A stretch of DNA of 64,000 nucleotides from Candidatus Omnitrophota bacterium (GTDB taxonomy: Bacteria; Omnitrophota; Omnitrophia; Omnitrophales; JACROU01). Below, one piece after another: positions 1-64,000 of the stretch. The position numbers and the translations under genes were made by a program. How positions within the stretch are numbered: the first letter of the stretch is position 1; each line of letters starts with the position of its first letter. The notes under the pieces were generated by a model. The model had not been told where the DNA came from and searched no databases. It saw nothing but the letters and a program-made list of their open reading frames with translations. The stretch is from assembly GCA_029261035.1 (NCBI GenBank), contig JAJDCD010000023.1:496001-560000 (forward strand). The letters are read 5' to 3'.

Positions 1-1
1 A

Positions 2-139
2 ATGGCTGACCCTTCCTTTTATCAGAAGCCACAAAAAGAAATAGAAGAAACTCAGGCCGAGTCGGAGCGGATCAAATTAGAAATAGAAAAAGCTTACCGG
101 CGTTGGGAAGATTTAGAAAAGCAAGAAAAGTTAGATTAA
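2..139 (+). CDS. ABC-F family ATPase, C-terminal tail (partial)
   Basis: Only the last 45 codons are in the window, ending at the TAA at 137-139; the gene begins upstream. The tail is charged and helical. It begins ADPSFYQ and has AYRRWEDLEK near the end, the pattern of the C-terminal coiled coil of Uup/EttA-like ABC-F proteins. These are soluble tandem ATPases that act on the ribosome or on DNA branch intermediates. The assignment rests on this tail alone, since the ATPase motifs lie outside the window. The next gene starts 14 bases downstream on the same strand, so the two are probably cotranscribed. Confidence 0.6.
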   Translation: MADPSFYQKPQKEIEETQAESERIKLEIEKAYRRWEDLEKQEKLD

Positions 140-153
140 AAGAGGTTGATCGG

Positions 154-1002
154 ATGATTCAGTTAGGGAAGTATAATAAACTTAAGGTTGTGAAGTCTCT
201 CGATTTTGGAGTCTACCTTGATGGTGATGAGGAGTTTGAGGAGATATTGCTTCCGAAGCGTTATGTGCCTAAAGGCCTTAGAGTGGGCCAAGATATAGAG
301 GTTTTTGTTTATATGGATTCAGAAGACCGTGTGATTGCGACAACCGAACAGCCCAAGGCGGTTGTGGGGGACTTTGCATTTCTAAAAGTTGTTTCTGTTA
401 ACGACTTCGGCGCTTTTTTGGACTGGGGTCTTCCGAAAGATTTGTTGATTCCGATCAGTGAACAAAATCGGAAGCTTAAGGTTGGAGATTCGTGTGTTGT
501 GAAAGTGTTTCTGCATTTTGAAACAAATCGAATTGCTGCTTCGCAAAAATTGGATAAGTTTTTAAACAACTCACCTGAGGGTTATAGAGAAGGTGAAGAA
601 GTTTCGCTTCTAATTCTTCATAAGATGGAATTGGGGTATCCTGCTGTAATTAATGATACTCATTTGGGGTTAATTTTTGAGAATGACGTATTCGAACGTC
701 TTTCTGAAGGGGATCGGAAAAAAGGTTTTATTAAAGAGGTCCGTGAAGATGGGAAAATTAATTTGGCATTAACGCGTCCTGGCTATGAGAAAGTGGATGG
801 GATTTCTAAAGATATTTTGGATCAGCTTAAAGCTGAAGGTGGTTTTTTGGATCTTACAGATAAGACTTCTAGTGATGTTATTCATAGTCGTCTTAAAATG
901 AGTAAGAAGACTTTTAAAAAAGCAATTGGGACTTTGTATAAACAACGTCTCATTCTAATTGAGGAAAACGGTATCCGTTTAAATACAAATGACAAATCAT
1001 AA
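154..1002 (+). CDS. CvfB-like S1 RNA-binding protein
   Basis: The 282-residue protein has three S1-like beta-barrel segments, at about residues 5-60, 70-130 and 145-200. The first two carry the DFGVYLD and DFGAFLD turns. A C-terminal winged-helix-like segment (about 225-275, KMSKKTFKKAIGTLYK) follows. This is the layout of CvfB/YitL proteins, cytoplasmic RNA-binding proteins tied to gene regulation in Firmicutes; the role here is inferred. I chose the ATG at 154, behind AAAAGAGG, over a TTG at 103 that would overlap the upstream gene. The stop overlaps the next gene by 14 bases. Confidence 0.85.
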   Translation: MIQLGKYNKLKVVKSLDFGVYLDGDEEFEEILLPKRYVPKGLRVGQDIEVFVYMDSEDRVIATTEQPKAVVGDFAFLKVVSVNDFGAFLDWGLPKDLLIPISEQNRKLKVGDSCVVKVFLHFETNRIAASQKLDKFLNNSPEGYREGEEVSLLILHKMELGYPAVINDTHLGLIFENDVFERLSEGDRKKGFIKEVREDGKINLALTRPGYEKVDGISKDILDQLKAEGGFLDLTDKTSSDVIHSRLKMSKKTFKKAIGTLYKQRLILIEENGIRLNTNDKS

Positions 1003-1216
1003 TTCAAAGGACCCACTTCACGGCGTTACACTGGAAATGATACTAAATCGTTTAGTCGAGCATTACGGCTGGGAAAAGATGGCTCAAGAGATTGAAATTC
1101 GCTGTTTTTACTACGACCCTAGTATCAAATCAAGCCTCGTGTTTCTTAGAAGAACCCAGTGGGCCCGAGACAAAGTTGAAGGGCTGTACTTGAAGATGTG
1201 CTCCGAAAAAGATTAA
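989..1216 (+). CDS. VF530 family (DUF2132) small protein
   Basis: A 75-residue protein with the family signature: KDPLHGVTLEMILNRLVEHY near residues 7-26, then a central GWEKMAQEIEIRCF and SLVFLRRTQWAR. VF530-family proteins are small, mostly helical, possibly DNA-binding and of unproven function. It overlaps the 3' end of the CvfB-like gene by 14 bases, which suggests translational coupling. Its 3' end overlaps the convergent secreted-protein gene by four bases. The length is normal for the family. Confidence 0.85.
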   Translation: MTNHNSKDPLHGVTLEMILNRLVEHYGWEKMAQEIEIRCFYYDPSIKSSLVFLRRTQWARDKVEGLYLKMCSEKD

Positions 1217-1917
1217 GTTGATGTGTTGCTTGTGGTAATCGTTCTGCTTCCATCTGGATTTGCTGTTACGGTAGTAGTAATTCCCCCGCTTGTGGAAGAA
1301 ACGCTGTCAGGCTGATTGCCTGTCGTTTGCTGATTCGTTGTGTTTCCATCTTGATCCGTTGTGGTAACGATGTGGTCCCCAGGAAGAGGGGCTGGTGGTT
1401 GATTATCTTCTCCACCAGAATCTATCCATTCATCAAAAGTTTGAATCTCTGGTTCTGAGACATCTGATTGTGAGGTTGTTGTTATCCCTGTATTAGGATC
1501 TGTGCTAGATGCGGATGCAACATCCAATTCCTCAGTAGAAACCTCATGAGTGTTTATTACATTTCCGTCTGCATCGGTTTGAGTAACAATATGATTCCCA
1601 GTAAGTTCTGGGTCGGAGGGTTCCTCTTCATCAGTGTCATCGGCATCGTCCCAATCCGAGTCTCCCCATTCCTCAAAAGTTTCCCAAACGGGGGGCTCTA
1701 CTTCTGACTCTGAAGATGTGGTAATGCCCGTTTCTGGATCATAGCTTTCGGCAAAAGGTCCCACTCGGTCGATATTCTCGAGCCCTCTTTCGACTATAAC
1801 AGACGGATCCGTTTCGTTTCTAACTTCTTGGCTTGCTGTTGCTTGTCCGCTTACAACACAAAACAAAGCTGTTGCAGCAACAAAAAACACTAAATATGGA
1901 CTTAATGCTACTTTCAT
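1213..1917 (-). CDS. Secreted acidic repeat protein, paralog of the gene at 31962
   Basis: 234 residues with a signal peptide (about 1-29, cut after ATA or ASQ) and no membrane segment after it. Two degenerate repeats of about 75-80 residues run from residues 59 and 139. Each starts [YT]DP-TGITT, passes an acidic E/D/W-rich stretch with FxEW, and ends HIVT-TD-DGN. A third, short copy (GGITTTVTANPDGSRTI) closes the protein. The protein at 31962-32534 shares the post-signal block VI-ER-LENI and the DP-TG...DG(S/T)RT(I/V)T units, so the two are paralogs. The function is unknown; a surface or periplasmic location is inferred. Confidence 0.75.
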   Translation of the reverse strand: MKVALSPYLVFFVAATALFCVVSGQATASQEVRNETDPSVIVERGLENIDRVGPFAESYDPETGITTSSESEVEPPVWETFEEWGDSDWDDADDTDEEEPSDPELTGNHIVTQTDADGNVINTHEVSTEELDVASASSTDPNTGITTTSQSDVSEPEIQTFDEWIDSGGEDNQPPAPLPGDHIVTTTDQDGNTTNQQTTGNQPDSVSSTSGGITTTVTANPDGSRTITTSNTST

Positions 1918-2158
1918 GGCTATTCTCCCTACAATCCAAGTATACTCTATAACTAGCTTGTTTTATCGTCCTTTTGTGTTTTTCAAGTTTAGGTTACAAT
2001 AAAAGCCTCTGAAGAGGTTTGCTCAGAAGAGTTCGGTGGAGATTGAACAGCAATATGAAAGGTCAGGTTGGAACCCCAATAGTAAGAGTTGTTGTGCTTT
2101 AAGTTTATATTTTGGAAAAAGAAATTGGTCAACTGCAAACGGAAGCGATGTTGAGTAG

Positions 2159-3391
2159 ATGGTAGAACCCTATTTAAAGATTCGTAATTTTACAGAAGAG
2201 CTTTGTCAGCCATTGGCAAAAGAAGATTATGTCATTCAAACGATGGCGGATATGAGCCCTGCTAAATGGCATTTGGCGCACACAACCTGGTTTTTTGAAA
2301 CTTTTTTGCTTAAAAAGTTTCAAAAAAACTATAAAGAGTTTCATCCCAAATTCCATTATCTTTTTAATTCCTATTATAACGGGCTAGGGGAGCAGCATCC
2401 TCGAACTAAACGAGGAGATCTATCGCGACCCACAGTGGGAGAGGTTTTTGAATATCGTAAATATGTTGATGTTGCAATGACAGAGCTTCTTAAAAAGACA
2501 GATGGGGATGATTCTAATTTTAGTTTTATTCTTGAATTAGGAATGAATCATGAACAACAGCATCAAGAGCTCATTTTAACAGACCTCAAACACCTCTTTT
2601 CGTGTAACCCTCTTTACCCTGTTTATTCTAGCCAAAAAATATCAACGGTTCATGAGATTGCTAAGATGGATTTTGTATCTTTTGAACAGGGACTTTATCA
2701 AATAGGACATGAGGGAAAAGGGTTTGGTTATGATAATGAGTTTCCTTCGCATCAGAAATACATCAATGGATTCAAAATGGCTTCTCGACTTGTAACCAAC
2801 GGAGAGTATCTTCAGTTTATAGAAGATGGAGGGTACAGCAAGCATGAGTTATGGCTCTCAGATGGATGGAATGTATGTCAGAGAGAAAGATGGGAGGCTC
2901 CATTTTATTGGAATGAAAAAGATGGAGAGTGGCTAAACTTTACATTGAATGGAAATGTGAAAGTAGATCTTCATGCCCCTGTTTGCCATATTAGTTTTTA
3001 TGAGGCAGATGCTTATGCTAGTTGGGCGGGTAAGCGACTGCCCACAGAAGAGGAATGGGAAGTTGCTGCTAGAAGCAAACCTATAAAAGGTAATTTTGTT
3101 GAGAATAAAATTTATGCCCCTATTCCAATAAACGGTCAAAAGGATGAAATCTCTCAGCTTTACGGAGATGTATGGGAATGGACGCAATCTCCTTATGTGG
3201 GTTATCCTGGTTATAAACCTTCAGAAGGATGCATTGGTGAATACAACGGAAAATTTATGAGTAATCAAATGGTTTTAAGAGGGGGATCTTGCGCAACTTC
3301 AAATTCGCATATCCGTTCTACTTATCGAAATTTCTTTTACCCTAAACTAAGATGGCAGTTTTCAGGATTGCGGTTAGCGGAGGATTTATGA
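2159..3391 (+). CDS. egtB: EgtB-like ergothioneine sulfoxide synthase
   Basis: 410 residues. The N-terminal DinB-like domain carries WHLAH at 37-41 and HEQQHQEL at 131-138, which supply the iron-binding histidines of EgtB. The C-terminal formylglycine-generating-enzyme-like domain (about 165-410) has SFYEADAYASWAGKRLPTEE, GDVWEWT and LRGGS. EgtB joins hercynine (trimethyl-histidine) to a thiol substrate using O2 and non-haem iron. The egtD gene overlaps its stop codon. No egtA, egtC or egtE is in the window, so free cysteine may be the sulfur donor, as in some characterised EgtBs; that is inference. The start lacks an obvious Shine-Dalgarno, but the N-terminus matches family length. Confidence 0.9.
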   Translation: MVEPYLKIRNFTEELCQPLAKEDYVIQTMADMSPAKWHLAHTTWFFETFLLKKFQKNYKEFHPKFHYLFNSYYNGLGEQHPRTKRGDLSRPTVGEVFEYRKYVDVAMTELLKKTDGDDSNFSFILELGMNHEQQHQELILTDLKHLFSCNPLYPVYSSQKISTVHEIAKMDFVSFEQGLYQIGHEGKGFGYDNEFPSHQKYINGFKMASRLVTNGEYLQFIEDGGYSKHELWLSDGWNVCQRERWEAPFYWNEKDGEWLNFTLNGNVKVDLHAPVCHISFYEADAYASWAGKRLPTEEEWEVAARSKPIKGNFVENKIYAPIPINGQKDEISQLYGDVWEWTQSPYVGYPGYKPSEGCIGEYNGKFMSNQMVLRGGSCATSNSHIRSTYRNFFYPKLRWQFSGLRLAEDL

Positions 3392-4359
3392 GTGATGTTT
3401 TTAGACAAATAAAATTTAATGATTTTGCTCCTGAATCAGAAACATTTTTCCAAGATACTTTAAAAGGATTATCTCAAGAGCAAAAGACATTGCCTTGTAA
3501 ATATTTTTATAATAAGACAGGTCTCAGCCTTTTTAATCAAATTTGTAAGACGGAAGAATACTATCCCACTCGTACGGAGCTTCATATTATGCAGTTTTAC
3601 TCACAGGAAATTGCTGAAACATTAGGCTCAAAATGCTTATTGATTGAATATGGAGGAGGTAATGCCGAAAAGATAAAACTTCTTCTGAATCATTTAACGC
3701 AACCTGCTTGTTATGTCCCTTTAGATATTTCTAAAGAGCATTTAAAACAAGAAGCTGAAGAATTGAACAGAGATTACCCTAGCTTGGAAGTTCTGCCTGT
3801 TTGTGCAGATTTTACTAAAGACTTTCAGATGCCTGATCCAAATAGTGAATTTAATCGCAGGGTTGTTTATTTTCCAGGGTCAACGATTGGTAACTTCAAC
3901 AAGGAACAAGCGGTCGCTTTACTGAAGAACATGAAACGCTTTTTATCTCATTCGGACGGTTTATTGATAGGGGTTGATTTAAAGAAAGATAAAAGCATTT
4001 TAGATCGTGCGTATAATGATGCTGAGGGTTTTACGGAAGCATTTAATCTTAATTTGTTACAGCGTATAAATGATGAGTTGGGTGGAAATTTTCAAATAGA
4101 TCAGTTTGAACACAGAGCTTTTTATAATGAAAATCAAGATCGTGTAGAAATGCAATTAGTCAGTCGTTGTAAGCAAGCCGTAGATATTCAGGATCAGGTC
4201 TTTCATTTTGAAAAGGAAGAAGCTATTCAGACGGAGTTTTCTCATAAATACAATGCAGAGGGGTTTGCCCAAATGGCCTCCTCGGCAAATTTTACCCTTC
4301 AAAAAAATTGGACAGATAAAAATAAATTATTCAGTGTTTTTTATTTAACGTTAGACTAG
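3388..4359 (+). CDS. egtD: Histidine N-alpha-methyltransferase EgtD
   Basis: 323 residues. The SAM-binding motif is LIEYGGGNAEKIKLLL, followed by YVPLDISKEHL and the family signature FPGSTIGNF, then GVDLKKD. EgtD trimethylates histidine to hercynine, the substrate of EgtB. I chose the ATG at 3388 because GGAGG sits five bases upstream and the ATG overlaps the egtB stop (ATGA), a classic coupling arrangement. A start at 3352 would lie deep inside egtB. Together the two genes form a minimal ergothioneine operon. Confidence 0.93.
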   Translation: MSDVFRQIKFNDFAPESETFFQDTLKGLSQEQKTLPCKYFYNKTGLSLFNQICKTEEYYPTRTELHIMQFYSQEIAETLGSKCLLIEYGGGNAEKIKLLLNHLTQPACYVPLDISKEHLKQEAEELNRDYPSLEVLPVCADFTKDFQMPDPNSEFNRRVVYFPGSTIGNFNKEQAVALLKNMKRFLSHSDGLLIGVDLKKDKSILDRAYNDAEGFTEAFNLNLLQRINDELGGNFQIDQFEHRAFYNENQDRVEMQLVSRCKQAVDIQDQVFHFEKEEAIQTEFSHKYNAEGFAQMASSANFTLQKNWTDKNKLFSVFYLTLD

Positions 4360-4440
4360 TTCTATCTTTCTTTATCCCATTGATTGGGGAGCGTCCTTTG
4401 GGTTTTTGATATAACTTTTTAAATATAAAGAGGTTCTTAT

Positions 4441-4752
4441 ATGAAGATTTGCCCCTATTGTGCAGAAGAAATTCAAGATGCAGCAATTAAGTGTAAACAT
4501 TGCGGCGAATTTCTTGTCGAACAGAAGGCGGAGCCCTGGTATTTTAAGACGCATTATTTAATTTTGGGCTTTCTGTTTGTGGGCCCCTTTGCTTTACCCT
4601 TCCTTTGGCTTAACCCTAGATACTCTCGCATCAAGAAAGTCATTGTTACGTGTATTGTTCTTGCGCTAAGTTTTGTCTTGGGAAAAGCTGTTTATGGCGC
4701 TGCAATCGTGATTGTGGATTTCTACAGATTATTTTTCTCTCAAGGTTATTAA
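4441..4752 (+). CDS. Zinc-ribbon membrane protein
   Basis: 103 residues. The N-terminal zinc ribbon has CPYC (C4, C7) and CKHC (C18, C21), as in double-zinc-ribbon or zinc_ribbon_2 domains. Two hydrophobic segments follow, at about 38-56 and 65-92. The protein is probably inner-membrane with a cytoplasmic ribbon. The function is unknown. It is followed after 7 bases by the YgjP-type peptidase gene. Confidence 0.6.
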
Positions 4753-4759
4753 TGTCATT

Positions 4760-5479
4760 ATGAAGCAAAAAGAATTAACTTATGAAAATAAAACTTGTAC
4801 GTATGACTTGCTTTACCAGAATCGCAAAACGCTCACTTTGACGGTTTATCCCGACAACAAAATCGTAGTAAAATCACCTCACTTTGTAAGTCAGAAATAT
4901 ATCGTTCAATTTTTGAAAATAAAATGGCCTTGGATTACTAAAAAATTAAATTCTTTCAACGAAGCAAAGCGGGTAAGAAAAGAAAAACGCTTTGTTTCCG
5001 GAGAAACTTTTTTGTATCTAGGGCAGAGTTATGAGATTGCTATCAAGCAAGCCAAAGAAAATAAGGTAATTTTAGAAAGTGGAAAAATTTGGGCGTTTAC
5101 TAAAAAAGATCCTGTGGATGAAAAGCATAATCGGCGCTTGATTAATGAATGGTATAAGGCTAAGGCTGAAGAGGTTTTGGGAGAACGGTTTGATATCTTA
5201 TTCAAAGCGTTTGATTATAGTGAGAAACCTAAATTACGGATTCGTAGTATGAAGACGCTCTGGGGTAGTTGCTCAAAAAAAGGAAGTGTTACATTAAATT
5301 TAAAACTGATTCAGATGCCAGAGAGTTGCATTGATTATGTGATTATGCATGAGCTGTGTCATCTTAAAGAGCATAATCATAGCGCGAAGTATTACAAAGT
5401 TTTAACTGAAGTAATGCCAGATTGGAAAATTAGAAAAAAACATTTAATGGCTTTAGGCACGGATGTTATAAGGACTTAA
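4760..5479 (+). CDS. YgjP/DUF45-type zinc metallopeptidase
   Basis: 239 residues, cytoplasmic. The zinc motif is HELCH at 197-201 with a downstream His in EHNHS, and it is preceded by the family block WGSCSKKGSVTLNLKL. This is the M48-like DUF45 family, which includes E. coli YgjP and has been linked to SprT-like folds. The in vivo substrate is not known. I took the ATG at 4760; the longer upstream start would overlap the zinc-ribbon gene. An intrinsic terminator follows the stop. Confidence 0.85.
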   Translation: MKQKELTYENKTCTYDLLYQNRKTLTLTVYPDNKIVVKSPHFVSQKYIVQFLKIKWPWITKKLNSFNEAKRVRKEKRFVSGETFLYLGQSYEIAIKQAKENKVILESGKIWAFTKKDPVDEKHNRRLINEWYKAKAEEVLGERFDILFKAFDYSEKPKLRIRSMKTLWGSCSKKGSVTLNLKLIQMPESCIDYVIMHELCHLKEHNHSAKYYKVLTEVMPDWKIRKKHLMALGTDVIRT

Positions 5480-5490
5480 TCACAGACATT

Positions 5491-5528
5491 AAAAAAGCCG
5501 AACCACAGAAGTGCGATTCGGCTTTTTG
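5491..5528 (+). terminator. Intrinsic terminator after the YgjP gene
   Basis: AAAAAAGCCGAA pairs with TTCGGCTTTTT across a 14-base loop, giving an A-rich/T-rich flanked stem. It lies 12 bases past the stop codon. The A tract on the left means it could also stop leftward transcription from the small minus-strand gene at 5578-5685. Confidence 0.8.
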
Positions 5529-5577
5529 TTTTATTCTATTCAACTTAAAACTGATTCGGATGTCAGGAAAGTTTTTA

Positions 5578-5685
5578 TTACTTTCCTTTGCGCTTTTCTT
5601 GCTTAGCTTTGCGTTTTTCCATCAGAGAACGCTTTGGACTTTTTTTTGGCCCGCTTTTTTCTTTTCCTTTGTCTTGTTTTCCCAT
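5578..5685 (-). CDS. Small highly basic protein (35 aa)
   Basis: A short minus-strand frame with ATG at 5685, a well-placed AAGGAG seven bases upstream, and a TAA at 5578-5580. The product begins MGKQDKGKEK and ends KAKQEKRKGK; more than 40% of its residues are Lys or Arg and there is no hydrophobic segment. Such tiny Lys-rich proteins may bind RNA or the ribosome, but no function is established. The good Shine-Dalgarno and the fully basic composition argue against chance. It lies in an otherwise empty 375-base gap. Confidence 0.55.
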   Translation of the reverse strand: MGKQDKGKEKSGPKKSPKRSLMEKRKAKQEKRKGK

Positions 5686-5854
5686 GAGAACTCCTTATTC
5701 CTTTGTGTTAATAAATAATTGTAAGTGCTAAACGATTACACTATTATGAGGCTTTCTTAATAGAAAGTACAGTTTGTAGTTAATGGAAGGTTGCTAAAAG
5801 GGTGTCTTTAGCCCAATTTTAACAGACCTCATTAGGTGGGACTTGAGAATAAGT

Positions 5855-6241
5855 ATGAAGCATGAAAATTATTTTAATTCTTTAAAGGAAGTAGCTCGAA
5901 TTATTCTATCTTGTTTGTTTCTGTTGGCAGGGACGCTTCACTTTGTTTATCCCGATAATTTCCTTTCGATTATGCCTCCTTTACTGCCTGCACCCATAGT
6001 TTTTGTCTATCTTAGTGGTTTTTTTGAACTGTTAGGTGGGGCAGGGCTCCTTATTGTTCGGTTTCGAAAAATAGCGGCTTATGGCCTGATTGTCTTATTG
6101 ATTGCTGTGTTGCCTGCAAATATATATATGGCGGTGGAGAACGTGCAAGTGGGTGGGATTCTGGGAAACCCTATAGTTCAGTGGCTTCGAATTCCCTTTC
6201 AAGCAGTTCTTATTGCTTGGGTTTACGGAATCAAGGATTAA
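5855..6241 (+). CDS. DoxX-family membrane protein
   Basis: 128 residues, four hydrophobic segments. It has the DoxX-like pattern: FLLAGTLHFVYPDNF early, LSGFFELLGGAGLL in the middle, and NPIVQWLRIPFQ near the end. DoxX proteins are small inner-membrane proteins of uncertain function, linked in some organisms to thiosulfate or quinone redox chemistry. I chose ATG 5855 over a TTG 12 bases earlier. The gene stands alone between two divergently or convergently placed units. Confidence 0.75.
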   Translation: MKHENYFNSLKEVARIILSCLFLLAGTLHFVYPDNFLSIMPPLLPAPIVFVYLSGFFELLGGAGLLIVRFRKIAAYGLIVLLIAVLPANIYMAVENVQVGGILGNPIVQWLRIPFQAVLIAWVYGIKD

Positions 6242-6266
6242 CAATCTTAGGGGTTTGATACAGGAG

Positions 6267-6938
6267 CTAAATTGCTATCCTAGCGCTATTGATAACCGTT
6301 TGAATATCCATTTCGTCTTGAGTTTTAAATGCGCCGTTGCGGTTCGCTATAACTGTTAAGTCAATCGTTCGGTCTGTCCGCCAAAAAGAATAGACATCGT
6401 ATCGAGCCAAGTAAGTATACCCCTCTAAATAAATTTGTGTATCATAGGTGACATGTGCGCAGGGAGTTCCGTTAAGTTCTGTTTCTGTAACAGGCTTTAT
6501 AATGTCTGTAGGGGTCATGTTTTGCACAAATTGTATGTAACCTTGTAAATGCTCTATTGCGGATTGAGGAGGGCTCTTTATATTTGTGAGGGATCGTGTT
6601 GTGATTTGCGCGGCTGGAAGAGCAGGGCTTTTGACGCTCATTCGGATGAGGATAGCTTTCTCGCTTCCTTCTCGATCTAATTTCTGTATGTACTCCTTAG
6701 GAAGATCCAGAACCATACTGGCTAACTCTTGAGCTGTTTCACGAGCCTGTTCAATGACTTCTCCTGAAATTGCATGTTTCCAGGTGTGGGGAATTTTAAC
6801 AGATATTCCTAACTCCTCATTGGTATAGGTGCTTGCCAGGTCTTCGGCGGTTAAATCGTTAGCTTCAACTCTGTTTGGCTGAATCATGAGGATGCTGAAA
6901 AGAAACCCAGTTAGAAAAACACTACGAAGAAACATCAT
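6267..6938 (-). CDS. Secreted protein of unknown function (PsbP/DUF1795-like look)
   Basis: 223 residues with a signal peptide (about 1-26, cut after VEA). The mature start, TYTNEELGISVKIPHTWKH, resembles the opening of PsbP- or DUF1795-like alpha/beta proteins, where a short aromatic 'P-x-W' turn follows. The end reads IDLTVIANRNGAF...IQTVINSARI, also typical of that fold. No catalytic residues are evident. A periplasmic location is inferred. The fold similarity is by eye only. Confidence 0.5.
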   Translation of the reverse strand: MMFLRSVFLTGFLFSILMIQPNRVEANDLTAEDLASTYTNEELGISVKIPHTWKHAISGEVIEQARETAQELASMVLDLPKEYIQKLDREGSEKAILIRMSVKSPALPAAQITTRSLTNIKSPPQSAIEHLQGYIQFVQNMTPTDIIKPVTETELNGTPCAHVTYDTQIYLEGYTYLARYDVYSFWRTDRTIDLTVIANRNGAFKTQDEMDIQTVINSARIAI

Positions 6939-7087
6939 ATCCCTATTCTCCTGAATGCAGAAAGTTAACGTGTTTACTACAAGTACATTGTATCATTTTT
7001 TTAGAAACAGGAGGAGTTAGTAACATTGCCATGCTAAAATAGCTTTTTTATGGGTATCAAAGCTGAAGAGAGTGAACGGATTGGTTT

Positions 7088-8632
7088 ATGGAAAAAACAT
7101 CAGAAGATAATTTTTTGGAGAAAGCTAAAGAGTGCGTTTCCTTTCTTAATTCCTTATTGGAGCATCCAGAGTTATTGGGGCATCTTAAGGAAGAAGAAAG
7201 AATCGAGTTGATGAAAGTAGCGGGACGCATTTCTCGACCGAGTCGTGATGAGCTTCGTGAACAGACGCGTGCGGTTAAGAAAAGCCGTCGCCAAAAGCGT
7301 GTTAAGAATGAGCGGGAAGTGCGCGCCGCAACGGGTATTCGTAGTGCTCGTGAAGCAGCAGTTTTTGAAGCCCCAGCGCAATTATTGGGGGTGGATGCCA
7401 GTGCTTTGGTTAAGGACTTTGAGCTTGAGTCTCCACGCAATTGTTATGTCTGTCATGCAGAGTATACCAAGCTTCATTTTTTCTACGATTCGATGTGTCA
7501 AAAATGTGCAGAATTTAATTATAAGAAGCGTTTTCAAACAGCAGATTTGTCAGGACAGGTGGCTTTAATTACAGGGTCGCGTTTAAAAATAGGGTATCAG
7601 GCGACGTTGATGATGTTGCGAGCAGGTGCAACTGTGATTGCGACAACACGTTTTCCAATTGACTCTGCAATGCGGTATGCTCGTGAAAAAGACTTTGAAC
7701 AGTGGAAAGACCGTCTTCATGTTTATGGTCTTGATTTAAGACACACGCCAAGCGTCGAAATTTTTTGTCATTATATTCAAGGTCAGTATGATCGTTTGGA
7801 TATTTTAATTAATAATGCAGCGCAAACTGTGAGACGTCCTCCAGGGTTTTATACGCATTTAATACAGAATGAAAAATTAGCTATATCAGATCTTCCAAAT
7901 GAGACTCAGAAACTACTCCATGATTATGATGAATGTAAAAAGCAGCTTGTTTCTTATTCCTCAACAAACCTTCAAAAAGAAGAAGCCTTAACAGTAAACT
8001 GGATTGGAAAAGCTCCTGGGGTTGGGTTGCGTGCTTCAGCAGCTCTTTCTCAAATTCCTTATGCTTATGATCATTCTCTTAAAACAGAAGAAGTTTTTCC
8101 TGAAGGGCAGCTAGATGTTGATTTGCAACAAGTTGATTTGCGCAAAACAAACAGTTGGCGTTTGAGATTAGGAGAGATAGAAACTTCCGAAATGTTTGAA
8201 CTTCAATTAGTAAATGCGATTGCTCCTTTTGTGTTATGTAATAAATTGGAACCCATGATGAGACGAGATTTCACTGCAAAAAAACATATGGTTAATGTGA
8301 CGGCAATGGAAGGAAAGTTTCATCGATTTAAAAAAGCAGACCGTCATCCTCATACGAATATGGCAAAGGCGGCATTGAATATGTTGACGCACACTTCCTC
8401 AGGTAGTTTGGTTAAAGAAGGTATTTATATGAATGCCGTGGATACGGGCTGGGTCACAGACGAAGATCCTGCTCATCTTTCTCAACACAAACAAAAGGTT
8501 CATGATTTTCAGCCGCCGCTGGATATTGTGGATGGGGCAGCACGTGTGTGCGACCCCTTTTTTGATGGAATTAATACGGGTAAGCATTGGTGTGGAAAGT
8601 TCTTGAAAGATTATTTTCCTATTGATTGGTAA
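7088..8632 (+). CDS. Atypical short-chain dehydrogenase with N-terminal Cys4 domain
   Basis: 514 residues, about twice a normal SDR. Residues 1-115 are helical and basic. CYVC (119-122) and CQKC (137-140) form a probable zinc site. A Rossmann domain follows, with TGSRLKIG at 162-169 in place of TGxxxGxG (the middle Gly is Lys) and NNAAQ at 242-246. The active-site Tyr-x3-Lys reads TNMAK at 423-427, so Lys is kept but Tyr is replaced by Thr. The serine position also looks altered (NVTAMEG). Classical SDR chemistry is therefore doubtful; nucleotide binding is likely. The substrate is unknown. Confidence 0.7.
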
Positions 8633-8748
8633 GGTTAAGATTTTCCGAAAAAGAGAATCCCTAACACATTATAAATAAAAGGTTTAAGAAGTATTTAGGT
8701 TTAAGGGGTTGCTTTGTGGTGAAATAAAGGGTAATGTTAGACTGTTGT

Positions 8749-8754
8749 TATAGT
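8749..8754 (+). promoter_or_regulatory. Possible -10 box for desaturase 1
   Basis: TATAGT lies about 70 bases before the desaturase start and just upstream of its hairpin leader. I see no good -35 at 16-18 bases, so support is weak. Confidence 0.25.
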
Positions 8755-8771
8755 ATAGAAAACAGTACAGG

Positions 8772-8806
8772 CCGTAAGGGACATACTTTTCACCTTACGG
8801 TTTTTT
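8772..8806 (+). terminator. Terminator-like hairpin in desaturase 1 leader
   Basis: CCGTAAGG (8772-8779) pairs perfectly with CCTTACGG (8793-8800) and is followed by six T residues, the form of an intrinsic terminator. It ends only 18 bases before the desaturase ATG, and those 18 bases leave no room for a promoter. Either it ends the SDR transcript and also sits inside the desaturase leader, or it works as an attenuator. The second desaturase gene also has a hairpin in its leader. Confidence 0.75.
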
Positions 8807-8824
8807 GTTTTTAAGAGGAAAATT

Positions 8825-9994
8825 ATGAAAAATGTTAAGTATACAAAAGATAAAATTGTTTGGGTCAACCTTATATTCTTTTCGTTGACGACCTTAGTTG
8901 CCGTAATTGGCGGCCCAATATATTTGTACCATTACGGGATTTCGTTGTCTGAGGTTCTTTTAACGTTAGCTTTTATGGCGTTAACGGGACTTGGGATTAC
9001 AATGGGTTATCACCGTTTGTTTTCTCATATTACATATAAGACGAATATTTTTTGGCAATTTATAGCTTTGTTTTTTGGTGGAGCAGCATTTGAACAGTCC
9101 GCTCTTCGCTGGTCCAGTCAGCATCGGGACCATCATCTACACGTAGATACAGACAAAGACCCCTACAATGTTAAAGAAGGTTTCTGGCACGCTCATATGT
9201 TATGGATGATTTTTGATAGTCATGTTCCTAATTATGATAATGCAAAAGATTTACAAAAAAGCCCACTTATTGTTCATCAAGATAAGCATTATTTTGTTTG
9301 GGCTGCTGTGGCTGGCATTTTGCTTCCCCTTGCTCTAGGAGCATTAATGGGGCATTTATTGGGAGCCTTTATATTTAGTGTTTGTTTTAGAATATTTTTT
9401 GTGCATCAAGCTACTTTCTGTATCAATTCTGTTTGTCATTGGTTTGGAAAGCCAACGTACGATATTTATGCTTCAGCAAAAGATCATTGGTTCGTTGCTT
9501 TGTTGAGTTATGGTGAAGGTTATCATAATTTCCATCATCGTTTTCCAGCAGATTACCGTAACGGTATTCGTTGGTATCATTGGGACCCTAGCAAATGGTT
9601 TATTGCTTTGTTTAGTCGTTTGGGCTGGGCTTGGAATGTAAAAAAAGTTCCAGAATTTAGAATTTTAGAAGCAAGATTGGCTGCAGAGAAACAGAGGGTG
9701 AGTGATTGTTTAAAAGAACATGTAAGTAATCCTCGTGTAGACCAGGCTCTTCAAGCATTTCAGTTGCAGTATGAGAAACTTTTGCATAGTTTTACTGAAT
9801 GGGAAAAAAGAGCAAAAGAATATCAGAAAGTACTTCAGACCGAATTTGCACATCACTCTGAAGGAGCTCAGAAAATAACGTTTGAGCAAGTACAGATAGC
9901 AAAAAAACGATTTGAAGAGTTACGAGAAAGCTGGAGAGAACTTCTTAGCATCAAACCGCTAGACCTTCCTAATCTACTTATCGCGCCTGTATAA
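8825..9994 (+). CDS. Fatty-acid desaturase with C-terminal helical extension
   Basis: 389 residues. The three histidine boxes of membrane acyl-CoA/acyl-lipid delta-9 desaturases are present: HRLFSH at 63-68, HRDHH at 100-104 and HNFHH at 234-238. Four hydrophobic spans lie around them. It would place a double bond in membrane acyl chains using O2 and a di-iron centre. Residues from about 290 form a charged, coiled-coil-like tail of about 100 residues that its paralog at 17092 lacks. The shared core is colinear with that paralog, with His boxes at identical residue numbers. GAGG before ATG 8825 serves as the ribosome site. Confidence 0.9.
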   Translation: MKNVKYTKDKIVWVNLIFFSLTTLVAVIGGPIYLYHYGISLSEVLLTLAFMALTGLGITMGYHRLFSHITYKTNIFWQFIALFFGGAAFEQSALRWSSQHRDHHLHVDTDKDPYNVKEGFWHAHMLWMIFDSHVPNYDNAKDLQKSPLIVHQDKHYFVWAAVAGILLPLALGALMGHLLGAFIFSVCFRIFFVHQATFCINSVCHWFGKPTYDIYASAKDHWFVALLSYGEGYHNFHHRFPADYRNGIRWYHWDPSKWFIALFSRLGWAWNVKKVPEFRILEARLAAEKQRVSDCLKEHVSNPRVDQALQAFQLQYEKLLHSFTEWEKRAKEYQKVLQTEFAHHSEGAQKITFEQVQIAKKRFEELRESWRELLSIKPLDLPNLLIAPV

Positions 9995-10071
9995 GAAGGT
10001 TTTGCAAGTTTACTCTTTGCCGACCTATCGCAATTAAGATATTACAAAAATAAAAATAAGTGAGGATGAAA

Positions 10072-10410
10072 ATGAATAAACCGTTTAAAAAGAAAGACTC
10101 TACAGATAAAAAAAGAACCTTTTCAGCAGCTCCAAAAGGGGAACAAGACGTAAGTTATTTGATTAAGAAAGTGCAACAACAGCTGACTTTCTTAGAAAGA
10201 AAAATTGACACTTTAATTGAGCAATCTTCAGGAAGGCCTTCTCGATCTTTTGATCGTTCTTCAAGTTTTGATAAGGGAAGACGCCCTAACAGAACTGGGG
10301 AAAGAAGCTTTTCGTCAGGCCGTTCTTTTAATAAAAAACCGGTTGATGGAAATCGAGCATATGCGCCAAGAAAAAAATCTTTTTCTCCACGTAAAAGAGA
10401 TGATTCTTAA
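10072..10410 (+). CDS. Small basic Ser/Arg/Gly-rich protein
   Basis: 112 residues. A short helical segment (VSYLIKKVQQQLTFLERKID, about residues 28-47) is flanked by low-complexity Lys/Ser/Arg/Phe-rich sequence with repeated SFD, RSF and GRSF units. This composition is like the tails of DEAD-box helicases and suggests RNA binding; no domain is recognised. GAGG at 10062-10065 favours the ATG at 10072 over a GTG 12 bases upstream. Confidence 0.6.
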   Translation: MNKPFKKKDSTDKKRTFSAAPKGEQDVSYLIKKVQQQLTFLERKIDTLIEQSSGRPSRSFDRSSSFDKGRRPNRTGERSFSSGRSFNKKPVDGNRAYAPRKKSFSPRKRDDS

Positions 10411-10459
10411 ATAATAATTACGATCTGCTCTTGATCTTTAAATTTATTTAGGTGAATGA

Positions 10460-10906
10460 ATGAATCCACACGAAACCTTTATGAATGCAGCTATTGATGA
10501 AGCGCGAAAAGGGCTAGCCGAAGGCGGTATCCCTATTGGTTCTGTATTGGTTAAGGGCGGCGAAATTATTGGGCGAGGACATAATCAACGAGTCCAAAAA
10601 AAGTCTATAGTACTTCACGCAGAAATGGATTGCTTGGAAAATGCAGGCCGTCTTAAGGTAAATGATTACGAACAATGTGTGATTTATTCAACACTTTCTC
10701 CATGTGATATGTGCACAGGCACAATCCTTCTTTATAAAATCCCAACAGTTGTGATTGGCGAAAATAAAACGTTCAAAGGCCCTGAAGAATACTCCCAAAA
10801 TCGAGGGGTTCAGCTCATTAACCTTGAATCTGAAGAGTGCAAGCAGCTGATGCGTGAGTTTATCCAAGCGCATCCAGAGCTGTGGAACGAAGATATAGGT
10901 ATTTAA
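10460..10906 (+). CDS. Yeast-type cytosine deaminase
   Basis: 148 residues. The zinc site is HAE (H53, E55) and PCDMC (C82, C85). The family-specific blocks EGGIPIGSVLV, RGHNQRVQK, TLSPCDMCTG, GENKTF and the C-terminal W-EDIG match fungal Fcy1-type cytosine deaminase much more closely than tRNA adenosine or guanine deaminases. The expected reaction is cytosine to uracil plus ammonia in the cytoplasm, a pyrimidine-salvage step. It is unrelated to the amidohydrolase-type CodA of E. coli. It lies between two unrelated genes on the same strand. Confidence 0.88.
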   Translation: MNPHETFMNAAIDEARKGLAEGGIPIGSVLVKGGEIIGRGHNQRVQKKSIVLHAEMDCLENAGRLKVNDYEQCVIYSTLSPCDMCTGTILLYKIPTVVIGENKTFKGPEEYSQNRGVQLINLESEECKQLMREFIQAHPELWNEDIGI

Positions 10907-10947
10907 TCTTTAATAAAATAGAATTTGTTTAACATTACGAAGGAAAT

Positions 10948-12426
10948 TTGAAGAAACCAATGAGTGAACCTTGTCAGTTATCTGAAGAAGATTATAAAAA
11001 AGGGCTTCGTGCAGTTATTATGGATGGTGTTATGTCCCATTTAATGACTGTACTCACGGGAGGCGTTTTTTTAGTGGGGATGGGGTTAAAGTTAGGAGCT
11101 TCTAACTTTCAGATTGGATTATTAGCCGCTGTTCCTGCCTTAACACAGTTGATTCAGTTGCCGGCTATTTACTTAGTAGAAAAAATTAGAAAGAGGCGAT
11201 GGATTACTGTTACAGCAGCTTTGGTGAGTCGATTTGCATGGCTTTTTGTAGCGCTTATTCCTTTTCTCTTTTCTGCCTCTTTAGGTTTGGGACTTTTAAT
11301 TGGGTGTTTGTTTTTTCATTTTATGGTTGGGGGAATCGCAAGCTGTTCTTGGCATTCTTGGATGAGGGATTTTGTTCCTGAACATCAAATGGGATCTTTT
11401 TTTTCAAACCGGTTACGAATAGCTACGATGTTGGGAGTTGTCTTTAGTTTTTTAGCAGGATTTTTTATAGACTGGTGGAAAGTTAGATTTCCGGAATTTG
11501 AACTTTACGGTTATTCATTTCTTTTTGCTTTGGGTTTTGTTGTTGGTCTTTTAGGGGTTGTGTTTTTACGTAAAATTCCTGATGTTCCCATGGCTTTGGA
11601 TAGGAGAAAATTTTTAGATGTTTTATCTCGACCACTAAAAGATAAAAATTTTAGGAAATTACTTATCTTTTTGGGGTCGTGGAGTTTTGCTATAAATTTA
11701 GCAGCGCCTTTTTTTACTGTATATATGCTCAAACGTATTGGTTTAGGAATGTCTATGGTTGTAGGGCTTAGTATCTTAAGCCAAATTTTCAATTTTTCAT
11801 TTTTAACTTTGTGGGGGAAATGGACGGACCATTACAGTAATAAATCTGTTCTCCAAGTGTCATGCCCCTTGTTTATGGTCTGTGTGCTGGCGTGGACTTT
11901 TACAACGATGCCGGAAGCGCATTTTTTAACTTTTCCGTTGATTGTTCTGATTCACGCGATTATGGGGATTGCTATGGCGGGCATTGCCATTGCAAGCGGT
12001 AATATAGGGCTAAAGCTTGCTCCTAAAGGACAGGCAACTGCGTATCTTGCAGCAGGGACATTAGTGAACTCTATTGCTGCAGGAATTGCTCCAATTTTAG
12101 GAGGAAGTTTTGCTGATTTTTTTGCAGTATGCAACTTGTCTTTAAATGTGAAGTGGAGTAGCCCTAACAAGGTTTTTATTTTTGATACAATTAATATCAA
12201 TCATTGGGATTTCTTTTTTATTTTTTCTTTTGTTGTCGGATTGTATTCTTTACACAGGCTATCTCTGATCGATGAGCATGGTGAAGTGGGTGAAAAAGTA
12301 GTACTTAAAGAATTGGTAGAGAGCATTAAAAGCCCTATTCGCAGCATGTCGTCCATAGCAGGTGTTTTCGAAGTGCTCTCATATCCATTCTCGTTTATCG
12401 TTAAACGAAACCCTCTAAAAAAATAG
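10948..12426 (+). CDS. Major facilitator superfamily transporter
   Basis: 492 residues, about 11-12 hydrophobic segments in two halves. It begins with a cytoplasmic stretch, and a helix containing MGLKLGASNFQIGLLAA resembles MFS helix 2. A basic loop (EKIRKRRWITV) follows, in place of the usual G-x-x-D-R-x-G-R-R loop. The substrate cannot be told. A start at TTG 10948 places AAGGA three bases upstream, while the ATG at 10960 lies 15 bases from it, so the start is uncertain by 12 bases. Confidence 0.75.
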   Translation: MKKPMSEPCQLSEEDYKKGLRAVIMDGVMSHLMTVLTGGVFLVGMGLKLGASNFQIGLLAAVPALTQLIQLPAIYLVEKIRKRRWITVTAALVSRFAWLFVALIPFLFSASLGLGLLIGCLFFHFMVGGIASCSWHSWMRDFVPEHQMGSFFSNRLRIATMLGVVFSFLAGFFIDWWKVRFPEFELYGYSFLFALGFVVGLLGVVFLRKIPDVPMALDRRKFLDVLSRPLKDKNFRKLLIFLGSWSFAINLAAPFFTVYMLKRIGLGMSMVVGLSILSQIFNFSFLTLWGKWTDHYSNKSVLQVSCPLFMVCVLAWTFTTMPEAHFLTFPLIVLIHAIMGIAMAGIAIASGNIGLKLAPKGQATAYLAAGTLVNSIAAGIAPILGGSFADFFAVCNLSLNVKWSSPNKVFIFDTININHWDFFFIFSFVVGLYSLHRLSLIDEHGEVGEKVVLKELVESIKSPIRSMSSIAGVFEVLSYPFSFIVKRNPLKK

Positions 12427-12537
12427 AAATTAACCCTCTCTTGTATATTTCAATTATTGAACTATTCTCAAAAAATTTTGAGCAGTGTGCGCTTTTACAA
12501 ATTCAGTATGTCAATAATAGTTAATTCCCCTGAGGAG

Positions 12538-12566
12538 GGAACTATTCCTCTAAAGGTATTGTCTAA
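12538..12566 (+). promoter_or_regulatory. ECF-type (sigma-E-like) promoter of the DUF6515-sigma operon
   Basis: GGAACTA at 12538-12544, a 16-base spacer, and ATTGTCTAA with GTCTAA at 12561-12566. This matches the GGAACTT-N16-GTCTAA form known for RpoE-like ECF sigma factors. It starts about 55 bases before the ATG of the first gene in an operon that itself encodes an ECF sigma factor. The same motif with the same spacing recurs at 14290-14318. Confidence 0.75.
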
Positions 12567-12621
12567 GTATTTGAGGTGTAAATTGAGCTTATTTGACAAT
12601 TTAAATCGGGGGGATGGTGTC

Positions 12622-13248
12622 ATGGGTTATTCGGAAAAAAGAATTTTAACGATTTTTATTTTTGGGCTTTCATTTTTAGTGCTTTCAGGACAAATCAGTC
12701 AAGCTCATGCGAGCTATGGGCATTATAAGTCTTATCATAAAGACTACCGAAGTTATAATAAAAATCATTATAATCACACCTATTACGATTCTTACAGGCC
12801 TTATTACAGGAGAAACTCTAGTTTTGTTCGTGTCAATTTAGGGTTTGGGGATAGTTGTTATTACTCGCAAGGTAACTTTTATCGATATCGCAACGGTTCT
12901 TACCGTAATATCCATGCGCCTTACGGAGCGACTGTTCGAAGATTGCCTTTTGGGTATAAAAAAGTTTATATTCATGGGGAGCCTTATTATTCTTACAAAG
13001 AAACTTATTACACTAAACAGCCTGAAGGGTATACTGTTGTAGATATATCCAGAGAGGTTGAGAGAGCGGATAAAGATTATTTAGGAGCTCCTAGCGAAAC
13101 GCATATTGTAAATGTACCTAATAAGAATGGAAGTTATACTCCGGTTAAGATCAAAAGATATGGAGATACTTATGTGGGGCCAAACGGAGAGTATTACAAC
13201 GAAGCTCCCACGATTGACCAATTAAAACGTTTTTATTCTAAAAGTTAA
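12622..13248 (+). CDS. DUF6515-like secreted Tyr-rich protein
   Basis: 208 residues. A signal peptide spans about 1-32 (cut after AHA). A His/Tyr-rich region (GHYKSYHKDYRSYNKNHYNH) follows, then the DUF6515 pattern: a Y-x-x-G-N-F-Y-R-Y strand, APYGATVRRLPFGYKKVYI and a repeated YY turn. The family is periplasmic or surface-exposed and of unknown function. A run of six G bases upstream fixes the start at 12622. It heads the sigma factor operon and so is probably under that sigma factor. Confidence 0.7.
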   Translation: MGYSEKRILTIFIFGLSFLVLSGQISQAHASYGHYKSYHKDYRSYNKNHYNHTYYDSYRPYYRRNSSFVRVNLGFGDSCYYSQGNFYRYRNGSYRNIHAPYGATVRRLPFGYKKVYIHGEPYYSYKETYYTKQPEGYTVVDISREVERADKDYLGAPSETHIVNVPNKNGSYTPVKIKRYGDTYVGPNGEYYNEAPTIDQLKRFYSKS

Positions 13249-13259
13249 ATGTGAGTGTT

Positions 13260-13811
13260 ATGGAAGATATCAAAGAAACTACAGTTAGAGATGCTGCGAA
13301 TGGAGATGAGCGAGCTTTCCAGGAAATCTATCTCCATTTCTCAACATTTGTTTTTAGTATTTCAGTTAGAATGATGCGGAATCATACGGATGCGGAAGAA
13401 GTAACTCAGGAGGTGTTTGTTCAGGTCTATAAGAGTTTAAAAAAGTTTCGATTTCAATCCTCTTTAAAGACTTGGGTTTATCGTATTACTGTAAATACCG
13501 TTATTAATTACTGTAAAAAATACAACAAGGAAAGAAGTCGAACAGAAGGTTATGACGAAACGATGAATGTACAGGGGGTTGCTCCAGAAATGGAACAGAA
13601 GTCTTATAAAGAAGAACAAGAATTTAAAGTTAAAAAAATTTTAGAGCTATTAAGTTCTGATCAACGAGCTATTGTGATTTTAAGAGAAATTGAAGGCATG
13701 GATTACAGAGAGATTGCAGAAACTCTTGATATTAACTTAAACACAGTAAGAAGCCGTTTGAAACGAGCGCGAGAAAAAATGATGCAGTATGTTAAGAAGG
13801 GGGTGATCTAG
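13260..13811 (+). CDS. ECF sigma-70 factor (RpoE-like)
   Basis: 183 residues. Region 2 covers about residues 15-85 (DAEEVTQEVFVQVYKSLKKF; TWVYRITVNTVINYCKK). Region 4 covers about 120-178 and includes DYREIAETLDINLNTVRSRLKRAREKM, a helix-turn-helix. It directs RNA polymerase to ECF promoters. The anti-sigma gene begins at the very next base after its stop. Two promoters of matching type flank it (12538 and 14290), which implies autoregulation. The start could also be the GTG at 13251. Confidence 0.92.
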   Translation: MEDIKETTVRDAANGDERAFQEIYLHFSTFVFSISVRMMRNHTDAEEVTQEVFVQVYKSLKKFRFQSSLKTWVYRITVNTVINYCKKYNKERSRTEGYDETMNVQGVAPEMEQKSYKEEQEFKVKKILELLSSDQRAIVILREIEGMDYREIAETLDINLNTVRSRLKRAREKMMQYVKKGVI

Positions 13812-14288
13812 ATGAAATGTCGAATAATGAAAGAAAAGATGATGATGGGTTATTTGGAGGATCGTGCTGAGAAAGAAAATTTTTTAGAAATAGAACATCA
13901 TTTAAAGGAGTGTTCAGATTGTCGTATATTTGAGGATGAACTGAATCGAAATACGGTAACTCCATTTGGTTCTCTAGATCCAATTCAGCCGCCTAAAGAG
14001 CTTTGGGGAAAGGTTCAGAGTGAAATTAGAGAGTTAAACCAGAAGCGGAGCTTACCTCAAGAAGGTTTGATCGAAAGAATACGAACTAGTATATCGATTA
14101 GAAGACTTTCTTATGGTATTCCAGCGTTGGTAGCTGCTTTGCTTTTATTAACTGTTTTTCCAAGAACCCCTGTTAATGTCAATGTTCAAACAGAACAATA
14201 CATTGCTGAGGCTTTAGGGGTAACGAATGGAACAGGGGATTTTGAGAGTCTCAATTTTGACACAGAAGTAGAATTCTTTTTTATGTAG
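13812..14288 (+). CDS. Anti-sigma factor with ZAS motif
   Basis: 158 residues. The N-terminal zinc-binding anti-sigma motif H-x3-C-x2-C lies at H30, C34 and C37. A linker runs to about 95, then comes one membrane span (about 100-117, IPALVAALLLLTVF) and a short periplasmic end. It probably holds the preceding sigma factor at the inner membrane and releases it on envelope or metal stress. GGGGG precedes the ATG. The gene is contiguous with the sigma gene. Confidence 0.88.
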   Translation: MKCRIMKEKMMMGYLEDRAEKENFLEIEHHLKECSDCRIFEDELNRNTVTPFGSLDPIQPPKELWGKVQSEIRELNQKRSLPQEGLIERIRTSISIRRLSYGIPALVAALLLLTVFPRTPVNVNVQTEQYIAEALGVTNGTGDFESLNFDTEVEFFFM

Positions 14289-14289
14289 A

Positions 14290-14318
14290 GGAACTTTTTG
14301 CACTATTAGATTGTCTAA
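14290..14318 (+). promoter_or_regulatory. ECF-type promoter of the spy-like pair
   Basis: GGAACTT (14290-14296), 16 bases, GTCTAA (14313-14318), preceded by ATT as in the promoter at 12538. The predicted start, near 14324, leaves a very short leader that still contains AGAGGGGG before the ATG at 14336. An 8-bp inverted repeat CTATTAGA/TCTAATAG (14303-14321) covers the -10 and could bind a repressor. Confidence 0.78.
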
Positions 14319-14335
14319 TAGAATAGAGGGGGAAA

Positions 14336-14815
14336 ATGATGAGCAATAAACTTACAGCGATAGCGTTGGCATTTTTGTTGATACCTGTACTTGCCATCCT
14401 ACCAAGCAGTGCTGCATTGGCATTCAGTGATGGAGGAGGGGCTTGTTATGGGGAGTTTGGAAAAGAGAAGAGGAAAATGGCGGATAAAATTATTAATGAG
14501 TTAGACCTGTCTAAAGAACAAATGGCAGCCATTGAAGAGCATAAGAAAATCCATCGAGCTAAAAAAGATGCTCTTTATAAAGAGTTACGAGAAAAGAAAC
14601 AAGCGCTTCGAGAAGCGATGCATGCTGAAGAAATTGATCTCCAAAAAACAGATCAATTAATTGATGAGATTACTGCATTAAACAAAGAAAAGATGAAGAG
14701 CCGAGTTGCTTCGGTTTTGTCTCTTAAGAAGATTTTAACCCTCGGCCAACTGAAGGAGTTGCGAGAAAAGAAACAGGAAATGAAGAAGAAGTTTTTGAAA
14801 AATAATAATAAATAA
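14336..14815 (+). CDS. Spy/CpxP-like periplasmic protein 1
   Basis: 159 residues with a signal peptide (about 1-30). The rest is helical and charged: LDLSKEQMAAIEE then a coiled-coil region, and LTLGQLKELREKK near the end, a weak LTxxQ motif. Spy/CpxP-family proteins are periplasmic chaperones or sensors that buffer envelope or metal stress. It is transcribed from an ECF-type promoter just upstream and followed 13 bases later by a similar gene. Confidence 0.75.
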   Translation: MMSNKLTAIALAFLLIPVLAILPSSAALAFSDGGGACYGEFGKEKRKMADKIINELDLSKEQMAAIEEHKKIHRAKKDALYKELREKKQALREAMHAEEIDLQKTDQLIDEITALNKEKMKSRVASVLSLKKILTLGQLKELREKKQEMKKKFLKNNNK

Positions 14816-14828
14816 AAGGAGAATTAAA

Positions 14829-15338
14829 ATGAAAAGTAAAAAATTAAGCGCAGCATTTGTAATTGCAATTCTTACTATTTTTGCTACAGCATCTATAACC
14901 CCTCAGGCATTTGCCGATCAGGGAAAGAGCAAATGTAGCTTAAAGGCAGGGTGTAAGTACTCTTCGGATAAAGGTAGAGAGGGTAATTTAAGCTGTAAAG
15001 TCTTTAAGAAAGCGCATTTCTTAAAAGAGAATCAAGCAGAAATTGGATTAAGTGATGAGCAGGTGGATCAAATTATAGATATCAAATTTGCTTTGAAAAA
15101 AGATTTGGTTATGAAAAAAGCAGAAATTGAAGTCGTTAAGCTAGATATCAAGCGCAGTGTTTATGAAAGAACAGTTGATGTTGAAGCAGTTAATGACTTG
15201 ATTGATCAAAAGTATGCTATTAAGAGTGAGAAGTCTAAAGCTACCGTTCAAGCTTTGGCAGATATTAAAAACATTCTTACAGACGACCAATATGAAGCGA
15301 TGAAGAGCATCTGGAAGAATAAGAAGTCTAAGAAATAG
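14829..15338 (+). CDS. Spy/CpxP-like periplasmic protein 2
   Basis: 169 residues. Signal peptide about 1-29 (cut after AFA). A Cys-containing region (C36, C43, C57) follows, then helical repeats with IGLSDEQVDQIIDIK and ILTDDQYEAMKSI, the LTxxQ type of motif. It resembles the preceding gene in layout but not closely in sequence. A periplasmic stress-buffering role is inferred from family and operon. A strong terminator follows. Confidence 0.72.
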   Translation: MKSKKLSAAFVIAILTIFATASITPQAFADQGKSKCSLKAGCKYSSDKGREGNLSCKVFKKAHFLKENQAEIGLSDEQVDQIIDIKFALKKDLVMKKAEIEVVKLDIKRSVYERTVDVEAVNDLIDQKYAIKSEKSKATVQALADIKNILTDDQYEAMKSIWKNKKSKK

Positions 15339-15362
15339 TTTGTGGTAGAACAAGCTCTGTTT

Positions 15363-15402
15363 AAAAAGGCGTTACTGTTATAATACAGTAACGCCTTTTT
15401 TT
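15363..15402 (+). terminator. Bidirectional-form intrinsic terminator with TATAAT loop
   Basis: AAAAAGGCGTTACTGT pairs perfectly with ACAGTAACGCCTTTTT around the six-base loop TATAAT, and T residues follow. It ends the sigma/spy operon. A near-copy with the same loop sits at 24750. Confidence 0.92.
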
Positions 15403-15421
15403 TATTTAGTTTGGAGGATGT

Positions 15422-16009
15422 ATGTCTAATATTAATGAAGTAAGAAAGCCAGAGCATCAGATCGACACTCTGTTTTATGAACGATGGTCTCCTAGAGCAA
15501 TGACTGGAGAAGAGATTTCTAACGAAACTCTAAATCAGCTTTTCGAGGCAGCTCGATGGGCCCCTTCTTGTTTTAACGAGCAGCCTTGGAATTTTTTATA
15601 TGCTAAGAAAGATTCTGAGGACTGGGGATTATTCTTAAAAATTCTTGTAGAGGTGAATCAGCTTTGGGCTAAAAATGCTTCTGTTTTGATAGCCTGTATT
15701 TCCAAAAAGACGTTTACTAGAAATGGCAAGCCGAATGGAACTCACAGCTTTGATGCGGGAGCTGCGTGGCAAAACTTAGCTTTGCAGGCGTATTCATTGG
15801 GATGGTCGGCTCATGGCATGGCAGGGGTGGATTACAAAAAAGGAAAGGTGGATTTAAAAATCCCGGAAGATTATCAATTGGAAATGATGATTGCTGTTGG
15901 TAAACAAGCAGAGGTTTCTATATTACCTGAGGATTTTAAGAAAAAAGAATGGCCTCCAAGCGGAAGAAAATCAATTAATGACTTTGTTCAAAAGGGACAG
16001 TGGAAATAG
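15422..16009 (+). CDS. Nitroreductase-family flavoprotein
   Basis: 195 residues. RWSPRAMTGEEIS and LFEAARWAPSCFNEQPW match the FMN-binding start of the nitroreductase fold. HSFDAGAAWQNLALQAYSLGW and the C-terminal PPSGRKS complete the pattern. It probably reduces nitro compounds, quinones or other electrophiles with NAD(P)H as an FMN dimer in the cytoplasm. GGAGG lies upstream. The next gene starts two bases after the stop, so the two form an operon. Confidence 0.85.
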   Translation: MSNINEVRKPEHQIDTLFYERWSPRAMTGEEISNETLNQLFEAARWAPSCFNEQPWNFLYAKKDSEDWGLFLKILVEVNQLWAKNASVLIACISKKTFTRNGKPNGTHSFDAGAAWQNLALQAYSLGWSAHGMAGVDYKKGKVDLKIPEDYQLEMMIAVGKQAEVSILPEDFKKKEWPPSGRKSINDFVQKGQWK

Positions 16010-16010
16010 A

Positions 16011-16883
16011 ATGGCCTCTATAAACAAAAAAAGAAAAGAAAATATCGAAGGTAATTTCTTTGTGGATGAAACATGCATTAATTGCGACACTTGTCGTTGG
16101 GTTTCTCCGAAAGTCTTTAAAGAAGAGGGTGGGCAGTCTTCTGTTTATTTTCAGCCCCAAACGGATGAAGAAAAGATAAGTGCGCTTCAGGCTTTATTGG
16201 CTTGTCCCACTTCTTCGATAGGCACAAAAGATAAATTGCCTGAAATGAAAGAGGCGCTTCACTCCTTTCCTCTTCTTGTAGAGGATAATGTTTTTCATTG
16301 TGGGTTTCATTCCGAACAGTCTTTTGGAGCGGCGAGTTATTTTATTCAAAGAGAAGAGGGGAATGTTCTTATTGATTCTCCTAAGTTTGTTAAACCTCTA
16401 GTAAAGCAATTGGAAAAGCTGGGAGGTATTCGGTATCTTTATTTGACTCATAAGGACGATGTGGCAGACCACCAACTGTTTCATGAGCACTTTGGATGCG
16501 AGCGGATTCTCCATAAGGACGATGTTGGACAAGATACGCGGATGATAGAGACTCAACTCGAGGGATTGGAACCGTATAAATTAAGTGAAGATATAATCAT
16601 TATTCCTGTACCTGGCCATACGAAGGGCAGCAGCATTTTACTTTATAAAGATAAGTTTCTATTTACGGGAGACCATTTGGCGTATTCAGATAGCCGCCAG
16701 CAGCTAGTGGCTTTTAAAGGAGCTTGTTGGTACTCTTGGGCTGAACAAGAAAAGTCGATGGAAAATTTAGAAAACTATGCTTTCGAGTGGATTTTGCCTG
16801 GTCACGGAAGAAGATACCACGCAAATAAAATCCAAATGAAGAAAGACCTACAACACTGTATCCAATGGATGAAAAACACCTAA
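16011..16883 (+). CDS. Ferredoxin-fused MBL-fold hydrolase
   Basis: 290 residues. Residues 15-70 hold one ferredoxin-like cluster site (C22, C25, C28 and C65). Residues 85-285 are a metallo-beta-lactamase fold whose metal motif is THKDDVADH (146-154) rather than THxHxDH, with GHTKGS, GDHLAYS and GHGRRYH downstream. The same altered motif occurs in plant and cyanobacterial MBL proteins; their substrate is unknown. Pairing with the nitroreductase gene suggests a redox role. The ATG at 16011 is the only start that avoids a long overlap. Confidence 0.8.
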   Translation: MASINKKRKENIEGNFFVDETCINCDTCRWVSPKVFKEEGGQSSVYFQPQTDEEKISALQALLACPTSSIGTKDKLPEMKEALHSFPLLVEDNVFHCGFHSEQSFGAASYFIQREEGNVLIDSPKFVKPLVKQLEKLGGIRYLYLTHKDDVADHQLFHEHFGCERILHKDDVGQDTRMIETQLEGLEPYKLSEDIIIIPVPGHTKGSSILLYKDKFLFTGDHLAYSDSRQQLVAFKGACWYSWAEQEKSMENLENYAFEWILPGHGRRYHANKIQMKKDLQHCIQWMKNT

Positions 16884-16949
16884 AACAAGAGTTTTTTCTA
16901 AAACCTAGCCTATTCATCTAAATAAATAGAATGTTATCTATAAATAAGG

Positions 16950-16977
16950 TTTTGTTATGGGATGTTTACCCTATAAT
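16950..16977 (+). promoter_or_regulatory. Possible sigma-70 promoter of desaturase 2
   Basis: A perfect TATAAT (16972-16977) with TTTTGT 16 bases upstream. It would give a leader of about 108 bases containing the hairpin at 17012. The -35 is poor. Confidence 0.45.
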
Positions 16978-17011
16978 GCATGGGTTACTATTCCGATTGA
17001 TTTGATCTTAT

Positions 17012-17058
17012 AAAAGAGCCAAGGGGGGGTAACAGCTTTTGTTGGACTTGGCGCTTTT
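17012..17058 (+). promoter_or_regulatory. Hairpin in desaturase 2 leader
   Basis: AAAAG-A-GCCAAG (17012-17023) pairs with CTTGGC-G-CTTTT (17047-17058), with one mismatch. It lies 33 bases before the ATG. It looks like a weaker version of the terminator-like hairpin before desaturase 1; the trailing T run is only four bases. Confidence 0.5.
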
Positions 17059-17091
17059 AGGAAGTGTAACGTTATTTCTTGGAGAAAGAAC

Positions 17092-17946
17092 ATGCTTAAA
17101 TATACACCCCCCAAACGTTGTACCCGATGGATGGCGACCATTTTCATGCCTCTTATTGCCCTTATTGGAATCATTGGGACGCCCTTTTATATTTATCACA
17201 ATGGATTAGCCCTTTCTGAGCTTGCGCTCTTCTTATTCTATTTATTAGCAACTAGCCTTGCTATCACAGCAGGATATCATCGCTTCTTTTCTCATGCGAC
17301 ATTTAAAACAAATTCATTTGTTCGTTTCTTACTTTTATTCTTTGGGGCAGCTACTTTTCAGAAGTCAGCACTTCGTTGGGCTTCGCAGCATCGACAGCAT
17401 CATCAGTTTACTGATACCGAGTTAGATCCGCACAGTAGCGCAAGAGGGCTTTTTTATTGTCATGTGGGGTGGATTATGTTTTATAAACATGATGTTAATT
17501 TTGGTAATGTGAAAGATTTGTCTAGTAATAAGATGATTATGCATCAGCACGAAAATTATGATTTGTGGTCTATTACATCAGGGCTGATTCTTCCAATGGC
17601 GATAGGCTTTTTGATAGGGCATCCATTAGGTGCTTTTATTATGTCTTTTTGTTTGAGAGTAACAATGATTTTGAATATGGCATTCTTTATTAATTCCAGT
17701 GCGCATATGATCGGCAAGAAAACATTTGACCCAGATGCATCTGCTGGAGATAACTGGTTTTGGTCTCTGTTAACAAATGGAGAAGGCTATCATAATTACC
17801 ATCATAAATTCCCAAACGACTATCGTAGCGGTCATCTCATACATCATTGGGATCCAAGCAAATGGTTTATTTTTCTTTTATCTAAAGTAGGTTTAGCTTG
17901 GGATTTAAAACGAACCTCTAATCCAACGCCTGCAGTTCTCTCTTGA
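17092..17946 (+). CDS. Fatty-acid desaturase
   Basis: 284 residues. Histidine boxes HRFFSH (63-68), HRQHH (100-104) and HNYHH (234-238) fall at exactly the same residue numbers as in the desaturase at 8825, so the two are colinear paralogs. It has the usual membrane spans and no C-terminal extension. It introduces a double bond into acyl chains of membrane lipids. GGAG before the ATG fixes the start. Having two such enzymes suggests temperature- or substrate-specific unsaturation. Confidence 0.9.
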   Translation: MLKYTPPKRCTRWMATIFMPLIALIGIIGTPFYIYHNGLALSELALFLFYLLATSLAITAGYHRFFSHATFKTNSFVRFLLLFFGAATFQKSALRWASQHRQHHQFTDTELDPHSSARGLFYCHVGWIMFYKHDVNFGNVKDLSSNKMIMHQHENYDLWSITSGLILPMAIGFLIGHPLGAFIMSFCLRVTMILNMAFFINSSAHMIGKKTFDPDASAGDNWFWSLLTNGEGYHNYHHKFPNDYRSGHLIHHWDPSKWFIFLLSKVGLAWDLKRTSNPTPAVLS

Positions 17947-17950
17947 AAGA

Positions 17951-17975
17951 AACAGTGACGCAAGTCACTGTTTTT
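17951..17975 (+). terminator. Intrinsic terminator with GCAA tetraloop
   Basis: AACAGTGAC pairs with GTCACTGTT around a GCAA (GNRA) loop and runs into five T residues. It starts four bases after the desaturase 2 stop. Confidence 0.9.
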
Positions 17976-18106
17976 AACCCTTTCTTCATATAATCTACGA
18001 CATTGGAGTTTACTACAAAAATCTGTTTTAGATTTTAAGAGTAAATTCGCACATCACAGAAACTTTAAAAAGTTTATTTTCCAACAGAAAAAAAGGTGAT
18101 TTATTT

Positions 18107-19921
18107 ATGAAGCATTCACACTCCTTTCACATTCCTGTTATGGGGACAGGTTTTACTATAGATACCCCTTTTAAAGTAGCTCGTTTTGGAATTTCTTCTG
18201 TTGTCTCTTTGGTAGATGATCGACTCATGGAAAAAGTGCGTAAGTACTATTGTGATGTTATTAAAGAAGATTTTGTTCCCGTTTTGGATCAAGAAGAAGA
18301 TGCTAGAGCAAAAAGAATTACAGAATATTTAAATATGTTGGACCGTGTTACTGATGCCCAGTTTGAAGTATTGAAAAATTCCCCCTTTGAAGAAGGTTCT
18401 GAAATTAACAAGTATTTTGATTTGTTGGATGAAGGCCATCCTTTGAAAAAAATGTATGTAGAAATGATTTCACTCAAAGAAGGGGAAGGTAAGAAAGTTT
18501 TACAAGAAGAACTCAGAGGCCAAATGGTACGTGGGAGTATTGATGTTAATATTTTGACCAAACAACAACGAGAAATGTATAAGAATGGAGAAAAGCTTCC
18601 TCTGGAGAACTCGGATACATTTTCAGCATTGAGAGGTTTTGTTCATAGTAACTTGACGTCATCCATTATCTTTTCCGCGGGACTCAACCCCCATTTATAC
18701 AGTTATGTTGAAAACTTTGATGAATTTTACCCAGATGATAACGGAGAAGTGAGGAAGAAAATTATTTTAAAAGTAAGTGATTTGAGATCAGCTGTGATTC
18801 AAGGGAAGATTTTTGCAAAGAAAGGATTGTGGCCTTCAGAGTTTCGAATTGAGTCGGGTTTAAATTGTGGCGGCCATGCTTTTCCGACACAGGGGCTTTT
18901 GTTGGGACCTATTTTAGAAGAGTTTAGAAAGCAGAAAGCTGAGATCAAAGAAAATCTGTGGGATTTATGTCAAAAGGGTCTGGAGAAGAGAAATAAGAAT
19001 AGTTTTTCAAATTTTCCTGAATTAAGAATTACAGTACAGGGAGGGATTGGAGCGAGTGGAGAAGATGAATTTTTGAGAAAATATTATAAGTTAGATGGGA
19101 CGGGTTGGGGCTCTCCTTTTCTTCTTGTTCCGGAAGCGACGAGTATCGATGAGGATACTTTGAAGAAGCTGGCAGAGGCTGATGATCAAGATATTCGTTT
19201 AACTCAAGCATCTCCTTTTGGAGTGCCCTACTATAGCCTCATGAATTCTAAAAGTAATGAAGTGCGATTAAAGAAAATTAAAGAAGGAAAGCCTGGAAGC
19301 CCTTGTATTACGAAAGCTTTAACTTTTAGCAAGGAATTTTCTAAAGAGCCGCTTTGTGTTTCTTCCTCTCAATATCAACAAAAGAAAATAGATCAATTAA
19401 AAACTCAGGATTTGAGCGAGGAAGAATTTTCCAGGCAATATGAGCAGGTCGTTGAAAAAGAATGTATTTGTCATAATCTGGGAGGGAGTATTTTAGAAAA
19501 ATTTCATTCTGAGGAGGTGCGGGAACCTCGTCCTGCTGCAATATGTCCCGGGCCTAATCTTGCTTTCTTTTCTACGACATACTCCTTAAGGGAAATGGTG
19601 GATCATATTTACGGAAGGGTAAATTTGTTTCAGCTTAAAAAGCCAAGGCCTCATGTGTTTATTAACGAATTAAAACTATATGTTAATTATTTAAAAAACA
19701 GTCTTTCCAAGGCAGTACTTTCTCCAACGAAAAAAGAAAAAAGTTATTTTATTGAATTTAAACAGAACTTGTTGAACGGAATTGATTATTATCAAAAAAT
19801 ATCAAACCAATTTTTAAAAGAATCAAAAGAAGCAAAAGGGCATTTTTTGGAACAGTTAGCCAGCTTGAAAAAAGAAATTGTGAGCTTTGAAGCTTCTTAT
19901 AAAGGGGCGTTTGAAAGTTGA
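18107..19921 (+). CDS. Unrecognised 604-residue protein
   Basis: 604 residues, cytoplasmic by appearance (no signal or membrane segment). It opens with IPVMGTGFTIDTPFKVARFG, followed by a helical region. In the middle are ESGLNCGGHAF, ITVQGGIGASGEDEFL and LVPEATSID, which look like beta-alpha-barrel loops of FMN enzymes such as nitronate monooxygenase. Later come SPFGVPYYSLMNS and KECICHNLGG. The TIM-barrel idea is inference. The Cys pairs might bind metal. The plsC-like gene starts eight bases after its stop. Confidence 0.55.
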   Translation: MKHSHSFHIPVMGTGFTIDTPFKVARFGISSVVSLVDDRLMEKVRKYYCDVIKEDFVPVLDQEEDARAKRITEYLNMLDRVTDAQFEVLKNSPFEEGSEINKYFDLLDEGHPLKKMYVEMISLKEGEGKKVLQEELRGQMVRGSIDVNILTKQQREMYKNGEKLPLENSDTFSALRGFVHSNLTSSIIFSAGLNPHLYSYVENFDEFYPDDNGEVRKKIILKVSDLRSAVIQGKIFAKKGLWPSEFRIESGLNCGGHAFPTQGLLLGPILEEFRKQKAEIKENLWDLCQKGLEKRNKNSFSNFPELRITVQGGIGASGEDEFLRKYYKLDGTGWGSPFLLVPEATSIDEDTLKKLAEADDQDIRLTQASPFGVPYYSLMNSKSNEVRLKKIKEGKPGSPCITKALTFSKEFSKEPLCVSSSQYQQKKIDQLKTQDLSEEEFSRQYEQVVEKECICHNLGGSILEKFHSEEVREPRPAAICPGPNLAFFSTTYSLREMVDHIYGRVNLFQLKKPRPHVFINELKLYVNYLKNSLSKAVLSPTKKEKSYFIEFKQNLLNGIDYYQKISNQFLKESKEAKGHFLEQLASLKKEIVSFEASYKGAFES

Positions 19922-19928
19922 GGATGTT

Positions 19929-20692
19929 ATGAACAAAGTAGTGCTTTCTCTTGGCGTTTGGATCGGCGTAGGGGTTCTGACGTTTCTTTTGTGGGTTTTT
20001 TCATTGATCAGTGTTTTGATTTTTGGATTGTGGGACCGGGATGGTCGTATTACACATAATGTGGCTCGTGCGTGGTCGTGGGCTGTTGTGAAAATGAATC
20101 CGTTGTGGAATTTAAAAATTGAAGGTTTGGAACATTTAGACAAAAAGCATCATTATGTGTTTGTTTCTAATCATCAAAGTATGGCTGATATCGTTCTTCT
20201 GCCGCACCTTTCTGTTCCTTATAAGTGTTTTAGCAAGTCGAGTCTTTATAAAATTCCTTTTTTTGGTTGGAGTTTAAGTTTACATCGACATATTAAATTA
20301 CTTAGAGGGTCCTTGCGCAGCATCGCTAAATCGATGCAAGAAGCTAAAAGTTGGATTAAGAAAAAATGTCGGTCGTATTTTTTGTGGAAGGAACAAGGAG
20401 TCGGACTGGAAGTTTGGGGGAATTTAAAGGAGGAGCATTTAAATTAGCGATTCAAACTAAAACTCCGATTATCCCTTTAGTTATGATTGGTACTCGAGAT
20501 GCTATACCTCGAGGAAGTTGGTTGTTTCGAAAAAAAGTCAAAGGCAAACTGCTTGTTCTTCCTGCTATAGAGACGTCTTCCTATAGTTTGAAAGATTCAG
20601 AACTTGTGAAGCAACGCGTGTTTGACTCAATTAACAAAGAGTTGAATGCTAGAAATATAGATTCAGACTCTGCTCAGGTTGTAGCTGCTTGA
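19929..20692 (+). pseudogene. 1-acyl-glycerol-3-phosphate acyltransferase (plsC-like), frameshifted
   Basis: The acyltransferase motifs lie in two frames. In frame one (19929 onward) are a membrane span and SNHQSMAD (motif I, NHx4D), then KIPFFGW. In the next frame (from about 20366) are VEGTRSRTG (motif III) and TPIIPLVMIGT (motif IV). The switch falls at the run of six A after ATTAAG, near 20360. One extra A there would rejoin the frames as KKKMSVVFFVEGTRS. The intact protein would be about 255 residues and would make phosphatidic acid. The cause may be a real mutation, a base-calling loss in the homopolymer, or slippage. Confidence 0.8.
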
Positions 20693-20775
20693 AACACAGA
20701 AGAATTAACAGGAATCCAATACTAAGGACTCTAGTTATTAAGCCCTTATAGTTTTTTATAAAAAGGAGTACTCAA

Positions 20776-21264
20776 ATGAAAAATCTTTCCAAGGAAAGCA
20801 TTACAGCTTATTTTGAAACAGATCATGATCGATTAGAAAACATATTTCAAAAATTTCAGCAAGACAAAAGAACAGATTTTGCAAAAGCTAAAGATTCTTT
20901 TAGAAAATTCAAGCAGGGGCTTCGTAGACATATTCAGTGGGAGGAGAAAATTCTTTTCCCTCTATTTGAATTAAAGACGGGAATGAGAGAACAAGGCCCA
21001 ACGTCTGTAATGAAAATGGAACATCAGAAAATTGAGCAAGAGTTGGAAGCGGTTCATGGTAAAGTTCGTGTTGGGGATCCTGATTCTGATGAAGAAGAAA
21101 AACAACTTCTTCAGACTTTAGCTCAACATAATGAGAAAGAGGAAAATGTTCTTTATCCCATGATTGATCGATTAGTAGATGATGAGGAGCGAAAGGATAT
21201 TTTTCTTCAAATGGAAAAGGTTCCTGTCCACGATGGTAGTCCTTGTTGTTGCACTTCGGATTAA
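20776..21264 (+). CDS. Hemerythrin-domain protein
   Basis: 162 residues, four-helix bundle. The di-iron ligand pattern is H17, H52, E56, H83, H118 and E122 (FETDHDRL, RHIQWEE, KMEHQKI, QHNEKEE). Such proteins bind O2 or NO, or help repair iron-sulfur centres; which applies here cannot be told. The C-terminus ends with CCC near residue 157, a possible extra metal site. A good AAGGAG precedes the ATG. The end converges on the aquaporin gene. Confidence 0.85.
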   Translation: MKNLSKESITAYFETDHDRLENIFQKFQQDKRTDFAKAKDSFRKFKQGLRRHIQWEEKILFPLFELKTGMREQGPTSVMKMEHQKIEQELEAVHGKVRVGDPDSDEEEKQLLQTLAQHNEKEENVLYPMIDRLVDDEERKDIFLQMEKVPVHDGSPCCCTSD

Positions 21265-21308
21265 CTTGGGATGTAAAATGAGCGACTGACAGCTTCGATT
21301 AAAAAATA

Positions 21309-22004
21309 TTAACAACATCCTTTAGCAGGTTTCTTTTCGGATTCTGGGCTGTCACAACGAATCCATTCGTACAACAAAGCAGCAATCACAGCACCTATGG
21401 CAGGGCCTGTAAAATAAATCCACAAACTTTGAAACTCTCCTTGAAATAATGCGGGAGCTAACGATCTGGCAGGGTTCATAGAAGCGCCCGTTAACGGACC
21501 TCCAACAAAAGCGCATAAACAAACTGTTGCTCCGATTGCAATACCAGCCATGGTACCAACAGCCCGAGTGTCTGTAGCTACAGAAATAATTACAAACATC
21601 AGTGTAAACGTTAAAACAATTTCCCACCCGAGAGCTTTAAATATAGATATTTGAGGAAGTGTCGCTCCAAAATTTTCAGGAATATCTGGAAGAAGAAGCG
21701 TTAAAAGAAATAGAGCGCTGATACCACCTAAGAATTGAGCGAGCCAATAAACGGGAAGTTCTTTTTTCGGAAAGTGCCTTGCAACTGTAAAGGCGAGTGT
21801 TACAGCGGGATTGAAATGAGCTCCAGAGATGTGTCCTAAAGCATAAATCATAACCATGATAACGATGCCGAAAACAACTGGGACTAATTGCGATGAAAAA
21901 TATTCGGGGAATGTGTTAGATATAACAATGCTCCCGCACCCCATAAAAACAAGGCTGAAAACACCAACAAATTCCGCGACTGTTTTGTGTAGTAGGTTTT
22001 GCAT
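21309..22004 (-). CDS. Aquaporin / MIP-family channel
   Basis: 231 residues with six hydrophobic spans. Two NPA boxes are at 65-67 (HFNPAVT) and 177-179 (SMNPARS). The AEFVG...FMGCGS helix 1 is typical. The short loops, and SMNPARS rather than the longer GlpF-like D-containing loop, favour water or small neutral solutes over glycerol. The C-terminus ends in KGCC. Convergent with the hemerythrin gene. Confidence 0.9.
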   Translation of the reverse strand: MQNLLHKTVAEFVGVFSLVFMGCGSIVISNTFPEYFSSQLVPVVFGIVIMVMIYALGHISGAHFNPAVTLAFTVARHFPKKELPVYWLAQFLGGISALFLLTLLLPDIPENFGATLPQISIFKALGWEIVLTFTLMFVIISVATDTRAVGTMAGIAIGATVCLCAFVGGPLTGASMNPARSLAPALFQGEFQSLWIYFTGPAIGAVIAALLYEWIRCDSPESEKKPAKGCC

Positions 22005-22143
22005 AAATATCCTTCTTCTTATTATTTTATTATGAAGCCATTTTCTTAGGGAGTCAAGAGAGCTTTTGTGATAGGAAGCAAAATAGTTTTGCTGAAAATG
22101 AGAACCGGTGTTGAATAAGGGAATATGGTTTGGTGGTGTGGAA

Positions 22144-23196
22144 TTAAGGTTTTAGGTCTTCAGCAGCAACAACATCTTTTCCGGATTTGTATCTCAAGAT
22201 GTTGAATTGAGAAAACTTTACAAGAAATTCTCTTAGGCGAACAATTTGCATGATGATCCAAACATCGTCAGCTTCACCAAAATGATCCGATGAAGATAGG
22301 ATTGTATAGGCAGGCACATTAATGCCGGCTAATTGATTCATGTCTTGGCTTGGAATATCCACAATTCCATCGGAGGCTTTGGATTGTTGTTTTGTTGCGA
22401 TAGCTGGATTACCTCCTCCAATAACAGAAACATAAAAAACATCTTCAGGTAGAGGTTTTAACTCAAATTCATTTAGCCCAATAATCATGTCGGTTGTGTT
22501 TCCATTAAGATTAATATCCTTACTTTTGAATCGATCAGAAGTAGTTGCTTCATTTCCACCATTTAAATAAAGGCTGTTTGTTCTTAAGTCTCGAACAGCA
22601 TCTCCCGTTCTATCTACTTCCCAAAATAAGTTTTGAATGGATTCAGGCACTAGCTTCATTAAAGGACGGTCTAAATCAAAATCACTTCCTTGATGGGGTG
22701 TTCCGATAGATACATTAGCGGCAACGTCATTCCTGTAATAGTCGGATTGAAGATATTCTCTAGCAGCTAACCCTCCCATGCTATGACCAAATAGTACGAC
22801 TTTATCTTCTTCATTAAGTTGTTTGATGTATTCAATGGCTTTGGCTAATTCTTTGCCTTGTTGTTGAATAGCTAGCTGGGTGTCGGAGAAGGTGATGGAA
22901 TAAAAATGAGCTGGAATTAAAGTGTTTTTTAATGGAAGTTGGATTACGCCATTTTGGGTGGTTATTTTTAAATCTCCACCGTAATACCAACCATAATCCT
23001 TGAATAGGCTAAACATTTTACTCTCGCTCCAAAACTTACCTGTAAAGCCAAGGCCAGGTATAAATATCTGTGGTGATTCAGGGGTGTAAGCTTCTTGACC
23101 ACTAAAGCTTAAAAGTAAACGTTTGTCTTGATGAGCAGCACAGCCCGTCACCAAAATAGTCGAAATAATAAGAAAGGTAAGCAAATAATGTCGCAT
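22144..23196 (-). CDS. Lipoprotein alpha/beta-hydrolase (lipase-like)
   Basis: 350 residues. The lipobox LVTGC puts the lipidated Cys at residue 19. The nucleophile elbow is GHSMGG (137-142, Ser139). An oxyanion region, FIPGLGFTGKFW, lies near 45-56, and a late SDHFGEADD could supply the catalytic His. It resembles PGAP1/LipA-type lipases and may act on lipids or esters at the outer membrane. The start at 23196 has AGGAG upstream; a longer start adds 17 residues with no ribosome site. Confidence 0.78.
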   Translation of the reverse strand: MRHYLLTFLIISTILVTGCAAHQDKRLLLSFSGQEAYTPESPQIFIPGLGFTGKFWSESKMFSLFKDYGWYYGGDLKITTQNGVIQLPLKNTLIPAHFYSITFSDTQLAIQQQGKELAKAIEYIKQLNEEDKVVLFGHSMGGLAAREYLQSDYYRNDVAANVSIGTPHQGSDFDLDRPLMKLVPESIQNLFWEVDRTGDAVRDLRTNSLYLNGGNEATTSDRFKSKDINLNGNTTDMIIGLNEFELKPLPEDVFYVSVIGGGNPAIATKQQSKASDGIVDIPSQDMNQLAGINVPAYTILSSSDHFGEADDVWIIMQIVRLREFLVKFSQFNILRYKSGKDVVAAEDLKP

Positions 23197-23365
23197 TTTA
23201 TATTCTCCTTTAAAAAACAGATCATATACAAAAATCAGGAAAAGCACAACAGTAAGCAGCTAATAGAGTTAGGCGTAATGACAAATCGGTAGCAGGAGAC
23301 TAATTTAGTAGGTTATTAGGGGATAAAAGAGTACAATGCATCCTTACTTATTAAAGGAGTTAAAT

Positions 23366-24700
23366 ATGCAAACGTCTCAGACGAGCTTTTTTCATCTTGG
23401 TATTGCGCCAAAGATGATTAAGCTATTAGATAAACTAAAATTTATTCATCCAACACCTATTCAGCACAAGGCAATTCCTGTAGCTATTGAAGGGAGCGAT
23501 ATTTTTGGTGTTGCTCAAACAGGAACAGGAAAAACCCTTGCTTTTGGCATTCCGACAATACAAAGATTGGCCGCTATGGAACGAGGGCAAGCGCTAATTG
23601 TGTTGCCAACCAGAGAGCTTGCACAGCAAGTGGAAGACGCTCTAGCACCTCTTTTACGTGATTTTGGGTTAGGCAGCGTTGTTTTGATCGGTGGGATCCC
23701 CATGCATCGTCAGTTTAAGAAACTATCCAGGAAACCTAGAGTCATTATTGCGACTCCAGGACGTTTAATTGATCTTATGCATCAAAAAAGAGTTCATTTA
23801 AATGATGTTGAAATTCTAGTTTTAGATGAAGCGGATCGAATGTTTGATATGGGTTTTCAGCCTCAGATTGAAGAGATCTTGAAAAAAATGAAGAAGAAAA
23901 GACAAACTTTATTATTCTCTGCAACCATGCCAGAAGACATTGTTAAGTTGGCAACAGAACATATGAAGTTGCCGATTCGCATTGAAATTGCTCCTCCCGG
24001 AACAGCGAGTGAACAAATTTCTCAAGAACTGTTTATTGTTAAAGAAGAAAAGAAAAAAACTTTGCTAAAAGCATTGCTCAAGGACTACAGAGGCCCTATT
24101 TTGGTTTTTGTCAGAATGAAGGTGGGTGCTCAAAGAGTAAAGAAGATGATTTCTGAAATGGGTTTTGATGTTGCTGAAATTCATTCGAATCGAAGTATGG
24201 GGCAAAGGAAGCAAGCCATCGAAGGGTTTAAAAAAGGTAAATTTCAAATCTTAGTCGCTACAGATATTGCGGCGAGAGGAATTGATGTCAGTAATATTGA
24301 ACTGGTTGTTAATTTCGATTTGCCAGAAGATGTAGATAGTTATGTTCATCGAATTGGACGTACTGGAAGGGCTGGCGCGGAAGGGCATGCTATTTCTTTT
24401 GCAAAACCGAATCAGGGTTTCCTTGTTACTAAAATTGAAAAAATGATTCGTAAAATATTACCTATTAGCCAACACACCGATCTTTCGGAAGAAAAGTTTG
24501 ATAGGAGTTCGGGTTCTAGCGGCTCTAATTATAGAGGGCGAGGAGGGCGAAAACCTTCTGGGAATAGAGGGCGGCCTTCTTCTAATAATAGAGGCAGAAC
24601 GTCTGATAGCAGAGGTAAGAAAAAGACTTATTCAAGTAAGCCTAAGAGTAAATTTTTTGATAAAAAAGTTAAGAAAAAATCAAAGAAAAAAGCGAACTAA
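23366..24700 (+). CDS. DEAD-box RNA helicase (RhlE-like)
   Basis: 444 residues. The Q motif lies near FIHPTPIQ. Walker A is AQTGTGKT (50-57), then PTRELA, VLDEADRMFD (about 154-163) and SATMPEDI, and the second RecA domain has ARGIDVS and HRIGRTGRAG. A Ser/Arg/Gly-rich tail and a Lys-rich end follow, as in RhlE/CsdA helicases. It unwinds short RNA duplexes in ribosome assembly or RNA decay. AAAGGAG just upstream sets the start at 23366, and the ORF extends earlier only by a weak ATG. Confidence 0.92.
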   Translation: MQTSQTSFFHLGIAPKMIKLLDKLKFIHPTPIQHKAIPVAIEGSDIFGVAQTGTGKTLAFGIPTIQRLAAMERGQALIVLPTRELAQQVEDALAPLLRDFGLGSVVLIGGIPMHRQFKKLSRKPRVIIATPGRLIDLMHQKRVHLNDVEILVLDEADRMFDMGFQPQIEEILKKMKKKRQTLLFSATMPEDIVKLATEHMKLPIRIEIAPPGTASEQISQELFIVKEEKKKTLLKALLKDYRGPILVFVRMKVGAQRVKKMISEMGFDVAEIHSNRSMGQRKQAIEGFKKGKFQILVATDIAARGIDVSNIELVVNFDLPEDVDSYVHRIGRTGRAGAEGHAISFAKPNQGFLVTKIEKMIRKILPISQHTDLSEEKFDRSSGSSGSNYRGRGGRKPSGNRGRPSSNNRGRTSDSRGKKKTYSSKPKSKFFDKKVKKKSKKKAN

Positions 24701-24749
24701 CGTAAAAGGTTGAAAATGGTTTGATCGATTTATGATAGATCCTTTAGAG

Positions 24750-24781
24750 GCGTTGCTGTTATAATACAGCAGCGCTTTTTT
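24750..24781 (+). terminator. Intrinsic terminator with TATAAT loop (near-copy of 15363)
   Basis: GCGTTGCTGT pairs with ACAGCAGCGC (one G-U pair) around the loop TATAAT, then a T tract. The sequence CGTTnCTGTTATAATACAG is shared with the terminator at 15363. Confidence 0.88.
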
Positions 24782-24818
24782 ATTATTTGTTTAGTTCGAA
24801 CTGTTGTTAAGGAAAATT

Positions 24819-25367
24819 ATGCATAGACTTGTATTAATTAAAAAAAAAGATGACCTTCCTCAGGAATTTCAAGATACACCTATTCAAGATTTGCTGTTAT
24901 ACCACAATGTAAAAGTTCCCCATAAAAATTATGAGCAAGCGGATTTACTTATCGGTATGTGTATGGACAATCGAAAAACACTGAATATCCCTGAAAACTT
25001 TGCTTTTATTATTAGAGCGGGCGGAGCCAATTTGCGCTATAGTGAATTTAAAGTCTCTTATGCTATAGCTGTTGGTGGTGTGAAACACATAGCTCTTATG
25101 GGACATACTCAGTGTGGTATGGTGAATCTAAATTCTAGAAAAGAGCAATTTGTTCAAGGTTTGTGTGATCATGCGGGTTGGGATGCTAAAGAAGCGGAAG
25201 AGCATTTTTTGAAATATTCATCTAAGTTTGAAATTGGCAATGAAATAGATTTTATCTTAAGTGAAACCGAGCGCCTTTCTGAAAAATACCCTAAAATTAA
25301 GATAGCTCCTCTGTTGTACAAGGTAGAAGACAACCTTATCTATTGGATTGATTCATCCTCCTCATAA
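24819..25367 (+). CDS. Beta-carbonic anhydrase-like protein
   Basis: 182 residues. The zinc-ligand pattern is Cys48 with Asp50 and Arg52 (CMDNR), then His96 and Cys99 (HTQC), which matches the C-x-D-x-R and H-x2-C core of beta-carbonic anhydrase. Reaction: CO2 and water to bicarbonate in the cytoplasm. The N-terminal block is somewhat shorter than classical members, so it may be a related family of uncertain activity. AAGG precedes the ATG; the ORF also allows a start five codons earlier. Confidence 0.8.
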   Translation: MHRLVLIKKKDDLPQEFQDTPIQDLLLYHNVKVPHKNYEQADLLIGMCMDNRKTLNIPENFAFIIRAGGANLRYSEFKVSYAIAVGGVKHIALMGHTQCGMVNLNSRKEQFVQGLCDHAGWDAKEAEEHFLKYSSKFEIGNEIDFILSETERLSEKYPKIKIAPLLYKVEDNLIYWIDSSSS

Positions 25368-25481
25368 GCTTTATCTGACATTTTTTGCACCTTCAGAATT
25401 CATAGGGTAGACTTAAATATAGATGTAAAAGACACTTAGAAACATCATTATTTAACCTAGTTCAACCCTTAGGAGGTTCTT

Positions 25482-25763
25482 ATGAGACACCTTAAGAGAC
25501 TCGTTGTTGCATTGACTGTATTCGCAATCATGATTACAGGTCCTAATGCAATTAAATCCTCATATGCTATGTCACTTCATGATGCTGTGAGTATCATTCA
25601 TAAATATGGAAACAAAGATATCAGTGTAGTTCGTAGAATCAGCCCACCATTGGCTTCTAAAGTCCAAGGAGGTTGGGATTCGATTTATCACTGGTGTGAT
25701 GATAATGATACAAATCGTGTTGTATGTATCAGTGTGGCTGTGACATTAGCGGCATCTGAATAA
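25482..25763 (+). CDS. Small secreted protein of unknown function
   Basis: 93 residues with a signal peptide (about 1-29, cut after SYA). The mature part is about 64 residues with two Cys (WCDDND, VVCISV) that could form a disulfide. No family is recognised. AGGAGG lies before the ATG, and a terminator follows within 15 bases, so it is a compact single-gene unit. Confidence 0.65.
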   Translation: MRHLKRLVVALTVFAIMITGPNAIKSSYAMSLHDAVSIIHKYGNKDISVVRRISPPLASKVQGGWDSIYHWCDDNDTNRVVCISVAVTLAASE

Positions 25764-25774
25764 TAAAGAATTTA

Positions 25775-25803
25775 GCCGAACCTATTTTTCCAGTAGGTTC
25801 GGC
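25775..25803 (+). terminator. Intrinsic terminator
   Basis: GCCGAACCTA pairs perfectly with TAGGTTCGGC around a nine-base loop. The T run after it is interrupted (ATTTCTTT). Confidence 0.75.
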
Positions 25804-25893
25804 ATTTCTTTACCCTTTTCTTAAGTAAATCCCTGAAATTGCCGATTAATTAAAGGTGTTTTTTCGCCATTTAATAATACAAAAGGGACTATT

Positions 25894-27450
25894 GTGACTC
25901 CAAGATATCTTATTTTTAGTTTAATTCTCATTGTTGCTTTTACAGGATGCTCTTCTCTGAAGAAGAAGGAAAAACAATCTTCAGAAGCAGAGATTGTTAT
26001 GGATGTATTGAAAGAGCAAAGTGAGGAGATAAAAAGGTCCTCGCCTAAAGTTTATTTGAAAGGTGTAGAGAATTTAGAAATTCGTTTTGATGAAAATAGT
26101 ACAGACAATGTTCTCGACCTTACTTGCCAAGGAGCTTCGCTTTCTGCATTGATCCATCATTTGTTAAAAGAATCTGGAATGTCTTATTTCTTTAAAGATA
26201 CGGGAATATATGGGACAGTTACAGCAAATTTCAAAAATAAATCTTTAATTGAAGCTGCTAATTTAATTTTAGGGCCTAGTGGTTTTTTTGCTAGTTTAGA
26301 CAAAGACGTTTTGATTATAGAGAAGAAAGCTTCTCTGCCACCATCTCCTCAAGAAGGAAAGGCGACAGTAAAAAGTAAAAGCAAAGATAGTAGTGACGCT
26401 GATAGTGACTCGGATTCTGTGACAACTTCCACAAAGAAATCTTTTTCTATTGAAGTTCCTTTAGACTATATCGATACAAAAACGGCTTTTAAAGTTTTGG
26501 ATGGCTTGTATCCAAAAGATTTAGTTTCTGGAAATAGGTCGGTTAATTTTGGAGTTGCTCAAAGTAATAGCAGTGTTTTTCTTCAAGGTCCTGAGCAGTT
26601 AGTTCGTGAAGCAGCTACGAGTATAAAACAAGCAGATCAGCGCTTGCCGCATGTATTTATTGAAGCATTGGTCATAGAATATAATGTGGATGCAGCGTTG
26701 GAGTTTGGTATCGATATTACGAATGGTCAGGGTAATCGGTATTCTAATGTTCGAGCGGATATTGGTTCGCTTGCGGCAGATGCTTTTTCTTTTATGTATA
26801 CCGCTGGAGCACAGGCAAGAAATGATTTTACGACTCAATTTGTAGCGAGTATTGATTTGCTTCTTAAAAACGAATTAGCTCGTATTATTTCCCGACCTTA
26901 TATTTCAACGCTCAGTGGGCAAGAATCTAAGATTGATATTACTAATGATAGGTACATAGTTGTAGATACAGCTTCAGGTGGAGCTACAGTAACAACTCCT
27001 AAGGCAGTCTCTAGTGGAGTTATTTTTTCAGTAACTCCAACGGTATTAAATTCTGAACTCATTCAAATGAATATATCTGTTGAAGATTCTCAGTTTGTTG
27101 CAGCTGCTGGAAATATTGCGGTTGAGGTTGATAAAAATCAAGCGTCGAATATTATGCAGGTTCGAAATGGAGAACCCATTGTTATTGGAGGATTGTTGTC
27201 TAACAAGAAAACAGATGTTAAGAATGGACTTCCGATTATAAAAGACATTCCTTTTATTGGAGATATTTTTGCAGAAACAAGACAAGAGATACAAAAAGTA
27301 GAAGTTTTGATCTATATCGTACCTTATATTTGGGAACCTAGTCTTGTTAAACCTTTAAGAGCGGAAGATGTTTTGATGCCAGGTAAAGCAATCGAAGAAC
27401 AAAACTTTTTAGAAAAAAGATTGGCAAAAACTAATTTGCGAACAGCATAA
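25894..27450 (+). CDS. Lipoprotein secretin (type II/III/IV pilus-type)
   Basis: 518 residues. Lipobox FTGC with Cys19. A periplasmic N-domain (about 75-145) is followed by a low-complexity Ser/Asp linker (about 155-180), a second N-domain (about 185-250), and a C-terminal secretin domain with VFIEALVIEYNVD, ISRPYISTLSGQ and the amphipathic IVIGGLLSNKKTD...PFIGDIF block. Secretins form outer-membrane rings for protein or pilus export. No other secretion gene is nearby. The GTG start at 25894 is supported by AAGGG. A terminator follows. Confidence 0.85.
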   Translation: MTPRYLIFSLILIVAFTGCSSLKKKEKQSSEAEIVMDVLKEQSEEIKRSSPKVYLKGVENLEIRFDENSTDNVLDLTCQGASLSALIHHLLKESGMSYFFKDTGIYGTVTANFKNKSLIEAANLILGPSGFFASLDKDVLIIEKKASLPPSPQEGKATVKSKSKDSSDADSDSDSVTTSTKKSFSIEVPLDYIDTKTAFKVLDGLYPKDLVSGNRSVNFGVAQSNSSVFLQGPEQLVREAATSIKQADQRLPHVFIEALVIEYNVDAALEFGIDITNGQGNRYSNVRADIGSLAADAFSFMYTAGAQARNDFTTQFVASIDLLLKNELARIISRPYISTLSGQESKIDITNDRYIVVDTASGGATVTTPKAVSSGVIFSVTPTVLNSELIQMNISVEDSQFVAAAGNIAVEVDKNQASNIMQVRNGEPIVIGGLLSNKKTDVKNGLPIIKDIPFIGDIFAETRQEIQKVEVLIYIVPYIWEPSLVKPLRAEDVLMPGKAIEEQNFLEKRLAKTNLRTA

Positions 27451-27480
27451 ATTATTTGTCATTGAGAAGTTTTTAGGGAG

Positions 27481-27511
27481 GCCGAATCATATCGTGTGGT
27501 TCGGCTTTTTT
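27481..27511 (+). terminator. Intrinsic terminator after the secretin gene
   Basis: GCCGAA pairs with TTCGGC across a short extended loop (partly paired), followed by seven T residues. It uses the GCCGAA/TTCGGC stem seen at 5491 and 25775. Confidence 0.8.
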
Positions 27512-27545
27512 TGATTTTAATAGCGTAGATTTGCCCGAGGTTTTT

Positions 27546-27737
27546 ATGTTAGAAAATGACATGGATTTTTTTTGTCCCTATTGTGATTCTCCTCAATCTA
27601 TTCGTTTAGATGTGAGCGGAGGAACTCGACAGTCTTTTGTTTCGGATTGTGAAGTTTGTTGTCAGCCTATTTTAATCCGTGCGGAATTTGATGCTGATTC
27701 TCTTGTTAACTTTTCTACTGAAAAGGAGAATGAGTAA
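27546..27737 (+). CDS. CPXCG-motif cysteine-rich protein
   Basis: 63 residues. CPYC (CxxC) near the start and DCEVCCQPI in the middle give the C-x2-C...C-x2-CC pattern of the CPXCG family (PF14255), probable small zinc-binding proteins of unknown role. GAGG five bases upstream marks the start. It overlaps nothing and runs directly into the HupE/UreJ gene. Confidence 0.8.
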   Translation: MLENDMDFFCPYCDSPQSIRLDVSGGTRQSFVSDCEVCCQPILIRAEFDADSLVNFSTEKENE

Positions 27738-27740
27738 TTT

Positions 27741-28307
27741 ATGTTTGATCTGCTCTCCCTTAGTTCTTTGTTTGCTCATGCCAATTTAGAACCTCCCGAG
27801 GGGGCTTTGAGTGGATTTTTACATCCCTTTTTAGGATTTGATCATTTATTGGCTATGGTTACGGTAGGGTTGTTAAGTGCTGTGATGGGTGGTCGAGCTA
27901 TTTGGTTGGTTCCGATTTCATTTGTTTATATGATGCTTTTTGGGGCTATGTTGGGGCTGGGAGCTGTGATGTTTCCTTTTGTGGAATACGGAATAGCCTG
28001 CTCTGTTTTGGTTCTAGGAGTTGCATTGTATGTTATGAGAAAAGGGTCTTTAATTTGGACAATGCTTGTTGTTGGATTATTTGGATTGTTTCATGGACAT
28101 GCTCATGGGTGGGAAATGCCTACGGCAGCTAAGCCTTATTATTATGTAATTGCCTTTCTAGCTTCAACCATTATGCTCCATTTATCCGGAGTTTTTATAG
28201 GAATATATGCAGTTAAAACAGAAAGTAGATTGAAGGGATTGAGGCTCAGCGGGCTTATTATCGCTTTGATAGGGATGGTGCTTATACTGAAAGTCGCTTT
28301 TTTATAG
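27741..28307 (+). CDS. HupE/UreJ-family membrane protein
   Basis: 188 residues with about six membrane spans. Signature blocks are HPFLGFDHLLAM near residue 28, and FHGHAHGWEMP in a later loop, both with His residues typical of HupE/UreJ. The family is thought to be nickel or cobalt permeases or metal delivery proteins tied to hydrogenase or urease. No hydrogenase or urease gene is in the window. It starts four bases after the CPXCG gene, so they are cotranscribed. Confidence 0.83.
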   Translation: MFDLLSLSSLFAHANLEPPEGALSGFLHPFLGFDHLLAMVTVGLLSAVMGGRAIWLVPISFVYMMLFGAMLGLGAVMFPFVEYGIACSVLVLGVALYVMRKGSLIWTMLVVGLFGLFHGHAHGWEMPTAAKPYYYVIAFLASTIMLHLSGVFIGIYAVKTESRLKGLRLSGLIIALIGMVLILKVAFL

Positions 28308-28389
28308 GGGTAGAAATTTATATAGGGACACATCTTCTTTTTTATTTTAGACTACTCTAAATGATTACTGAATAAACTATGGGGGATTT

Positions 28390-28641
28390 ATGGATATCGC
28401 AGGATTGCGCCATTTTTTTGGTTGGTGTGCCATTCTCAACATGGGATTGTTGATGTATTGGTTTGTGTTTGTTCGACTTGCAGGAGATTGGGTTTATAAC
28501 GTTCATTCAAAATGGTTTGTTCCTATTACGAGAGAGCAGTTTAATGGAATACATTATGCAGGAATCTCGTTTTTTAAAATAGCAATTTTTGTTTTTAATA
28601 TTGTTCCTTATTTAGCTCTTTTGATTATTCAAAACAAATAA
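28390..28641 (+). CDS. DUF6868-like small membrane protein
   Basis: 83 residues with two hydrophobic segments. The blocks LRHFFGWCAILNMGLLMYWF, HSKWFVPITREQF and IHYAGISFFKIAIFVFNIVPYLAL follow the DUF6868 pattern. The function is unknown; it is an inner-membrane protein. A GGGGGA-like site lies upstream of the ATG. After the stop comes a partial REP-like sequence, CATTGCGAGG. Confidence 0.7.
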   Translation: MDIAGLRHFFGWCAILNMGLLMYWFVFVRLAGDWVYNVHSKWFVPITREQFNGIHYAGISFFKIAIFVFNIVPYLALLIIQNK

Positions 28642-28747
28642 ATGGACAGCCATGCACCATGCAAAGACAGGGGTCTGATGACCCATTGCGAGGTGCTTGG
28701 CTCGTCATAAACACACTTTATTCGAGTGTTTAAGCGAGGAGGAAAGC

Positions 28748-29293
28748 ATGAAAAGAGTAGGTCTTTTTTTAATTGTGTTTGGATTAGTTTTTTCTTTTAA
28801 TTCTCAAGCAATGGCTAAATCTGCTGGAGAAATTGATGCTGGAGTTAGAGATACCCTTAAGTTGTTTAACGAGCAAGTGTATGATGGGAACGACTTGGTT
28901 AAGAAAGCAGCTGGAGCTCTTGTGTTTCCTTCAGTGATAAAAGCGGGGATTGGCATTGGGGGAGAGTATGGAGAAGGGGCTTTGTTAATTAAAGGAAAAA
29001 CAGAGGATTATTATAGTACAGCTTCTGGGTCTGTCGGTTTTCAGTTAGGGGCGCAAAAGAAGCGTATTGTCATTTTATTTAATGATGAAAGTACCCTTAA
29101 GCATTTTCAAAAAACTAAGGGTTGGAAGGCTGGGGTAGATGCCTCAATTGCTTTGGTGACCGTTGGCGCTGGGGGTTTTATCGACACAGATAAACTAAAT
29201 GAGCCTATTGTTGGTTTTGTGATTGGTCAAAAAGGGTTGATGTATAACCTTACTTTAGAAGGCTCTAAGTTTACTAAACTTAATCGATCTTAA
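28748..29293 (+). CDS. SYLF/YSC84-domain lipid-binding protein, secreted
   Basis: 181 residues. Signal peptide about 1-24. The SYLF pattern is seen: AGALVFPSVIKAGIGIGGEYGEGALL, then a YYSTASGSVGFQLGAQ block and a late VGFVIGQKGLMYNLTLEGSKF. The family binds phosphoinositides in eukaryotes and membrane lipids in bacteria. GAGGAGG precedes the ATG at 28748. It is followed by the Gdx-type transporter gene. Confidence 0.85.
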   Translation: MKRVGLFLIVFGLVFSFNSQAMAKSAGEIDAGVRDTLKLFNEQVYDGNDLVKKAAGALVFPSVIKAGIGIGGEYGEGALLIKGKTEDYYSTASGSVGFQLGAQKKRIVILFNDESTLKHFQKTKGWKAGVDASIALVTVGAGGFIDTDKLNEPIVGFVIGQKGLMYNLTLEGSKFTKLNRS

Positions 29294-29308
29294 CAGAAAG
29301 AAGCGTTA

Positions 29309-29635
29309 ATGGCTGTAGGAAGTGCATGGACTTATCTCTTTGTGGCAGGTGTTTTGGAAATTATTTGGGCTGTTAGCTTAAACTCGACTCAAGGTTTCAC
29401 GAAACTTTTACCATCCGTACTTGTCCTTGTTGTTATGGGCTTCAGTGTTTTCTGTCTTTCTCAGGCAGTTAAAGGCTTGCCGGTTGGCACAGCTTATGCG
29501 ATATGGACAGGGATAGGAGCATCCGGCACAGTTATTTTTGGGATGCTTTTTTTTGGAGAAGCAGTTCAGTTTTTAAGAATATTTTGTATTTTTCTTATTA
29601 TTGCAGGAACTGTAGGTCTTCGTTTTTTTAACTAA
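29309..29635 (+). CDS. SMR transporter, Gdx/SugE-like guanidinium exporter
   Basis: 108 residues, four membrane spans. VLEIIWAVSLNSTQGFT has the membrane-embedded Glu of the SMR family, and LPVGTAYAIWTGIGASGTVIFGM is characteristic of the SugE/Gdx branch rather than EmrE. Gdx proteins are guanidinium/H+ antiporters. No guanidine riboswitch is recognised in the 15 bases upstream, and the gene lies tight behind the SYLF gene. Substrate by homology only. Confidence 0.78.
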   Translation: MAVGSAWTYLFVAGVLEIIWAVSLNSTQGFTKLLPSVLVLVVMGFSVFCLSQAVKGLPVGTAYAIWTGIGASGTVIFGMLFFGEAVQFLRIFCIFLIIAGTVGLRFFN

Positions 29636-29659
29636 ATTATTTATTTAAAGGAGAATAGA

Positions 29660-30088
29660 ATGGCAACGCAAGTAACCTCAGAACAAAAAGACATTACATT
29701 AGAGCAAGCAAGAGCGATCGTAACAGCAGCTGTAGAAAAATCAAAAGAGATTAATACCAAGATGGATATTGCTGTTGTGGATGCAGGGGCCAATTTAAAA
29801 GCTTTTGCTCGTATGGATGGCGCTTGGTTAGGTTCGATTGATATTTCAATTAAGAAAGCAAAGACAGCGCGTTTCTTTGATATGAACACAGGGTCTATTG
29901 GAGAGTTGTCTCAACCGGGTGGCCCATTGTTTGGAATTGAACACTCTAATGAAGGCTTAATTTCTTTTCCAGGAGGGATTCCCATTAAGAATCAAGAAGG
30001 AGAAGTTGTTGGTGCTATTGGTGTTTCAGGAAGCTCTGTAGAAAATGACCATGCTGTTGCAGAAGCAGGTCTTACCGTATTAAGTTAA
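29660..30088 (+). CDS. GlcG/HbpS-family heme-binding protein
   Basis: 142 residues. The domain is GlcG/DUF336: [20 protein letters not shown], then [19 protein letters not shown], a middle GGIPI block and C-terminal [10 protein letters not shown]...D-AVAEAG. The family includes HbpS heme sensors and small ligand-binding proteins. No signal peptide, so probably cytoplasmic. A good AAGGAG precedes the ATG. Confidence 0.82.
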
Positions 30089-30100
30089 GGAGAGTTGATA

Positions 30101-30385
30101 ATGAATTGTCTTAAAATGGTATTATTTTATGGGTCGTTCGTCGTTTGCGTTTTATTTTCTGGACTAAGTTTTGCTTCAGAAGACTATTCAGATCAGTTAG
30201 CATATATTAATAGTGTGCGTAATTCAGATACTTCTCAAATGCAGATAGGTTCTGTGTTGCCAGATGTAGAAAACCCAGGTTTTGAAGCAGCAATTCAAGC
30301 AGAGGAAGCTCAAGTAGTTCAAGAAGCCGTTATTGAGCCTGTTCGTTATGTTGAAAGCTCTGATTCAGAGGATGGGTACTACTAG
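30101..30385 (+). CDS. Small secreted acidic protein of unknown function
   Basis: 94 residues with a signal peptide (about 1-24, cut after FAS). The mature part is acidic and Glu/Gln/Val-rich (EAAIQAEEAQVVQEAVIEPVRYVE) with no recognised domain. AAGGAG lies upstream. It shares a transcription unit with the GlcG-family gene by spacing. Confidence 0.6.
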   Translation: MNCLKMVLFYGSFVVCVLFSGLSFASEDYSDQLAYINSVRNSDTSQMQIGSVLPDVENPGFEAAIQAEEAQVVQEAVIEPVRYVESSDSEDGYY

Positions 30386-30412
30386 AATATTTTTTGTGCG
30401 GTGTTTGATTTT

Positions 30413-30482
30413 TGTCATCCTGAACTAAGTGAAGGATCTAGCGAGATTCTTCGTTTCATTTGTTTGTAGACTCAGAATGACA
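30413..30482. repeat. REP-like palindrome (TGTCATCCTGA...TCAGAATGACA)
   Basis: The ends are inverted: TGTCATCCTGA on the left and CTCAGAATGACA on the right, with GGATCT and AGATTCTTCG inside. It lies between the small secreted gene and the second sigma gene. It shares end motifs with the copies at 49395 and 53695. Confidence 0.65.
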
Positions 30483-30528
30483 GCGTTTCTTGTATTCAAG
30501 AATTAGCAATTTGGTTCAAAGTATTTAA

Positions 30529-31113
30529 ATGAAAGCGCAAACCTTACCTATGGATCCAAACTCCCTTAAGGAATCAGTTGATCTTCTTCAAAAAATAGCC
30601 CAAGGGGATCAGAATGCTTTTTCCCAGTTTTATGATAAGCATTCCGCTCTTGCTTACCGTCTAGCGGTCTACACCATGAATTCCCATAACGAAGCCGAAG
30701 AAGTGGTTCAAGAAGTTTTTATGCAAGTTTGGCGTAAAGCTTCAGAATATTCCTCTAAGAAAGGGAATCCTGAGGCTTGGATTACGATGATGACGCGAAG
30801 TAGATCCATCGATAAGTTGAGGAGCTTACGTAGTACTAATAGGACCAAGGAAGAAGCTCTCTCTCAAGCAGAAGAAAAGCATAAGAGAGATGGGGGAAAA
30901 ACAGATTCACCTCTTCCTAAAATTGTTTTGGATAGCGCGCTTTCTCAGTTAAGCGAGAAGCATCGAAAGGCACTAGAGTTATCTTATTTTATGGGGATGA
31001 CACATGAAGAAATTGCTAAGGAGTTAGACTCTCCCTTAGGTACGGTAAAGGGTTGGTTAAGAGATGGATTGAGAGAATTGCAAAAAATAATGAAATCAAA
31101 GAGGTTGGATTGA
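30529..31113 (+). CDS. ECF sigma-70 factor, second cassette
   Basis: 194 residues. Region 2 spans about 25-95 (EAEEVVQEVFMQVWRKA; PEAWITMMTRSRSIDKLR). Region 4 runs from about 130 (LSQLSEKHRKALELSYFMGM) to 190 (HEEIAKELDSPLGTVKGWLRDGLRELQ). The sequence branch is SigK-like and clearly distinct from the first sigma factor. The anti-sigma gene starts after a one-base gap. A 6-bp inverted repeat TTCTTG-TATT-CAAGAA lies 26 bases upstream. No copy of the GGAAC/GTCTAA promoter is seen near it. Confidence 0.9.
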   Translation: MKAQTLPMDPNSLKESVDLLQKIAQGDQNAFSQFYDKHSALAYRLAVYTMNSHNEAEEVVQEVFMQVWRKASEYSSKKGNPEAWITMMTRSRSIDKLRSLRSTNRTKEEALSQAEEKHKRDGGKTDSPLPKIVLDSALSQLSEKHRKALELSYFMGMTHEEIAKELDSPLGTVKGWLRDGLRELQKIMKSKRLD

Positions 31114-31114
31114 T

Positions 31115-31804
31115 ATGAGTGACCATCAAAATTGGATAGAATTAGCAGACCTCTATGCTTTAAAAAGCTTAAGAGGAGAAGAGCTAGATCGGTTTGAAAC
31201 CCATCTGGATAAGGGGTGTTCTGCGTGTGAAGCTCATCTGTCTGAAGTTTATAACTCTCTTACATTAATGCCAGAATCGCTTTCGAGTGTTGTTCCTCCT
31301 CTAAGTTTAAAAACTCAAATTATGGAACAAGTTGCTTTAGAACCTAGATTAGAAGGGTCTTCTCCATCAGAAGCGGCGCCTTCATTTTCAATGACTCCCG
31401 TTTATTGGGCTGTAGGAGTTGCTGTAATAACAGCAGCCCTTGTTACTGCTGTTTATTTAGGGAATAAACCTAAAGAAGAAGTTCCAGTAAAAAAAGGTCA
31501 ACTTGTCGAAAAGGCTATTGTTGTAAAAGAAGAGCCTCTTAATTTTCCAGACCAAACGATTGATGCTTTTAACCGAACTCCGTTAATTGATCCTCAAATG
31601 CCATTACAGCCTCAGATTAGAATAGAAGAGCCGCCGGTTGTTGTAAAAGATGAGGAAGAGGATATCTCTAATGCTTTTGAAGAGGAGGAAGAACTAGGTA
31701 AATTAACCTCGTTTTTTAATGAAAAAACCCCTGAGATCTCCTCAGAAGTAACGCATGTTACCCCTGTAAAATCAGACTATTCCGACCAAAAATTCGAAGA
31801 ATAA
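31115..31804 (+). CDS. Anti-sigma factor (RskA-type zinc-finger)
   Basis: 229 residues. The N-terminal site FETHLDKGCSACEAHL (residues about 26-41) is the zinc-binding variant of RskA-like anti-sigma factors. A membrane span follows at about 90-113 (VYWAVGVAVITAALVTAVYLG), then a long acidic Pro/Glu-rich periplasmic tail. It probably holds the preceding sigma factor. It starts one base after its stop. Confidence 0.85.
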   Translation: MSDHQNWIELADLYALKSLRGEELDRFETHLDKGCSACEAHLSEVYNSLTLMPESLSSVVPPLSLKTQIMEQVALEPRLEGSSPSEAAPSFSMTPVYWAVGVAVITAALVTAVYLGNKPKEEVPVKKGQLVEKAIVVKEEPLNFPDQTIDAFNRTPLIDPQMPLQPQIRIEEPPVVVKDEEEDISNAFEEEEELGKLTSFFNEKTPEISSEVTHVTPVKSDYSDQKFEE

Positions 31805-31856
31805 GGCGTTTGTCACTTGCTTACCCCCGTTATTTATGGCATAACTTATTAATATA

Positions 31857-31876
31857 TAATAACTTATGAGTTATTA
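31857..31876. promoter_or_regulatory. Inverted repeat upstream of the secreted repeat gene
   Basis: TAATAACT pairs with AGTTATTA around TATG. It lies 86 bases before the ATG of the secreted repeat gene and could be an operator or leader stem. Confidence 0.35.
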
Positions 31877-31961
31877 CACTTTTTTCCATCTAAAAGCACC
31901 CTGGCTTCCGTAGTCTTTTCAGAAGTCAAATAGGACTGTTCTTTTTGAAAGGAGAACTCAA

Positions 31962-32534
31962 ATGAATAACCAAAATAAAAAAATAAATAAATTGTTTCTT
32001 GTTGTAGGAGTTGCTGTACTTTCACTTTGTTTCCCCAATGCGGATGTTTTAGCGAATGAAGTAAAAGACATGGAGGTAAGTCCTCAAGTCATTATGGAAC
32101 GTGCTTTAGAAAATATTCCAAATGATGTGCCTCATGCTGGAAGTTATAATCCAGAAACAGATAGCTTTACAATTTCTCAAGGAAATAAAGATGGAAGTCG
32201 TACGGTAACTGAGTTGGATCGTAATGGAAAAGAAGTGAAGAAGACTAAGGTTCCTAAAACGCAAAATGACTTTGCTGAAAGTTATGATCCTAAAACAGGT
32301 CGTCGTATTCGAGTCGAAGGTAATCCAGATGGAACACGAACCGTTACAGAAACAGATAAAGACGGTAAAAAAATTCGTGAAGAAAAAATTGATCCAAAAG
32401 ACAATAGACCTTCTGCTTCCTCAACCGATCCAAGTACTGGTATTACAACCAGTGTTCAAGGTAACGGAGACGGAACCCGAACGATCACACAAACTGATGC
32501 AAGCGGTAATGTTATCAGCTCTCAAACTTTATAA
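31962..32534 (+). CDS. Secreted repeat protein, paralog of the gene at 1213
   Basis: 190 residues. Signal peptide about 1-31. The mature part has VSPQVIMERALENI, then three tandem repeats of about 40-48 residues: S(Y/T)(N/D)P-TG/D..., G(N)-DG(S/T)RT(V/I)T(E/Q)(L/T)D-(N/D/S)GK or GN. The repeats are polar and likely beta-rich. It shares the ALENI block and units with the protein at 1213-1917. The function is unknown; secreted. AAAGGAG before the ATG lies within a possible weak stem (GTTCT/AGAAC). Confidence 0.78.
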   Translation: MNNQNKKINKLFLVVGVAVLSLCFPNADVLANEVKDMEVSPQVIMERALENIPNDVPHAGSYNPETDSFTISQGNKDGSRTVTELDRNGKEVKKTKVPKTQNDFAESYDPKTGRRIRVEGNPDGTRTVTETDKDGKKIREEKIDPKDNRPSASSTDPSTGITTSVQGNGDGTRTITQTDASGNVISSQTL

Positions 32535-32542
32535 TCAAACCC

Positions 32543-32578
32543 AAATGGTGACTGTCACTTCATGTGACTGTCACCATT
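32543..32578. repeat. GTGACTGTCAC palindrome element
   Basis: ATGGTGACTGTCAC, a TTCAT loop, then GTGACTGTCACCAT. It starts eight bases after the secreted repeat gene stop. It could also act as a terminator, but there is no T tract. Related copies are at 45447, 49936 and 52606. Confidence 0.6.
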
Positions 32579-32765
32579 TACCTCACTTCCAACCTAAAAC
32601 CTCAGCGCTTCTAACTAAAACAATCATAAAATTCTAAAAAAAGTATCTAAGTTCTTATTTTAAAAAGACTTATGTTCTATATCCAAGCTTGAGTTACTCC
32701 CAATTACAAGGTAAGCTTATATTGTTTAGATATTTAACTATGTTCAGTGGATAGAGATAAGAATA

Positions 32766-35700
32766 ATGAGATTATTTTCTCGATTTAAAAAGGGACTCAG
32801 TACCGGTCTGTTATTTTTCTTTATAGCGAGCCAGGGTGTTTTTCTGCCAGATGGCTTTGCTCTTCCTATGCTGCTTCAGCCTATTCAGGTTTCTCGTGGA
32901 ATCATAGAAACAAGACATGAGGGCTCTCAAGGAGAAGTTGTTATTCTTGAAGATGCTCATGGGTATATTGATGCGCAGCGATCCATACGATCTATTTTGG
33001 ATCAATTAGAAAACAAATATCAATTTAAACACTTCCTCATTGAAGGCGCCACAGACCCTCTTGAGAGTCTACTCATCGAAAGCTATCCCGACAGCGAGAA
33101 AAAGAATCAGTATTTAACTTTTGAGCTTAACAGAGGGTCTCTTAACGGTGCTGAAGTAGCAGCGTTAAATAAACAACAAGGAACTATTTACTCAGGATTA
33201 GAGGATAAGCAATATTACGAGGATAATTTAAAAGCTTATTTGGAGGTAAAGAAAAGTAAACTTGTACAAGCAGCAAAAGATCATTTAGAAACAGAGAAGC
33301 TTTTATTAAAAGAAGAAAAAAGGCAGGTTTATTCTCAGCAATTATTTGATTTAGAACAGAATGAATCTCTTTATCAAGATAGAAAAAATTTGTTTATTTG
33401 GCTTATGTATTTAAAGCAGTTTTCTGAGTTTGGAACTTATAAAGAGTTAAATGCCTTGAAGGTATGGTTTGAAAACCAAAAGAAAATTTCAAAAGATGCA
33501 CAGTTTTTAATTATTGGATTGGAGAAACGACTGCAAGATATTGATTTGACCCATGCTGAGAAAATTCAGTGGGGAAGCCTAAAACAAGAATGGAGTAACG
33601 AACTTATTAATGAAAGACAGTATGTGCAAGGGATGAAAGAGATTTTAGGGTCCAATCGACTCACGGAAGAAGAAAAATCATTGATGACCCAACTTCCTCA
33701 ACTTAACATTCAAATTTTAACGGATTTAGAAACACTGGTATCCCGTATCAAAGCTAGATTGGCGAAATCTCCTGAAGAAAAAACATTACTGGAGAAGAGT
33801 CATAATTTAAAACTTAAGGAAGCAGCTCTTAATTTAAAGTTAACTCGTAATCAATGGCAAGAGCTTCAGCAGTTGGGGATAGATTTGCCCCAAGTAATTA
33901 ATAATTATTATCTCCTCGCAATCCAAAGAGAAAAGAATTTCTTAAAAGAAATCACAGAACAATTAAAGCAAGGACAAAAGAAAGTAGTTGTTCATGTAGG
34001 AGGTTTTCACACCGAAGGACTAATCAATCCTTTATTGAAACAAAACCTCACACTCAGAGTTATTAAACCCAGGTTTGAACTTCAAGCTAAAAGCGAAGCC
34101 TACGACAAGAGAATAGATCAGGCAGCATTTTATTTTTCTACACTTAAAGAACCATCCAGATTAGGGACTCCTTTACTAAGAACACAAATCGAAGCAAGTT
34201 TTCTTGCTCGCATGTTAGAAAAGGTTCCGCCACAAGAATGGGGATTCTCTTTAATTCAAAGGTCTTCTCAAGGTGGGGTAGTTAACTCTTCAGAATTGTT
34301 AGCATTTGTAGCTGAGATTATTAATTGGTCGAAAGTTGAAGAAATGCAAAGAGAACTTGGAGAGTTTCAGAAAGAAAATTTGAAAGAGGAAGGTCTGGTA
34401 GAAGCGAGGTCGCTAGGAGCAAATGAAGCTTATAGAAGTTCTAACTTGCCATGGAAGGAAAAAGAGTACGCGTTCTCTGGATTGCCTCAGAGCTTGGGGT
34501 TGAGTTGGGGTGATTTAGAAAACAGTTATCCAACGTTAGTTAAAATTTTAGTGAGAAAAAGAAATGCAATGGAAGCATTTATTTCTTATGCAGCAAATGT
34601 AAAAGGCCAGCGTAATTTAGGGAGAATAGAAGATTTGTTTGAAGCTATAGCTCAGCTTAGAGATATTGAATATGTAGGAGTGACTTTTGAGGCACTTAAA
34701 GATTTAGCAGAGGTAGAGAGTTCAGGAGCCGGTTACAGTGATGTTGTCTTAGATGAAGAGTTATTGAAAAGAATTGTCGAAGTTAATGGAATGTATGCTT
34801 CGGAAGCTTTGGGTGCTCTCAGGGTAATGGGCGAATCGATTCAGGGTGGATGGGGGAGTGAAGCCGTTTTTGATAAGGAATTATGGTATAAAATTATCGA
34901 AGTTAACGAAGGGTATGTGGAGAAAGCTTCAGATTATGCTCAATCTTTAAAAAATAAAGTACAGGCTGGAAGCCTAAGTAAAACTAAATACAAAGAGCTT
35001 TTTTTAGAATTCCTCAATCATGGCAAAGAGAATATAGCGAGAACATTCAGGGTTCTTCCACTCCTAAGAGGAGCAGATTTTGATGTTGAATTTTTGAAAG
35101 AAATAGTAGCACACATGAAAGAAAAAACAGTGGATGTATTCGGGAAAATAATAGTTTTAGGGGAAGGAGTTCCAGAAGGAGAACTTAGAAAAGAAGAAAT
35201 TCTAGAGATAGTTAGAAGAGCAGAGGACATAGGCGTAGATCAGGTTTTGTTGCAGCTAGATAAATTGAAGGAAGAATGGATAAGCGAGACATTAGATGAT
35301 GCTCAACCTTTGGAAAGTTCTGAAGAGGAGGAAAAGTGGTTAGATCTCGTTAAAGTTGAAGCGCAATCGCTTGGAGCAGAGGAAGTGTATGAGGAATTCT
35401 TTTTGGAAGAAAAAGTGGGACTTAGTTGGGAGGAGTTAGAAAGTGATTATGAAGATTTGGTAGAAGTTTTAAATGAAGAAGAGATGGCTATGGAAGCCTT
35501 TGCTGCTTTTACTGAGAATATGGAGGATGAAAGGGAATTGGACAAAATAGAGTCTTTGTTTAGCAGTATTTTTCAAAAAAAAAGGGTTATTTCAAGGGCG
35601 GCTTTTTCTTCTTTAGAACAATTGTTTCTTGCAGTAGCGAATGATGAAATTAAGAAAGAGTTGATCGACTTAGAGTTTTTGGAAAGCATCAGTAGTGCGA

Positions 35701-38693
35701 GTGTTAAATATCCTTATTTAGTTTTTGATGGTCTATCACTTTTAGCTAAAAAAATAACCAGTGGTAAAGTGCCTGAAAAGTTATGGGATACAAATTTATT
35801 GTTTACAGCAACCATTTCAGGAGAATCACAAGTGTCAACAATCATGAATTCCCTTTCTGAAATTGGTGAAGGAGTTATTTCGGGAACGATAGCAGAAGAA
35901 GTTCTTAGAGTAGAATTTTTAGTAACTTTGATAGAAGCCTATAAGACTCATGCAGCCGTTCTATTGGGTGCTATTAGAAATTTGGGAATCTTGATTCAGA
36001 GAGATGCGATTGATAAAGAGATCTTTAGTGAGTATTTCTTTAGAAAGCTTTCTGGCTATATAGATGATATTTCTATTTCTGATTTTTCCGGCGCTATATA
36101 TCGGATGATGTTAGAAGGGGGCGGTAAAGAGCTATTTAATTTAGAATTTTTATTAGAAATTATGGAAATAGCAAAAAAGTCGACAGTAAACATTTATAGA
36201 AAAATATGGAAAGTGCGCAACAACATTCAGGTCGGAGAACTGAAAAAAAGCCAGATATTAGAAGTTGTAAGAAGGATTGATGATATTGGAGAAGAGAATG
36301 TTCTCAGCCAACTAAAAAAACTTATTGCGGAGTGGAAAAGAGAGGCGGAAGAAGTCAGTCCTCCTTCAAAAAATACTGAAGAAGAGGAATGGTTAGATCG
36401 TGCTGAGGTTGAAGCAAAATCTCTTGGGGCTGAGAACTGGCATGATGTTTTATTAAATTTAAATATAAGTGAGAAAGAGTTTCGGGACCTATTCCCCGAC
36501 TTGTTAGCCGTTGTTGCATCTCACCCCTATCTCTTAGATATTTTTTTAACAGAGATAAATCAATTTGACCCTCCTTATAAAAACTTTGTTATGAAGTTTT
36601 TTGATGGGATGCTAGGAACGATTATTTATATTTCAAACTTTTTAGGAGTTTTGTTTGGTATAGAGCGTATGAAGAAAGAAAGTAAGTTTGTCGAAGTGTT
36701 TAAAAAGAACATGAACTTAAAGATTTTAAAAACTATTTCTCGAACAAGGAAAATCAATGAAAAAGATATTAGAGAAATAGAAATAATTTTTCAAATCATC
36801 GTTTCATTAGAAAAAGCTCTTAGATTAGATCTAAGAGATCATGCCAGAAATACTTTTGATTCTATCAAGGAAATAAACATAGGTATAACGGAAGGAGTTA
36901 TAAGTGAAGAAGTGCTGGATATAGAATCCTTAAAGAGAATCGTTCTGACATCAGGAGATAAGAGTTTATTAACATTTGCCATGGGTGCTCTGAGAGCATT
37001 AGCAGCAGGAGTGAGGGCAGGGAAAATAAGCGAAGAATTATTAAGAGTAGAATTTTTTGAAACCATCGCTAAGACAGCAGGTTCTGAAGATATGTGGAAC
37101 GTTTTTCGCTCTCTTGTTTCGTTAGCAAGTGGAGTTACAGAAGGAAAGATAAATGAAGAGATGATGAATGTGGATTTATTAAAATTAATTTCGAAAGGCA
37201 GTCAGTCTCAGACATCATCCCTTTTTATCCTTCTCGGAGGATTGGGCTCACAAATCGAGTTCGATAAAAGAAGTAAAGAATTGTTGAATGTAGAGTTGCT
37301 AAAAGGAATTGCTAAAGTGAGTGGTTCAAATATAGTGCTTGCTTATAAAAGTCTTGAAAGTTTAGTAAGAGAATTTAGGGAAGGGTTGGTTGGTCCGGAA
37401 ATGTTTAATATGGAATTATTTGAAATTATCTCGAAGTCTAGTGGGATTTGGACAGAAAGTGCTTTTAATTCTTTTCATAATTTAGTGCTCAAGGGTACAC
37501 GTTCTGGAGTTGTAAAATATGAAGTATTAAAAATTCTTGCTGAGTCCAGCGGGAAAGAGATGTGGCAAGCCTTTGATGCTTTGGCAGAATTAGGAGCGGC
37601 AGTGACATCTGGACAAGTAAATGAAGAAGTTTTGGATGTTGAGTTGTTAAAAATAGTTGCTAAGAAATGGAGAGTTTATCGAGCTTTGAAAGGATTAGGC
37701 AAAGACGTTTTAGATATTGAAGTGTTGAAAAGAATTGCTGAGATAGATGGTGGAACTATCGTTGGTGACTCTGCAGCGTCAGGCTTTCATAAACTGAGAG
37801 ATTTAATAGTATGGGAAAAAGAGGGTAGAGTGTCCAAAGAAGTTTTGGATGTCGAGTTACTAAAAAGAATTATCAAAGCAAGTGGCCCTTCGACATGGGA
37901 TGCTCTTCCTGCATTAGGGTTCTTAGGAGCTGGAGTGAAGACAGGAAAGATTAAAAGAGAATTGTTAAGTGCAGAACTTTTTGAAGCCATGTCTAAGTCG
38001 AGTGGATCTGAAATGTGGGCTCCTCTGCGGACGCTCAAAGAATTAGCTGCAGGAGTAATTGCAGGCAATGTAGAGCAGGAAATTTTGGACGTGGAGTTCT
38101 TCGAAAGAATTTCTACATTAAGCGGTGAAGGGCTAACTCAAACATTTAAAGTGCTAAGTGAAATAGGGGCCGATGTAAGGCTTGGACAAGCGAATAGAGA
38201 ATCCTTGAATGTGAAGTTCTTGATTACAGTGGCTGAGCAAATGAAAGGAAAAACAGCAGAAGCATTTGCAGTAATAAAAGGCTTGGCAAAAACAACTCCA
38301 GATGGCCCCTTTAGAAAAAACGAGATCTTAGATGTTGTAAAAAAAACGGATCAAATAGGGATAGATGAAGTGTTGAACCAGTTAGACCAATTGAAAGATG
38401 TTTGGGAGAGAAGCTCTGAAGAAGAAAGAGCTCCTCCTGAGAAAGAGCAAGAAGATGAGTGGTTAGATCGTGCTGAGGTTGAAGCAAAATCTCTTGGAGC
38501 TAAGGATTGGGGCAAAGTATGGGTGGAGTTAAATCTTGGGAAAAAAGAATTGCATAATTTATACCCGGAGTTATTTTTAACTTTAAATTCTAGGCCTTTT
38601 GCCATTAAAGTTTTTCTGGAAATGATGAATCGAGATAGTGTTCAGACTAAAAATAAAATTTCAAAGATAGTTGGAAACTGGTTTGTAATATGA
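32766..38693 (+). CDS. Giant secreted helical-repeat protein, N-terminal part (ends at in-frame TGA)
   Basis: 1975 residues. Signal peptide about 1-33 (cut after FALP). Residues 50-460 form a domain with ILEDAHGY near 58, LIEGATD near 94, YSGLEDKQYYEDN near 138 and HVGGFHTEG near 417. These are spaced like a ChaN/EreA/TraB-type metal or heme-binding fold; this is my inference. From about 560 on there are helical repeats of about 40 residues, each built on EVLD-ELLK-I-K-SG----A--ALR-LG-GV--GK. Module boundaries with W-D---VEA-SLGA follow. The TGA at 38691-38693 is in frame with the next gene. Confidence 0.8.
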   Translation: MRLFSRFKKGLSTGLLFFFIASQGVFLPDGFALPMLLQPIQVSRGIIETRHEGSQGEVVILEDAHGYIDAQRSIRSILDQLENKYQFKHFLIEGATDPLESLLIESYPDSEKKNQYLTFELNRGSLNGAEVAALNKQQGTIYSGLEDKQYYEDNLKAYLEVKKSKLVQAAKDHLETEKLLLKEEKRQVYSQQLFDLEQNESLYQDRKNLFIWLMYLKQFSEFGTYKELNALKVWFENQKKISKDAQFLIIGLEKRLQDIDLTHAEKIQWGSLKQEWSNELINERQYVQGMKEILGSNRLTEEEKSLMTQLPQLNIQILTDLETLVSRIKARLAKSPEEKTLLEKSHNLKLKEAALNLKLTRNQWQELQQLGIDLPQVINNYYLLAIQREKNFLKEITEQLKQGQKKVVVHVGGFHTEGLINPLLKQNLTLRVIKPRFELQAKSEAYDKRIDQAAFYFSTLKEPSRLGTPLLRTQIEASFLARMLEKVPPQEWGFSLIQRSSQGGVVNSSELLAFVAEIINWSKVEEMQRELGEFQKENLKEEGLVEARSLGANEAYRSSNLPWKEKEYAFSGLPQSLGLSWGDLENSYPTLVKILVRKRNAMEAFISYAANVKGQRNLGRIEDLFEAIAQLRDIEYVGVTFEALKDLAEVESSGAGYSDVVLDEELLKRIVEVNGMYASEALGALRVMGESIQGGWGSEAVFDKELWYKIIEVNEGYVEKASDYAQSLKNKVQAGSLSKTKYKELFLEFLNHGKENIARTFRVLPLLRGADFDVEFLKEIVAHMKEKTVDVFGKIIVLGEGVPEGELRKEEILEIVRRAEDIGVDQVLLQLDKLKEEWISETLDDAQPLESSEEEEKWLDLVKVEAQSLGAEEVYEEFFLEEKVGLSWEELESDYEDLVEVLNEEEMAMEAFAAFTENMEDERELDKIESLFSSIFQKKRVISRAAFSSLEQLFLAVANDEIKKELIDLEFLESISSASVKYPYLVFDGLSLLAKKITSGKVPEKLWDTNLLFTATISGESQVSTIMNSLSEIGEGVISGTIAEEVLRVEFLVTLIEAYKTHAAVLLGAIRNLGILIQRDAIDKEIFSEYFFRKLSGYIDDISISDFSGAIYRMMLEGGGKELFNLEFLLEIMEIAKKSTVNIYRKIWKVRNNIQVGELKKSQILEVVRRIDDIGEENVLSQLKKLIAEWKREAEEVSPPSKNTEEEEWLDRAEVEAKSLGAENWHDVLLNLNISEKEFRDLFPDLLAVVASHPYLLDIFLTEINQFDPPYKNFVMKFFDGMLGTIIYISNFLGVLFGIERMKKESKFVEVFKKNMNLKILKTISRTRKINEKDIREIEIIFQIIVSLEKALRLDLRDHARNTFDSIKEINIGITEGVISEEVLDIESLKRIVLTSGDKSLLTFAMGALRALAAGVRAGKISEELLRVEFFETIAKTAGSEDMWNVFRSLVSLASGVTEGKINEEMMNVDLLKLISKGSQSQTSSLFILLGGLGSQIEFDKRSKELLNVELLKGIAKVSGSNIVLAYKSLESLVREFREGLVGPEMFNMELFEIISKSSGIWTESAFNSFHNLVLKGTRSGVVKYEVLKILAESSGKEMWQAFDALAELGAAVTSGQVNEEVLDVELLKIVAKKWRVYRALKGLGKDVLDIEVLKRIAEIDGGTIVGDSAASGFHKLRDLIVWEKEGRVSKEVLDVELLKRIIKASGPSTWDALPALGFLGAGVKTGKIKRELLSAELFEAMSKSSGSEMWAPLRTLKELAAGVIAGNVEQEILDVEFFERISTLSGEGLTQTFKVLSEIGADVRLGQANRESLNVKFLITVAEQMKGKTAEAFAVIKGLAKTTPDGPFRKNEILDVVKKTDQIGIDEVLNQLDQLKDVWERSSEEERAPPEKEQEDEWLDRAEVEAKSLGAKDWGKVWVELNLGKKELHNLYPELFLTLNSRPFAIKVFLEMMNRDSVQTKNKISKIVGNWFVI
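38691..38693 (+). other. In-frame TGA splitting the giant gene
   Basis: Codon 1976 of a 4227-codon frame (32766-45446). The first ATG after it is at 38751; the 19 codons between are open in the same frame and read NLNEEGEKRI..., continuing the repeat module homologous to the one near 36770 (KDIREIEIIF). No good ribosome site precedes 38751, and the downstream part would lack a signal peptide. Confidence 0.9.
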
Positions 38694-38750
38694 AATTTAA
38701 ATGAAGAAGGTGAAAAGAGAATTAGAGAGGTAGAATCTATATTTAAAAAC

Positions 38751-41700
38751 ATGATTCGTATAGTCTCTCCGCAGCAAAGGGAAGTTGATATAGAAAATTC
38801 ATTTCGGATTTTATGGTTTTTAGCGAAGGGTGTAAGAGAAGGAAGCATTAGTAGGGAAGTGTTAGATGTAGAGGTGTTAAAAGGAATTGCAAAGTCAAAT
38901 GGCGTCTGGATCGAGACATCCTTTGAGGCTCTAAGAAAGTTAGGAGGTGGAGTGAAGGAGGGAAGTGTAAGAGAGGAAGTGATGAATTTAGAGTTATTAA
39001 AGAAAGTAGTTCAATTAGGTGGAAGAGAGACATATGTTCATCTGTTTTCTCTCACAGATCTAGGGATTGGGGTACAGCGTGAATTAGTTTCAGAAGAAGT
39101 GTTGGATTTAGACCTATTAATTAAGATTGTTGAGGCAAGTGGAGAGAAGACGGGAGAAGCCATTAATGCTCTCAGAATATTAGGAGAAGCGGTGAAAGTT
39201 GGAAAGGTGAGCGATTCTGTTTTGAGTGGGGAATACTTAAAAAAAATTGTTGATATAAGCGGAGGGGAGGTGAAAAGCATTTTTGATGTTCTTAGAAAAT
39301 TAGGAGAAGCAGTGAACGCCGGTAAATTAAAAGAAGAGGTATTAAAAATAGAACTTTTTGAAATGCTCGCTAAGCAGAGCGGGAGTCAATCAAAATATGC
39401 TTTTCGTAGGCTTAAAGAGTTGGTGGAGAGGCTGAGTGAGGAAGTGTTGGGCGAAGAAGTTTTGGATGTAGAGCTCCTTGAGATAATGGCGAAGTCAGGA
39501 GGGGAAGACTTAGGTGATGCATTCTGGCAACTGAGGCTCTTGGCGGAAGATAAGGGAATTTTTACAGAAAAAATATTAAATGTGGAGTTTTTAAAGCGCA
39601 TTGCTGAGCCAAGTGGAGCAGATGTAGGAAAGGTTTTTGAGCTTTTAAGAAGATTAGGAGAGCAAGTGAGCTCTGGAAGTGTGCCAAAAGAACTATTAGA
39701 TGTGGAATTCTTCACAGAAGTAGTTGAGCAAATGAATGAGAAAACATATGAAGTATTAAAAAAGATTCAAGGTCTTGGAGAGGCTTTGTCAGTAGGAGTA
39801 TTCAGAAAAGAAGAAGTGTTAGAAATAGTCAGAAGAACAGACCAAATAGGAATAGATCAAACTTTGAAGTTATTAGATCAACTTAAGGAATCATGGGCAA
39901 GAGATTTTGAAGTAGCAAAACAGCCGCTTGATGAAATAGAAGAAGATTGGTTGGATCGAACTGAGATGAATGCTCAATCTCTTGGGGTTAGAAAAATTTA
40001 TGACAAATCTGACTTAGGAAAGCGTTTGACAATGTCATGGGAAGACTTTCAGCGGGAATATGCGGCCTTGATTTTAGCTCTTAAGGCTGAAGCTTTTCAT
40101 CTGCGGAATCTTTTTTCTCTTTATGCAGCCCATGTCAATGATAGAGAATCACTGAAAAGTTTGGAGCGTATTGTAGAAAAGATTAAGGATAAGGATGAGT
40201 TTTTTCAAGGGCCAATCCATTTGTTTGTTTCTAAACTGGAAAAGGCGGTTAAGGATAAAAAGATAAATGGTTCATTTATACAACCTCCATTTCTTGAGAG
40301 AATTTTAAATGCTGTTACCGATGCTTCAAATATTGCATTTCAAGATTTAACGGGATTGGCTTCGGGAGTTAGTGATGGAAAAATGAATCCTGAAGTATTG
40401 GATGTTGACCTATTAATTAAAATTGCTGTATTGAATGGAGAAGAAGCGTTTGCCGCTTACAATGCACTGGGTGAAGTTGGAAAGGGAATCCAGTTGGGGA
40501 AAATTAAAGCCAGTATTTTAAAAACAGATTTTTTTGAAAAGCTTTCAAAAATTAAATTACCTGGAGGAACATCTATTTATTTTACTCTTTCTAAAATAGC
40601 CAGAGGAATTTCAAAAGATAAATTCAGTAATGAGTTAATCAGTGTGGACTTATTTGAAGAAATCTTTAAGCTGACGGGCGATAAAAACCATGAGGCTTTT
40701 AATAATCTAGGGACTTATTTGGATAATGTGATAGAGATCCCTCAAAGCTCTGTCACGCTTGAGCTATTGATGACTGTTGTTGAAGGGAGCGGTGAAGGAG
40801 TGACTAACGCTTTTAAGGATTTGGAAAAAATAAGTTTTTCTGTTAGACAAAATCAATTGCCTCTGGAAGTGATTTCCCCAGAATTTTTAATTGAGGTTTT
40901 CCAGCTATCTAAAGAAAGGTCAGGAGATATTTTTGATCAACTGCTCACTTTTTCTCAATATACACAGTTTTCATTCGATCCCGAAGAGTATTTGAGCGTT
41001 CTAAGAAAAGCAGAAGATTTGGGTATGGATGCTGTATTGAAACAGTTGGATTATTTGATTCAAGAATGGATTGACCAAGAAGAAGAGGATGACGTACCTG
41101 AGGTTCCGGGAGAAGATGGGGAATGGCTAAGGGAAGAGGTGGATGCAAGGTCTTTGGGTGCAAAGTATCGTTATATTGCGGAAGGTCTGTCTGAAAAATT
41201 AAATTTGAGTTGGGAAGAGTTTGAGTCTTTGTATCCTCGGTGGACTGATCTTTTAAATGATAACACCTTTGCTTTTGATGCTTTTGGGAGTTATATGCAT
41301 CTAAAAGAAATGGTGTACCCTTTAGGAGATGTTCAGGAAGTTTTTCTTAAAATTGAAGAGATGGCTTCCGAAGAATCTGAAGATGCATTTAGAGAATTAA
41401 GTAATTTGTTTAAAAGCAGAGGGAATAGGAGTATCAATAAAAAGCTGCTGACGCCCGAGCTTTTAATGGAAATTACTGAAATAGCGGGTAAAGATGTTGT
41501 AGCTGCTTTCAAGGCAATGGAACATATACAGATGATTATTTGGTATGGACGAAAAATAAAAAGTGAGCATTTTCCTATGGAACTATTTAGAGCCGTTGGA
41601 CAAAGTTCGGGTGTGAATAAAAGCAGAGATTTTGGTGTTTTAGGAAACATTGCAAGAAGTTATTTTTGGGATGAAATAGGAAAAGAGATTTTGGATGAAG

Positions 41701-44700
41701 ACCTACTAACTCAATTAGCTGTAATGAGCCGTGAAAATATATCCAATGCCTATGGAGTGCTTCTTGTTTTAGCTAGTCGAGTTAAAGTTGGTAAAATTAA
41801 AGAAGAGATTTTGGACCTCGAGTTTTTAGAACAAATAGCTTTTATGATGAAAAAAGATACATACCGAGCTTTGTTGAAACTAGAAAAATTAGGCGCGACT
41901 AATATAAAATCTGATTTCGATAAGGAAGCCATTTTAAATATTGTCCGAAAGGTCGAATACATTGGAGTAAATCCCGTTCTGAAACAATTGGACTATTTAA
42001 TAGAAGTATGGGCATCAAATGAAGCGGAAGATAAATTTATTCCAAATGCTGATCAAGAGGAGTGGCTACGGGAAGAGGTGAGAGCGAAGTCTTTGGGGCT
42101 GCAAGAACAATACGAAAAGGCAGGATTGCCAGAAAAGTTAGGGGTGAGTTGGAATGAGTTATGGAGGTATGGATATTTATTTAAAACATTGAATAGAACA
42201 GAAGAAGCTATGGATGCGTTTATTGCTTATGTAGAATTCATGGGAGATAAGATTCAATTAGATGAGGTTGAAAGTTTGTTTTCAACTATTAATATATTCG
42301 ACCGTCGGTCTGGTAGAAATGGCTTTTTTGAGGCTTTGACAGAATTAATAGATGGTGTCAATCAAGGGGAAGTTAGCGAAGAAGTTGTGGATTTGAATAT
42401 TTTTAAAAAGATTGTTGGCTTAAATTCCGAGAATTCAAAAAATGCTATCGTGGCTCTTAGAGAGCTTGGTGAAGGCGTGAAAGCTGGAGAAATTGGGGTG
42501 GAAGCGTTGGATTTACAGCTTATAAGAAACATAATAGATTTAAGTGATGAGAATGCAGCGGTTGCATTCAAAGCACTTAAAGAACTAGGGGCTGGAGTAA
42601 ATAATGGGACAATAAGGTCAGAAGTATTGAATATAAGCTTTTTTGAAAGTATTTTTGAGTTAAAAGGAGAGTATTCGAAACCTATTTTATATGCTCTTAC
42701 AGCGATTGCTGCTGCCGTCAGAAATGAAAAAGCAAAAGAAGAATTATTAGAGTTAGTTTTTTTTGAAAAAATTAATGAATTGGCAGAATCTAATCATGCA
42801 TCTGCTTTTCATGATCTTGGCAATTTGGTTTTTAAAGTTGTTGAAGAAGAAGCTGTGGATGGGATTTTGGATAAAGATTTACTGGTTTATATCGCTAAAT
42901 TTAATAAGGAAGGAATGGGAGATGTTTTCGACGCTTTAGGGGAGTTAGCTGTTGGGGTAAAAGAGGAAAAGGTTCCGGCGAAGTTTTTGGATTTAGATTT
43001 TTTGAAAGAATTTATTTCTTCGAGTGCTTTTGGTTTAAATGGACCATTGCTTTCTCTTATTGATTTAGGTGAGCGGTTAAAGGAAGGGAAGGCTTCGGAA
43101 GAGTTTTTTAGTCTGGATTTTATAAATCAAGTTGCTAAGGTGAGTGGTATTTATACGGGAGAGGCCATTGTTTTTCTTACTCTTTTGGAAGAAGCTGTTA
43201 AAGCTGGAAAGGCAAAAGAAGAAGTTTTAACATTAGATTTGATTGAAATGGTAATTATTTTTAACGAAAGAAAAGCCAATTTTGTTTTTTACGAACTTTG
43301 GGATTTAATTAAAGGTGTAATGGAGAAAGGTCTTTCTGTAAAACTTTTGGATTTAGAGTTTTTAAAGACAATACTAGAGTTTAGCAAAGGTTCTTCTGAG
43401 GGTAGTCTTAAGAGGCTTAAAGAATTAGGGGGTGCTGTTAAAGAGGGTGAGGCGCCACAGGAAGTATTAGATTTAGAACTTTTAAAGACAATAGCAAAAA
43501 ACAGTAAAACAGATACCCCTAGCGCACTAATACAGTTAAGGAGTTTAGGGAAAGAGTTAAGAGAAGGTGTTGAGGTAGGCGTGTTAAGTGAAGAATTTTT
43601 AGAAGTAGGGTTTTTTAAAAAAGTTACAAACATTGCAGAAAAAAATACAAGTAAAGCTTTCTATTTATTTAATAATTTTGGTGAAGCGATAAGATTGAGT
43701 GAAGCAAAAGCAGAGTTGTTGGATCTAGGATTGTTAGAAAAAATTTTAAAGATGAGTGGAGAAAATGCAGGTTCTGTGCTTTCAGCTTTAACAATATTGG
43801 TTTCAGGCGTTGCAAGTCGAAAAATAAGACATGAGGTTTTGGATCTTAATTTATTGAAAGCTATAGCGAATAAAAGTGGTGTCGGAATGGAAAAAGCTAT
43901 TAAAGAACTTGGAAAGTTAGGAAAAGGAATTATTTCAGGTGAGATAGTTCCAAAAGTATTAGATATGGACTTATTAATCCAGATTGTAAAATCAAGCGGT
44001 CAAGAGGCTGGGGATGTGTTTAATATCCTCAGTGATATGGGCTCTACCCCCAAAAGGGGGGTGAAGCATATAGATGATTTGGATGTAGAGTTATTGAAAA
44101 AAATATCAAAGATAAGTGGGGCTAGAACAAAAGGAGTGTTTGAAGTTTTTAAGGAGTTGAGTTTGGGAGCCAATCTTAATAATGAAGCAAAAGAATTAAT
44201 AAAAATAAGTTTTTTTGAATTTTTGGTGTCGCTTCCAGTAGAAAACCCATATCTTTTTATTCATTCCATAAAAACATTAATCAGCTCAGCGTTAAGAGAG
44301 AAATCAACAAGAAGGATTTTGGATGAAAGTTTTTTAATAGAAGTATCCGAGCAAATGAGTGAAAAACCAGCAGAATTCTTTCGTGTGTTAATCGAATTGG
44401 GAAAAGTGGCGCAAGAAGGAGGTTTTCGAAAAAATGAGATATTAGATATAGTAAGGAGAGTGGATGAAATAGGAATAGATAAAGTTTTGAGACAATTAGA
44501 ACAGTTAGGGGATGTGTGGGAGAATGAGATTGGAGGAGTTGTTTCGAATGATGATAGACCGGAAGATGAATGGTTAGATAGACGTGAGATAGATGCGAAG
44601 TCTTTGGGAGCTTTGCGACAGGTTCAGAGTAAAGCGCCAATTGAAACTTTATCTTTTGAATTATTGAAACAGAATTTCAATAATGAGTCAGATTTGAGAG

Positions 44701-45446
44701 CGTTTTTGGAAATGTATTTTAAGACGCGTATGAGCGATGAGCAAAGTTTGGGTTTTTGGAAGTTGTATCAGTCTATAAAAAGTATTCCGGAAGGATTGCT
44801 TAGGGCGATAGAGCTTGTGGGGTTAGTATTGGAATCAGAAGGTTTGGGTGTGGAAGAAGTAGCTGTAGGTTTAGAAGATGTTTTGATTGCTGAGGAAAAT
44901 GTGGATTATGTGATGGACTTAACAAGCTTTATGGAATTAAGAAGAAAGTTACCGGAATTTGTAGATGAGCTTAAAACTCGGGATCAGATTTGGGTTTTGT
45001 ATGAAGGGGAAGAAAGAGAGGAACGAACGGAGGTTGCGAAGCTGCAAAGAAGACATTCTGATATTTCGGGTAATACTCAAATCCGGTTTATTCAAAGAGA
45101 TAAACAACTGAAACATTTAAGGGGTAGGGGAAGTCGTATCAAGGTCGGTGTAATGCGGGACATCATTTGGAATTCTGTGAAAGAGATTTTGCCAGAGGAT
45201 TATGTGACGGCCAGTTATTATGAAGAAGACGGAAAGTTAAAAGAGGGAATGGCTCCATTGGCATTGAAGCTAGTGATCGCTCGCGCGAAAGCGATGGAGG
45301 CAGGGTCGGTTGTAAGCCCAGAATGGATTGTGGAAAATTTAGGAGTGCAAGGAGTTCGATTTGACGGGATGCATATGGTGATTGATTTGGTGCAAGTGCT
45401 GCAGAAGTCGATTGATGCGCATCGTATGATTGCTCAAGCTGCGTAG
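38751..45446 (+). CDS. Giant helical-repeat protein, C-terminal part
   Basis: 2231 residues if started at ATG 38751; the reading frame is the same as the gene before it. It is almost wholly helical repeats of about 40 residues (HEAT/ARM-like) grouped in modules. Each module ends FRK-EIL-IVRR-D-IGID-VL-QL and is followed by EWLR/DR-E--A-SLGA (positions near 39945, 41118, 42058, 44565). The C-terminal 270 residues after the last boundary form a different, conserved-looking domain (DYVMDLTSF, VKLRGRGSRIKVGV-like, FDGMHMVID). Read alone it has no signal peptide, which favours it being the continuation of the secreted first part. Confidence 0.75.
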   Translation: MIRIVSPQQREVDIENSFRILWFLAKGVREGSISREVLDVEVLKGIAKSNGVWIETSFEALRKLGGGVKEGSVREEVMNLELLKKVVQLGGRETYVHLFSLTDLGIGVQRELVSEEVLDLDLLIKIVEASGEKTGEAINALRILGEAVKVGKVSDSVLSGEYLKKIVDISGGEVKSIFDVLRKLGEAVNAGKLKEEVLKIELFEMLAKQSGSQSKYAFRRLKELVERLSEEVLGEEVLDVELLEIMAKSGGEDLGDAFWQLRLLAEDKGIFTEKILNVEFLKRIAEPSGADVGKVFELLRRLGEQVSSGSVPKELLDVEFFTEVVEQMNEKTYEVLKKIQGLGEALSVGVFRKEEVLEIVRRTDQIGIDQTLKLLDQLKESWARDFEVAKQPLDEIEEDWLDRTEMNAQSLGVRKIYDKSDLGKRLTMSWEDFQREYAALILALKAEAFHLRNLFSLYAAHVNDRESLKSLERIVEKIKDKDEFFQGPIHLFVSKLEKAVKDKKINGSFIQPPFLERILNAVTDASNIAFQDLTGLASGVSDGKMNPEVLDVDLLIKIAVLNGEEAFAAYNALGEVGKGIQLGKIKASILKTDFFEKLSKIKLPGGTSIYFTLSKIARGISKDKFSNELISVDLFEEIFKLTGDKNHEAFNNLGTYLDNVIEIPQSSVTLELLMTVVEGSGEGVTNAFKDLEKISFSVRQNQLPLEVISPEFLIEVFQLSKERSGDIFDQLLTFSQYTQFSFDPEEYLSVLRKAEDLGMDAVLKQLDYLIQEWIDQEEEDDVPEVPGEDGEWLREEVDARSLGAKYRYIAEGLSEKLNLSWEEFESLYPRWTDLLNDNTFAFDAFGSYMHLKEMVYPLGDVQEVFLKIEEMASEESEDAFRELSNLFKSRGNRSINKKLLTPELLMEITEIAGKDVVAAFKAMEHIQMIIWYGRKIKSEHFPMELFRAVGQSSGVNKSRDFGVLGNIARSYFWDEIGKEILDEDLLTQLAVMSRENISNAYGVLLVLASRVKVGKIKEEILDLEFLEQIAFMMKKDTYRALLKLEKLGATNIKSDFDKEAILNIVRKVEYIGVNPVLKQLDYLIEVWASNEAEDKFIPNADQEEWLREEVRAKSLGLQEQYEKAGLPEKLGVSWNELWRYGYLFKTLNRTEEAMDAFIAYVEFMGDKIQLDEVESLFSTINIFDRRSGRNGFFEALTELIDGVNQGEVSEEVVDLNIFKKIVGLNSENSKNAIVALRELGEGVKAGEIGVEALDLQLIRNIIDLSDENAAVAFKALKELGAGVNNGTIRSEVLNISFFESIFELKGEYSKPILYALTAIAAAVRNEKAKEELLELVFFEKINELAESNHASAFHDLGNLVFKVVEEEAVDGILDKDLLVYIAKFNKEGMGDVFDALGELAVGVKEEKVPAKFLDLDFLKEFISSSAFGLNGPLLSLIDLGERLKEGKASEEFFSLDFINQVAKVSGIYTGEAIVFLTLLEEAVKAGKAKEEVLTLDLIEMVIIFNERKANFVFYELWDLIKGVMEKGLSVKLLDLEFLKTILEFSKGSSEGSLKRLKELGGAVKEGEAPQEVLDLELLKTIAKNSKTDTPSALIQLRSLGKELREGVEVGVLSEEFLEVGFFKKVTNIAEKNTSKAFYLFNNFGEAIRLSEAKAELLDLGLLEKILKMSGENAGSVLSALTILVSGVASRKIRHEVLDLNLLKAIANKSGVGMEKAIKELGKLGKGIISGEIVPKVLDMDLLIQIVKSSGQEAGDVFNILSDMGSTPKRGVKHIDDLDVELLKKISKISGARTKGVFEVFKELSLGANLNNEAKELIKISFFEFLVSLPVENPYLFIHSIKTLISSALREKSTRRILDESFLIEVSEQMSEKPAEFFRVLIELGKVAQEGGFRKNEILDIVRRVDEIGIDKVLRQLEQLGDVWENEIGGVVSNDDRPEDEWLDRREIDAKSLGALRQVQSKAPIETLSFELLKQNFNNESDLRAFLEMYFKTRMSDEQSLGFWKLYQSIKSIPEGLLRAIELVGLVLESEGLGVEEVAVGLEDVLIAEENVDYVMDLTSFMELRRKLPEFVDELKTRDQIWVLYEGEEREERTEVAKLQRRHSDISGNTQIRFIQRDKQLKHLRGRGSRIKVGVMRDIIWNSVKEILPEDYVTASYYEEDGKLKEGMAPLALKLVIARAKAMEAGSVVSPEWIVENLGVQGVRFDGMHMVIDLVQVLQKSIDAHRMIAQAA

Positions 45447-45493
45447 TGACTGTCATCAGGCTGCGTTCTCGCAGACCATGGTGACTGTCACCA
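45447..45493. repeat. GTGACTGTCAC palindrome element (copy B)
   Basis: GTGACTGTCATCAGG, an inner hairpin CTGCG-TTCT-CGCAG, then ACCATGGTGACTGTCACC. It begins right after the giant gene stop. Copies at 49936 and 52606 have the same plan. Confidence 0.8.
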
Positions 45494-45566
45494 AGCTTTT
45501 CGTATCAACTTTTAGCAATTGAGATTTTTCAGGTATGTTAACTAAAGGGAGTTTCTGAGTGGGAGA

Positions 45567-45648
45567 CAGCCTATCCTTTGTCTAGGGGACACGCATTTTT
45601 GACACAGTTGCTGCGCAACAGTACCAAAAATCCATGTCCCCGTCTTCG
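45567..45648 (+). repeat. GGGGACA hairpin repeat, copy 1
   Basis: Core 45585-45641: GGGGACACGCATTTTTG on the left, TCCATGTCCCC on the right, with an inner GTTGC/GCAAC stem. Upstream flank CAGCCTATCCTTTGTCTA. It is the first of five copies (others 46392, 47158, 50393, 52731), all in the same orientation. Confidence 0.88.
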
Positions 45649-45678
45649 GCCTCGATTTCCTTTTAGTTTTTTGGCTTT

Positions 45679-45689
45679 GTGACCGTCAC
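45679..45689. repeat. GTGACCGTCAC single palindrome
   Basis: One-base variant of the GTGACTGTCAC element, 53 bases before the msrA gene. Too short to be sure it belongs to the same family. Confidence 0.35.
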
Positions 45690-45741
45690 AAAATCCAGGG
45701 GGCTCTCCTATAGCGTATAATAGTTATAGAAGGTATATGAT

Positions 45742-46356
45742 ATGAAGATGAAATCTTACTTATTTATTATGAGTTTTTGTTTGTGTATGTTGCTAGGGTC
45801 ATTGATGTTGCATGCGCAGAAAGGGTCTGTTATGACGAAGAAAGCTTCTTTTGCTGCGGGATGTTTTTGGGGTGTGGAAAAAATTTTAATGAAAGTGCCT
45901 GGGGTGGTTTCTACTCAAGTTGGCTATCAGGGTGGTCAAACAGAAAATCCCACTTATGAAGAGGTTTGTCGAGGTGTGACAGGACATGCTGAGGCTGTTG
46001 AGGTGACCTATGACCCTGAGAAAGTATCTTATGAGAAATTGCTTCTTACTTTTTGGCAATACCATGATCCAACAACCAAAGATCAGCAAGGTCCTGATCG
46101 AGGGACTCAGTATCGGTCGGTTGTTTTTTATTATGATGACGCTCAAAGAGAAATAGCTGAAAAGTCGGTGCTTTTATTAGACGAATCTGGAATTTTAAAA
46201 AAACCAATTGTCACCGAAGTTATTCCTGCAGATATGTTTTGGGAAGCTGAGGGTTATCATCAAAAATATTTGGTTAAAAATCCTAATGGTTATTGTTCTC
46301 ACCATTTTCAATCAGATAAAATTGCTGAAGTGCTGAGCCCGATGATGAGTGGATAA
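45742..46356 (+). CDS. msrA: Peptide methionine sulfoxide reductase MsrA, exported
   Basis: 204 residues. Hydrophobic start 1-24 (SYLFIMSFCLCMLLGSLMLHA) implies export. Catalytic Cys41 sits in AAGCFWGVE, and the downstream GYQGG, EEVCRGVTGHAEAVEV and YHQKYL blocks are complete. It reduces S-methionine sulfoxide in proteins, here in the periplasm. No MsrB domain is fused. The start at 45742 follows GAAGG weakly, but the family's internal starts lack the signal. Confidence 0.93.
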   Translation: MKMKSYLFIMSFCLCMLLGSLMLHAQKGSVMTKKASFAAGCFWGVEKILMKVPGVVSTQVGYQGGQTENPTYEEVCRGVTGHAEAVEVTYDPEKVSYEKLLLTFWQYHDPTTKDQQGPDRGTQYRSVVFYYDDAQREIAEKSVLLLDESGILKKPIVTEVIPADMFWEAEGYHQKYLVKNPNGYCSHHFQSDKIAEVLSPMMSG

Positions 46357-46391
46357 AGTATGTTAATTTAAGAGGGGTGTTTTAAGGGGCG

Positions 46392-46473
46392 CAGCCTGCC
46401 CTTTGCATAGGGGACACGCATTTTTGACACAGTTGCTGTGCAACAGTATCAAAAATCCATGTCCCCGTCTTCG
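46392..46473 (+). repeat. GGGGACA hairpin repeat, copy 2
   Basis: Core 46410-46466, with GACAC and GTATC pairing next to ATTTTTG/CAAAAAT. The upstream flank CAGCCTGCCCTTTGCATA matches copy 3. The copy ends just before the DUF924 gene start. Confidence 0.88.
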
Positions 46474-46497
46474 TCTTCGAAGCGATGGAGTTTGTTT

Positions 46498-47100
46498 ATG
46501 ACTGAAAAGTATGATCAGATATTGACTTATTGGTTTGGGGAGTTGAAGACTTCGGAATCGTTTCCTATTGAGAACGCTTCTTTGTGGTTTGATGGAGGGG
46601 AAGAAGTTAATCAGTATATAACGGATACGTTTAGTTCTGATTTGGAATTGGCGAAGAAGGGTCAGTGTGATTCGTGGACGCAAACTCCTAGAGGGCGACT
46701 TGCTTTGATTGTTTTGTTAGATCAATTTTCGAGAAATATTTATAAGGGTTCTCCGAAGGCGTTTGAACAGGATTCAAAAGCATTACAGCTTGCTTTGCAT
46801 GGTCTTCGAAAAGAAGATGACAAAAAACTTTTCCCAGTAGAACGAACTTTTTTTTACCTTCCTCTTGAGCATTCTGAGGCGTTACCTATTCAAGAGGAAT
46901 GTGTTCGACTCTTTAAAGAGTTGGCAGATGAAGTGAGCCCTGCAATAGAGCTTCCTATGAGAAATGCTCTTGATTATGCAATTCGCCATTATGACATCAT
47001 TAAGCGTTTTGATCGTTTTCCTCATCGAAATGCTGTTTTGGGACGGAAATCCACCCAGGAAGAAGTGGAGTTTTTAAAAGGTCCGGATTCTTCTTTTTAA
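46498..47100 (+). CDS. DUF924-family protein
   Basis: 200 residues. The family pattern is clear: ILTYWFGEL, SLWFDGGEEVNQYI, then RGRLALIVLLDQFSRNIYKGSPKAF, and FFYLPLEHSE and NALDYAIRHYDIIKRFDRFPHRNAVLGR. DUF924 is a helical, soluble family of unknown biochemical role. I chose the ATG at 46498; a longer frame start at 46438 would lie inside the hairpin repeat. Confidence 0.88.
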   Translation: MTEKYDQILTYWFGELKTSESFPIENASLWFDGGEEVNQYITDTFSSDLELAKKGQCDSWTQTPRGRLALIVLLDQFSRNIYKGSPKAFEQDSKALQLALHGLRKEDDKKLFPVERTFFYLPLEHSEALPIQEECVRLFKELADEVSPAIELPMRNALDYAIRHYDIIKRFDRFPHRNAVLGRKSTQEEVEFLKGPDSSF

Positions 47101-47157
47101 TCTTTTGCTCTGGAGTTTTGTAAGTAGGTTACTTTAGATAGAGTGTCTTAATGGGTA

Positions 47158-47240
47158 CAGCCTGTCCTCTGCATAGGGGACACGCATTTTTGGCACAATT
47201 GCTACCGCAATAGTTCCAAAAATCCATGTCCCCGGCTTCC
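47158..47240 (+). repeat. GGGGACA hairpin repeat, copy 3
   Basis: Core 47176-47233. Its inner stem is ATTGC/GCAAT in place of GTTGC/GCAAC in copies 1, 2 and 5, a compensatory A-T for G-C change. TTTTTGG/CCAAAAA also pairs. Confidence 0.86.
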
Positions 47241-47295
47241 TCCTCCTCGAATGACATTTTTAAGGTACTTCCTCCATATTGCCGATAAAATTTGT

Positions 47296-48648
47296 ATGAG
47301 ATCTATCCATCATATCTATAATTCATTGGTTGAAAAGCATTCGGATAAGAGCGCGGAGCTTGTTCAATGGTTGGATGAAGAGCTTCTGAAGAATAAATGC
47401 TGTTTCGGAGACGAAGTGATTCCTTGCTTCTTGAAGCCCTACTTTCTTTCTGCCCACGATGAAGACAATCTTAAGAAAGTTACTCACAAAATAACTCAAA
47501 CCTTAGAGAAGGTCGTTCAGGCTTATTTTGAATATCCGGAATTGCAGAATATATTTAAGTTATCTAAAGAGGAAAAACCTTATATTGAAATGGATCCAGG
47601 CTACTCCAAAAGCATTGTGGTTTCTCGGCCAGATGGTTTTATGGTGAACGGGGTAGTGCGTTTTATTGAATTTAATTGTGATAGTCCTGCGGGAGCTGGA
47701 TATAGTGATGTTGAAGAAGGTATTTTAATGAACTCATTTTTAATTAAAGAGATGAAAGGTAAATATCAATTTACCCGAACTCATCGATTGGATGGTTTGC
47801 TGAAGGCTTTGCTTTCTTGTTGGAAAGAGTTTAGTTCTAAGAAGACTCCGAATATAGCTATTGTCGATTGGAAACATTTAAGGACCTACAATGAATTTGT
47901 TATTATAAAAGAATATTTTGAGTCCAAAGGTTATCCAACCGTGATTGTAGATCCTCGAGAGTTAAAGTTTAAAGATGGGAAGCTCTATCACGAGGATTTT
48001 CGAGTAGACCTTATATATAGACGTGTCATTTTTAAAGAGCTTTGGGCTCACCGAAAAGAGGCGGGGGATTTACTAAAGGCGTATATGAAGGGAAAGGTAT
48101 GTGTGGTTAACCCCTTTCGTTCAAAATTAGCAGCGAACAAAGCTGTTCTGTCTATTTTGTCGAATCCTGCTTATGATTTCTTGTTTACTCCGGAAGAAAT
48201 TGCAATTCGGGAAAAGCATATTCCTTGGACGAGACGAGTGGTTGACGCTAAGAAATTTTATGGAGGAAAGAAGGATTTTCTAAAAGAGCTTATTTTGGAA
48301 CATCAAGAAAGTTTGGTTTTGAAGCCTGCTGAAGGTTATGGGGGAAAGGATGTTCAGATTGGAAATGAAACATCCAAAGCAGATTGGGAGAAAACGCTTT
48401 TAAGAGCCATGAGAGCAGATGAGAATTGGGTGGTTCAAGAATTCGTTCCGATTCCAACGATGAGTGTCCCTGTCTTGAAAAAGACAGGTGTTAAAATTGT
48501 AGAGAAGAAAGTGAATTTAAACCCCTTTGTTTTTGGGGGACGTTATGCTGGGTCGATGGCGCGACTCTCAGACGAATCTGTGATTAATGTTTCTGCAGGT
48601 GGCGGGTTAATCCCAGCGATTAAATACTCTGTAAAGGAGTCGTCATGA
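47296..48648 (+). CDS. ATP-grasp-like ligase (circularly permuted type)
   Basis: 450 residues, soluble. The first half has FIEFNCDSPAGAGYSDVEEG, and the second has VLKPAEGYGGKDVQIGNE (ATP-grasp-like glycine loop) and WVVQEFVPIPTM, then FVFGGRYAGSMARLS with the metal/ATP part. This ordering resembles circularly permuted ATP-grasp enzymes (glutathionylspermidine synthase-like). It probably forms an amide bond with ATP; substrates unknown. Its stop overlaps the amidohydrolase ATG. Confidence 0.75.
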   Translation: MRSIHHIYNSLVEKHSDKSAELVQWLDEELLKNKCCFGDEVIPCFLKPYFLSAHDEDNLKKVTHKITQTLEKVVQAYFEYPELQNIFKLSKEEKPYIEMDPGYSKSIVVSRPDGFMVNGVVRFIEFNCDSPAGAGYSDVEEGILMNSFLIKEMKGKYQFTRTHRLDGLLKALLSCWKEFSSKKTPNIAIVDWKHLRTYNEFVIIKEYFESKGYPTVIVDPRELKFKDGKLYHEDFRVDLIYRRVIFKELWAHRKEAGDLLKAYMKGKVCVVNPFRSKLAANKAVLSILSNPAYDFLFTPEEIAIREKHIPWTRRVVDAKKFYGGKKDFLKELILEHQESLVLKPAEGYGGKDVQIGNETSKADWEKTLLRAMRADENWVVQEFVPIPTMSVPVLKKTGVKIVEKKVNLNPFVFGGRYAGSMARLSDESVINVSAGGGLIPAIKYSVKESS

Positions 48649-49367
48649 TCATTGATGTACATAATCATGTGGGAACGGATGTGATGGGAACGAAAGGATG
48701 TCCTGAGGACCTTCTTTCTATCATGCAAATTTCTCATATTGATAAGTCGGTTATTTTTGCTCTGGATGAAGTAGATAGAGGGGAAACATATGAGGTTCCC
48801 AATAAAAAAATCATTCAGTTATGCAGAAAATATCCAGAAAAGTTTATTGGGGTTTGTCGTGTTCAACCAAAAGCTGGAGATAATGCTCTTAAAGAAATGG
48901 AACGGTGTCAGAAGGCAGGTTTATCTGCTTTGAAGTTGCATCCAAGAACAGAACAGTTTGGGCCGGATTCTACACGAGAGGTTCTTGATTTGGCACAGAA
49001 TTTTAACTGGCCAATACTGTTGCATACAGACCATAATGTAGCTGCAACACCATCGGAGTGGAAGCCTATTTTTAAAAAATATCCAAAACTTTCTTTTGTG
49101 CTCCTTCATGGGGGAAAAGATCACTGGCCTGCGGCGGCTGAAGTAAGCAAAGCGTGTGATAATGTTTTTGTGGAAACGAGTACATTGTCATATAACCGAA
49201 CTCGTATGTTGATTGAAAGGGCAGGGGCTGAAAAAATTATTTTTGGTTCCGATTATCCTTACTCGCATCCTTCGTTAGAAGTTCAAAAATTTGAATTAAT
49301 CGTTAAAGATTACAAACAGTTAGAGCAAATATTTTTTAAAAATGCACAAGAGCTCTTTGGGTTGTGA
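48645..49367 (+). CDS. Metal-dependent amidohydrolase (TIM-barrel, ACMSD/TatD-like)
   Basis: 240 residues. Metal motif HNH in IDVHNHVG (residues 4-8), then LKLHP (about 103), LLHTDH (125-130), LLHGGK and FGSDYPYSHP. This is the beta-strand ligand series of amidohydrolase_2/TatD-like barrels. The substrate is unknown. GGAG precedes the ATG, which overlaps the TGA of the ATP-grasp gene (ATGA), so the two are translationally coupled and likely act on the same small molecule or peptide. Confidence 0.85.
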   Translation: MIIDVHNHVGTDVMGTKGCPEDLLSIMQISHIDKSVIFALDEVDRGETYEVPNKKIIQLCRKYPEKFIGVCRVQPKAGDNALKEMERCQKAGLSALKLHPRTEQFGPDSTREVLDLAQNFNWPILLHTDHNVAATPSEWKPIFKKYPKLSFVLLHGGKDHWPAAAEVSKACDNVFVETSTLSYNRTRMLIERAGAEKIIFGSDYPYSHPSLEVQKFELIVKDYKQLEQIFFKNAQELFGL

Positions 49368-49394
49368 GTCGTGAATCGACTTCCTTTGTCGGGG

Positions 49395-49497
49395 AGATCC
49401 TTCTCCACCATAAAAAATGGCGGATCAGGATGACAGAAAAAAAAGATTAAAAGTTTGTCATTCTGAGTTAAGGTCTAATGAGACGAAGAATCTAAGG
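49395..49497. repeat. REP-like palindromes (AGATCCTTCT...ATGACAG, TGTCATTCTGAG...AGAATCT)
   Basis: Two adjacent elements: AGATCCTTCTCC with GGATCAGGATGACAG (49395-49435), and TGTCATTCTGAG with AGACGAAGAATCT (49457-49494). They lie between the amidohydrolase and glyoxalase genes. The end motifs also occur at 30413 and 53695. Confidence 0.7.
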
Positions 49498-49556
49498 TAA
49501 AGGATACTCGCTTCATGCTTCACTAATAACGCTTCACGAACAACAAAGGAAAAAAT

Positions 49557-49940
49557 ATGAGATTGTTGCATACGATGCTTCGAGTTGGAGACTTAGATCG
49601 ATCGTTAGATTTTTATACAAATATAATGGGCATGAAACTGTTACGGAAGAAAGATTACCCTGAAGGAAAGTTTACTCTGGCTTTTATTGGTTACGGAGAT
49701 GAATCAGAACATACAGCGATTGAGCTAACGCATAATTGGGACACTAAAGAATATGATCTTGGTAAAGGTTTTGGACATATAGCAATAGAAGTTGAAGATG
49801 TGTACGCTGCGTGTGAAGAGATTAGAACCAAAGGAGGGGTTATCACAAGAGAGCCTGGTCCTATGAAACACAGTACGACGGTCCTTGCTTTTGTAAAAGA
49901 CCCCGATGGTTATTCCATAGAGTTGCTTTGCCCTAGGTGA
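49557..49940 (+). CDS. gloA: Lactoylglutathione lyase (glyoxalase I)
   Basis: 127 residues. Metal ligands H5, E56, H74 and E122 all occur in [28 protein letters not shown] and YSIELL. GloA turns the methylglyoxal-glutathione hemithioacetal into S-lactoylglutathione in the cytoplasm. Its stop codon overlaps a GTGACTGTCAC repeat. AAAGGA is seen before the ATG. Confidence 0.95.
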
Positions 49941-49982
49941 CTGTCACTTGCCTGCGCAAGCGCAGAGCAAAGTGACTGTCAC
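49936..49982. repeat. GTGACTGTCAC palindrome element (copy C)
   Basis: GGTGACTGTCACTTGC, inner hairpin CTGCG-CAAG-CGCAG, then AGCAAAGTGACTGTCACC. It overlaps the stop codon of gloA and lies between it and the convergent arsC-like gene. Confidence 0.8.
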
Positions 49983-49987
49983 CCTCA

Positions 49988-50332
49988 CTAATCTAATATT
50001 CCCAATACATTTTCAATAGGGCGTCCAATAGCTGCTTTTCCGTTATAGCAAACGATAGGCCTTTCAATTAGCTTAGGGTTCTCTGCCAACACCTGAAACC
50101 AATCTTGATCTTCATCTAGAGATAGGCCTAATTCTTTAAATAAATCTTCTTTGGTTCGAATGATTTGTTTCGGATCTACGTTTAAAAGTGAACAGATTTC
50201 TTTAAGCTCATCCACTGAAGGAGGGGTTTTTAAATATTCAACCACTTCAACATCAACTCCTTTTGCTGTTAAGAGTTCTAATGCGCTCCGACTTTTACTG
50301 CATTTTGGATTGTGGAGAATGATATTTTTCAT
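49988..50332 (-). CDS. ArsC-family reductase (YfgD/Spx-like)
   Basis: 114 residues with a thioredoxin-like fold. The NPKCSKSR motif gives the catalytic Cys11, and LIERPIV plus an Arg-containing RTKEDLFKELG block match the glutaredoxin-coupled ArsC family. Members reduce arsenate or are Spx-type regulators; no arsenic gene is nearby, so the activity is uncertain. AGGAG precedes the ATG on the minus strand. Confidence 0.8.
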   Translation of the reverse strand: MKNIILHNPKCSKSRSALELLTAKGVDVEVVEYLKTPPSVDELKEICSLLNVDPKQIIRTKEDLFKELGLSLDEDQDWFQVLAENPKLIERPIVCYNGKAAIGRPIENVLGILD

Positions 50333-50392
50333 GATTGAGCTCCTTTGGTGTTGTTATAGATATCATAATACTTGGTGCGTTTTTAATGGGTG

Positions 50393-50473
50393 CAGCCTGC
50401 CCTTGGTCTAGGGGACACACACTTTTGCCACAATTTCTGCGTAATGGTTACAAAAGTCCATGTCCCCAACTTC
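50393..50473 (+). repeat. GGGGACA hairpin repeat, copy 4
   Basis: Core 50411-50467. Stem ACTTTTG/CAAAAGT replaces ATTTTTG/CAAAAAT of copies 1-3, a C-G for T-A compensatory change. The inner stem is weaker. It overlaps the end of the glycosyltransferase gene by two bases. Confidence 0.84.
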
Positions 50474-51167
50474 AACGTTCATATAATTTTCTTAAAGTTT
50501 CTGGATTTTCTTTTAAGATGTAATGCCCCCATAAAACTCGAGCGTTGATTCTTATTTGAGAAAGAATACCTCTAGACATATATTTTCTAGAAGAGACGGT
50601 GACATAGTTTTGGACTAAAGAAAGTTTTCCTTCTTTGCTGATGAGTCTTGAGAAAATTAAATCTTCTAAGATAGGAACTGATGGGAAACCGCCTAATTTT
50701 AAAAAAAGATCGCGTTTGGCAAAAATTCCATTAGTTCCGACGATAAAACATTTACAGGGTAAAAATAAGTTATTGAGCAAAAACCCATAGGTTTTAAGAA
50801 GGATGTTGGTTGGGTTATATTTTTTCTTAAAACAGCCTGCATCGAAACCAGAGTTTATTTTGTTTTCTATGAGTTGAAGCGAGCTTTCGGGAAAGTGCAT
50901 ATCTGCGTGAACAAAAAGAAGAATGTCTCCTGTAGCATTCTGAGCCCCTTTATTGAATTGTTGTGCTCGACTACGTTCCTCAATGTGTTGGTATTTAATT
51001 GTTGGGAACTGTTGATTAATAATGGACTCGGTGTTGTCTTGAGAACCTCCTTCGACAACAATAATCTCGTGTGCACCTAAAGACAGAAGGTGGTTGAGAC
51101 AAGAGTCGATTAAAGTCTGTTCGCCAGAGACGGGGAGAATGATTGAGACTGTTTTTTTTTGATCCAT
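50472..51167 (-). CDS. Glycosyltransferase family 2 (TIGR04283-like)
   Basis: 231 residues. Start VSIILPVSGEQTLIDSCLNHL, then EIIVVEGGSQDNTESI and ERSRAQQFNKGAQNATGDILLFVHADMHFP, matching GT-A enzymes and especially the TIGR04283 group linked to radical-SAM/selenium-domain clusters. Its own C-terminus has a helical block. It overlaps the next gene upstream by 58 bases, which implies coupling. The sugar and acceptor are unknown. Confidence 0.8.
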   Translation of the reverse strand: MDQKKTVSIILPVSGEQTLIDSCLNHLLSLGAHEIIVVEGGSQDNTESIINQQFPTIKYQHIEERSRAQQFNKGAQNATGDILLFVHADMHFPESSLQLIENKINSGFDAGCFKKKYNPTNILLKTYGFLLNNLFLPCKCFIVGTNGIFAKRDLFLKLGGFPSVPILEDLIFSRLISKEGKLSLVQNYVTVSSRKYMSRGILSQIRINARVLWGHYILKENPETLRKLYER

Positions 51168-52531
51168 AGCTCTAATCCTAAAGCGCTAAAAAATAAAGCG
51201 TATTCGGAGATCCATATCCATAAAAAGAGATCGAATCTCGTTTGAAAAAAATAATAGAAACTTAAGTAATAAGCAAAAAGCAGCCCTGAAAAGAAAACAA
51301 GAGAACGAATAGGTAGAAAGATTAAAAAGGGAACTGCCCAACTAAAATACCAAGGATTGCCTGTGGGGGCTAGAAAAAAAAGACTACACAGAAAAATAAG
51401 GCAACTTTTCATCAGACTACTTGTGTTAGCGTTTTTGTTTAACTTTAATAGAAGGTATAAGCTGATCATTCCAAGAACACCGAGAGAGATGATTCGGGCG
51501 TATAGGTTAACCTGAGGATCATTCATCGAGCTTACCGATTGGAGCAACACTTTAAATACAACAAAGAGACTTCCATTGACTTCCCAGCTTTGAGCAAATT
51601 TTGAGAGACCTTCAGAAAAAAGTAAATTATTATTCATAAATGGAAGCCAGAGAAGAACAGTTGCTAAAGCGCAGCATCCTAATCCAATGAGAGTTTCCTT
51701 TTTGTTTTTTTGCCAAGCCCAAATCAAAGCGAAAGGAAATAACAATACGGGAATAATTTTGATTAAACTGCCTATACATAAACTTAAAAGGGCTCCAATA
51801 ATATTTTCTTTCTGACAGTGATAAATAAAGCTAACTAAACAAAGAATCATAAAGACATCCATATGAAGCCCATTTGAGAATTCTGTAAGGACAAGGGGGC
51901 ACCAAGCGTAAAGCATAATCCATTCTTTGCGCATGTTTGCCGTATGGAGAATTAAGAGGAGGAGGAAGAGCGTAAGCATTTCTGAGAGAAAGATCATTGC
52001 TTTCCAGCCTGTAAGTTTCCAGGGTGATATTTTTTGGCTTACAGCAAATAGGTATTCAGCTACAGGAGGGTATAGAGTTTTTGTTTCAGAGTAATTTATT
52101 TTGGAGTAGAAGTCTTGTTCTTCAGCAGTAATTTTAAGGCCAGAGTTTTTCTTATTCTCAAAAGCATCTTTGGGTGAGAGGGAATAAGGGTTTTTTTTCT
52201 GAACCATCTGTTGTCCGTCCCAGATATAACGATAGGGATCTGTTTCTAGGATCATTTCTGATGGGAAGAGTACGAGCCTGGATAGGATTGCAACTCCTAA
52301 GATAAAAGCTAAATGGATTGAGTTTTGTGCGTTTGAGGGGAGTCGACGAATGAATTCTAAAGAGATGAAGTAAGCTGAGAATGCGATTAATGCGAGTGAG
52401 ACGAAAAGAATAACAGGGGTGTTTGTGTAGCTGTTTTCTGCGGGAAATTGGGGGCTTATGTGGGAGATGGCTGCGATGCACAAAAGTAATATGAAGCCTG
52501 GGATGTACAGGAAAAATAGGGAGCGTTTCAT
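51110..52531 (-). CDS. Polytopic glycosyltransferase (GT-C / mannosyltransferase-like)
   Basis: 473 residues with about 12 membrane spans. The first loop contains DPYRYIWDGQQMVQKKNPY, the acidic signature of GT-C enzymes that use lipid-linked sugar donors; TEFSNGLHMDVFMI follows. It would act in the inner membrane with the activated sugar flipped or supplied there. The following glycosyltransferase gene starts inside its 3' end (58 bases overlap). Donor and acceptor are unknown. Confidence 0.7.
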   Translation of the reverse strand: MKRSLFFLYIPGFILLLCIAAISHISPQFPAENSYTNTPVILFVSLALIAFSAYFISLEFIRRLPSNAQNSIHLAFILGVAILSRLVLFPSEMILETDPYRYIWDGQQMVQKKNPYSLSPKDAFENKKNSGLKITAEEQDFYSKINYSETKTLYPPVAEYLFAVSQKISPWKLTGWKAMIFLSEMLTLFLLLLILHTANMRKEWIMLYAWCPLVLTEFSNGLHMDVFMILCLVSFIYHCQKENIIGALLSLCIGSLIKIIPVLLFPFALIWAWQKNKKETLIGLGCCALATVLLWLPFMNNNLLFSEGLSKFAQSWEVNGSLFVVFKVLLQSVSSMNDPQVNLYARIISLGVLGMISLYLLLKLNKNANTSSLMKSCLIFLCSLFFLAPTGNPWYFSWAVPFLIFLPIRSLVFFSGLLFAYYLSFYYFFQTRFDLFLWIWISEYALFFSALGLELWIKKKQSQSFSPSLANRL

Positions 52532-52605
52532 GGAGAGTATTATATCGTTAAATAGGGTGAGGTGTTAGGAAAATGGAAAGGTCCCGGCGCTCAGACAGCA
52601 CAAAA

Positions 52606-52651
52606 GTGACTGTCACCAGGCTGCGTTTACGCAGACCATGGTGACTGTCAC
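52606..52651. repeat. GTGACTGTCAC palindrome element (copy D)
   Basis: GTGACTGTCACCAGG, inner hairpin CTGCG-TTTA-CGCAG, then ACCATGGTGACTGTCAC. It differs from copy B at only a few bases and, like it, is followed about 80 bases later by a GGGGACA repeat. Confidence 0.82.
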
Positions 52652-52730
52652 TTTTCACACACTTCGTAATGGTGTTATGCAATTGAGTTTTTAGAGGTAT
52701 GTTACTTAATACGGATCTTGTTAATGGCTA

Positions 52731-52812
52731 CAGCCCATCCTTGGTCTAGGGGACACGCACTTTAGACACAGTTGCTGCGCAACAGTATCAAAAGTCCATG
52801 TCCCCGTCTTCT
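52731..52812 (+). repeat. GGGGACA hairpin repeat, copy 5
   Basis: Core 52749-52805; stem ACTTT...AAAGT as in copy 4, and GTTGC/GCAAC as in copies 1 and 2. The linker to copy D (GCAATTGAG...GGTATGTTA) repeats that between copies B and 1, so B+1 and D+5 form a duplicated composite of about 200 bases. The 372-base gap from 52532 to 52903 holds this composite and no gene I can support. Confidence 0.87.
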
Positions 52813-52903
52813 TCATCAATTTCATCTGTTTGCGCTGGTAGTCAGAGATTCGCATCGGGCTTCGAGGTTAAAAAACTAAAAGCCAATAACCAAAAGCCGT
52901 TCT

Positions 52904-53542
52904 TCATAGGTATTTGGGTTTTTGGAGGAGGATGACGCCTTTGTCTTTGATGGTGAGTTTGGCGTTCCATTGTTTGGATAGCCATTCGAAAGTTTCTTTG
53001 GAATAGAAACAAACGTGGGTTGGGTCATTTTTGTAGTGCCATCCTGGGAAGGGTTTTTCTTCTGATGCGAGGAGGGTCATGATGCCTAGGATGCCTCCGG
53101 GTACAAGGCAGTTCCACATTAGCGATAATTCTTTTAAAGGTTTGTGGAGATGTTCTAAGACTTCTGTGGCTGTAATAAAGTCGTATGTTTGTTTTAAAGT
53201 TTCGGGGTTATTAGCAAAAAAGGGGTCGTAAATTGTCATGGAATTTCCGGCTTCTTCGAACATGACAGAAAGGGTGGGGCCGGGGCCCGATCCGAAGTCT
53301 AGGCCTTTTGAATCTTGGGACAAGATTTCTTTTAAGGGGATAAAGAGTCGATTTAGGAAATTTCGATAGTTTGGATCTTCGGGAGAATTATGGTGTAAAC
53401 CGTAACGTTCCTTTTCTTCCTCTCGAGAGAGAAGTTGTTGTGGGTCGACAAAAATAAGGTCGCAGTTGTTGCATTTAAAGTAGCGTCTATCGTCTTCGTA
53501 GAAAAGAGGAGAGTTTTCGTTATTGCATAGAATACAGGGCAT
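52904..53542 (-). CDS. SAM-dependent methyltransferase with N-terminal zinc-ribbon
   Basis: 212 residues. CxxC...CxxC at the start (PCILCNNE; FKCNNCDL). The methyltransferase core has GLDFGSGPGPTLSVM (motif I), MTIYDPF and TATEVLEHLHKPLKEL, then a PGGILGIMT strand. The layout is that of sugar or peptide O/C-methyltransferases with a Cys4 start. The substrate is unknown; the two glycosyltransferase genes upstream may share a cell-surface pathway. The end carries a repeat-rich flank. Confidence 0.82.
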   Translation of the reverse strand: MPCILCNNENSPLFYEDDRRYFKCNNCDLIFVDPQQLLSREEEKERYGLHHNSPEDPNYRNFLNRLFIPLKEILSQDSKGLDFGSGPGPTLSVMFEEAGNSMTIYDPFFANNPETLKQTYDFITATEVLEHLHKPLKELSLMWNCLVPGGILGIMTLLASEEKPFPGWHYKNDPTHVCFYSKETFEWLSKQWNAKLTIKDKGVILLQKPKYL

Positions 53543-53604
53543 TTTGTCCTTTGTTGTTTTTGCAGAAGTCTGAAATCAGAAGACAGAAACAATTTTATTT
53601 GTCT

Positions 53605-53645
53605 GAGATTGCCACGACTCCTTCGTTGTTTGTCTCGCAATGACA
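53605..53645. repeat. Half REP element (AGATTGCCAC...CTCGCAATGACA)
   Basis: Shares AGATTGCC and CTCGCAATGAC with the full palindrome at 56846. It lies between the methyltransferase and GIY-YIG genes. Confidence 0.6.
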
Positions 53646-53694
53646 TTTAATTAGGTTCGGCCCTGTTTTATCCATAGATACCATTGCGGTTGTT

Positions 53695-53780
53695 TGTCAT
53701 TCTGAGCGTAGAGAAGAATCTAATTCAGTATTGTAATTTAACAGGATGCTTTAGATCCTTCACTGCGCTCAGGATGACAT
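53695..53780. repeat. REP-like palindrome (TGTCATTCTGAG...CTCAGGATGACA)
   Basis: TGTCATTCTGAGCGTAG on one side and CTGCGCTCAGGATGACA on the other. The right arm overlaps the 3' end of the GIY-YIG gene and encodes its last 14 residues (ending GSKASC). Confidence 0.78.
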
Positions 53781-54019
53781 TTCTCCAAAAGAGCCAGTTT
53801 TTTGACTCGGGGCCAGCTTTTTATTTCTAGTTCTCTCTTGAGAGCAGAGCTTTTGGTTCTTTTTCTTTCGTGGTGAAGGAGCTCTACAGGAAGGCGGCAG
53901 CGTGTATATTTACTGGCTTTACCCGACTGATGAGTGCTAATACGCTTATCTAAGTCGTTGGTAATCCCTGTATATAAAGACCCGTCTGAGCATTGGAGGA
54001 TATAGGTGAACCATTTCAT
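53738..54019 (-). CDS. GIY-YIG nuclease-domain protein
   Basis: 93 residues. The GIY-YIG core reads [22 protein letters not shown], then the Arg/His block [22 protein letters not shown] and a [12 protein letters not shown] helix, as in the UPF0213/YhbQ group. DNA-structure nucleases are known in the superfamily, but these small members are of unsettled function. The last 14 residues ([13 protein letters not shown]) are written by the REP-like repeat, so the natural C-terminus is probably shorter. Confidence 0.85.
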
Positions 54020-54090
54020 AAAATCTATTATACAGGTTCCTCTAACCTTTTTCTCCCTTATAACACATTTTCCTGCTACAATGCTCCGCT

Positions 54091-55920
54091 ATGCCAAACC
54101 AAAAACGTCGTAAAGACATTCGAAATATAGCTATTGTAGCGCATGTAGACCATGGAAAAACCACCCTAATGGATGCTCTTTTATCCCAAAGTGGGGCTCA
54201 TCAGTTTAAAGAGGGTGAGACGACTATCATGGATTCTAATGACCTAGAGAAAGAAAGAGGGATTACCATTTTCTCTAAGAATGCGTCCTTAGTCTATAAG
54301 GATATCTGCTTTAATATTGTAGATACTCCTGGCCATGCTGACTTTGGAAGTGAAGTTGAGCGTATTTTACGTATGGTCGACGGAGTTTTGCTGTTAGTAG
54401 ATGCTTTTGATGGCCCTATGCCTCAAACCAAGTTTGTTCTGCGTAAATCTTTAGAATTGCATCTTAAACCCATTCTTGTTGTTAATAAAGTAGACCGTCC
54501 GAATGCTCGTCCTGATGAAGTAACCGATATGACTTTTGATCTTTTTTGTGAATTGAATGCAACGGATGAACAACTCGATTTTCCTATTGTTTATGCTTCG
54601 GGTAAAGATGGTTGGGCGACACTAGACCTAGAAGAAAAAAGCGATAACTTAAAACCTTTGCTTGAGACGATTTCGCATCGTGTGTTACCTCCTGTGGCAG
54701 ATGTGGATGCCCAGTTTCAAATGTTGGTGACGATGTTGGATTACGATTCTTACATGGGGCGTATCGCTACAGGCCGTATTTTTAGAGGAAAGATTAAAGT
54801 TGGAGATCCTTTTGTTGTGATTAAGAGAGACGGCTCTTTGGAGAAAGCTAAAGTGACTAAGATTTTAAAATTTGAGGGATTGAAAAAAGTAGAAATGACT
54901 GAAGCTTTGGCAGGGGACATTGTTTCTATTGCTGGAGCGGATAACGTGAAGGTGGGCGCTACATTGGCTAGTCCAGATAAGGCGGAGGCTCTTCCTTTTG
55001 TGAAGATTGATGAGCCAACGATTTCTATGTATTTCTCTCACAACACAAGCCCATTGGCAGGTAAGGACGGAGGACGTTTCTTAACCTCTAGACATATTCG
55101 AGAACGCTTGGAACATGAAGCTATGATGAATGTAGGAATTAAGATGGAAGAAGTGGATGGTGGAGAGCGATTTAAAGTTTCGGGCCGAGGAGAACTGCAT
55201 CTTTCTATCCTAATTGAAACAATGCGAAGAGAAGGTTATGAATTAGAAGTATCCCGACCTCAGGTGATTATTAAAGAAGTGGACGGGGATAAGCTAGAAC
55301 CCGTAGAAGAGCTTACCGTCGAAGTGGATCCAGCTTATCAAGGGGCAGTGATTGAAGCCTTGGGTGTTCGAAAAGCTGAAATGAAACACATGGAAAACAG
55401 TTCTGTAGGGACGGTAAAATTAGACTTTATTATTCCTTCTCGAGCGTTGATTGGTTTTCGTAACGAATTTTTAACGATGACTCGTGGAACAGGAATTATG
55501 TACCAAAACTTTTTTGAGTACCAAAAGTTTAAAGGAGAGTTACCGAAACGACAAACGGGCGTTTTGGTTTCTCAGACGAATGGACAAGCTGTTGCTTATG
55601 CTCTTTGGAACTTACAAGAGCGTGGAGAAATCTTTGCGCAGCCAGGTGACGATTTGTATGAAGGTATGATTGTTGGAAGTAACAGTAAAGGAAATGATTT
55701 GGTTGTAAATGCGGTTCGTGAGAAAAAACTGACCAACACACGGTCTTCCGGAGCGGATGATGCGATCCAACTAACCCCACCAAGAGAAATGAATCAAGAA
55801 TTTGCTCTTGAATTTATTGCTGATGATGAACTTGTAGAAATAACCCCCAAAAGTATTCGTCTTCGAAAAAGACACCTTACAGAAAATGAACGTAAACGAT
55901 CTTCTCGAGGTCAAAACTAA
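54091..55920 (+). CDS. typA: Ribosome-associated GTPase TypA/BipA
   Basis: 609 residues. G1 AHVDHGKTT (17-25), G3 DTPGHADFG (about 77-85), G4 NKVDR (about 131-135), followed by EF-G-like domains and the BipA C-terminal region ([21 protein letters not shown]; a tail [12 protein letters not shown]). It binds the ribosome and helps 50S assembly and stress growth. No ribosomal or stress operon surrounds it here. It is 20 bases from the next gene. Confidence 0.95.
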
Positions 55921-55940
55921 TAGCTAGGGATTAGAGATAA

Positions 55941-56822
55941 ATGCTTTATTCTTTAGAGTTATTTATTATTCGATGTGTGGCTTGGTTCCTCAGTCTTTTT
56001 CCAATTAAAATAACTTCATCTTTTGCTTGTGGTGTGGCTAGCATTATTTTTCTTTTTATGCCAAAGCGCCGAAAAATTGCGCTGGATAATATAGAAAAAG
56101 CTTACGGCTCATCTTTAAACAAAAAACAAAAAATAAAAATTGCGCGCGCTTCTTTTCAAAATATGGCCCTATCGGTTTTAGAACTTTTTATTACGGATCG
56201 AATGCTTAATGAGTTGGACCGCTTTGAGTTTGAGGGGCTTGAACATGCCGAAAAAGCTTTTGGGCAGGGGAAAGGAGCTATTCTCGTAATTTCTCATTTG
56301 GGCTCATGGGAGTATCTTTCCTTCCTGCCTTTTATTACGGGACAAAAATGGTCTGTGGTTGTTAAAAATGTGAGAAACCCCTATTTAGACCAATTGGTAA
56401 ATGAGAAACGTCGAAAAATGGCTTTGAATCCCATTTCTAAGAAAAGTTCGATAAGAACAGTTTTAAAAGAATTGAAACAAAATCATGGAGTTGGTATTGT
56501 GATTGATCAATGGGCTGGTCCTGAAGGGTTGTGGACTCAATTTTTTGGGGAGGGGACTTCAACAACTTCAATTCCAAGTCGTTTAGCAAAACAAATGGGA
56601 AGTGTTATGATTCCTGCTTATTGTTTAAGAAAATCAGCAGGTTCTTATTTGATTCAACTCGAAGAAAGTTTAGAGTTGGACCCCAACCAAGAAGATTGGG
56701 AAAAGTCTGCGACGGATAAGTTGAACAAACGTCTTGAAGCAAAGATTTTAGAATACCCAGAGCAATGGGCCTGGGTTCATCGGAGATGGAAACCTAAGCC
56801 GGACAATATTCGCAACCTTTGA
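55941..56822 (+). CDS. lpxL: Lipid A acyltransferase (LpxL/HtrB family)
   Basis: 293 residues. One N-terminal membrane anchor (about 8-40). The HxxxxE site HLGSWE lies at 119-124. The R-R/K block NEKRRKMA and DQWAGPEGLWTQFFG follow, as in LpxL/M. It transfers a secondary acyl chain to lipid A at the inner membrane and implies an LPS-bearing outer membrane. The gene symbol is by family; substrate choice (lauroyl or myristoyl) cannot be seen. It lies close behind typA. Confidence 0.85.
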   Translation: MLYSLELFIIRCVAWFLSLFPIKITSSFACGVASIIFLFMPKRRKIALDNIEKAYGSSLNKKQKIKIARASFQNMALSVLELFITDRMLNELDRFEFEGLEHAEKAFGQGKGAILVISHLGSWEYLSFLPFITGQKWSVVVKNVRNPYLDQLVNEKRRKMALNPISKKSSIRTVLKELKQNHGVGIVIDQWAGPEGLWTQFFGEGTSTTSIPSRLAKQMGSVMIPAYCLRKSAGSYLIQLEESLELDPNQEDWEKSATDKLNKRLEAKILEYPEQWAWVHRRWKPKPDNIRNL

Positions 56823-56845
56823 ATCATTGAAAATTCAAAATAAAG

Positions 56846-56951
56846 GTCATTGCGAGGCGTAGACAAATAGAGTTGCGGCAATCTTAGAGGTCAATTTACG
56901 TGATAGATACCCGAGATTGCCGCAGCCCCTTTGTTGACACCTCGCAATGAC
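56846..56951. repeat. Full REP palindrome (GTCATTGCGAGG...CCTCGCAATGAC)
   Basis: 106 bases, imperfectly palindromic: GTCATTGCGAGG with CCTCGCAATGAC at the ends, and GCGGCAATCT with AGATTGCCGC inside. Related half-copies are at 53605 and, more weakly, near 28679. Confidence 0.85.
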
Positions 56952-56986
56952 TCATTTTAAACTTTTAATTTATATAAGGAGTCCGC

Positions 56987-57727
56987 ATGGAATTTTTATT
57001 AGATCCTCAAATTTGGATTGCTCTCATCACATTAACCCTTTTAGAGATTGTTCTGGGGGTGGATAACATCATTTTTATTTCTATTCTTTCTCAGAAACTT
57101 CCTAAAAACGAACAGGGAAAAGCTAGGGTTGTTGGGTTGGGGCTTGCTATGTTTATGCGTGTAGCCCTCCTTTTTTCAATGAGCTGGGTGATGGGGCTGA
57201 CACAGCCTTTATTGGAAGTTTTGAACTACTCTATTTCAGGAAGGGATCTCATCCTATTTTTTGGAGGAATGTTTCTAATTGCAAAGAGTACGCATGAGAT
57301 TCATGGAACTTTAGAAGGGGATGAAAAAGAAGGTAAGGATATAAAAGCTGTTTCCTTCCTGTCTGTTCTGGTTCAGATTCTTTTGCTGGATATTATTTTC
57401 TCTTTAGACTCTGTGATTACAGCTGTGGGGATGGTTGATCAGCTCTCTGTGATGGTTGTTGCTGTTGTGATTGCTGTTATTTTTATGATGTTTTTTTCTG
57501 GAACTGTGAGCCGCTTTATAGACAAACATCCAACAATAAAAATGTTGGCATTAAGCTTTTTGATATTAGTGGGGTTTGCTCTTATGGCAGAGAGCTTTAA
57601 TGTGCATGTGCCTAAGGGATATATTTATTTTGCGATGGCATTTTCCGTATTTGTGGAAGTGCTCAATCTCAAAATAAGGACGAAAGGGACTCCTGTTGCT
57701 TTGAGAAAAGTATACAAGAATAGTTAG
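56987..57727 (+). CDS. TerC-family membrane protein
   Basis: 246 residues with about seven membrane spans. TLLEIVLGVDNIIFISILSQKL near residue 17 and DIIFSLDSVITAVGM near 133 place the paired Asp residues of TerC proteins. TerC relatives are metal exporters (for example of manganese during protein secretion) or tellurite-resistance proteins. The substrate here is unknown. AAGGAG lies before the ATG. Confidence 0.9.
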   Translation: MEFLLDPQIWIALITLTLLEIVLGVDNIIFISILSQKLPKNEQGKARVVGLGLAMFMRVALLFSMSWVMGLTQPLLEVLNYSISGRDLILFFGGMFLIAKSTHEIHGTLEGDEKEGKDIKAVSFLSVLVQILLLDIIFSLDSVITAVGMVDQLSVMVVAVVIAVIFMMFFSGTVSRFIDKHPTIKMLALSFLILVGFALMAESFNVHVPKGYIYFAMAFSVFVEVLNLKIRTKGTPVALRKVYKNS

Positions 57728-57842
57728 AACTAGGATACAATACTTTCAGTAGTGGGTTTAAATGGATTTAATTAATTATTAACTTTTTTCTTTTAATGCC
57801 GATAAATTATTAAATTGGTTTAAATTTAAAAAAGGAGTAATC

Positions 57843-58589
57843 ATGAAAAAATTGATCATAGTGATGTTAGCTGTATTTATGATGACGTCAGTAGGTTATG
57901 CTGGAGATGGTCCAGTTGCTGTTTCTACGTCTTCTTCATCTTCAACTGCAACAGCTTCTGTTTCTTCATACAGTAGTGATGATGGGTCAGCTTCATCGAT
58001 TTTGACAGGGATGGCACAAAAAGCATTTCGAGGTATTGTTAACTTAACAACAGGTTTTGTCGAATTTCCAGCTCAGATCTATAAAGGATTTGAAGCAGGT
58101 TGTCCGAAGGCTGAGAATGAACTATGCTCTAAAGGTGTAGGAACTGTTCTTGGTATCTTTCGTGGTGTAAGCCATTCTGTTGGAAGAACTGTTTGGGGTG
58201 CTGTTGATTTAGCTAGTTTCTGGGCAGCAAGTCCGGAAGAAAACCCAGGGCTTCCTTTAGACGCAGAATATGCTTGGGAAAGAGGAGAAAGACATAGCCT
58301 TTTCGACCCTAGCTTTACTGAAGGTGCTATAAACCCAGTTGGATCAAAGCTTATTCAAGGTTTAGCTAATGGAATTTTTGGTATTGCAGAACTTCCTGGC
58401 CAAACACTTCAAGGTATTGACAATGGCGACCCTATCATTGGTTTCGGTAAAGGGATTTGGCATTGGTTTAGCCGTGAAGCTTATGGTATTGCGGGTGTTT
58501 TATCTTGTATCGTACCAAACCCAAGTGATAATCCTGGAGCTTCTCTGGATGGAGAATATCCTTGGTCTACGTTAGAAGATCAGGTTTAA
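57843..58589 (+). CDS. TIGR04073-family secreted protein, tandem two-domain
   Basis: 248 residues. Signal peptide about 1-20. Two copies of one domain: residues about 52-140 (KAFRGIVNLTTGFVEFPAQIYKGFE...GVSHSVGRTVWGAVDLASF) and about 170-245 (LIQGLANGIFGIAELPGQTLQGID...FSREAYGIAGVLSCIVP). Both match the TIGR04073 pattern, found near exosortase/PEP-CTERM systems. The function is unknown; it is likely outer-surface or periplasmic. AAAGGAG lies upstream. No exosortase gene is in the window. Confidence 0.72.
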   Translation: MKKLIIVMLAVFMMTSVGYAGDGPVAVSTSSSSSTATASVSSYSSDDGSASSILTGMAQKAFRGIVNLTTGFVEFPAQIYKGFEAGCPKAENELCSKGVGTVLGIFRGVSHSVGRTVWGAVDLASFWAASPEENPGLPLDAEYAWERGERHSLFDPSFTEGAINPVGSKLIQGLANGIFGIAELPGQTLQGIDNGDPIIGFGKGIWHWFSREAYGIAGVLSCIVPNPSDNPGASLDGEYPWSTLEDQV

Positions 58590-58602
58590 TTTATCGTTTT
58601 TC

Positions 58603-58650
58603 TTTAACCTCAGCGTGCTGATTACTTCAGCGCGTTGAGCGTTAAATCCT
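58603..58650 (+). terminator. Possible imperfect terminator
   Basis: TTTAACCTCAGCG folds back on CGTTGAGCGTTAAA with GCTGA/TCAGC inside and small bulges. T residues follow (CCTTTCTTTG), but weakly. Confidence 0.4.
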
Positions 58651-58695
58651 TTCTTTGTTAACTTTCCATATAAACAAAATGAGTCGCCAGAGAAA

Positions 58696-59253
58696 ATGGA
58701 CACTGTCTCAAAAAACTCAATTCAGAAGTTAAGGAATATTCTTGGAAACTTTTGGGTTATAGTCTTCTTTGGAGTTCTTTATTTCACTTCTCAAATTACG
58801 ATAGCAACTATTCTAAACCCTATTGGTCATCATGATTTTTTGGCATTGCAGTTTTCTTTTTCACAGGACCTTTATTTCCAATATTTTGTTCAATGGCAAA
58901 GTCTTGGGCTCATGCCTGCATATAAAGCGCACCTTTATTTTGATACGTTACATCCTATTTGGTACACCTTATTTTTATTGTCAGCTTTGTCTGGAGTTCT
59001 TAACTTAAATCAATGCTCTGAACGTTGGAATAGTTTGTTTGTTATTCCAGTGATAGCAGGCTTTTGTGATGTTTTTGAAAATTGTCTTCAAATGGCATTT
59101 CTTTCGGACCCTTCTATGAAATTAATTACAAAGGAGCTTGTGTTTATTAGCAGTTTCTTTTCTTCTGTAAAATGGAGCCTTGCTTTGGGAACTCTTTTTT
59201 TCATTCTTATATTTTGGGCTTTTGGGCTGGTTAGGTCTCTGCGGAAGAGATAG
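58696..59253 (+). CDS. Multi-pass membrane protein of unknown function
   Basis: 185 residues. Four hydrophobic segments (about 18-40, 88-105, 112-130, 160-180), no charged catalytic motif, no recognised family. The start is inferred from a Met-Asp-Thr and a fairly short 5' gap; a Shine-Dalgarno is not clear (GAGAAAATGG). It is cotranscribed with the FAH-family gene, which starts 20 bases after its stop. Confidence 0.5.
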   Translation: MDTVSKNSIQKLRNILGNFWVIVFFGVLYFTSQITIATILNPIGHHDFLALQFSFSQDLYFQYFVQWQSLGLMPAYKAHLYFDTLHPIWYTLFLLSALSGVLNLNQCSERWNSLFVIPVIAGFCDVFENCLQMAFLSDPSMKLITKELVFISSFFSSVKWSLALGTLFFILIFWAFGLVRSLRKR

Positions 59254-59272
59254 TTGTTGCAAGGAATCTATT

Positions 59273-60268
59273 ATGAAATTAACCACTTTTAAAATTAAAA
59301 AAAACAGCGAAATTCACTTTGGCCTGATTGTCGAAGGTAAGGTTATTGCTTTTAATGTCCTCCAAGACAAAGCTGGGAAAGTATATTCAGGGTTAAAGGA
59401 TATTTATGGATATTTAGAAAACTTGCCTCAAAGTGAGAGAATTGCTAAAGAGTTGTCTGACTATGCCCAGAAGAACAAAAAAGAATTAGGAAACAGCTTT
59501 CTATCCTTTGAAGAGATTTCTTTTTTATCCCCCATCCCTAAACCTTCAGCGCTGCTTGATTTCACCTTATCTCCTCAACATTTAAAAAATTCTGTTAAAA
59601 CGTTGATCGAGCATGAATTTAAAGGATTTAAGCAATTTTTTATGAAAAGATTCATGATGAATAAAATGAAAAGTAAGACAACGGTGGAGCAGTTGCCTTA
59701 TTACAAAGGAAACCATAATGCTATTATTGGAGATGGGGAAGTGACGGAGTGGCCTGACTACTCCGCTTATTTAGATTTTGAGCCGGAGCTTGCTTTTGTT
59801 TATGGGAATAAGAAGCAACCTATTGCGGGCTATCTGATATTTAATGATTGGTCTGTTAGAGATGTTCAATGGCCTGAGTTGTTTCAGGTTAGTTTAACTC
59901 GCTCTAAAGATTTTAATCGAAGTAATGGTTTAGGACCTTTTTTAGTTACTTGTGATGAAGTGGAAAACCCTTTAGATCTTAAAGTGCATGCCAAAGTCGG
60001 TGAGAGAATCCATTGGGAAGGAAGCACTTCAGAATATTCTCATCACCCAAAAGAAGTGGTCCGTTATGTGGAATCTGTGTTTTCTCCGAAATCAGGGACG
60101 GTTGTTGGTTTGGGGACTATTCCGGGATGCTGTGGGTTAGATAGAAATGAATGGATACAGCCGGGTGAAGAAATAGCTATTACAATTGATTCTTTAGGGA
60201 CGTTACGTCAGAGGGCCCCTAGTAAGGTGTTAGATTTTAACAATTCGCGTTGGGGCTCACATTATTAA
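59273..60268 (+). CDS. Fumarylacetoacetate-hydrolase (FAH) family enzyme
   Basis: 331 residues. The FAH fold is seen in the middle and end: DFEPELAFVYG (acidic metal ligand pair), YLIFNDWSVRDVQWPEL, KDFNRSNGLGPFLVTCDE and VGLGTIPGCCG. The N-terminus is an unusual lead of about 100 residues. It probably cleaves a C-C bond in a beta-diketone or is a decarboxylase. Substrate unknown. I chose ATG 59273, following AAGG, over a start inside the previous gene. Confidence 0.85.
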   Translation: MKLTTFKIKKNSEIHFGLIVEGKVIAFNVLQDKAGKVYSGLKDIYGYLENLPQSERIAKELSDYAQKNKKELGNSFLSFEEISFLSPIPKPSALLDFTLSPQHLKNSVKTLIEHEFKGFKQFFMKRFMMNKMKSKTTVEQLPYYKGNHNAIIGDGEVTEWPDYSAYLDFEPELAFVYGNKKQPIAGYLIFNDWSVRDVQWPELFQVSLTRSKDFNRSNGLGPFLVTCDEVENPLDLKVHAKVGERIHWEGSTSEYSHHPKEVVRYVESVFSPKSGTVVGLGTIPGCCGLDRNEWIQPGEEIAITIDSLGTLRQRAPSKVLDFNNSRWGSHY

Positions 60269-60287
60269 ATAGCATAAGGAGAAAATT

Positions 60288-61109
60288 ATGGAAGAAAATA
60301 TAGAAAGACTCATTACCTATTTTACGCTGTATGGCTTACAGGTTTTGTCAGCCGTTGTAATTTTTGTTGTTGGACGTTGGTTGTCGCGTTTTATTTCAAA
60401 TGCCACACAGAAGGTCATGGATAAGCGAAATGTTGATAGGACATTATCCATGTTTCTTAAAAATATTATTTACTATGCTTTATTTTCTTTTGTGATTATG
60501 GCGGCTATTGCTAAGTTAGGGATTCAGACGACATCTTTTATAGCCGTGTTGGGTGCTGCAGGGTTAGCTGTTGGAATGGCTTTACAAGGGTCGCTTTCTA
60601 ATTTTGCTTCGGGAGTTATGATTATTTTGTTTAAACCATTTAAAGTAGGCCATTTTATTGGTGCTGGCGGAACCAAAGGATCTGTTCAAGAAATACATAT
60701 TTTTAGTACTGTTTTGCATTCTCCAGATAATGTGCGCATCGTTGTTCCTAACTCTCAAATTATGTCCGGCACGATCGAAAACTATTCGATTAATGACACG
60801 CGTCGTGTCGATTTGGTGATAGGGGTATCTTACGAAGATGACCTTACGAAAACGAGGCAGGTATTGGAAGAGGTTGTGAAGTCTGATTCTAGAGTTTTGT
60901 CTACCCCAGAGTTAACCGTTGCTGTTTCAGCTTTGGCGGATAGCAGTGTTAATTTTGTAGTGCGTCCATGGGTGAAGAACTCAGATTATTGGGGAGTATA
61001 TTTTGATTTAACGGAAAAAATAAAAATAGAGTTAGAGAAAAATAATATTTCAATTCCTTTTCCTCAAAGAGATCTTCATATTAAAACTAACGTAGAATCT
61101 CCTGCATAA
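60288..61109 (+). CDS. MscS-family mechanosensitive channel
   Basis: 273 residues. Three membrane spans with the pore-lining TM3 AVLGAAGLAVGMALQGSLSNFASGVMII (GxGAAxxAG pattern), then the cytoplasmic beta domain with VVPNSQIMSGTIENYS. It relieves osmotic shock by opening under membrane tension in the inner membrane. Length close to E. coli MscS (286). AAGGAG lies upstream. It ends convergent with the FKBP gene. Confidence 0.93.
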   Translation: MEENIERLITYFTLYGLQVLSAVVIFVVGRWLSRFISNATQKVMDKRNVDRTLSMFLKNIIYYALFSFVIMAAIAKLGIQTTSFIAVLGAAGLAVGMALQGSLSNFASGVMIILFKPFKVGHFIGAGGTKGSVQEIHIFSTVLHSPDNVRIVVPNSQIMSGTIENYSINDTRRVDLVIGVSYEDDLTKTRQVLEEVVKSDSRVLSTPELTVAVSALADSSVNFVVRPWVKNSDYWGVYFDLTEKIKIELEKNNISIPFPQRDLHIKTNVESPA

Positions 61110-61129
61110 AGTTTGATCATTGCGACGTG

Positions 61130-61159
61130 ATAGCCATCTGCCTATAGGTAGATGGCTAT
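61130..61159. terminator. Hairpin between convergent mscS and FKBP genes
   Basis: ATAGCCATCT(GCC) pairs with (GG)TAGATGGCTAT. Short T run TTTC after it. Suits both convergent transcripts. Confidence 0.55.
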
Positions 61160-61185
61160 TTCAGATATCGTTTTTCAATTAGAGG

Positions 61186-61602
61186 TTATGCAACCTCGAT
61201 AACTTCAACTTCGAAATGAAGTTCTTTTCCGGCTAAAGGGTGGTTGAAGTCTACAGTAACATTTTCGTCATCTAATTCTTTAACAATTCCACGAACGTTT
61301 TGTCCTTCGGGGGTTTGGCTTGTTAAGATCATCCCTATTTCAAGAGGGTTAATATTTACCTGGGATTTAGGCACTTGTATAATTGCTTCCTGGTGAAAGG
61401 GGCCGTAAGCATCGTCTGGGCCTATAAAAACTTCTTTTTTATCTCCCGGCTTTAAGCCTTCTAGAGCGACTTCAAGCCCTTTAATAATCTGACCTGAACC
61501 CTGCTCGTATTCTAAAGGGTCTTTTTCTAGTGAGCTATCAACAACTTCTTTATTAACTTTAAGCGTGTAATGTATTTTAACTTTCTTCCCGTTGCTGATC
61601 AT
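61186..61602 (-). CDS. FKBP-type peptidyl-prolyl isomerase (SlyD-like)
   Basis: 138 residues. FKBP core with KVKIHYTLKV, the IIKGLEVALEGLKPGDKK loop, then the IF/insert-in-flap region PEDAYGPFHQEAIIQV, and HFEVEVIEVA. Layout fits SlyD/FkpB. There is no His-rich metal tail, so metal delivery is not implied. Catalyses proline isomerisation in protein folding in the cytoplasm. It converges with mscS. Confidence 0.9.
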   Translation of the reverse strand: MISNGKKVKIHYTLKVNKEVVDSSLEKDPLEYEQGSGQIIKGLEVALEGLKPGDKKEVFIGPDDAYGPFHQEAIIQVPKSQVNINPLEIGMILTSQTPEGQNVRGIVKELDDENVTVDFNHPLAGKELHFEVEVIEVA

Positions 61603-61780
61603 GGAGTTCTCCTATATATAGTGAAAATAAAGGGTTTGTATGAATTTCCTGAGTTGTGCTTAAAAATAGGATATTAATATTCGTTTTAAAATCTGTCAAC
61701 ACTTCATGTATTTAGAGTTATTTTTGGTTTAAAGCGTAATTGTGACAGTGAATATGGTATTATGTCCAAAATCATGTTTT

Positions 61781-61800
61781 ATTGACTAAAAATAGTCAAT
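61781..61800. promoter_or_regulatory. Perfect inverted repeat upstream of the Lys-rich secreted gene
   Basis: ATTGACTA-AAAA-TAGTCAAT, 17 bases before the ATG at 61818. It may be a repressor site or a 5' stem that masks translation. Confidence 0.4.
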
Positions 61801-61817
61801 TAATTATAGGAGGAGTT

Positions 61818-62135
61818 ATGTTTAAGAAGTTATGTTTATTGATGATTATTTCTGTTTTTGTTTTTGGTGGGACTTCTGTTTATGCGGAAAAAGGGGCAAG
61901 CGTTGCGGGTTTAGAACATGCAAGCGATGAAGCTGTTTTTAATCGTGTGTCCGATTGGTTTGCAACGGTTGGCAAATCTCCAGAAGAAAAACAAGTTGTT
62001 CTAGCTAAAAGAAAAGCTGCTCGTATTGCTAAAAAAGCAGAAAAGAGGGCTAAAGCAAAAACTAAAGAGGCTGAAAAGGGAATGAAAGAAGCTAAAAAAG
62101 ATATGAAGAGTGGTTTAAATAGTTTGTCTAAATAG
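61818..62135 (+). CDS. Small secreted Lys/Ala-rich protein
   Basis: 105 residues. Signal peptide about 1-22 (cut after VYA). Second half is a basic, helical, Lys/Ala/Glu-rich stretch (AARIAKKAEKRAKAKTKEAE). No family is recognised. AGGAGG five bases before ATG 61818 fixes this start over an upstream ATG. It lies behind a palindrome and ahead of a strong terminator. Confidence 0.65.
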   Translation: MFKKLCLLMIISVFVFGGTSVYAEKGASVAGLEHASDEAVFNRVSDWFATVGKSPEEKQVVLAKRKAARIAKKAEKRAKAKTKEAEKGMKEAKKDMKSGLNSLSK

Positions 62136-62149
62136 AATATTGTAATAAT

Positions 62150-62190
62150 AAAAAGGGGAGAATCTTATTTCAAGATTCTCCCCTTTTTTT
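62150..62190. terminator. Bidirectional intrinsic terminator
   Basis: AAAAAGGGGAGAATCTT pairs perfectly with AAGATTCTCCCCTTTTT around ATTTC. Serves both the Lys-rich gene (+) and the porin gene (-). Confidence 0.95.
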
Positions 62191-62202
62191 GTTTGCAGAT
62201 AA

Positions 62203-63042
62203 TTAGAAGCTGATACTTGTGTCAATCATGAAATAGAATTCATTATTTGGATTAACGGTATCAGATTTTGATACTTGATAAGCAAATGTTGGAGTTACAG
62301 CAACGTTGAATGGGAAAGAAAAGCCAACGCCCCATGTCTGAGTCCAATAGGCTAAACCATCTTCAAATCCGATTTGATTTCCAGAATAAAAACCAAAAGT
62401 GTTTGTATAAGCCAATGCAAGTCCTTCTTCTTGAAAAGGAAGTTTTTCACTGTAAGGAATAGGAACTTCAATTCCAAGATCGATCTGATGATACCAACCA
62501 TCATCAATTCCCCCAGAGCCTACATCTTTGTTACCAAAATCGTAAGCACCCATATAACCAACGCTCACAGGAATTTTATCTCCGAAGATAGGAAGATCAG
62601 TTCCTTCAGGAAGAGGAATGTAGTTAAGTGTAGCGCTAAATGCAAATTCATTAATGTCGCCATCACTGCTAGCATTGAAAAAATCATAATAGGTATATGT
62701 GGTACCTACGTTCAACCAATCAAAAACATCCACATCAATACTTCCCCAGTAGTCTTGCTCGTCAAGAGCTTCGTTGCCACCTTCTAGAGCATAAGAACCC
62801 CAAAAACCACCCGCAAAGTTAACTTTACCAATGCTTGTGCCTATGGTTGCGTAAGGTTGAGTAGCCGGACCACCAGCAAATGTATCTATACCACGAAAAA
62901 CATATTTCGTTACAAAGGTATTACCCACATCAAGACTAATTTCTTGTCCTCCAACTTCAAAAGCAGAAGCATAAGGTTGGAATCCTAATAGCAATGCTAG
63001 GAAACAACCTAAAATACTGTTTCTTAAGGTTTTCTTTTTCAT
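62203..63042 (-). CDS. TorF-family putative porin (outer-membrane barrel)
   Basis: 279 residues. Signal peptide about 1-27 (cut after ASA). The mature protein is alternating hydrophobic/polar, beta-rich, with FVTKYVFRGIDTFA near its start and ending FYFMIDTSISF, a terminal Phe that suits an outer-membrane barrel. This is the TorF/Gcw_chp pattern. The substrate is unknown. I chose ATG 63042 with AGGAG upstream; a longer ORF start is inconsistent with the signal peptide. Two ACGACAAA blocks lie upstream. Confidence 0.85.
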   Translation of the reverse strand: MKKKTLRNSILGCFLALLLGFQPYASAFEVGGQEISLDVGNTFVTKYVFRGIDTFAGGPATQPYATIGTSIGKVNFAGGFWGSYALEGGNEALDEQDYWGSIDVDVFDWLNVGTTYTYYDFFNASSDGDINEFAFSATLNYIPLPEGTDLPIFGDKIPVSVGYMGAYDFGNKDVGSGGIDDGWYHQIDLGIEVPIPYSEKLPFQEEGLALAYTNTFGFYSGNQIGFEDGLAYWTQTWGVGFSFPFNVAVTPTFAYQVSKSDTVNPNNEFYFMIDTSISF

Positions 63043-63261
63043 TGATTTCTCCTGAGTTATAAATAATGTAAAAATTAACAAACACATCAATTTGTCGTCT
63101 TTTTACATTTTTGTCGTATCATTTAAGCATTATTACTTAAATTCTAAACAGATTACCAGATTATATATCAAAGTTTGTGCCAAGAAAAAAAAAATATTCC
63201 TTTAATTAGAATTAGGGGTTTTCTTGCTTGAAAACCCCTAATGTACTAATGAGGAAGGAGC

Positions 63262-63480
63262 TTATGCGCTTTTTTTAACGCAAGGGCAGCATTTAAAGAT
63301 CGAAACAATCAAAAGCAGGCCGGCAACACCAATAAGGGTATAGACGACGGTTGAAGCAGTTGTGGCTTCTCCAAGAGCTTTAGAAACCAGGTTGACATCG
63401 AATAAGGCTACTAAGCCCCAGTTCAGTGCTCCTAATCCACCCAATAATGTAATGATCTTACAGACAATACATTTTTTCAT
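63262..63480 (-). CDS. DUF378-family small membrane protein
   Basis: 72 residues. Two hydrophobic spans. GGLGALNWGLVALFDVNLVSKALG and VVYTLIGVAGLLLI follow the DUF378 pattern. Two Cys pairs (CIVCK at the start, CCPC near the end) are unusual for the family and could bind metal. The function is unknown. A purine-rich GGGG precedes the ATG. Confidence 0.83.
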   Translation of the reverse strand: MKKCIVCKIITLLGGLGALNWGLVALFDVNLVSKALGEATTASTVVYTLIGVAGLLLIVSIFKCCPCVKKSA

Positions 63481-63526
63481 GTTGAGCCCCTTTTTTGTTA
63501 TAGAGCCATTGGTTTCGACTCTATTG

Positions 63527-63934
63527 TTAAGATTTATGCAATAAACCTACAACGGCACCTGCAACAATCATCTGAACCATTCCTCCTAAAAACCAATAAA
63601 TACATAAAATTGCTGGAATTGGAAGTACGGCGTACCAGGTTAATGAAGATAATGAGGATATTAATATTCCGATTAAAAACCCAAACTTAATACCTTGTCC
63701 AAGGCCTGCTTTTCCAGGATCGTAGCCTTTGCTATAGATAATCACAAAAACGGGGGCGAAAATGACATAACCGACCCACATGAGCCACATTAAAGACTGC
63801 ATTTCAGCCTCAGGACGCCAAACAGCTGCTGTTTGTTGATAGATATCTTTTAGTAGAATTCCGTGAAGAACAAAATCTAGAATGAAGAAGACGATGAAGA
63901 CGGCAATGCTTGCTATTAGACATTGTTTTTTCAT
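63527..63934 (-). CDS. Multi-pass membrane protein of unknown function
   Basis: 135 residues with about four membrane spans (ASIAVFIVFFILDFVLHG; MWLMWVGYVIFAPVFVIIY; GFLIGILISSLSSLTWYAVL; FLGGMVQMIVAGAVVGLL). No family is recognised with confidence. I chose ATG 63934, with AAGGAGG upstream, over an ORF start 17 codons earlier. The next gene on the strand is the DUF378 gene, 46 bases on, so they may be one operon. Confidence 0.65.
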   Translation of the reverse strand: MKKQCLIASIAVFIVFFILDFVLHGILLKDIYQQTAAVWRPEAEMQSLMWLMWVGYVIFAPVFVIIYSKGYDPGKAGLGQGIKFGFLIGILISSLSSLTWYAVLPIPAILCIYWFLGGMVQMIVAGAVVGLLHKS

Positions 63935-64000
63935 GTAAGCACCTCCTTGTTCGAAACTTTTTGAAATGAAACAAACCGTTATCATATATGCATATAAGTA

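Follow-up and report, generated by a model that had tools for sequence, protein, structure and literature searches.

A cassette found in the genome of a Candidatus Omnitrophota bacterium very probably encodes an autoregulated circuit of the RpoE type, in which an ECF sigma factor, paired with an anti-sigma factor, would drive two promoters, P1 and P2, of its own cassette. The cassette lies within the window, a stretch of 64,000 nucleotides (assembly GCA_029261035.1, contig JAJDCD010000023.1, positions 496,001 to 560,000 of the forward strand), and coordinates below are those of the window.

Layout of the cassette

All elements are on the forward strand, in the following order: the predicted promoter P1 [12538..12566], a DUF6515 gene [12622..13248], the genes of the ECF sigma factor [13260..13811] and of the anti-sigma factor [13812..14288], the predicted promoter P2 [14290..14318], the genes of two Spy-like proteins, Spy1 [14336..14815] and Spy2 [14829..15338], and an intrinsic-terminator-like hairpin [15363..15400], with 16 pairs followed by a T run, which closes the cassette behind Spy2. 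The genes are tightly packed: the start codon of the anti-sigma factor comes immediately after the sigma stop, and P2 begins 1 nt past the stop codon of the anti-sigma factor. A preliminary description of this DNA had put the first site ahead of the sigma/anti-sigma operon, and the second directly ahead of two Spy-like genes; both placements hold, with the correction that the promoter-proximal gene of the operon is the DUF6515 gene.

The two sites are exact matches to GGAACTW-N16-GTCTAA: P1, of sequence GGAACTATTCCTCTAAAGGTATTGTCTAA, has the -35 element GGAACTA, and P2, of sequence GGAACTTTTTGCACTATTAGATTGTCTAA, has GGAACTT, each separated by the same N16 spacer from the -10 element GTCTAA. 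The coordinates, letters and equal spacing given earlier are correct, as is the ATT shared ahead of GTCTAA, in which the TT belongs to the phylum-wide consensus (T 0.56, T 0.81) and the A lies outside it. The claimed resemblance to the RpoE-type consensus is also sound, GGAACTT being the -35 element of E. coli sigma-E (PMC8103513, PMC2893595). Transcription is predicted to start at a purine-rich position 7 nt past the -10 element, at about 12573 for P1 and 14325 for P2, within 1 nt of the previous estimates of 12572 and 14324; the predicted start of P2 is only about 11 nt upstream of the ATG of Spy1.

The preliminary description had proposed a genome-wide scan, holding that a motif equally frequent inside genes would speak against promoters. 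In the whole genome of 2.70 Mb, the exact pattern GGAACT-N17-GTCTAA occurs at P1 and P2 only, for an expectation of about 0.37 sites (first-order Markov estimate). When up to two mismatches with GGAACTW-N16-GTCTAA are allowed, the window contains 10 matches, two of them exact, for 3.4 expected. With at most one mismatch, the genome holds 18 sites versus 17 for the reversed-pattern control, which is background; the 16 one-mismatch sites lie nearly all within or antisense to ORFs, and none is upstream of a convincing gene. The check proposed beforehand is thereby answered. A looser search of the genome, with GGAACT-N15..19-GTCNAA, yields a convincing gene downstream of the two cassette sites only, the remaining sites being intragenic or followed by no convincing gene. 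Judging by these patterns, the detectable regulon in the source genome looks like five genes in a single cassette. Of the regulon first claimed, the autoregulated cassette stands, by the footprinting described below; the genome-wide scan adds no members to it in the same genome.

Conservation of the two sites

The window was compared with 21 other Omnitrophota loci that contain orthologs of the sigma factor (41-51% identity), for a total of 22. The gene order in the other loci is sigma, anti-sigma, Spy-like, with a DUF6515 gene in front in three of them; the adjacency of the anti-sigma and Spy genes is conserved. Sites were scored against a 13-position consensus and called at a score of at least 11. 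By this score, which is not fully independent since the consensus, of the E. coli sigma-E type, was also derived from the scored loci, the upstream site P1 is present in 22/22 loci and the internal site P2 in 20/22. The sites scoring at least 12/13, 38 among 546,768 positions (both strands of the 22 loci), are all P1 or P2, and the two sites of the window had been named before the relatives were fetched. The placement of P2 is nearly fixed: its -35 element starts 0-2 nt past the anti-sigma stop in 28 of 35 loci. The two loci in which site scoring finds no P2, L053 and L054, have a very short gap between the anti-sigma and Spy genes. This phylogenetic footprinting bears out the autoregulation and the pairing of promoters with the sigma factor that had been proposed, and conservation likewise supports the apparent pairing of each promoter with its genes.

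The sigma factor

The sigma factor is a protein of 186 aa, in which Sigma70_r2 (PF04542) and r4_2 (PF08281) score over cutoff. Its start is probably the ATG at 13260, favoured by the alignment of ortholog N-termini over the less likely GTG at 13251. Several traits place it among ECF (group IV) factors: it has sigma2 and sigma4 domains only; it scores 106.1 bits against the sigma70-ECF model TIGR02937 (cutoff 42.9); the adjacent anti-sigma gene [13812-14288] is conserved in orthologous loci; and its own promoter, apparently autoregulated, has AAC in the -35 element (GGAACTA for P1, a site present in all 22 loci). It fails the RpoE equivalog model of NCBIfam, TIGR02939, with 105.8 versus 236.15 bits. 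We read it as a sigma factor that works like RpoE though it is not classed as RpoE; E. coli sigma-E and a sigma-H factor are among its closest relatives of solved structure.

None of the four remaining ECF genes in the source genome is preceded by such a site; the best scores there are 8-10 of 13. The window has one more ECF sigma gene, distantly related, at 30586-31092, and the promoter motif is absent upstream of it. In two other genomes, G006 (L120, positions 2632, 18296 and 18872) and G018 (L119, position 4479), the -35 element is shifted to GACACTT or GCCACCT; these sites front the sigma operon, the anti-sigma region and the DUF6515 gene of a more distant ECF clade. Judged from these two genomes only, this suggests that sigma factor and promoter co-vary.

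The anti-sigma factor and a model of the circuit

The N-terminus of the anti-sigma factor is a zinc-finger-type domain with an HxxxCxxC motif, found in all aligned orthologs; it is followed by one TM-like stretch, as read from the sequence, and a short tail. Motif, adjacency to the sigma gene and apparent membrane anchor are those of zinc-finger (ZAS) anti-sigma factors, with zf-HC2 itself below cutoff (18.9 bits for 22.2) and the NCBIfam antisigma model also below cutoff (E 2.2e-07).

The circuit would work as follows. At rest, the membrane-anchored zinc-finger-type anti-sigma factor would hold the sigma factor, until an envelope signal frees it. The sigma factor would then read both promoters: RNA polymerase carrying it would start at P1, producing the DUF6515 protein, sigma and anti-sigma, that is, positive feedback together with a matching inhibitor, and at P2, producing the two Spy-like periplasmic proteins, which could be raised separately from sigma and anti-sigma. 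The likely purpose of P2 is to lift the Spy-like chaperones above the level of the sigma/anti-sigma pair. That envelope stress is the inducing condition, we infer from the nature of the target proteins.

The tail of the anti-sigma factor deserves attention. In the window, the protein ends with DTEVEFFFM (tail region [14250-14288]), and ortholog C-termini from many lineages share a conserved acidic-aromatic tail, GTxIEEYFL or near. Its conservation is unlikely to be a by-product of P2, because the tail is retained in L053 and L054, which lack P2; it is thus probably a feature of the protein, a candidate sensor or degradation tag. A concrete, if speculative, hypothesis for signal sensing is that the tail is a sensor peptide read in the periplasm by a Spy-like protein or a PDZ protease: when free Spy is lost, busy with misfolded proteins, the tail would be exposed and would start the release of sigma.

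The Spy-like proteins

Spy1, a periplasmic protein of the Spy/CpxP/ZraP type, matches PF13801 with 30.3 bits (cutoff 29.2). PF07813 remains below cutoff for both Spy1 and Spy2 (E 7.4e-04 for the latter), and comparison of Spy2 with orthologs of Spy1 gives, for some of them, matches at about 1e-6. The signature of the Spy/CpxP LTxxQ family, two motifs in an all-helical periplasmic protein, is nevertheless recognizable: both proteins have two LTxxQ-type motifs spaced 76 residues, and the predicted model, obtained for Spy1, is closest to ZraP, then to CpxP, CnrX and Spy (Foldseek; ZraP prob 1.00, with an E of only 0.027).

The DUF6515 protein

The DUF6515 protein, of 208 aa, has a signal-peptide-like N-terminus and scores 45.2 bits against PF20125 (cutoff 24.9). 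An alignment of 24 homologs reveals a conserved C-terminal module, VPNxNGSYTxV...GPxGEYYxxxPTxxQLKxxY, which is duplicated in three loci (L063, L064 and L067). A fold search with the predicted structure of the window protein gave nothing above noise, which is insufficient to show a new fold.

Among the DUF6515 genes of sigma-bearing genomes, 12/14 have a site of at least 11/13 within 220 bp upstream, and this holds also for copies distant from the sigma gene (genomes G040, G011, G036, G019, G023 and G034); two copies of G036 have no upstream site at this score. Two exact sites outside the cassette, found blind by pattern in G015 and G040, lie about 60 bp upstream of DUF6515 genes. The site in G015 (L099, G015:C24:74782) is a perfect promoter; no close ortholog of the sigma factor is present in the assembly of this 95%-complete genome. 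The proposal that DUF6515 is a member of the circuit is upheld by promoters conserved in front of both linked and unlinked copies, the sites of G015 and G040 being independent support. DUF6515, a family whose function is unknown, would thereby be placed by promoter conservation in a probable response to envelope stress.

Competing explanations

P1 and P2 might be chance matches to a degenerate motif, as the background level of one-mismatch matches in the source genome would allow. The exact sites, however, are exclusive to the cassette genome-wide, and both are conserved in relatives, a finding that refutes such a reading and leaves it with hardly any probability. It is also conceivable that one long operon is transcribed from P1, with P2 a chance or minor site: the genes are packed closely enough, and L053 and L054 do without P2 across their very short gap. 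The retention of P2 in 20 of 22 loci, mostly 0-2 nt past the anti-sigma stop, makes this quite improbable.

A circuit similar to CnrYXH, in which the Spy-like protein would be a periplasmic metal sensor controlling the anti-sigma factor rather than mainly an output, is a more serious competitor, although still an unlikely one. It has a precedent in the known sensor, anti-sigma and sigma system CnrX-CnrY-CnrH, in which CnrX controls CnrY (PMC4598750); in addition, Spy1 matches PF13801, Metal_resist, CnrX is among the structures that its model resembles, along with ZraP and CpxP, and the anti-sigma and Spy genes stay adjacent. But the Z-scores for CnrX and CpxP are within the range usual for helical bundles, and an alignment of 44 Spy-like members shows no conserved metal-binding histidines: HxxxH occurs in 4/44 members and several have no histidine at all, which speaks against CnrX-type metal sensing through these residues. 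As for the preferred reading, an autoregulated circuit with two promoters, the points against it are the failed RpoE cutoff, the loci L053 and L054 without P2, the two DUF6515 copies of G036 without a site, and G015 with a DUF6515 promoter but no close sigma ortholog.

Relation to known systems

The cassette shares with the E. coli sigma-E system (RpoE-RseA, ECF02) an ECF sigma factor with a membrane anti-sigma factor, autoregulation, envelope-protein targets, and the -35 element GGAACTT (PMC8103513). It differs in that its anti-sigma factor is of the zinc-finger type, neither Pfam nor NCBIfam giving an RseA-type match, in that its sigma factor is below the RpoE equivalog cutoff, and in that the local targets are Spy-like and DUF6515 proteins. 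In E. coli, spy is controlled by Cpx/Bae, not by sigma-E. As in CnrYXH of Cupriavidus, an ECF sigma factor, an anti-sigma factor and a periplasmic protein of the CpxP superfamily are encoded together, but the Omnitrophota cassette has neither conserved metal-ligand histidines nor metal-efflux genes, and its Spy gene is preceded by a separate sigma promoter. The Spy-like proteins resemble the Spy/CpxP/ZraP chaperones in motifs, motif spacing and all-helical model; contrary to these, they would be under an ECF sigma factor instead of a two-component system.

Autoregulation is widespread among ECF/anti-sigma operons, about 55% of ECFs being autoregulated (review, PMC8103513), and this kind of circuit is already known. 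A literature search of incomplete coverage, with many papers outside it, turned up nothing on DUF6515 in bacteria and nothing on ECF circuits in Omnitrophota; the wiring, the phylum-wide dual promoter and the link to DUF6515 were not found there.

The motif across the phylum

We scanned 384 Omnitrophota genomes for GGAACTT-N16-GTCTAA, with the reversed pattern as control. The scan yields 171 sites (summed over the table) in 86 genomes, versus 27 for the control, so that about one sixth of the sites could be due to chance. Some 25 pairs of sites on the same strand are 1.05-1.13 kb apart, which is the length of the sigma and anti-sigma genes. The gene that follows was examined at 105 distinct sites; it encodes a sigma factor (24), a Spy-like protein (25), a DUF6515 protein (22), an anti-sigma factor (1) or another protein (33): 72 sites are thus upstream of genes of the four cassette families. 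The extended logo of the sites reads GGAACTTTT and TTGTCTAA, and 7 nt past the -10 element it shows a purine-rich position. Omnitrophota, a phylum that is known chiefly through metagenomes, thereby gains a regulon logo, together with a sigma factor and promoter whose pairing can be tested directly.

By Pfam, the other downstream genes include a single RND pump, DUF3300 and, in several genomes, outer-membrane efflux proteins, as well as glycine-zipper-like proteins below the Pfam cutoff. The promoters ahead of TolC-type outer-membrane efflux genes and the RND pump are those of L142, L144, L160, L167, L197, L204 and L202; since the same promoter fronts such genes in other Omnitrophota, the size of the regulon seems to depend on the lineage. 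The cassette can also be rearranged: in L181 (G353), the promoter is followed by the anti-sigma gene, then the DUF6515 gene, and finally the sigma gene.

Follow-up and report, generated by a model that had tools for sequence, protein, structure and literature searches.

In the sections of Seymour et al. 2023 (PMC10066038) devoted to giant genes, open reading frames longer than 20 kb are reported from several classes of Omnitrophota, including one that encodes 39,678 aa. The products are described there as having few annotated domains, as poorly conserved and as predicted to be extracellular, and a role in adhesion or predation is considered possible, their function being described as unclear. 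The second type of described system relevant here is the in-frame stop codons of prokaryotic genes, which can be short-lived and yet tolerated via leakage (Belinky et al. 2021, PMC7918605).

The gene analyzed in this study lies in a stretch of 64,000 nucleotides (the window), which is part of a 630-kb contig in a Candidatus Omnitrophota genome of 2.7 Mb, estimated to be 94.8% complete. This genome was examined via targeted stretches only, with 309 kb covered in the survey of split frames. The window gene resembles the giants of Seymour et al. as they are characterized in those sections, that is, it comes from the same phylum, has a huge open frame with few known domains, and its product is predicted to be extracellular. 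It differs from them in that it is broken by a stop codon and, even when its two parts are joined, is 12.7 kb long and thus falls below the 20-kb threshold. Its nearest paralog in the same genome is 19.4 kb long.

The interrupted frame and its unbroken paralog

Frame 2 is open from position 32730 to a TGA codon at 38691-38693, and again from 38694 to a TAG at 45444-45446. By ORF analysis, 32766-38690 and 38694-45443 share one reading frame that amounts to 4,225 sense codons, and within 32766-45443 nothing but this TGA interrupts it, as the preliminary description had stated. The upstream part (32766-38693, plus strand) encodes 1,975 aa from ATG 32766, comprising a signal peptide, a head domain and repeat modules, and ends at the TGA. 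The downstream part (38694-45446, plus strand) continues in the same frame for 2,250 codons past the TGA, with more modules and a tail domain, up to the TAG stop.

The nearest paralog (G000:C24, approximately 62.5-82 kb, minus strand) is one unbroken frame of 6,470 aa. Its start matches residues 11-585 of the window gene (41% identity, E 7e-118) and its end matches residues 3803-4226 (34% identity, E 2e-65). The head domain belongs to the upstream half of the window gene and the tail domain to the downstream half, and the paralog, bearing both in one frame, is the unbroken homolog with both ends that is expected for a gene interrupted by a nonsense codon. The tail domain (44172-45443, plus strand, ending ...RMIAQAA) was found only in the window gene, in this paralog (34-38% identical), and in G001:C89, in each of which it closes a giant frame. 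Many other large frames of the genome are built from the same modules, and those among the matches listed are unbroken.

The C-termini of the large frames follow a common rule. All 16 other large frames examined, the downstream half included, end in -(A/S)A, versus 5 of 112 smaller frames of the genome (Fisher p 2e-16). The downstream half ends in AQAA; the upstream half, ending in FVI, is the sole large frame without this terminus.

The stop codon also falls inside a structural unit. Modules start with an 'xAxSLG' boundary, which is followed by two helices, and the array of solenoid modules (34401-44612, plus strand) has '-A[RKQ]SLG-' boundaries at nucleotides 34401, 35358, 36411, 38481, 39969, 41142, 42081, and 44592. 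The module beginning at 38481 carries the TGA in its first sub-domain. When 33 module starts are aligned, the codon is placed within an insert between an upstream '..F..Y..' helix and the downstream helix RIREVESIF (38718-38744, plus strand), which aligns with 'RIKEVETMF', 'KIKKVEELF', 'RLEEIESLF', and similar segments in paralogs. The conservation of this helix across the alignment bears out the earlier remark that the 19 codons past the TGA continue a homologous module. Since other modules bear inserts at the same position (for instance, L017_2782 and W_1210), the insert carrying the TGA is not unusual in itself.

The unbroken paralog with both ends, the C-terminal rule, and the internal interruption of a module all support the original proposal of one 12.7-kb giant gene cut by TGA, and we consider it very probable, close to certain, that the window gene is one gene cut by one stop.

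Head domain and helical modules

Both halves of the window gene and the head domain gave nothing significant in Pfam, NCBIfam, and PDB sequence searches. The protein starts with a signal-peptide-like N-terminus, MRLFSRFKKGLSTGLLFFFIASQGVFLPDGFA (32766-32867, plus strand), with a hydrophobicity peak of 1.82 at residue 13; the paralogs begin alike, and the protein is probably secreted.

The head domain follows at 32850-34139 (plus strand). Its AlphaFold2 model has a pLDDT of 91. Foldseek alone yielded weak matches (best E 0.08), and after re-alignment (VIA) the seven best-scoring structures all belonged to the TIKI superfamily with Z scores of 7.9-10.5, among them ChaN (2g5g, 10.5), EreC (6xcq, 8.8), a Bcr135-type protein (2qgm, 8.6), and HopBA1 (5t09, 8.4). 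The model contains the central beta-sheet of the TIKI core fold as well as the 2His/2acid motif of this superfamily (PMC6254334), here Asp63-x-His65, Glu93, and His415. In 33 head-domain sequences, the two histidines and the glutamate are invariant, the aspartate is conserved in at least 90%, and the His-to-Glu spacing is 28, the same as in Bcr135 (H85-E113) and VvRRSP (H3902-E3930). Judged by the model, the head is a TIKI/EreA-ChaN fold with an acid-His-Glu-His motif. It is unlike the other members in having a long helical insertion between the motif halves, in heading giant solenoid proteins and, for the window gene, in matching no Pfam family.

Each of the 47 genomes of the order has a head domain, as do 143 of the 285 sampled Omnitrophota genomes, and the frames headed by them reach 35,113 aa. 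In each of the 57 frames checked, the domain begins at residue 34-140, right after the signal peptide. The first head-domain alignment (A1) was too divergent for scanning, and a scan with a closer set (A2) retrieved distant Omnitrophota only; all named genomes with head-domain relatives are Candidatus Omnitrophota.

The segment before the stop (37800-38690, plus strand), which covers the end of a helical-repeat solenoid and the start of the next module, is modeled as alpha-alpha repeats with pLDDT above 90 over most of its first ~205 residues. Like helical-repeat solenoids, the modules are thus predicted to consist of alpha-alpha repeats, with designed helical repeats as the nearest structures, but they have no significant structural match to natural helical-repeat families (best E 0.056), and none of the Pfam repeat models scored above the cut-off.

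Origin of the in-frame TGA

When neutral substitution was simulated in the 6.75 kb past the TGA, the median number of changes up to a new in-frame stop was 14, and 95% of runs had acquired one by 62 changes, which equals 0.9% divergence. The stop-free 6.75 kb thus bounds the divergence below 0.9% at the 95% level, or at about 0.3-0.4% when indels are counted, so that the TGA is recent or an artifact, unless the downstream part remains in use. A search of the contigs of other genomes for a sister sequence extending past the TGA found no relative, and among the genomes listed no other one belongs to the same genus. The preliminary description had offered a nonsense mutation, an assembly error, and programmed readthrough; the last lost support, as described below, while the TGA is most likely either a nonsense mutation of recent origin or an error in the consensus.

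We favor, as reasonably probable, a real and recent single nonsense TGA in a giant head-solenoid-tail gene. As in the cases collected by Belinky et al. (PMC7918605), there is a single stop in a gene that is otherwise intact, which is consistent with a short-lived lesion. The window gene would be ordinary as a broken gene, since its 4,226 codons make a large target, in which approximately 6% of single substitutions were computed to create a stop. The stop would have arisen by a chance substitution within the population sampled, too recently for decay to have followed. The cell would make a truncated exported product with the head domain and the modules encoded ahead of 38691, and the remainder of the protein would hardly be made, if at all, beyond the slight basal readthrough that occurs at any UGA. 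Since in-frame stops may be tolerated through leakage (PMC7918605), some full-length product is possible.

The frequency of such breaks was estimated from 57 head-domain frames in Omnitrophota stretches, totaling 167,253 codons. A second clear case is L148 (G027:C61), in which a TAA follows 5,259 aa and the frame then continues for 1,044 codons or more; from its sequence, this TAA appears to fall inside an AAA+ type domain. A further head domain has a TAA inside (G031:C25), and frame breaks or masked bases end L143 (frame break), L133 (masked bases), and L112. Breaks in the very long genes of the family thus recur at a low rate and with different stop codons, which fits mutation or draft-genome error rather than a TGA-based programme.

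It is considerably less probable, though far from negligible, that the TGA is not present in the organism but came into the assembled sequence through an error in base calling or in the consensus, or as a minority allele. The lack of a second lesion across the 6.75 kb agrees with such an error, and the isolated stops and frame breaks in other draft-genome members (L148, L143, L133, G031:C25) hint at an error background; however, the difference is of the substitution type, the sequence around it is unique and not homopolymeric, and the contig is 630 kb long; moreover, no second case of two very long frames that continue in phase past one stop was seen in the 309 kb surveyed. A mis-join of two paralogs at a repeat is ruled out, because a 201-base query around the TGA matches only itself in the whole genome and hence offers the assembler no repeat.

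Functional UGA readthrough, in which ribosomes regularly pass the TGA, so that a 4,226-residue protein accompanies the more abundant truncated one, is improbable. TGA is the leakiest stop codon in bacteria, and the downstream frame is intact and bears the family tail. Suppression of TGA is discussed in PMC7918605. The decoding machinery argues against regular readthrough. In the genome (94.8% complete), the only matches to tRNA-Sec are below the cut-off and are ordinary tRNAs such as those for Ser and Leu; likewise, in the genome and its relatives, the only matches to SelB are below the cut-off and correspond to other GTPases. The selenoprotein reading was rejected on these grounds. A UCA anticodon is absent from all 40 tRNAs found. 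A UGA-reading tRNA-Trp with a 4-bp stem has been described (PMC13092985), but the sole tRNA-Trp found here has a CCA anticodon, and by hand check its anticodon stem is 5 bp (C27-G43); with this stem, A9, and G24, it is not of that kind. RF2 (prfB) is encoded in the genome, and other window genes terminate with TGA.

The context of the codon likewise gives no sign of a programme. The RNA after the TGA folds no better than shuffled sequences (z = 0.57). No internal stop was seen in paralogous modules among the matches listed from this genome and G001; a search for an ortholog close enough for the codon itself to be aligned found none. The parallel case L148 has TAA. A neighboring MsrA relative in G003, flagged as containing TGA, resembled a selenoprotein candidate but proved to have a plain Cys in its active site, and no internal TGA was seen in it.

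Least probable of all is gene fission, by which the downstream part would have become a separate working gene with an internal start such as ATG 38751 or GTG 38952. As noted in the preliminary description, none of ATG, GTG, and TTG occurs past the TGA before ATG 38751 (38751-38753, plus strand), 19 codons on. Its pairing with the anti-Shine-Dalgarno sequence is indeed weak (-4.2 kcal/mol, where most window genes reach -6 to -10), with a purine-rich stretch some 19 bases away; the start of the giant gene itself at 32766 pairs similarly weakly (-3.5 kcal/mol). A restart there would begin inside the conserved helix region of the module, with RIREVESIF, which lies between the TGA and the ATG, being lost. 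The in-frame GTG 38952 (38952-38954, plus strand), preceded by TTAGGAGGTGGA, is the best-looking internal start, and promoter-like matches are slightly above those in shuffled sequences. However, the GGAGGT before this GTG is explained by glycine codons of the repeat (L-G-G-G), so that the resemblance, judged from the sequence, is probably incidental. Neither start is followed by a signal peptide, whose absence from the downstream part had already been noted, no hydrophobic leader follows ATG 38751, and the tail domain occurs elsewhere only at the end of giant frames. A search for homologs that end at this codon and have a supported start and signal peptide near 38751 found none, and nothing convincing as a promoter or terminator was detected at the TGA on the plus strand.

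A possible common plan of Omnitrophota giants

The TIKI-fold head and the -(A/S)A tail of these giants are not mentioned in the sections of PMC10066038 cited above. We tentatively suggest that the Omnitrophota giants may form one exported class with a signal peptide, a TIKI-type hydrolase head, a variable solenoid, and an Ala-Ala or Ser-Ala tail acting as a sorting or quality-control signal, readthrough possibly yielding some tailed full-length product in the present case. On the favored reading of the window gene, the intact type would be an exported alpha-solenoid scaffold or adhesin with an N-terminal TIKI-type domain of predicted hydrolase activity, and it may act at the cell surface in contacts with other cells or with their polymers. 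If such a plan exists, the window gene shows the outcome of cutting it.

The main interest of the locus lies in the rules common to these poorly annotated giants, that is, a hydrolase-fold head with an active-site motif and a fixed C-terminal end. Both features can serve as starting points for assays and help to recognize giants that are truncated or mis-assembled in draft genomes. As a side observation, the tmRNA tag of the genome likewise ends in LAA.

Head domain and giant frames

The N-terminal head domain of the TIKI/EreA-ChaN fold (32850-34139 in the window) retains an intact motif, as do the members of its divergent family alignment A1; the window's copy matches no Pfam family. The domain was found in 143 of the 285 Omnitrophota genomes sampled. 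The frame of 35,113 aa that carries it in genome G018 (contig C37, near 183600-184934) ranks among the longest bacterial frames.

Stops and possible restarts within giants

Downstream of the TGA, the in-frame GTG at 38952 is preceded by a good Shine-Dalgarno match, TTAGGAGGTGGA (38942-38954 with the GTG), which probably represents just the Leu-Gly-Gly-Gly codons of the repeat. A second giant of 5,259 aa (locus L148; G027:C61) is cut in phase by a TAA at about locus position 3136, with at least 1,044 codons remaining open beyond it; judging by sequence, this stop reads as lying within an AAA+ type domain.

In the window's genome, three contig ends (the ends of L111 in C16 and L019 in C3, and L020, the whole of C9) share a repeat ending in ...GVREGKIDEKLLEIEFLTEIAKA, and therefore another giant, probably of more than 6,000 aa, is broken by the assembly, with no stop codon involved.

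C-terminal ends

All large frames examined in the window's genome, except the cut one, terminate in Ala-Ala or Ser-Ala (45432-45443 in the window; L017, L018, L019, L021, L102-L103, and L105-L110). In other Omnitrophota, such ends occur in 18 of 28 head-domain frames, and several of the remainder are visibly broken. The tmRNA tag of the window's genome likewise terminates in ALPLAA.
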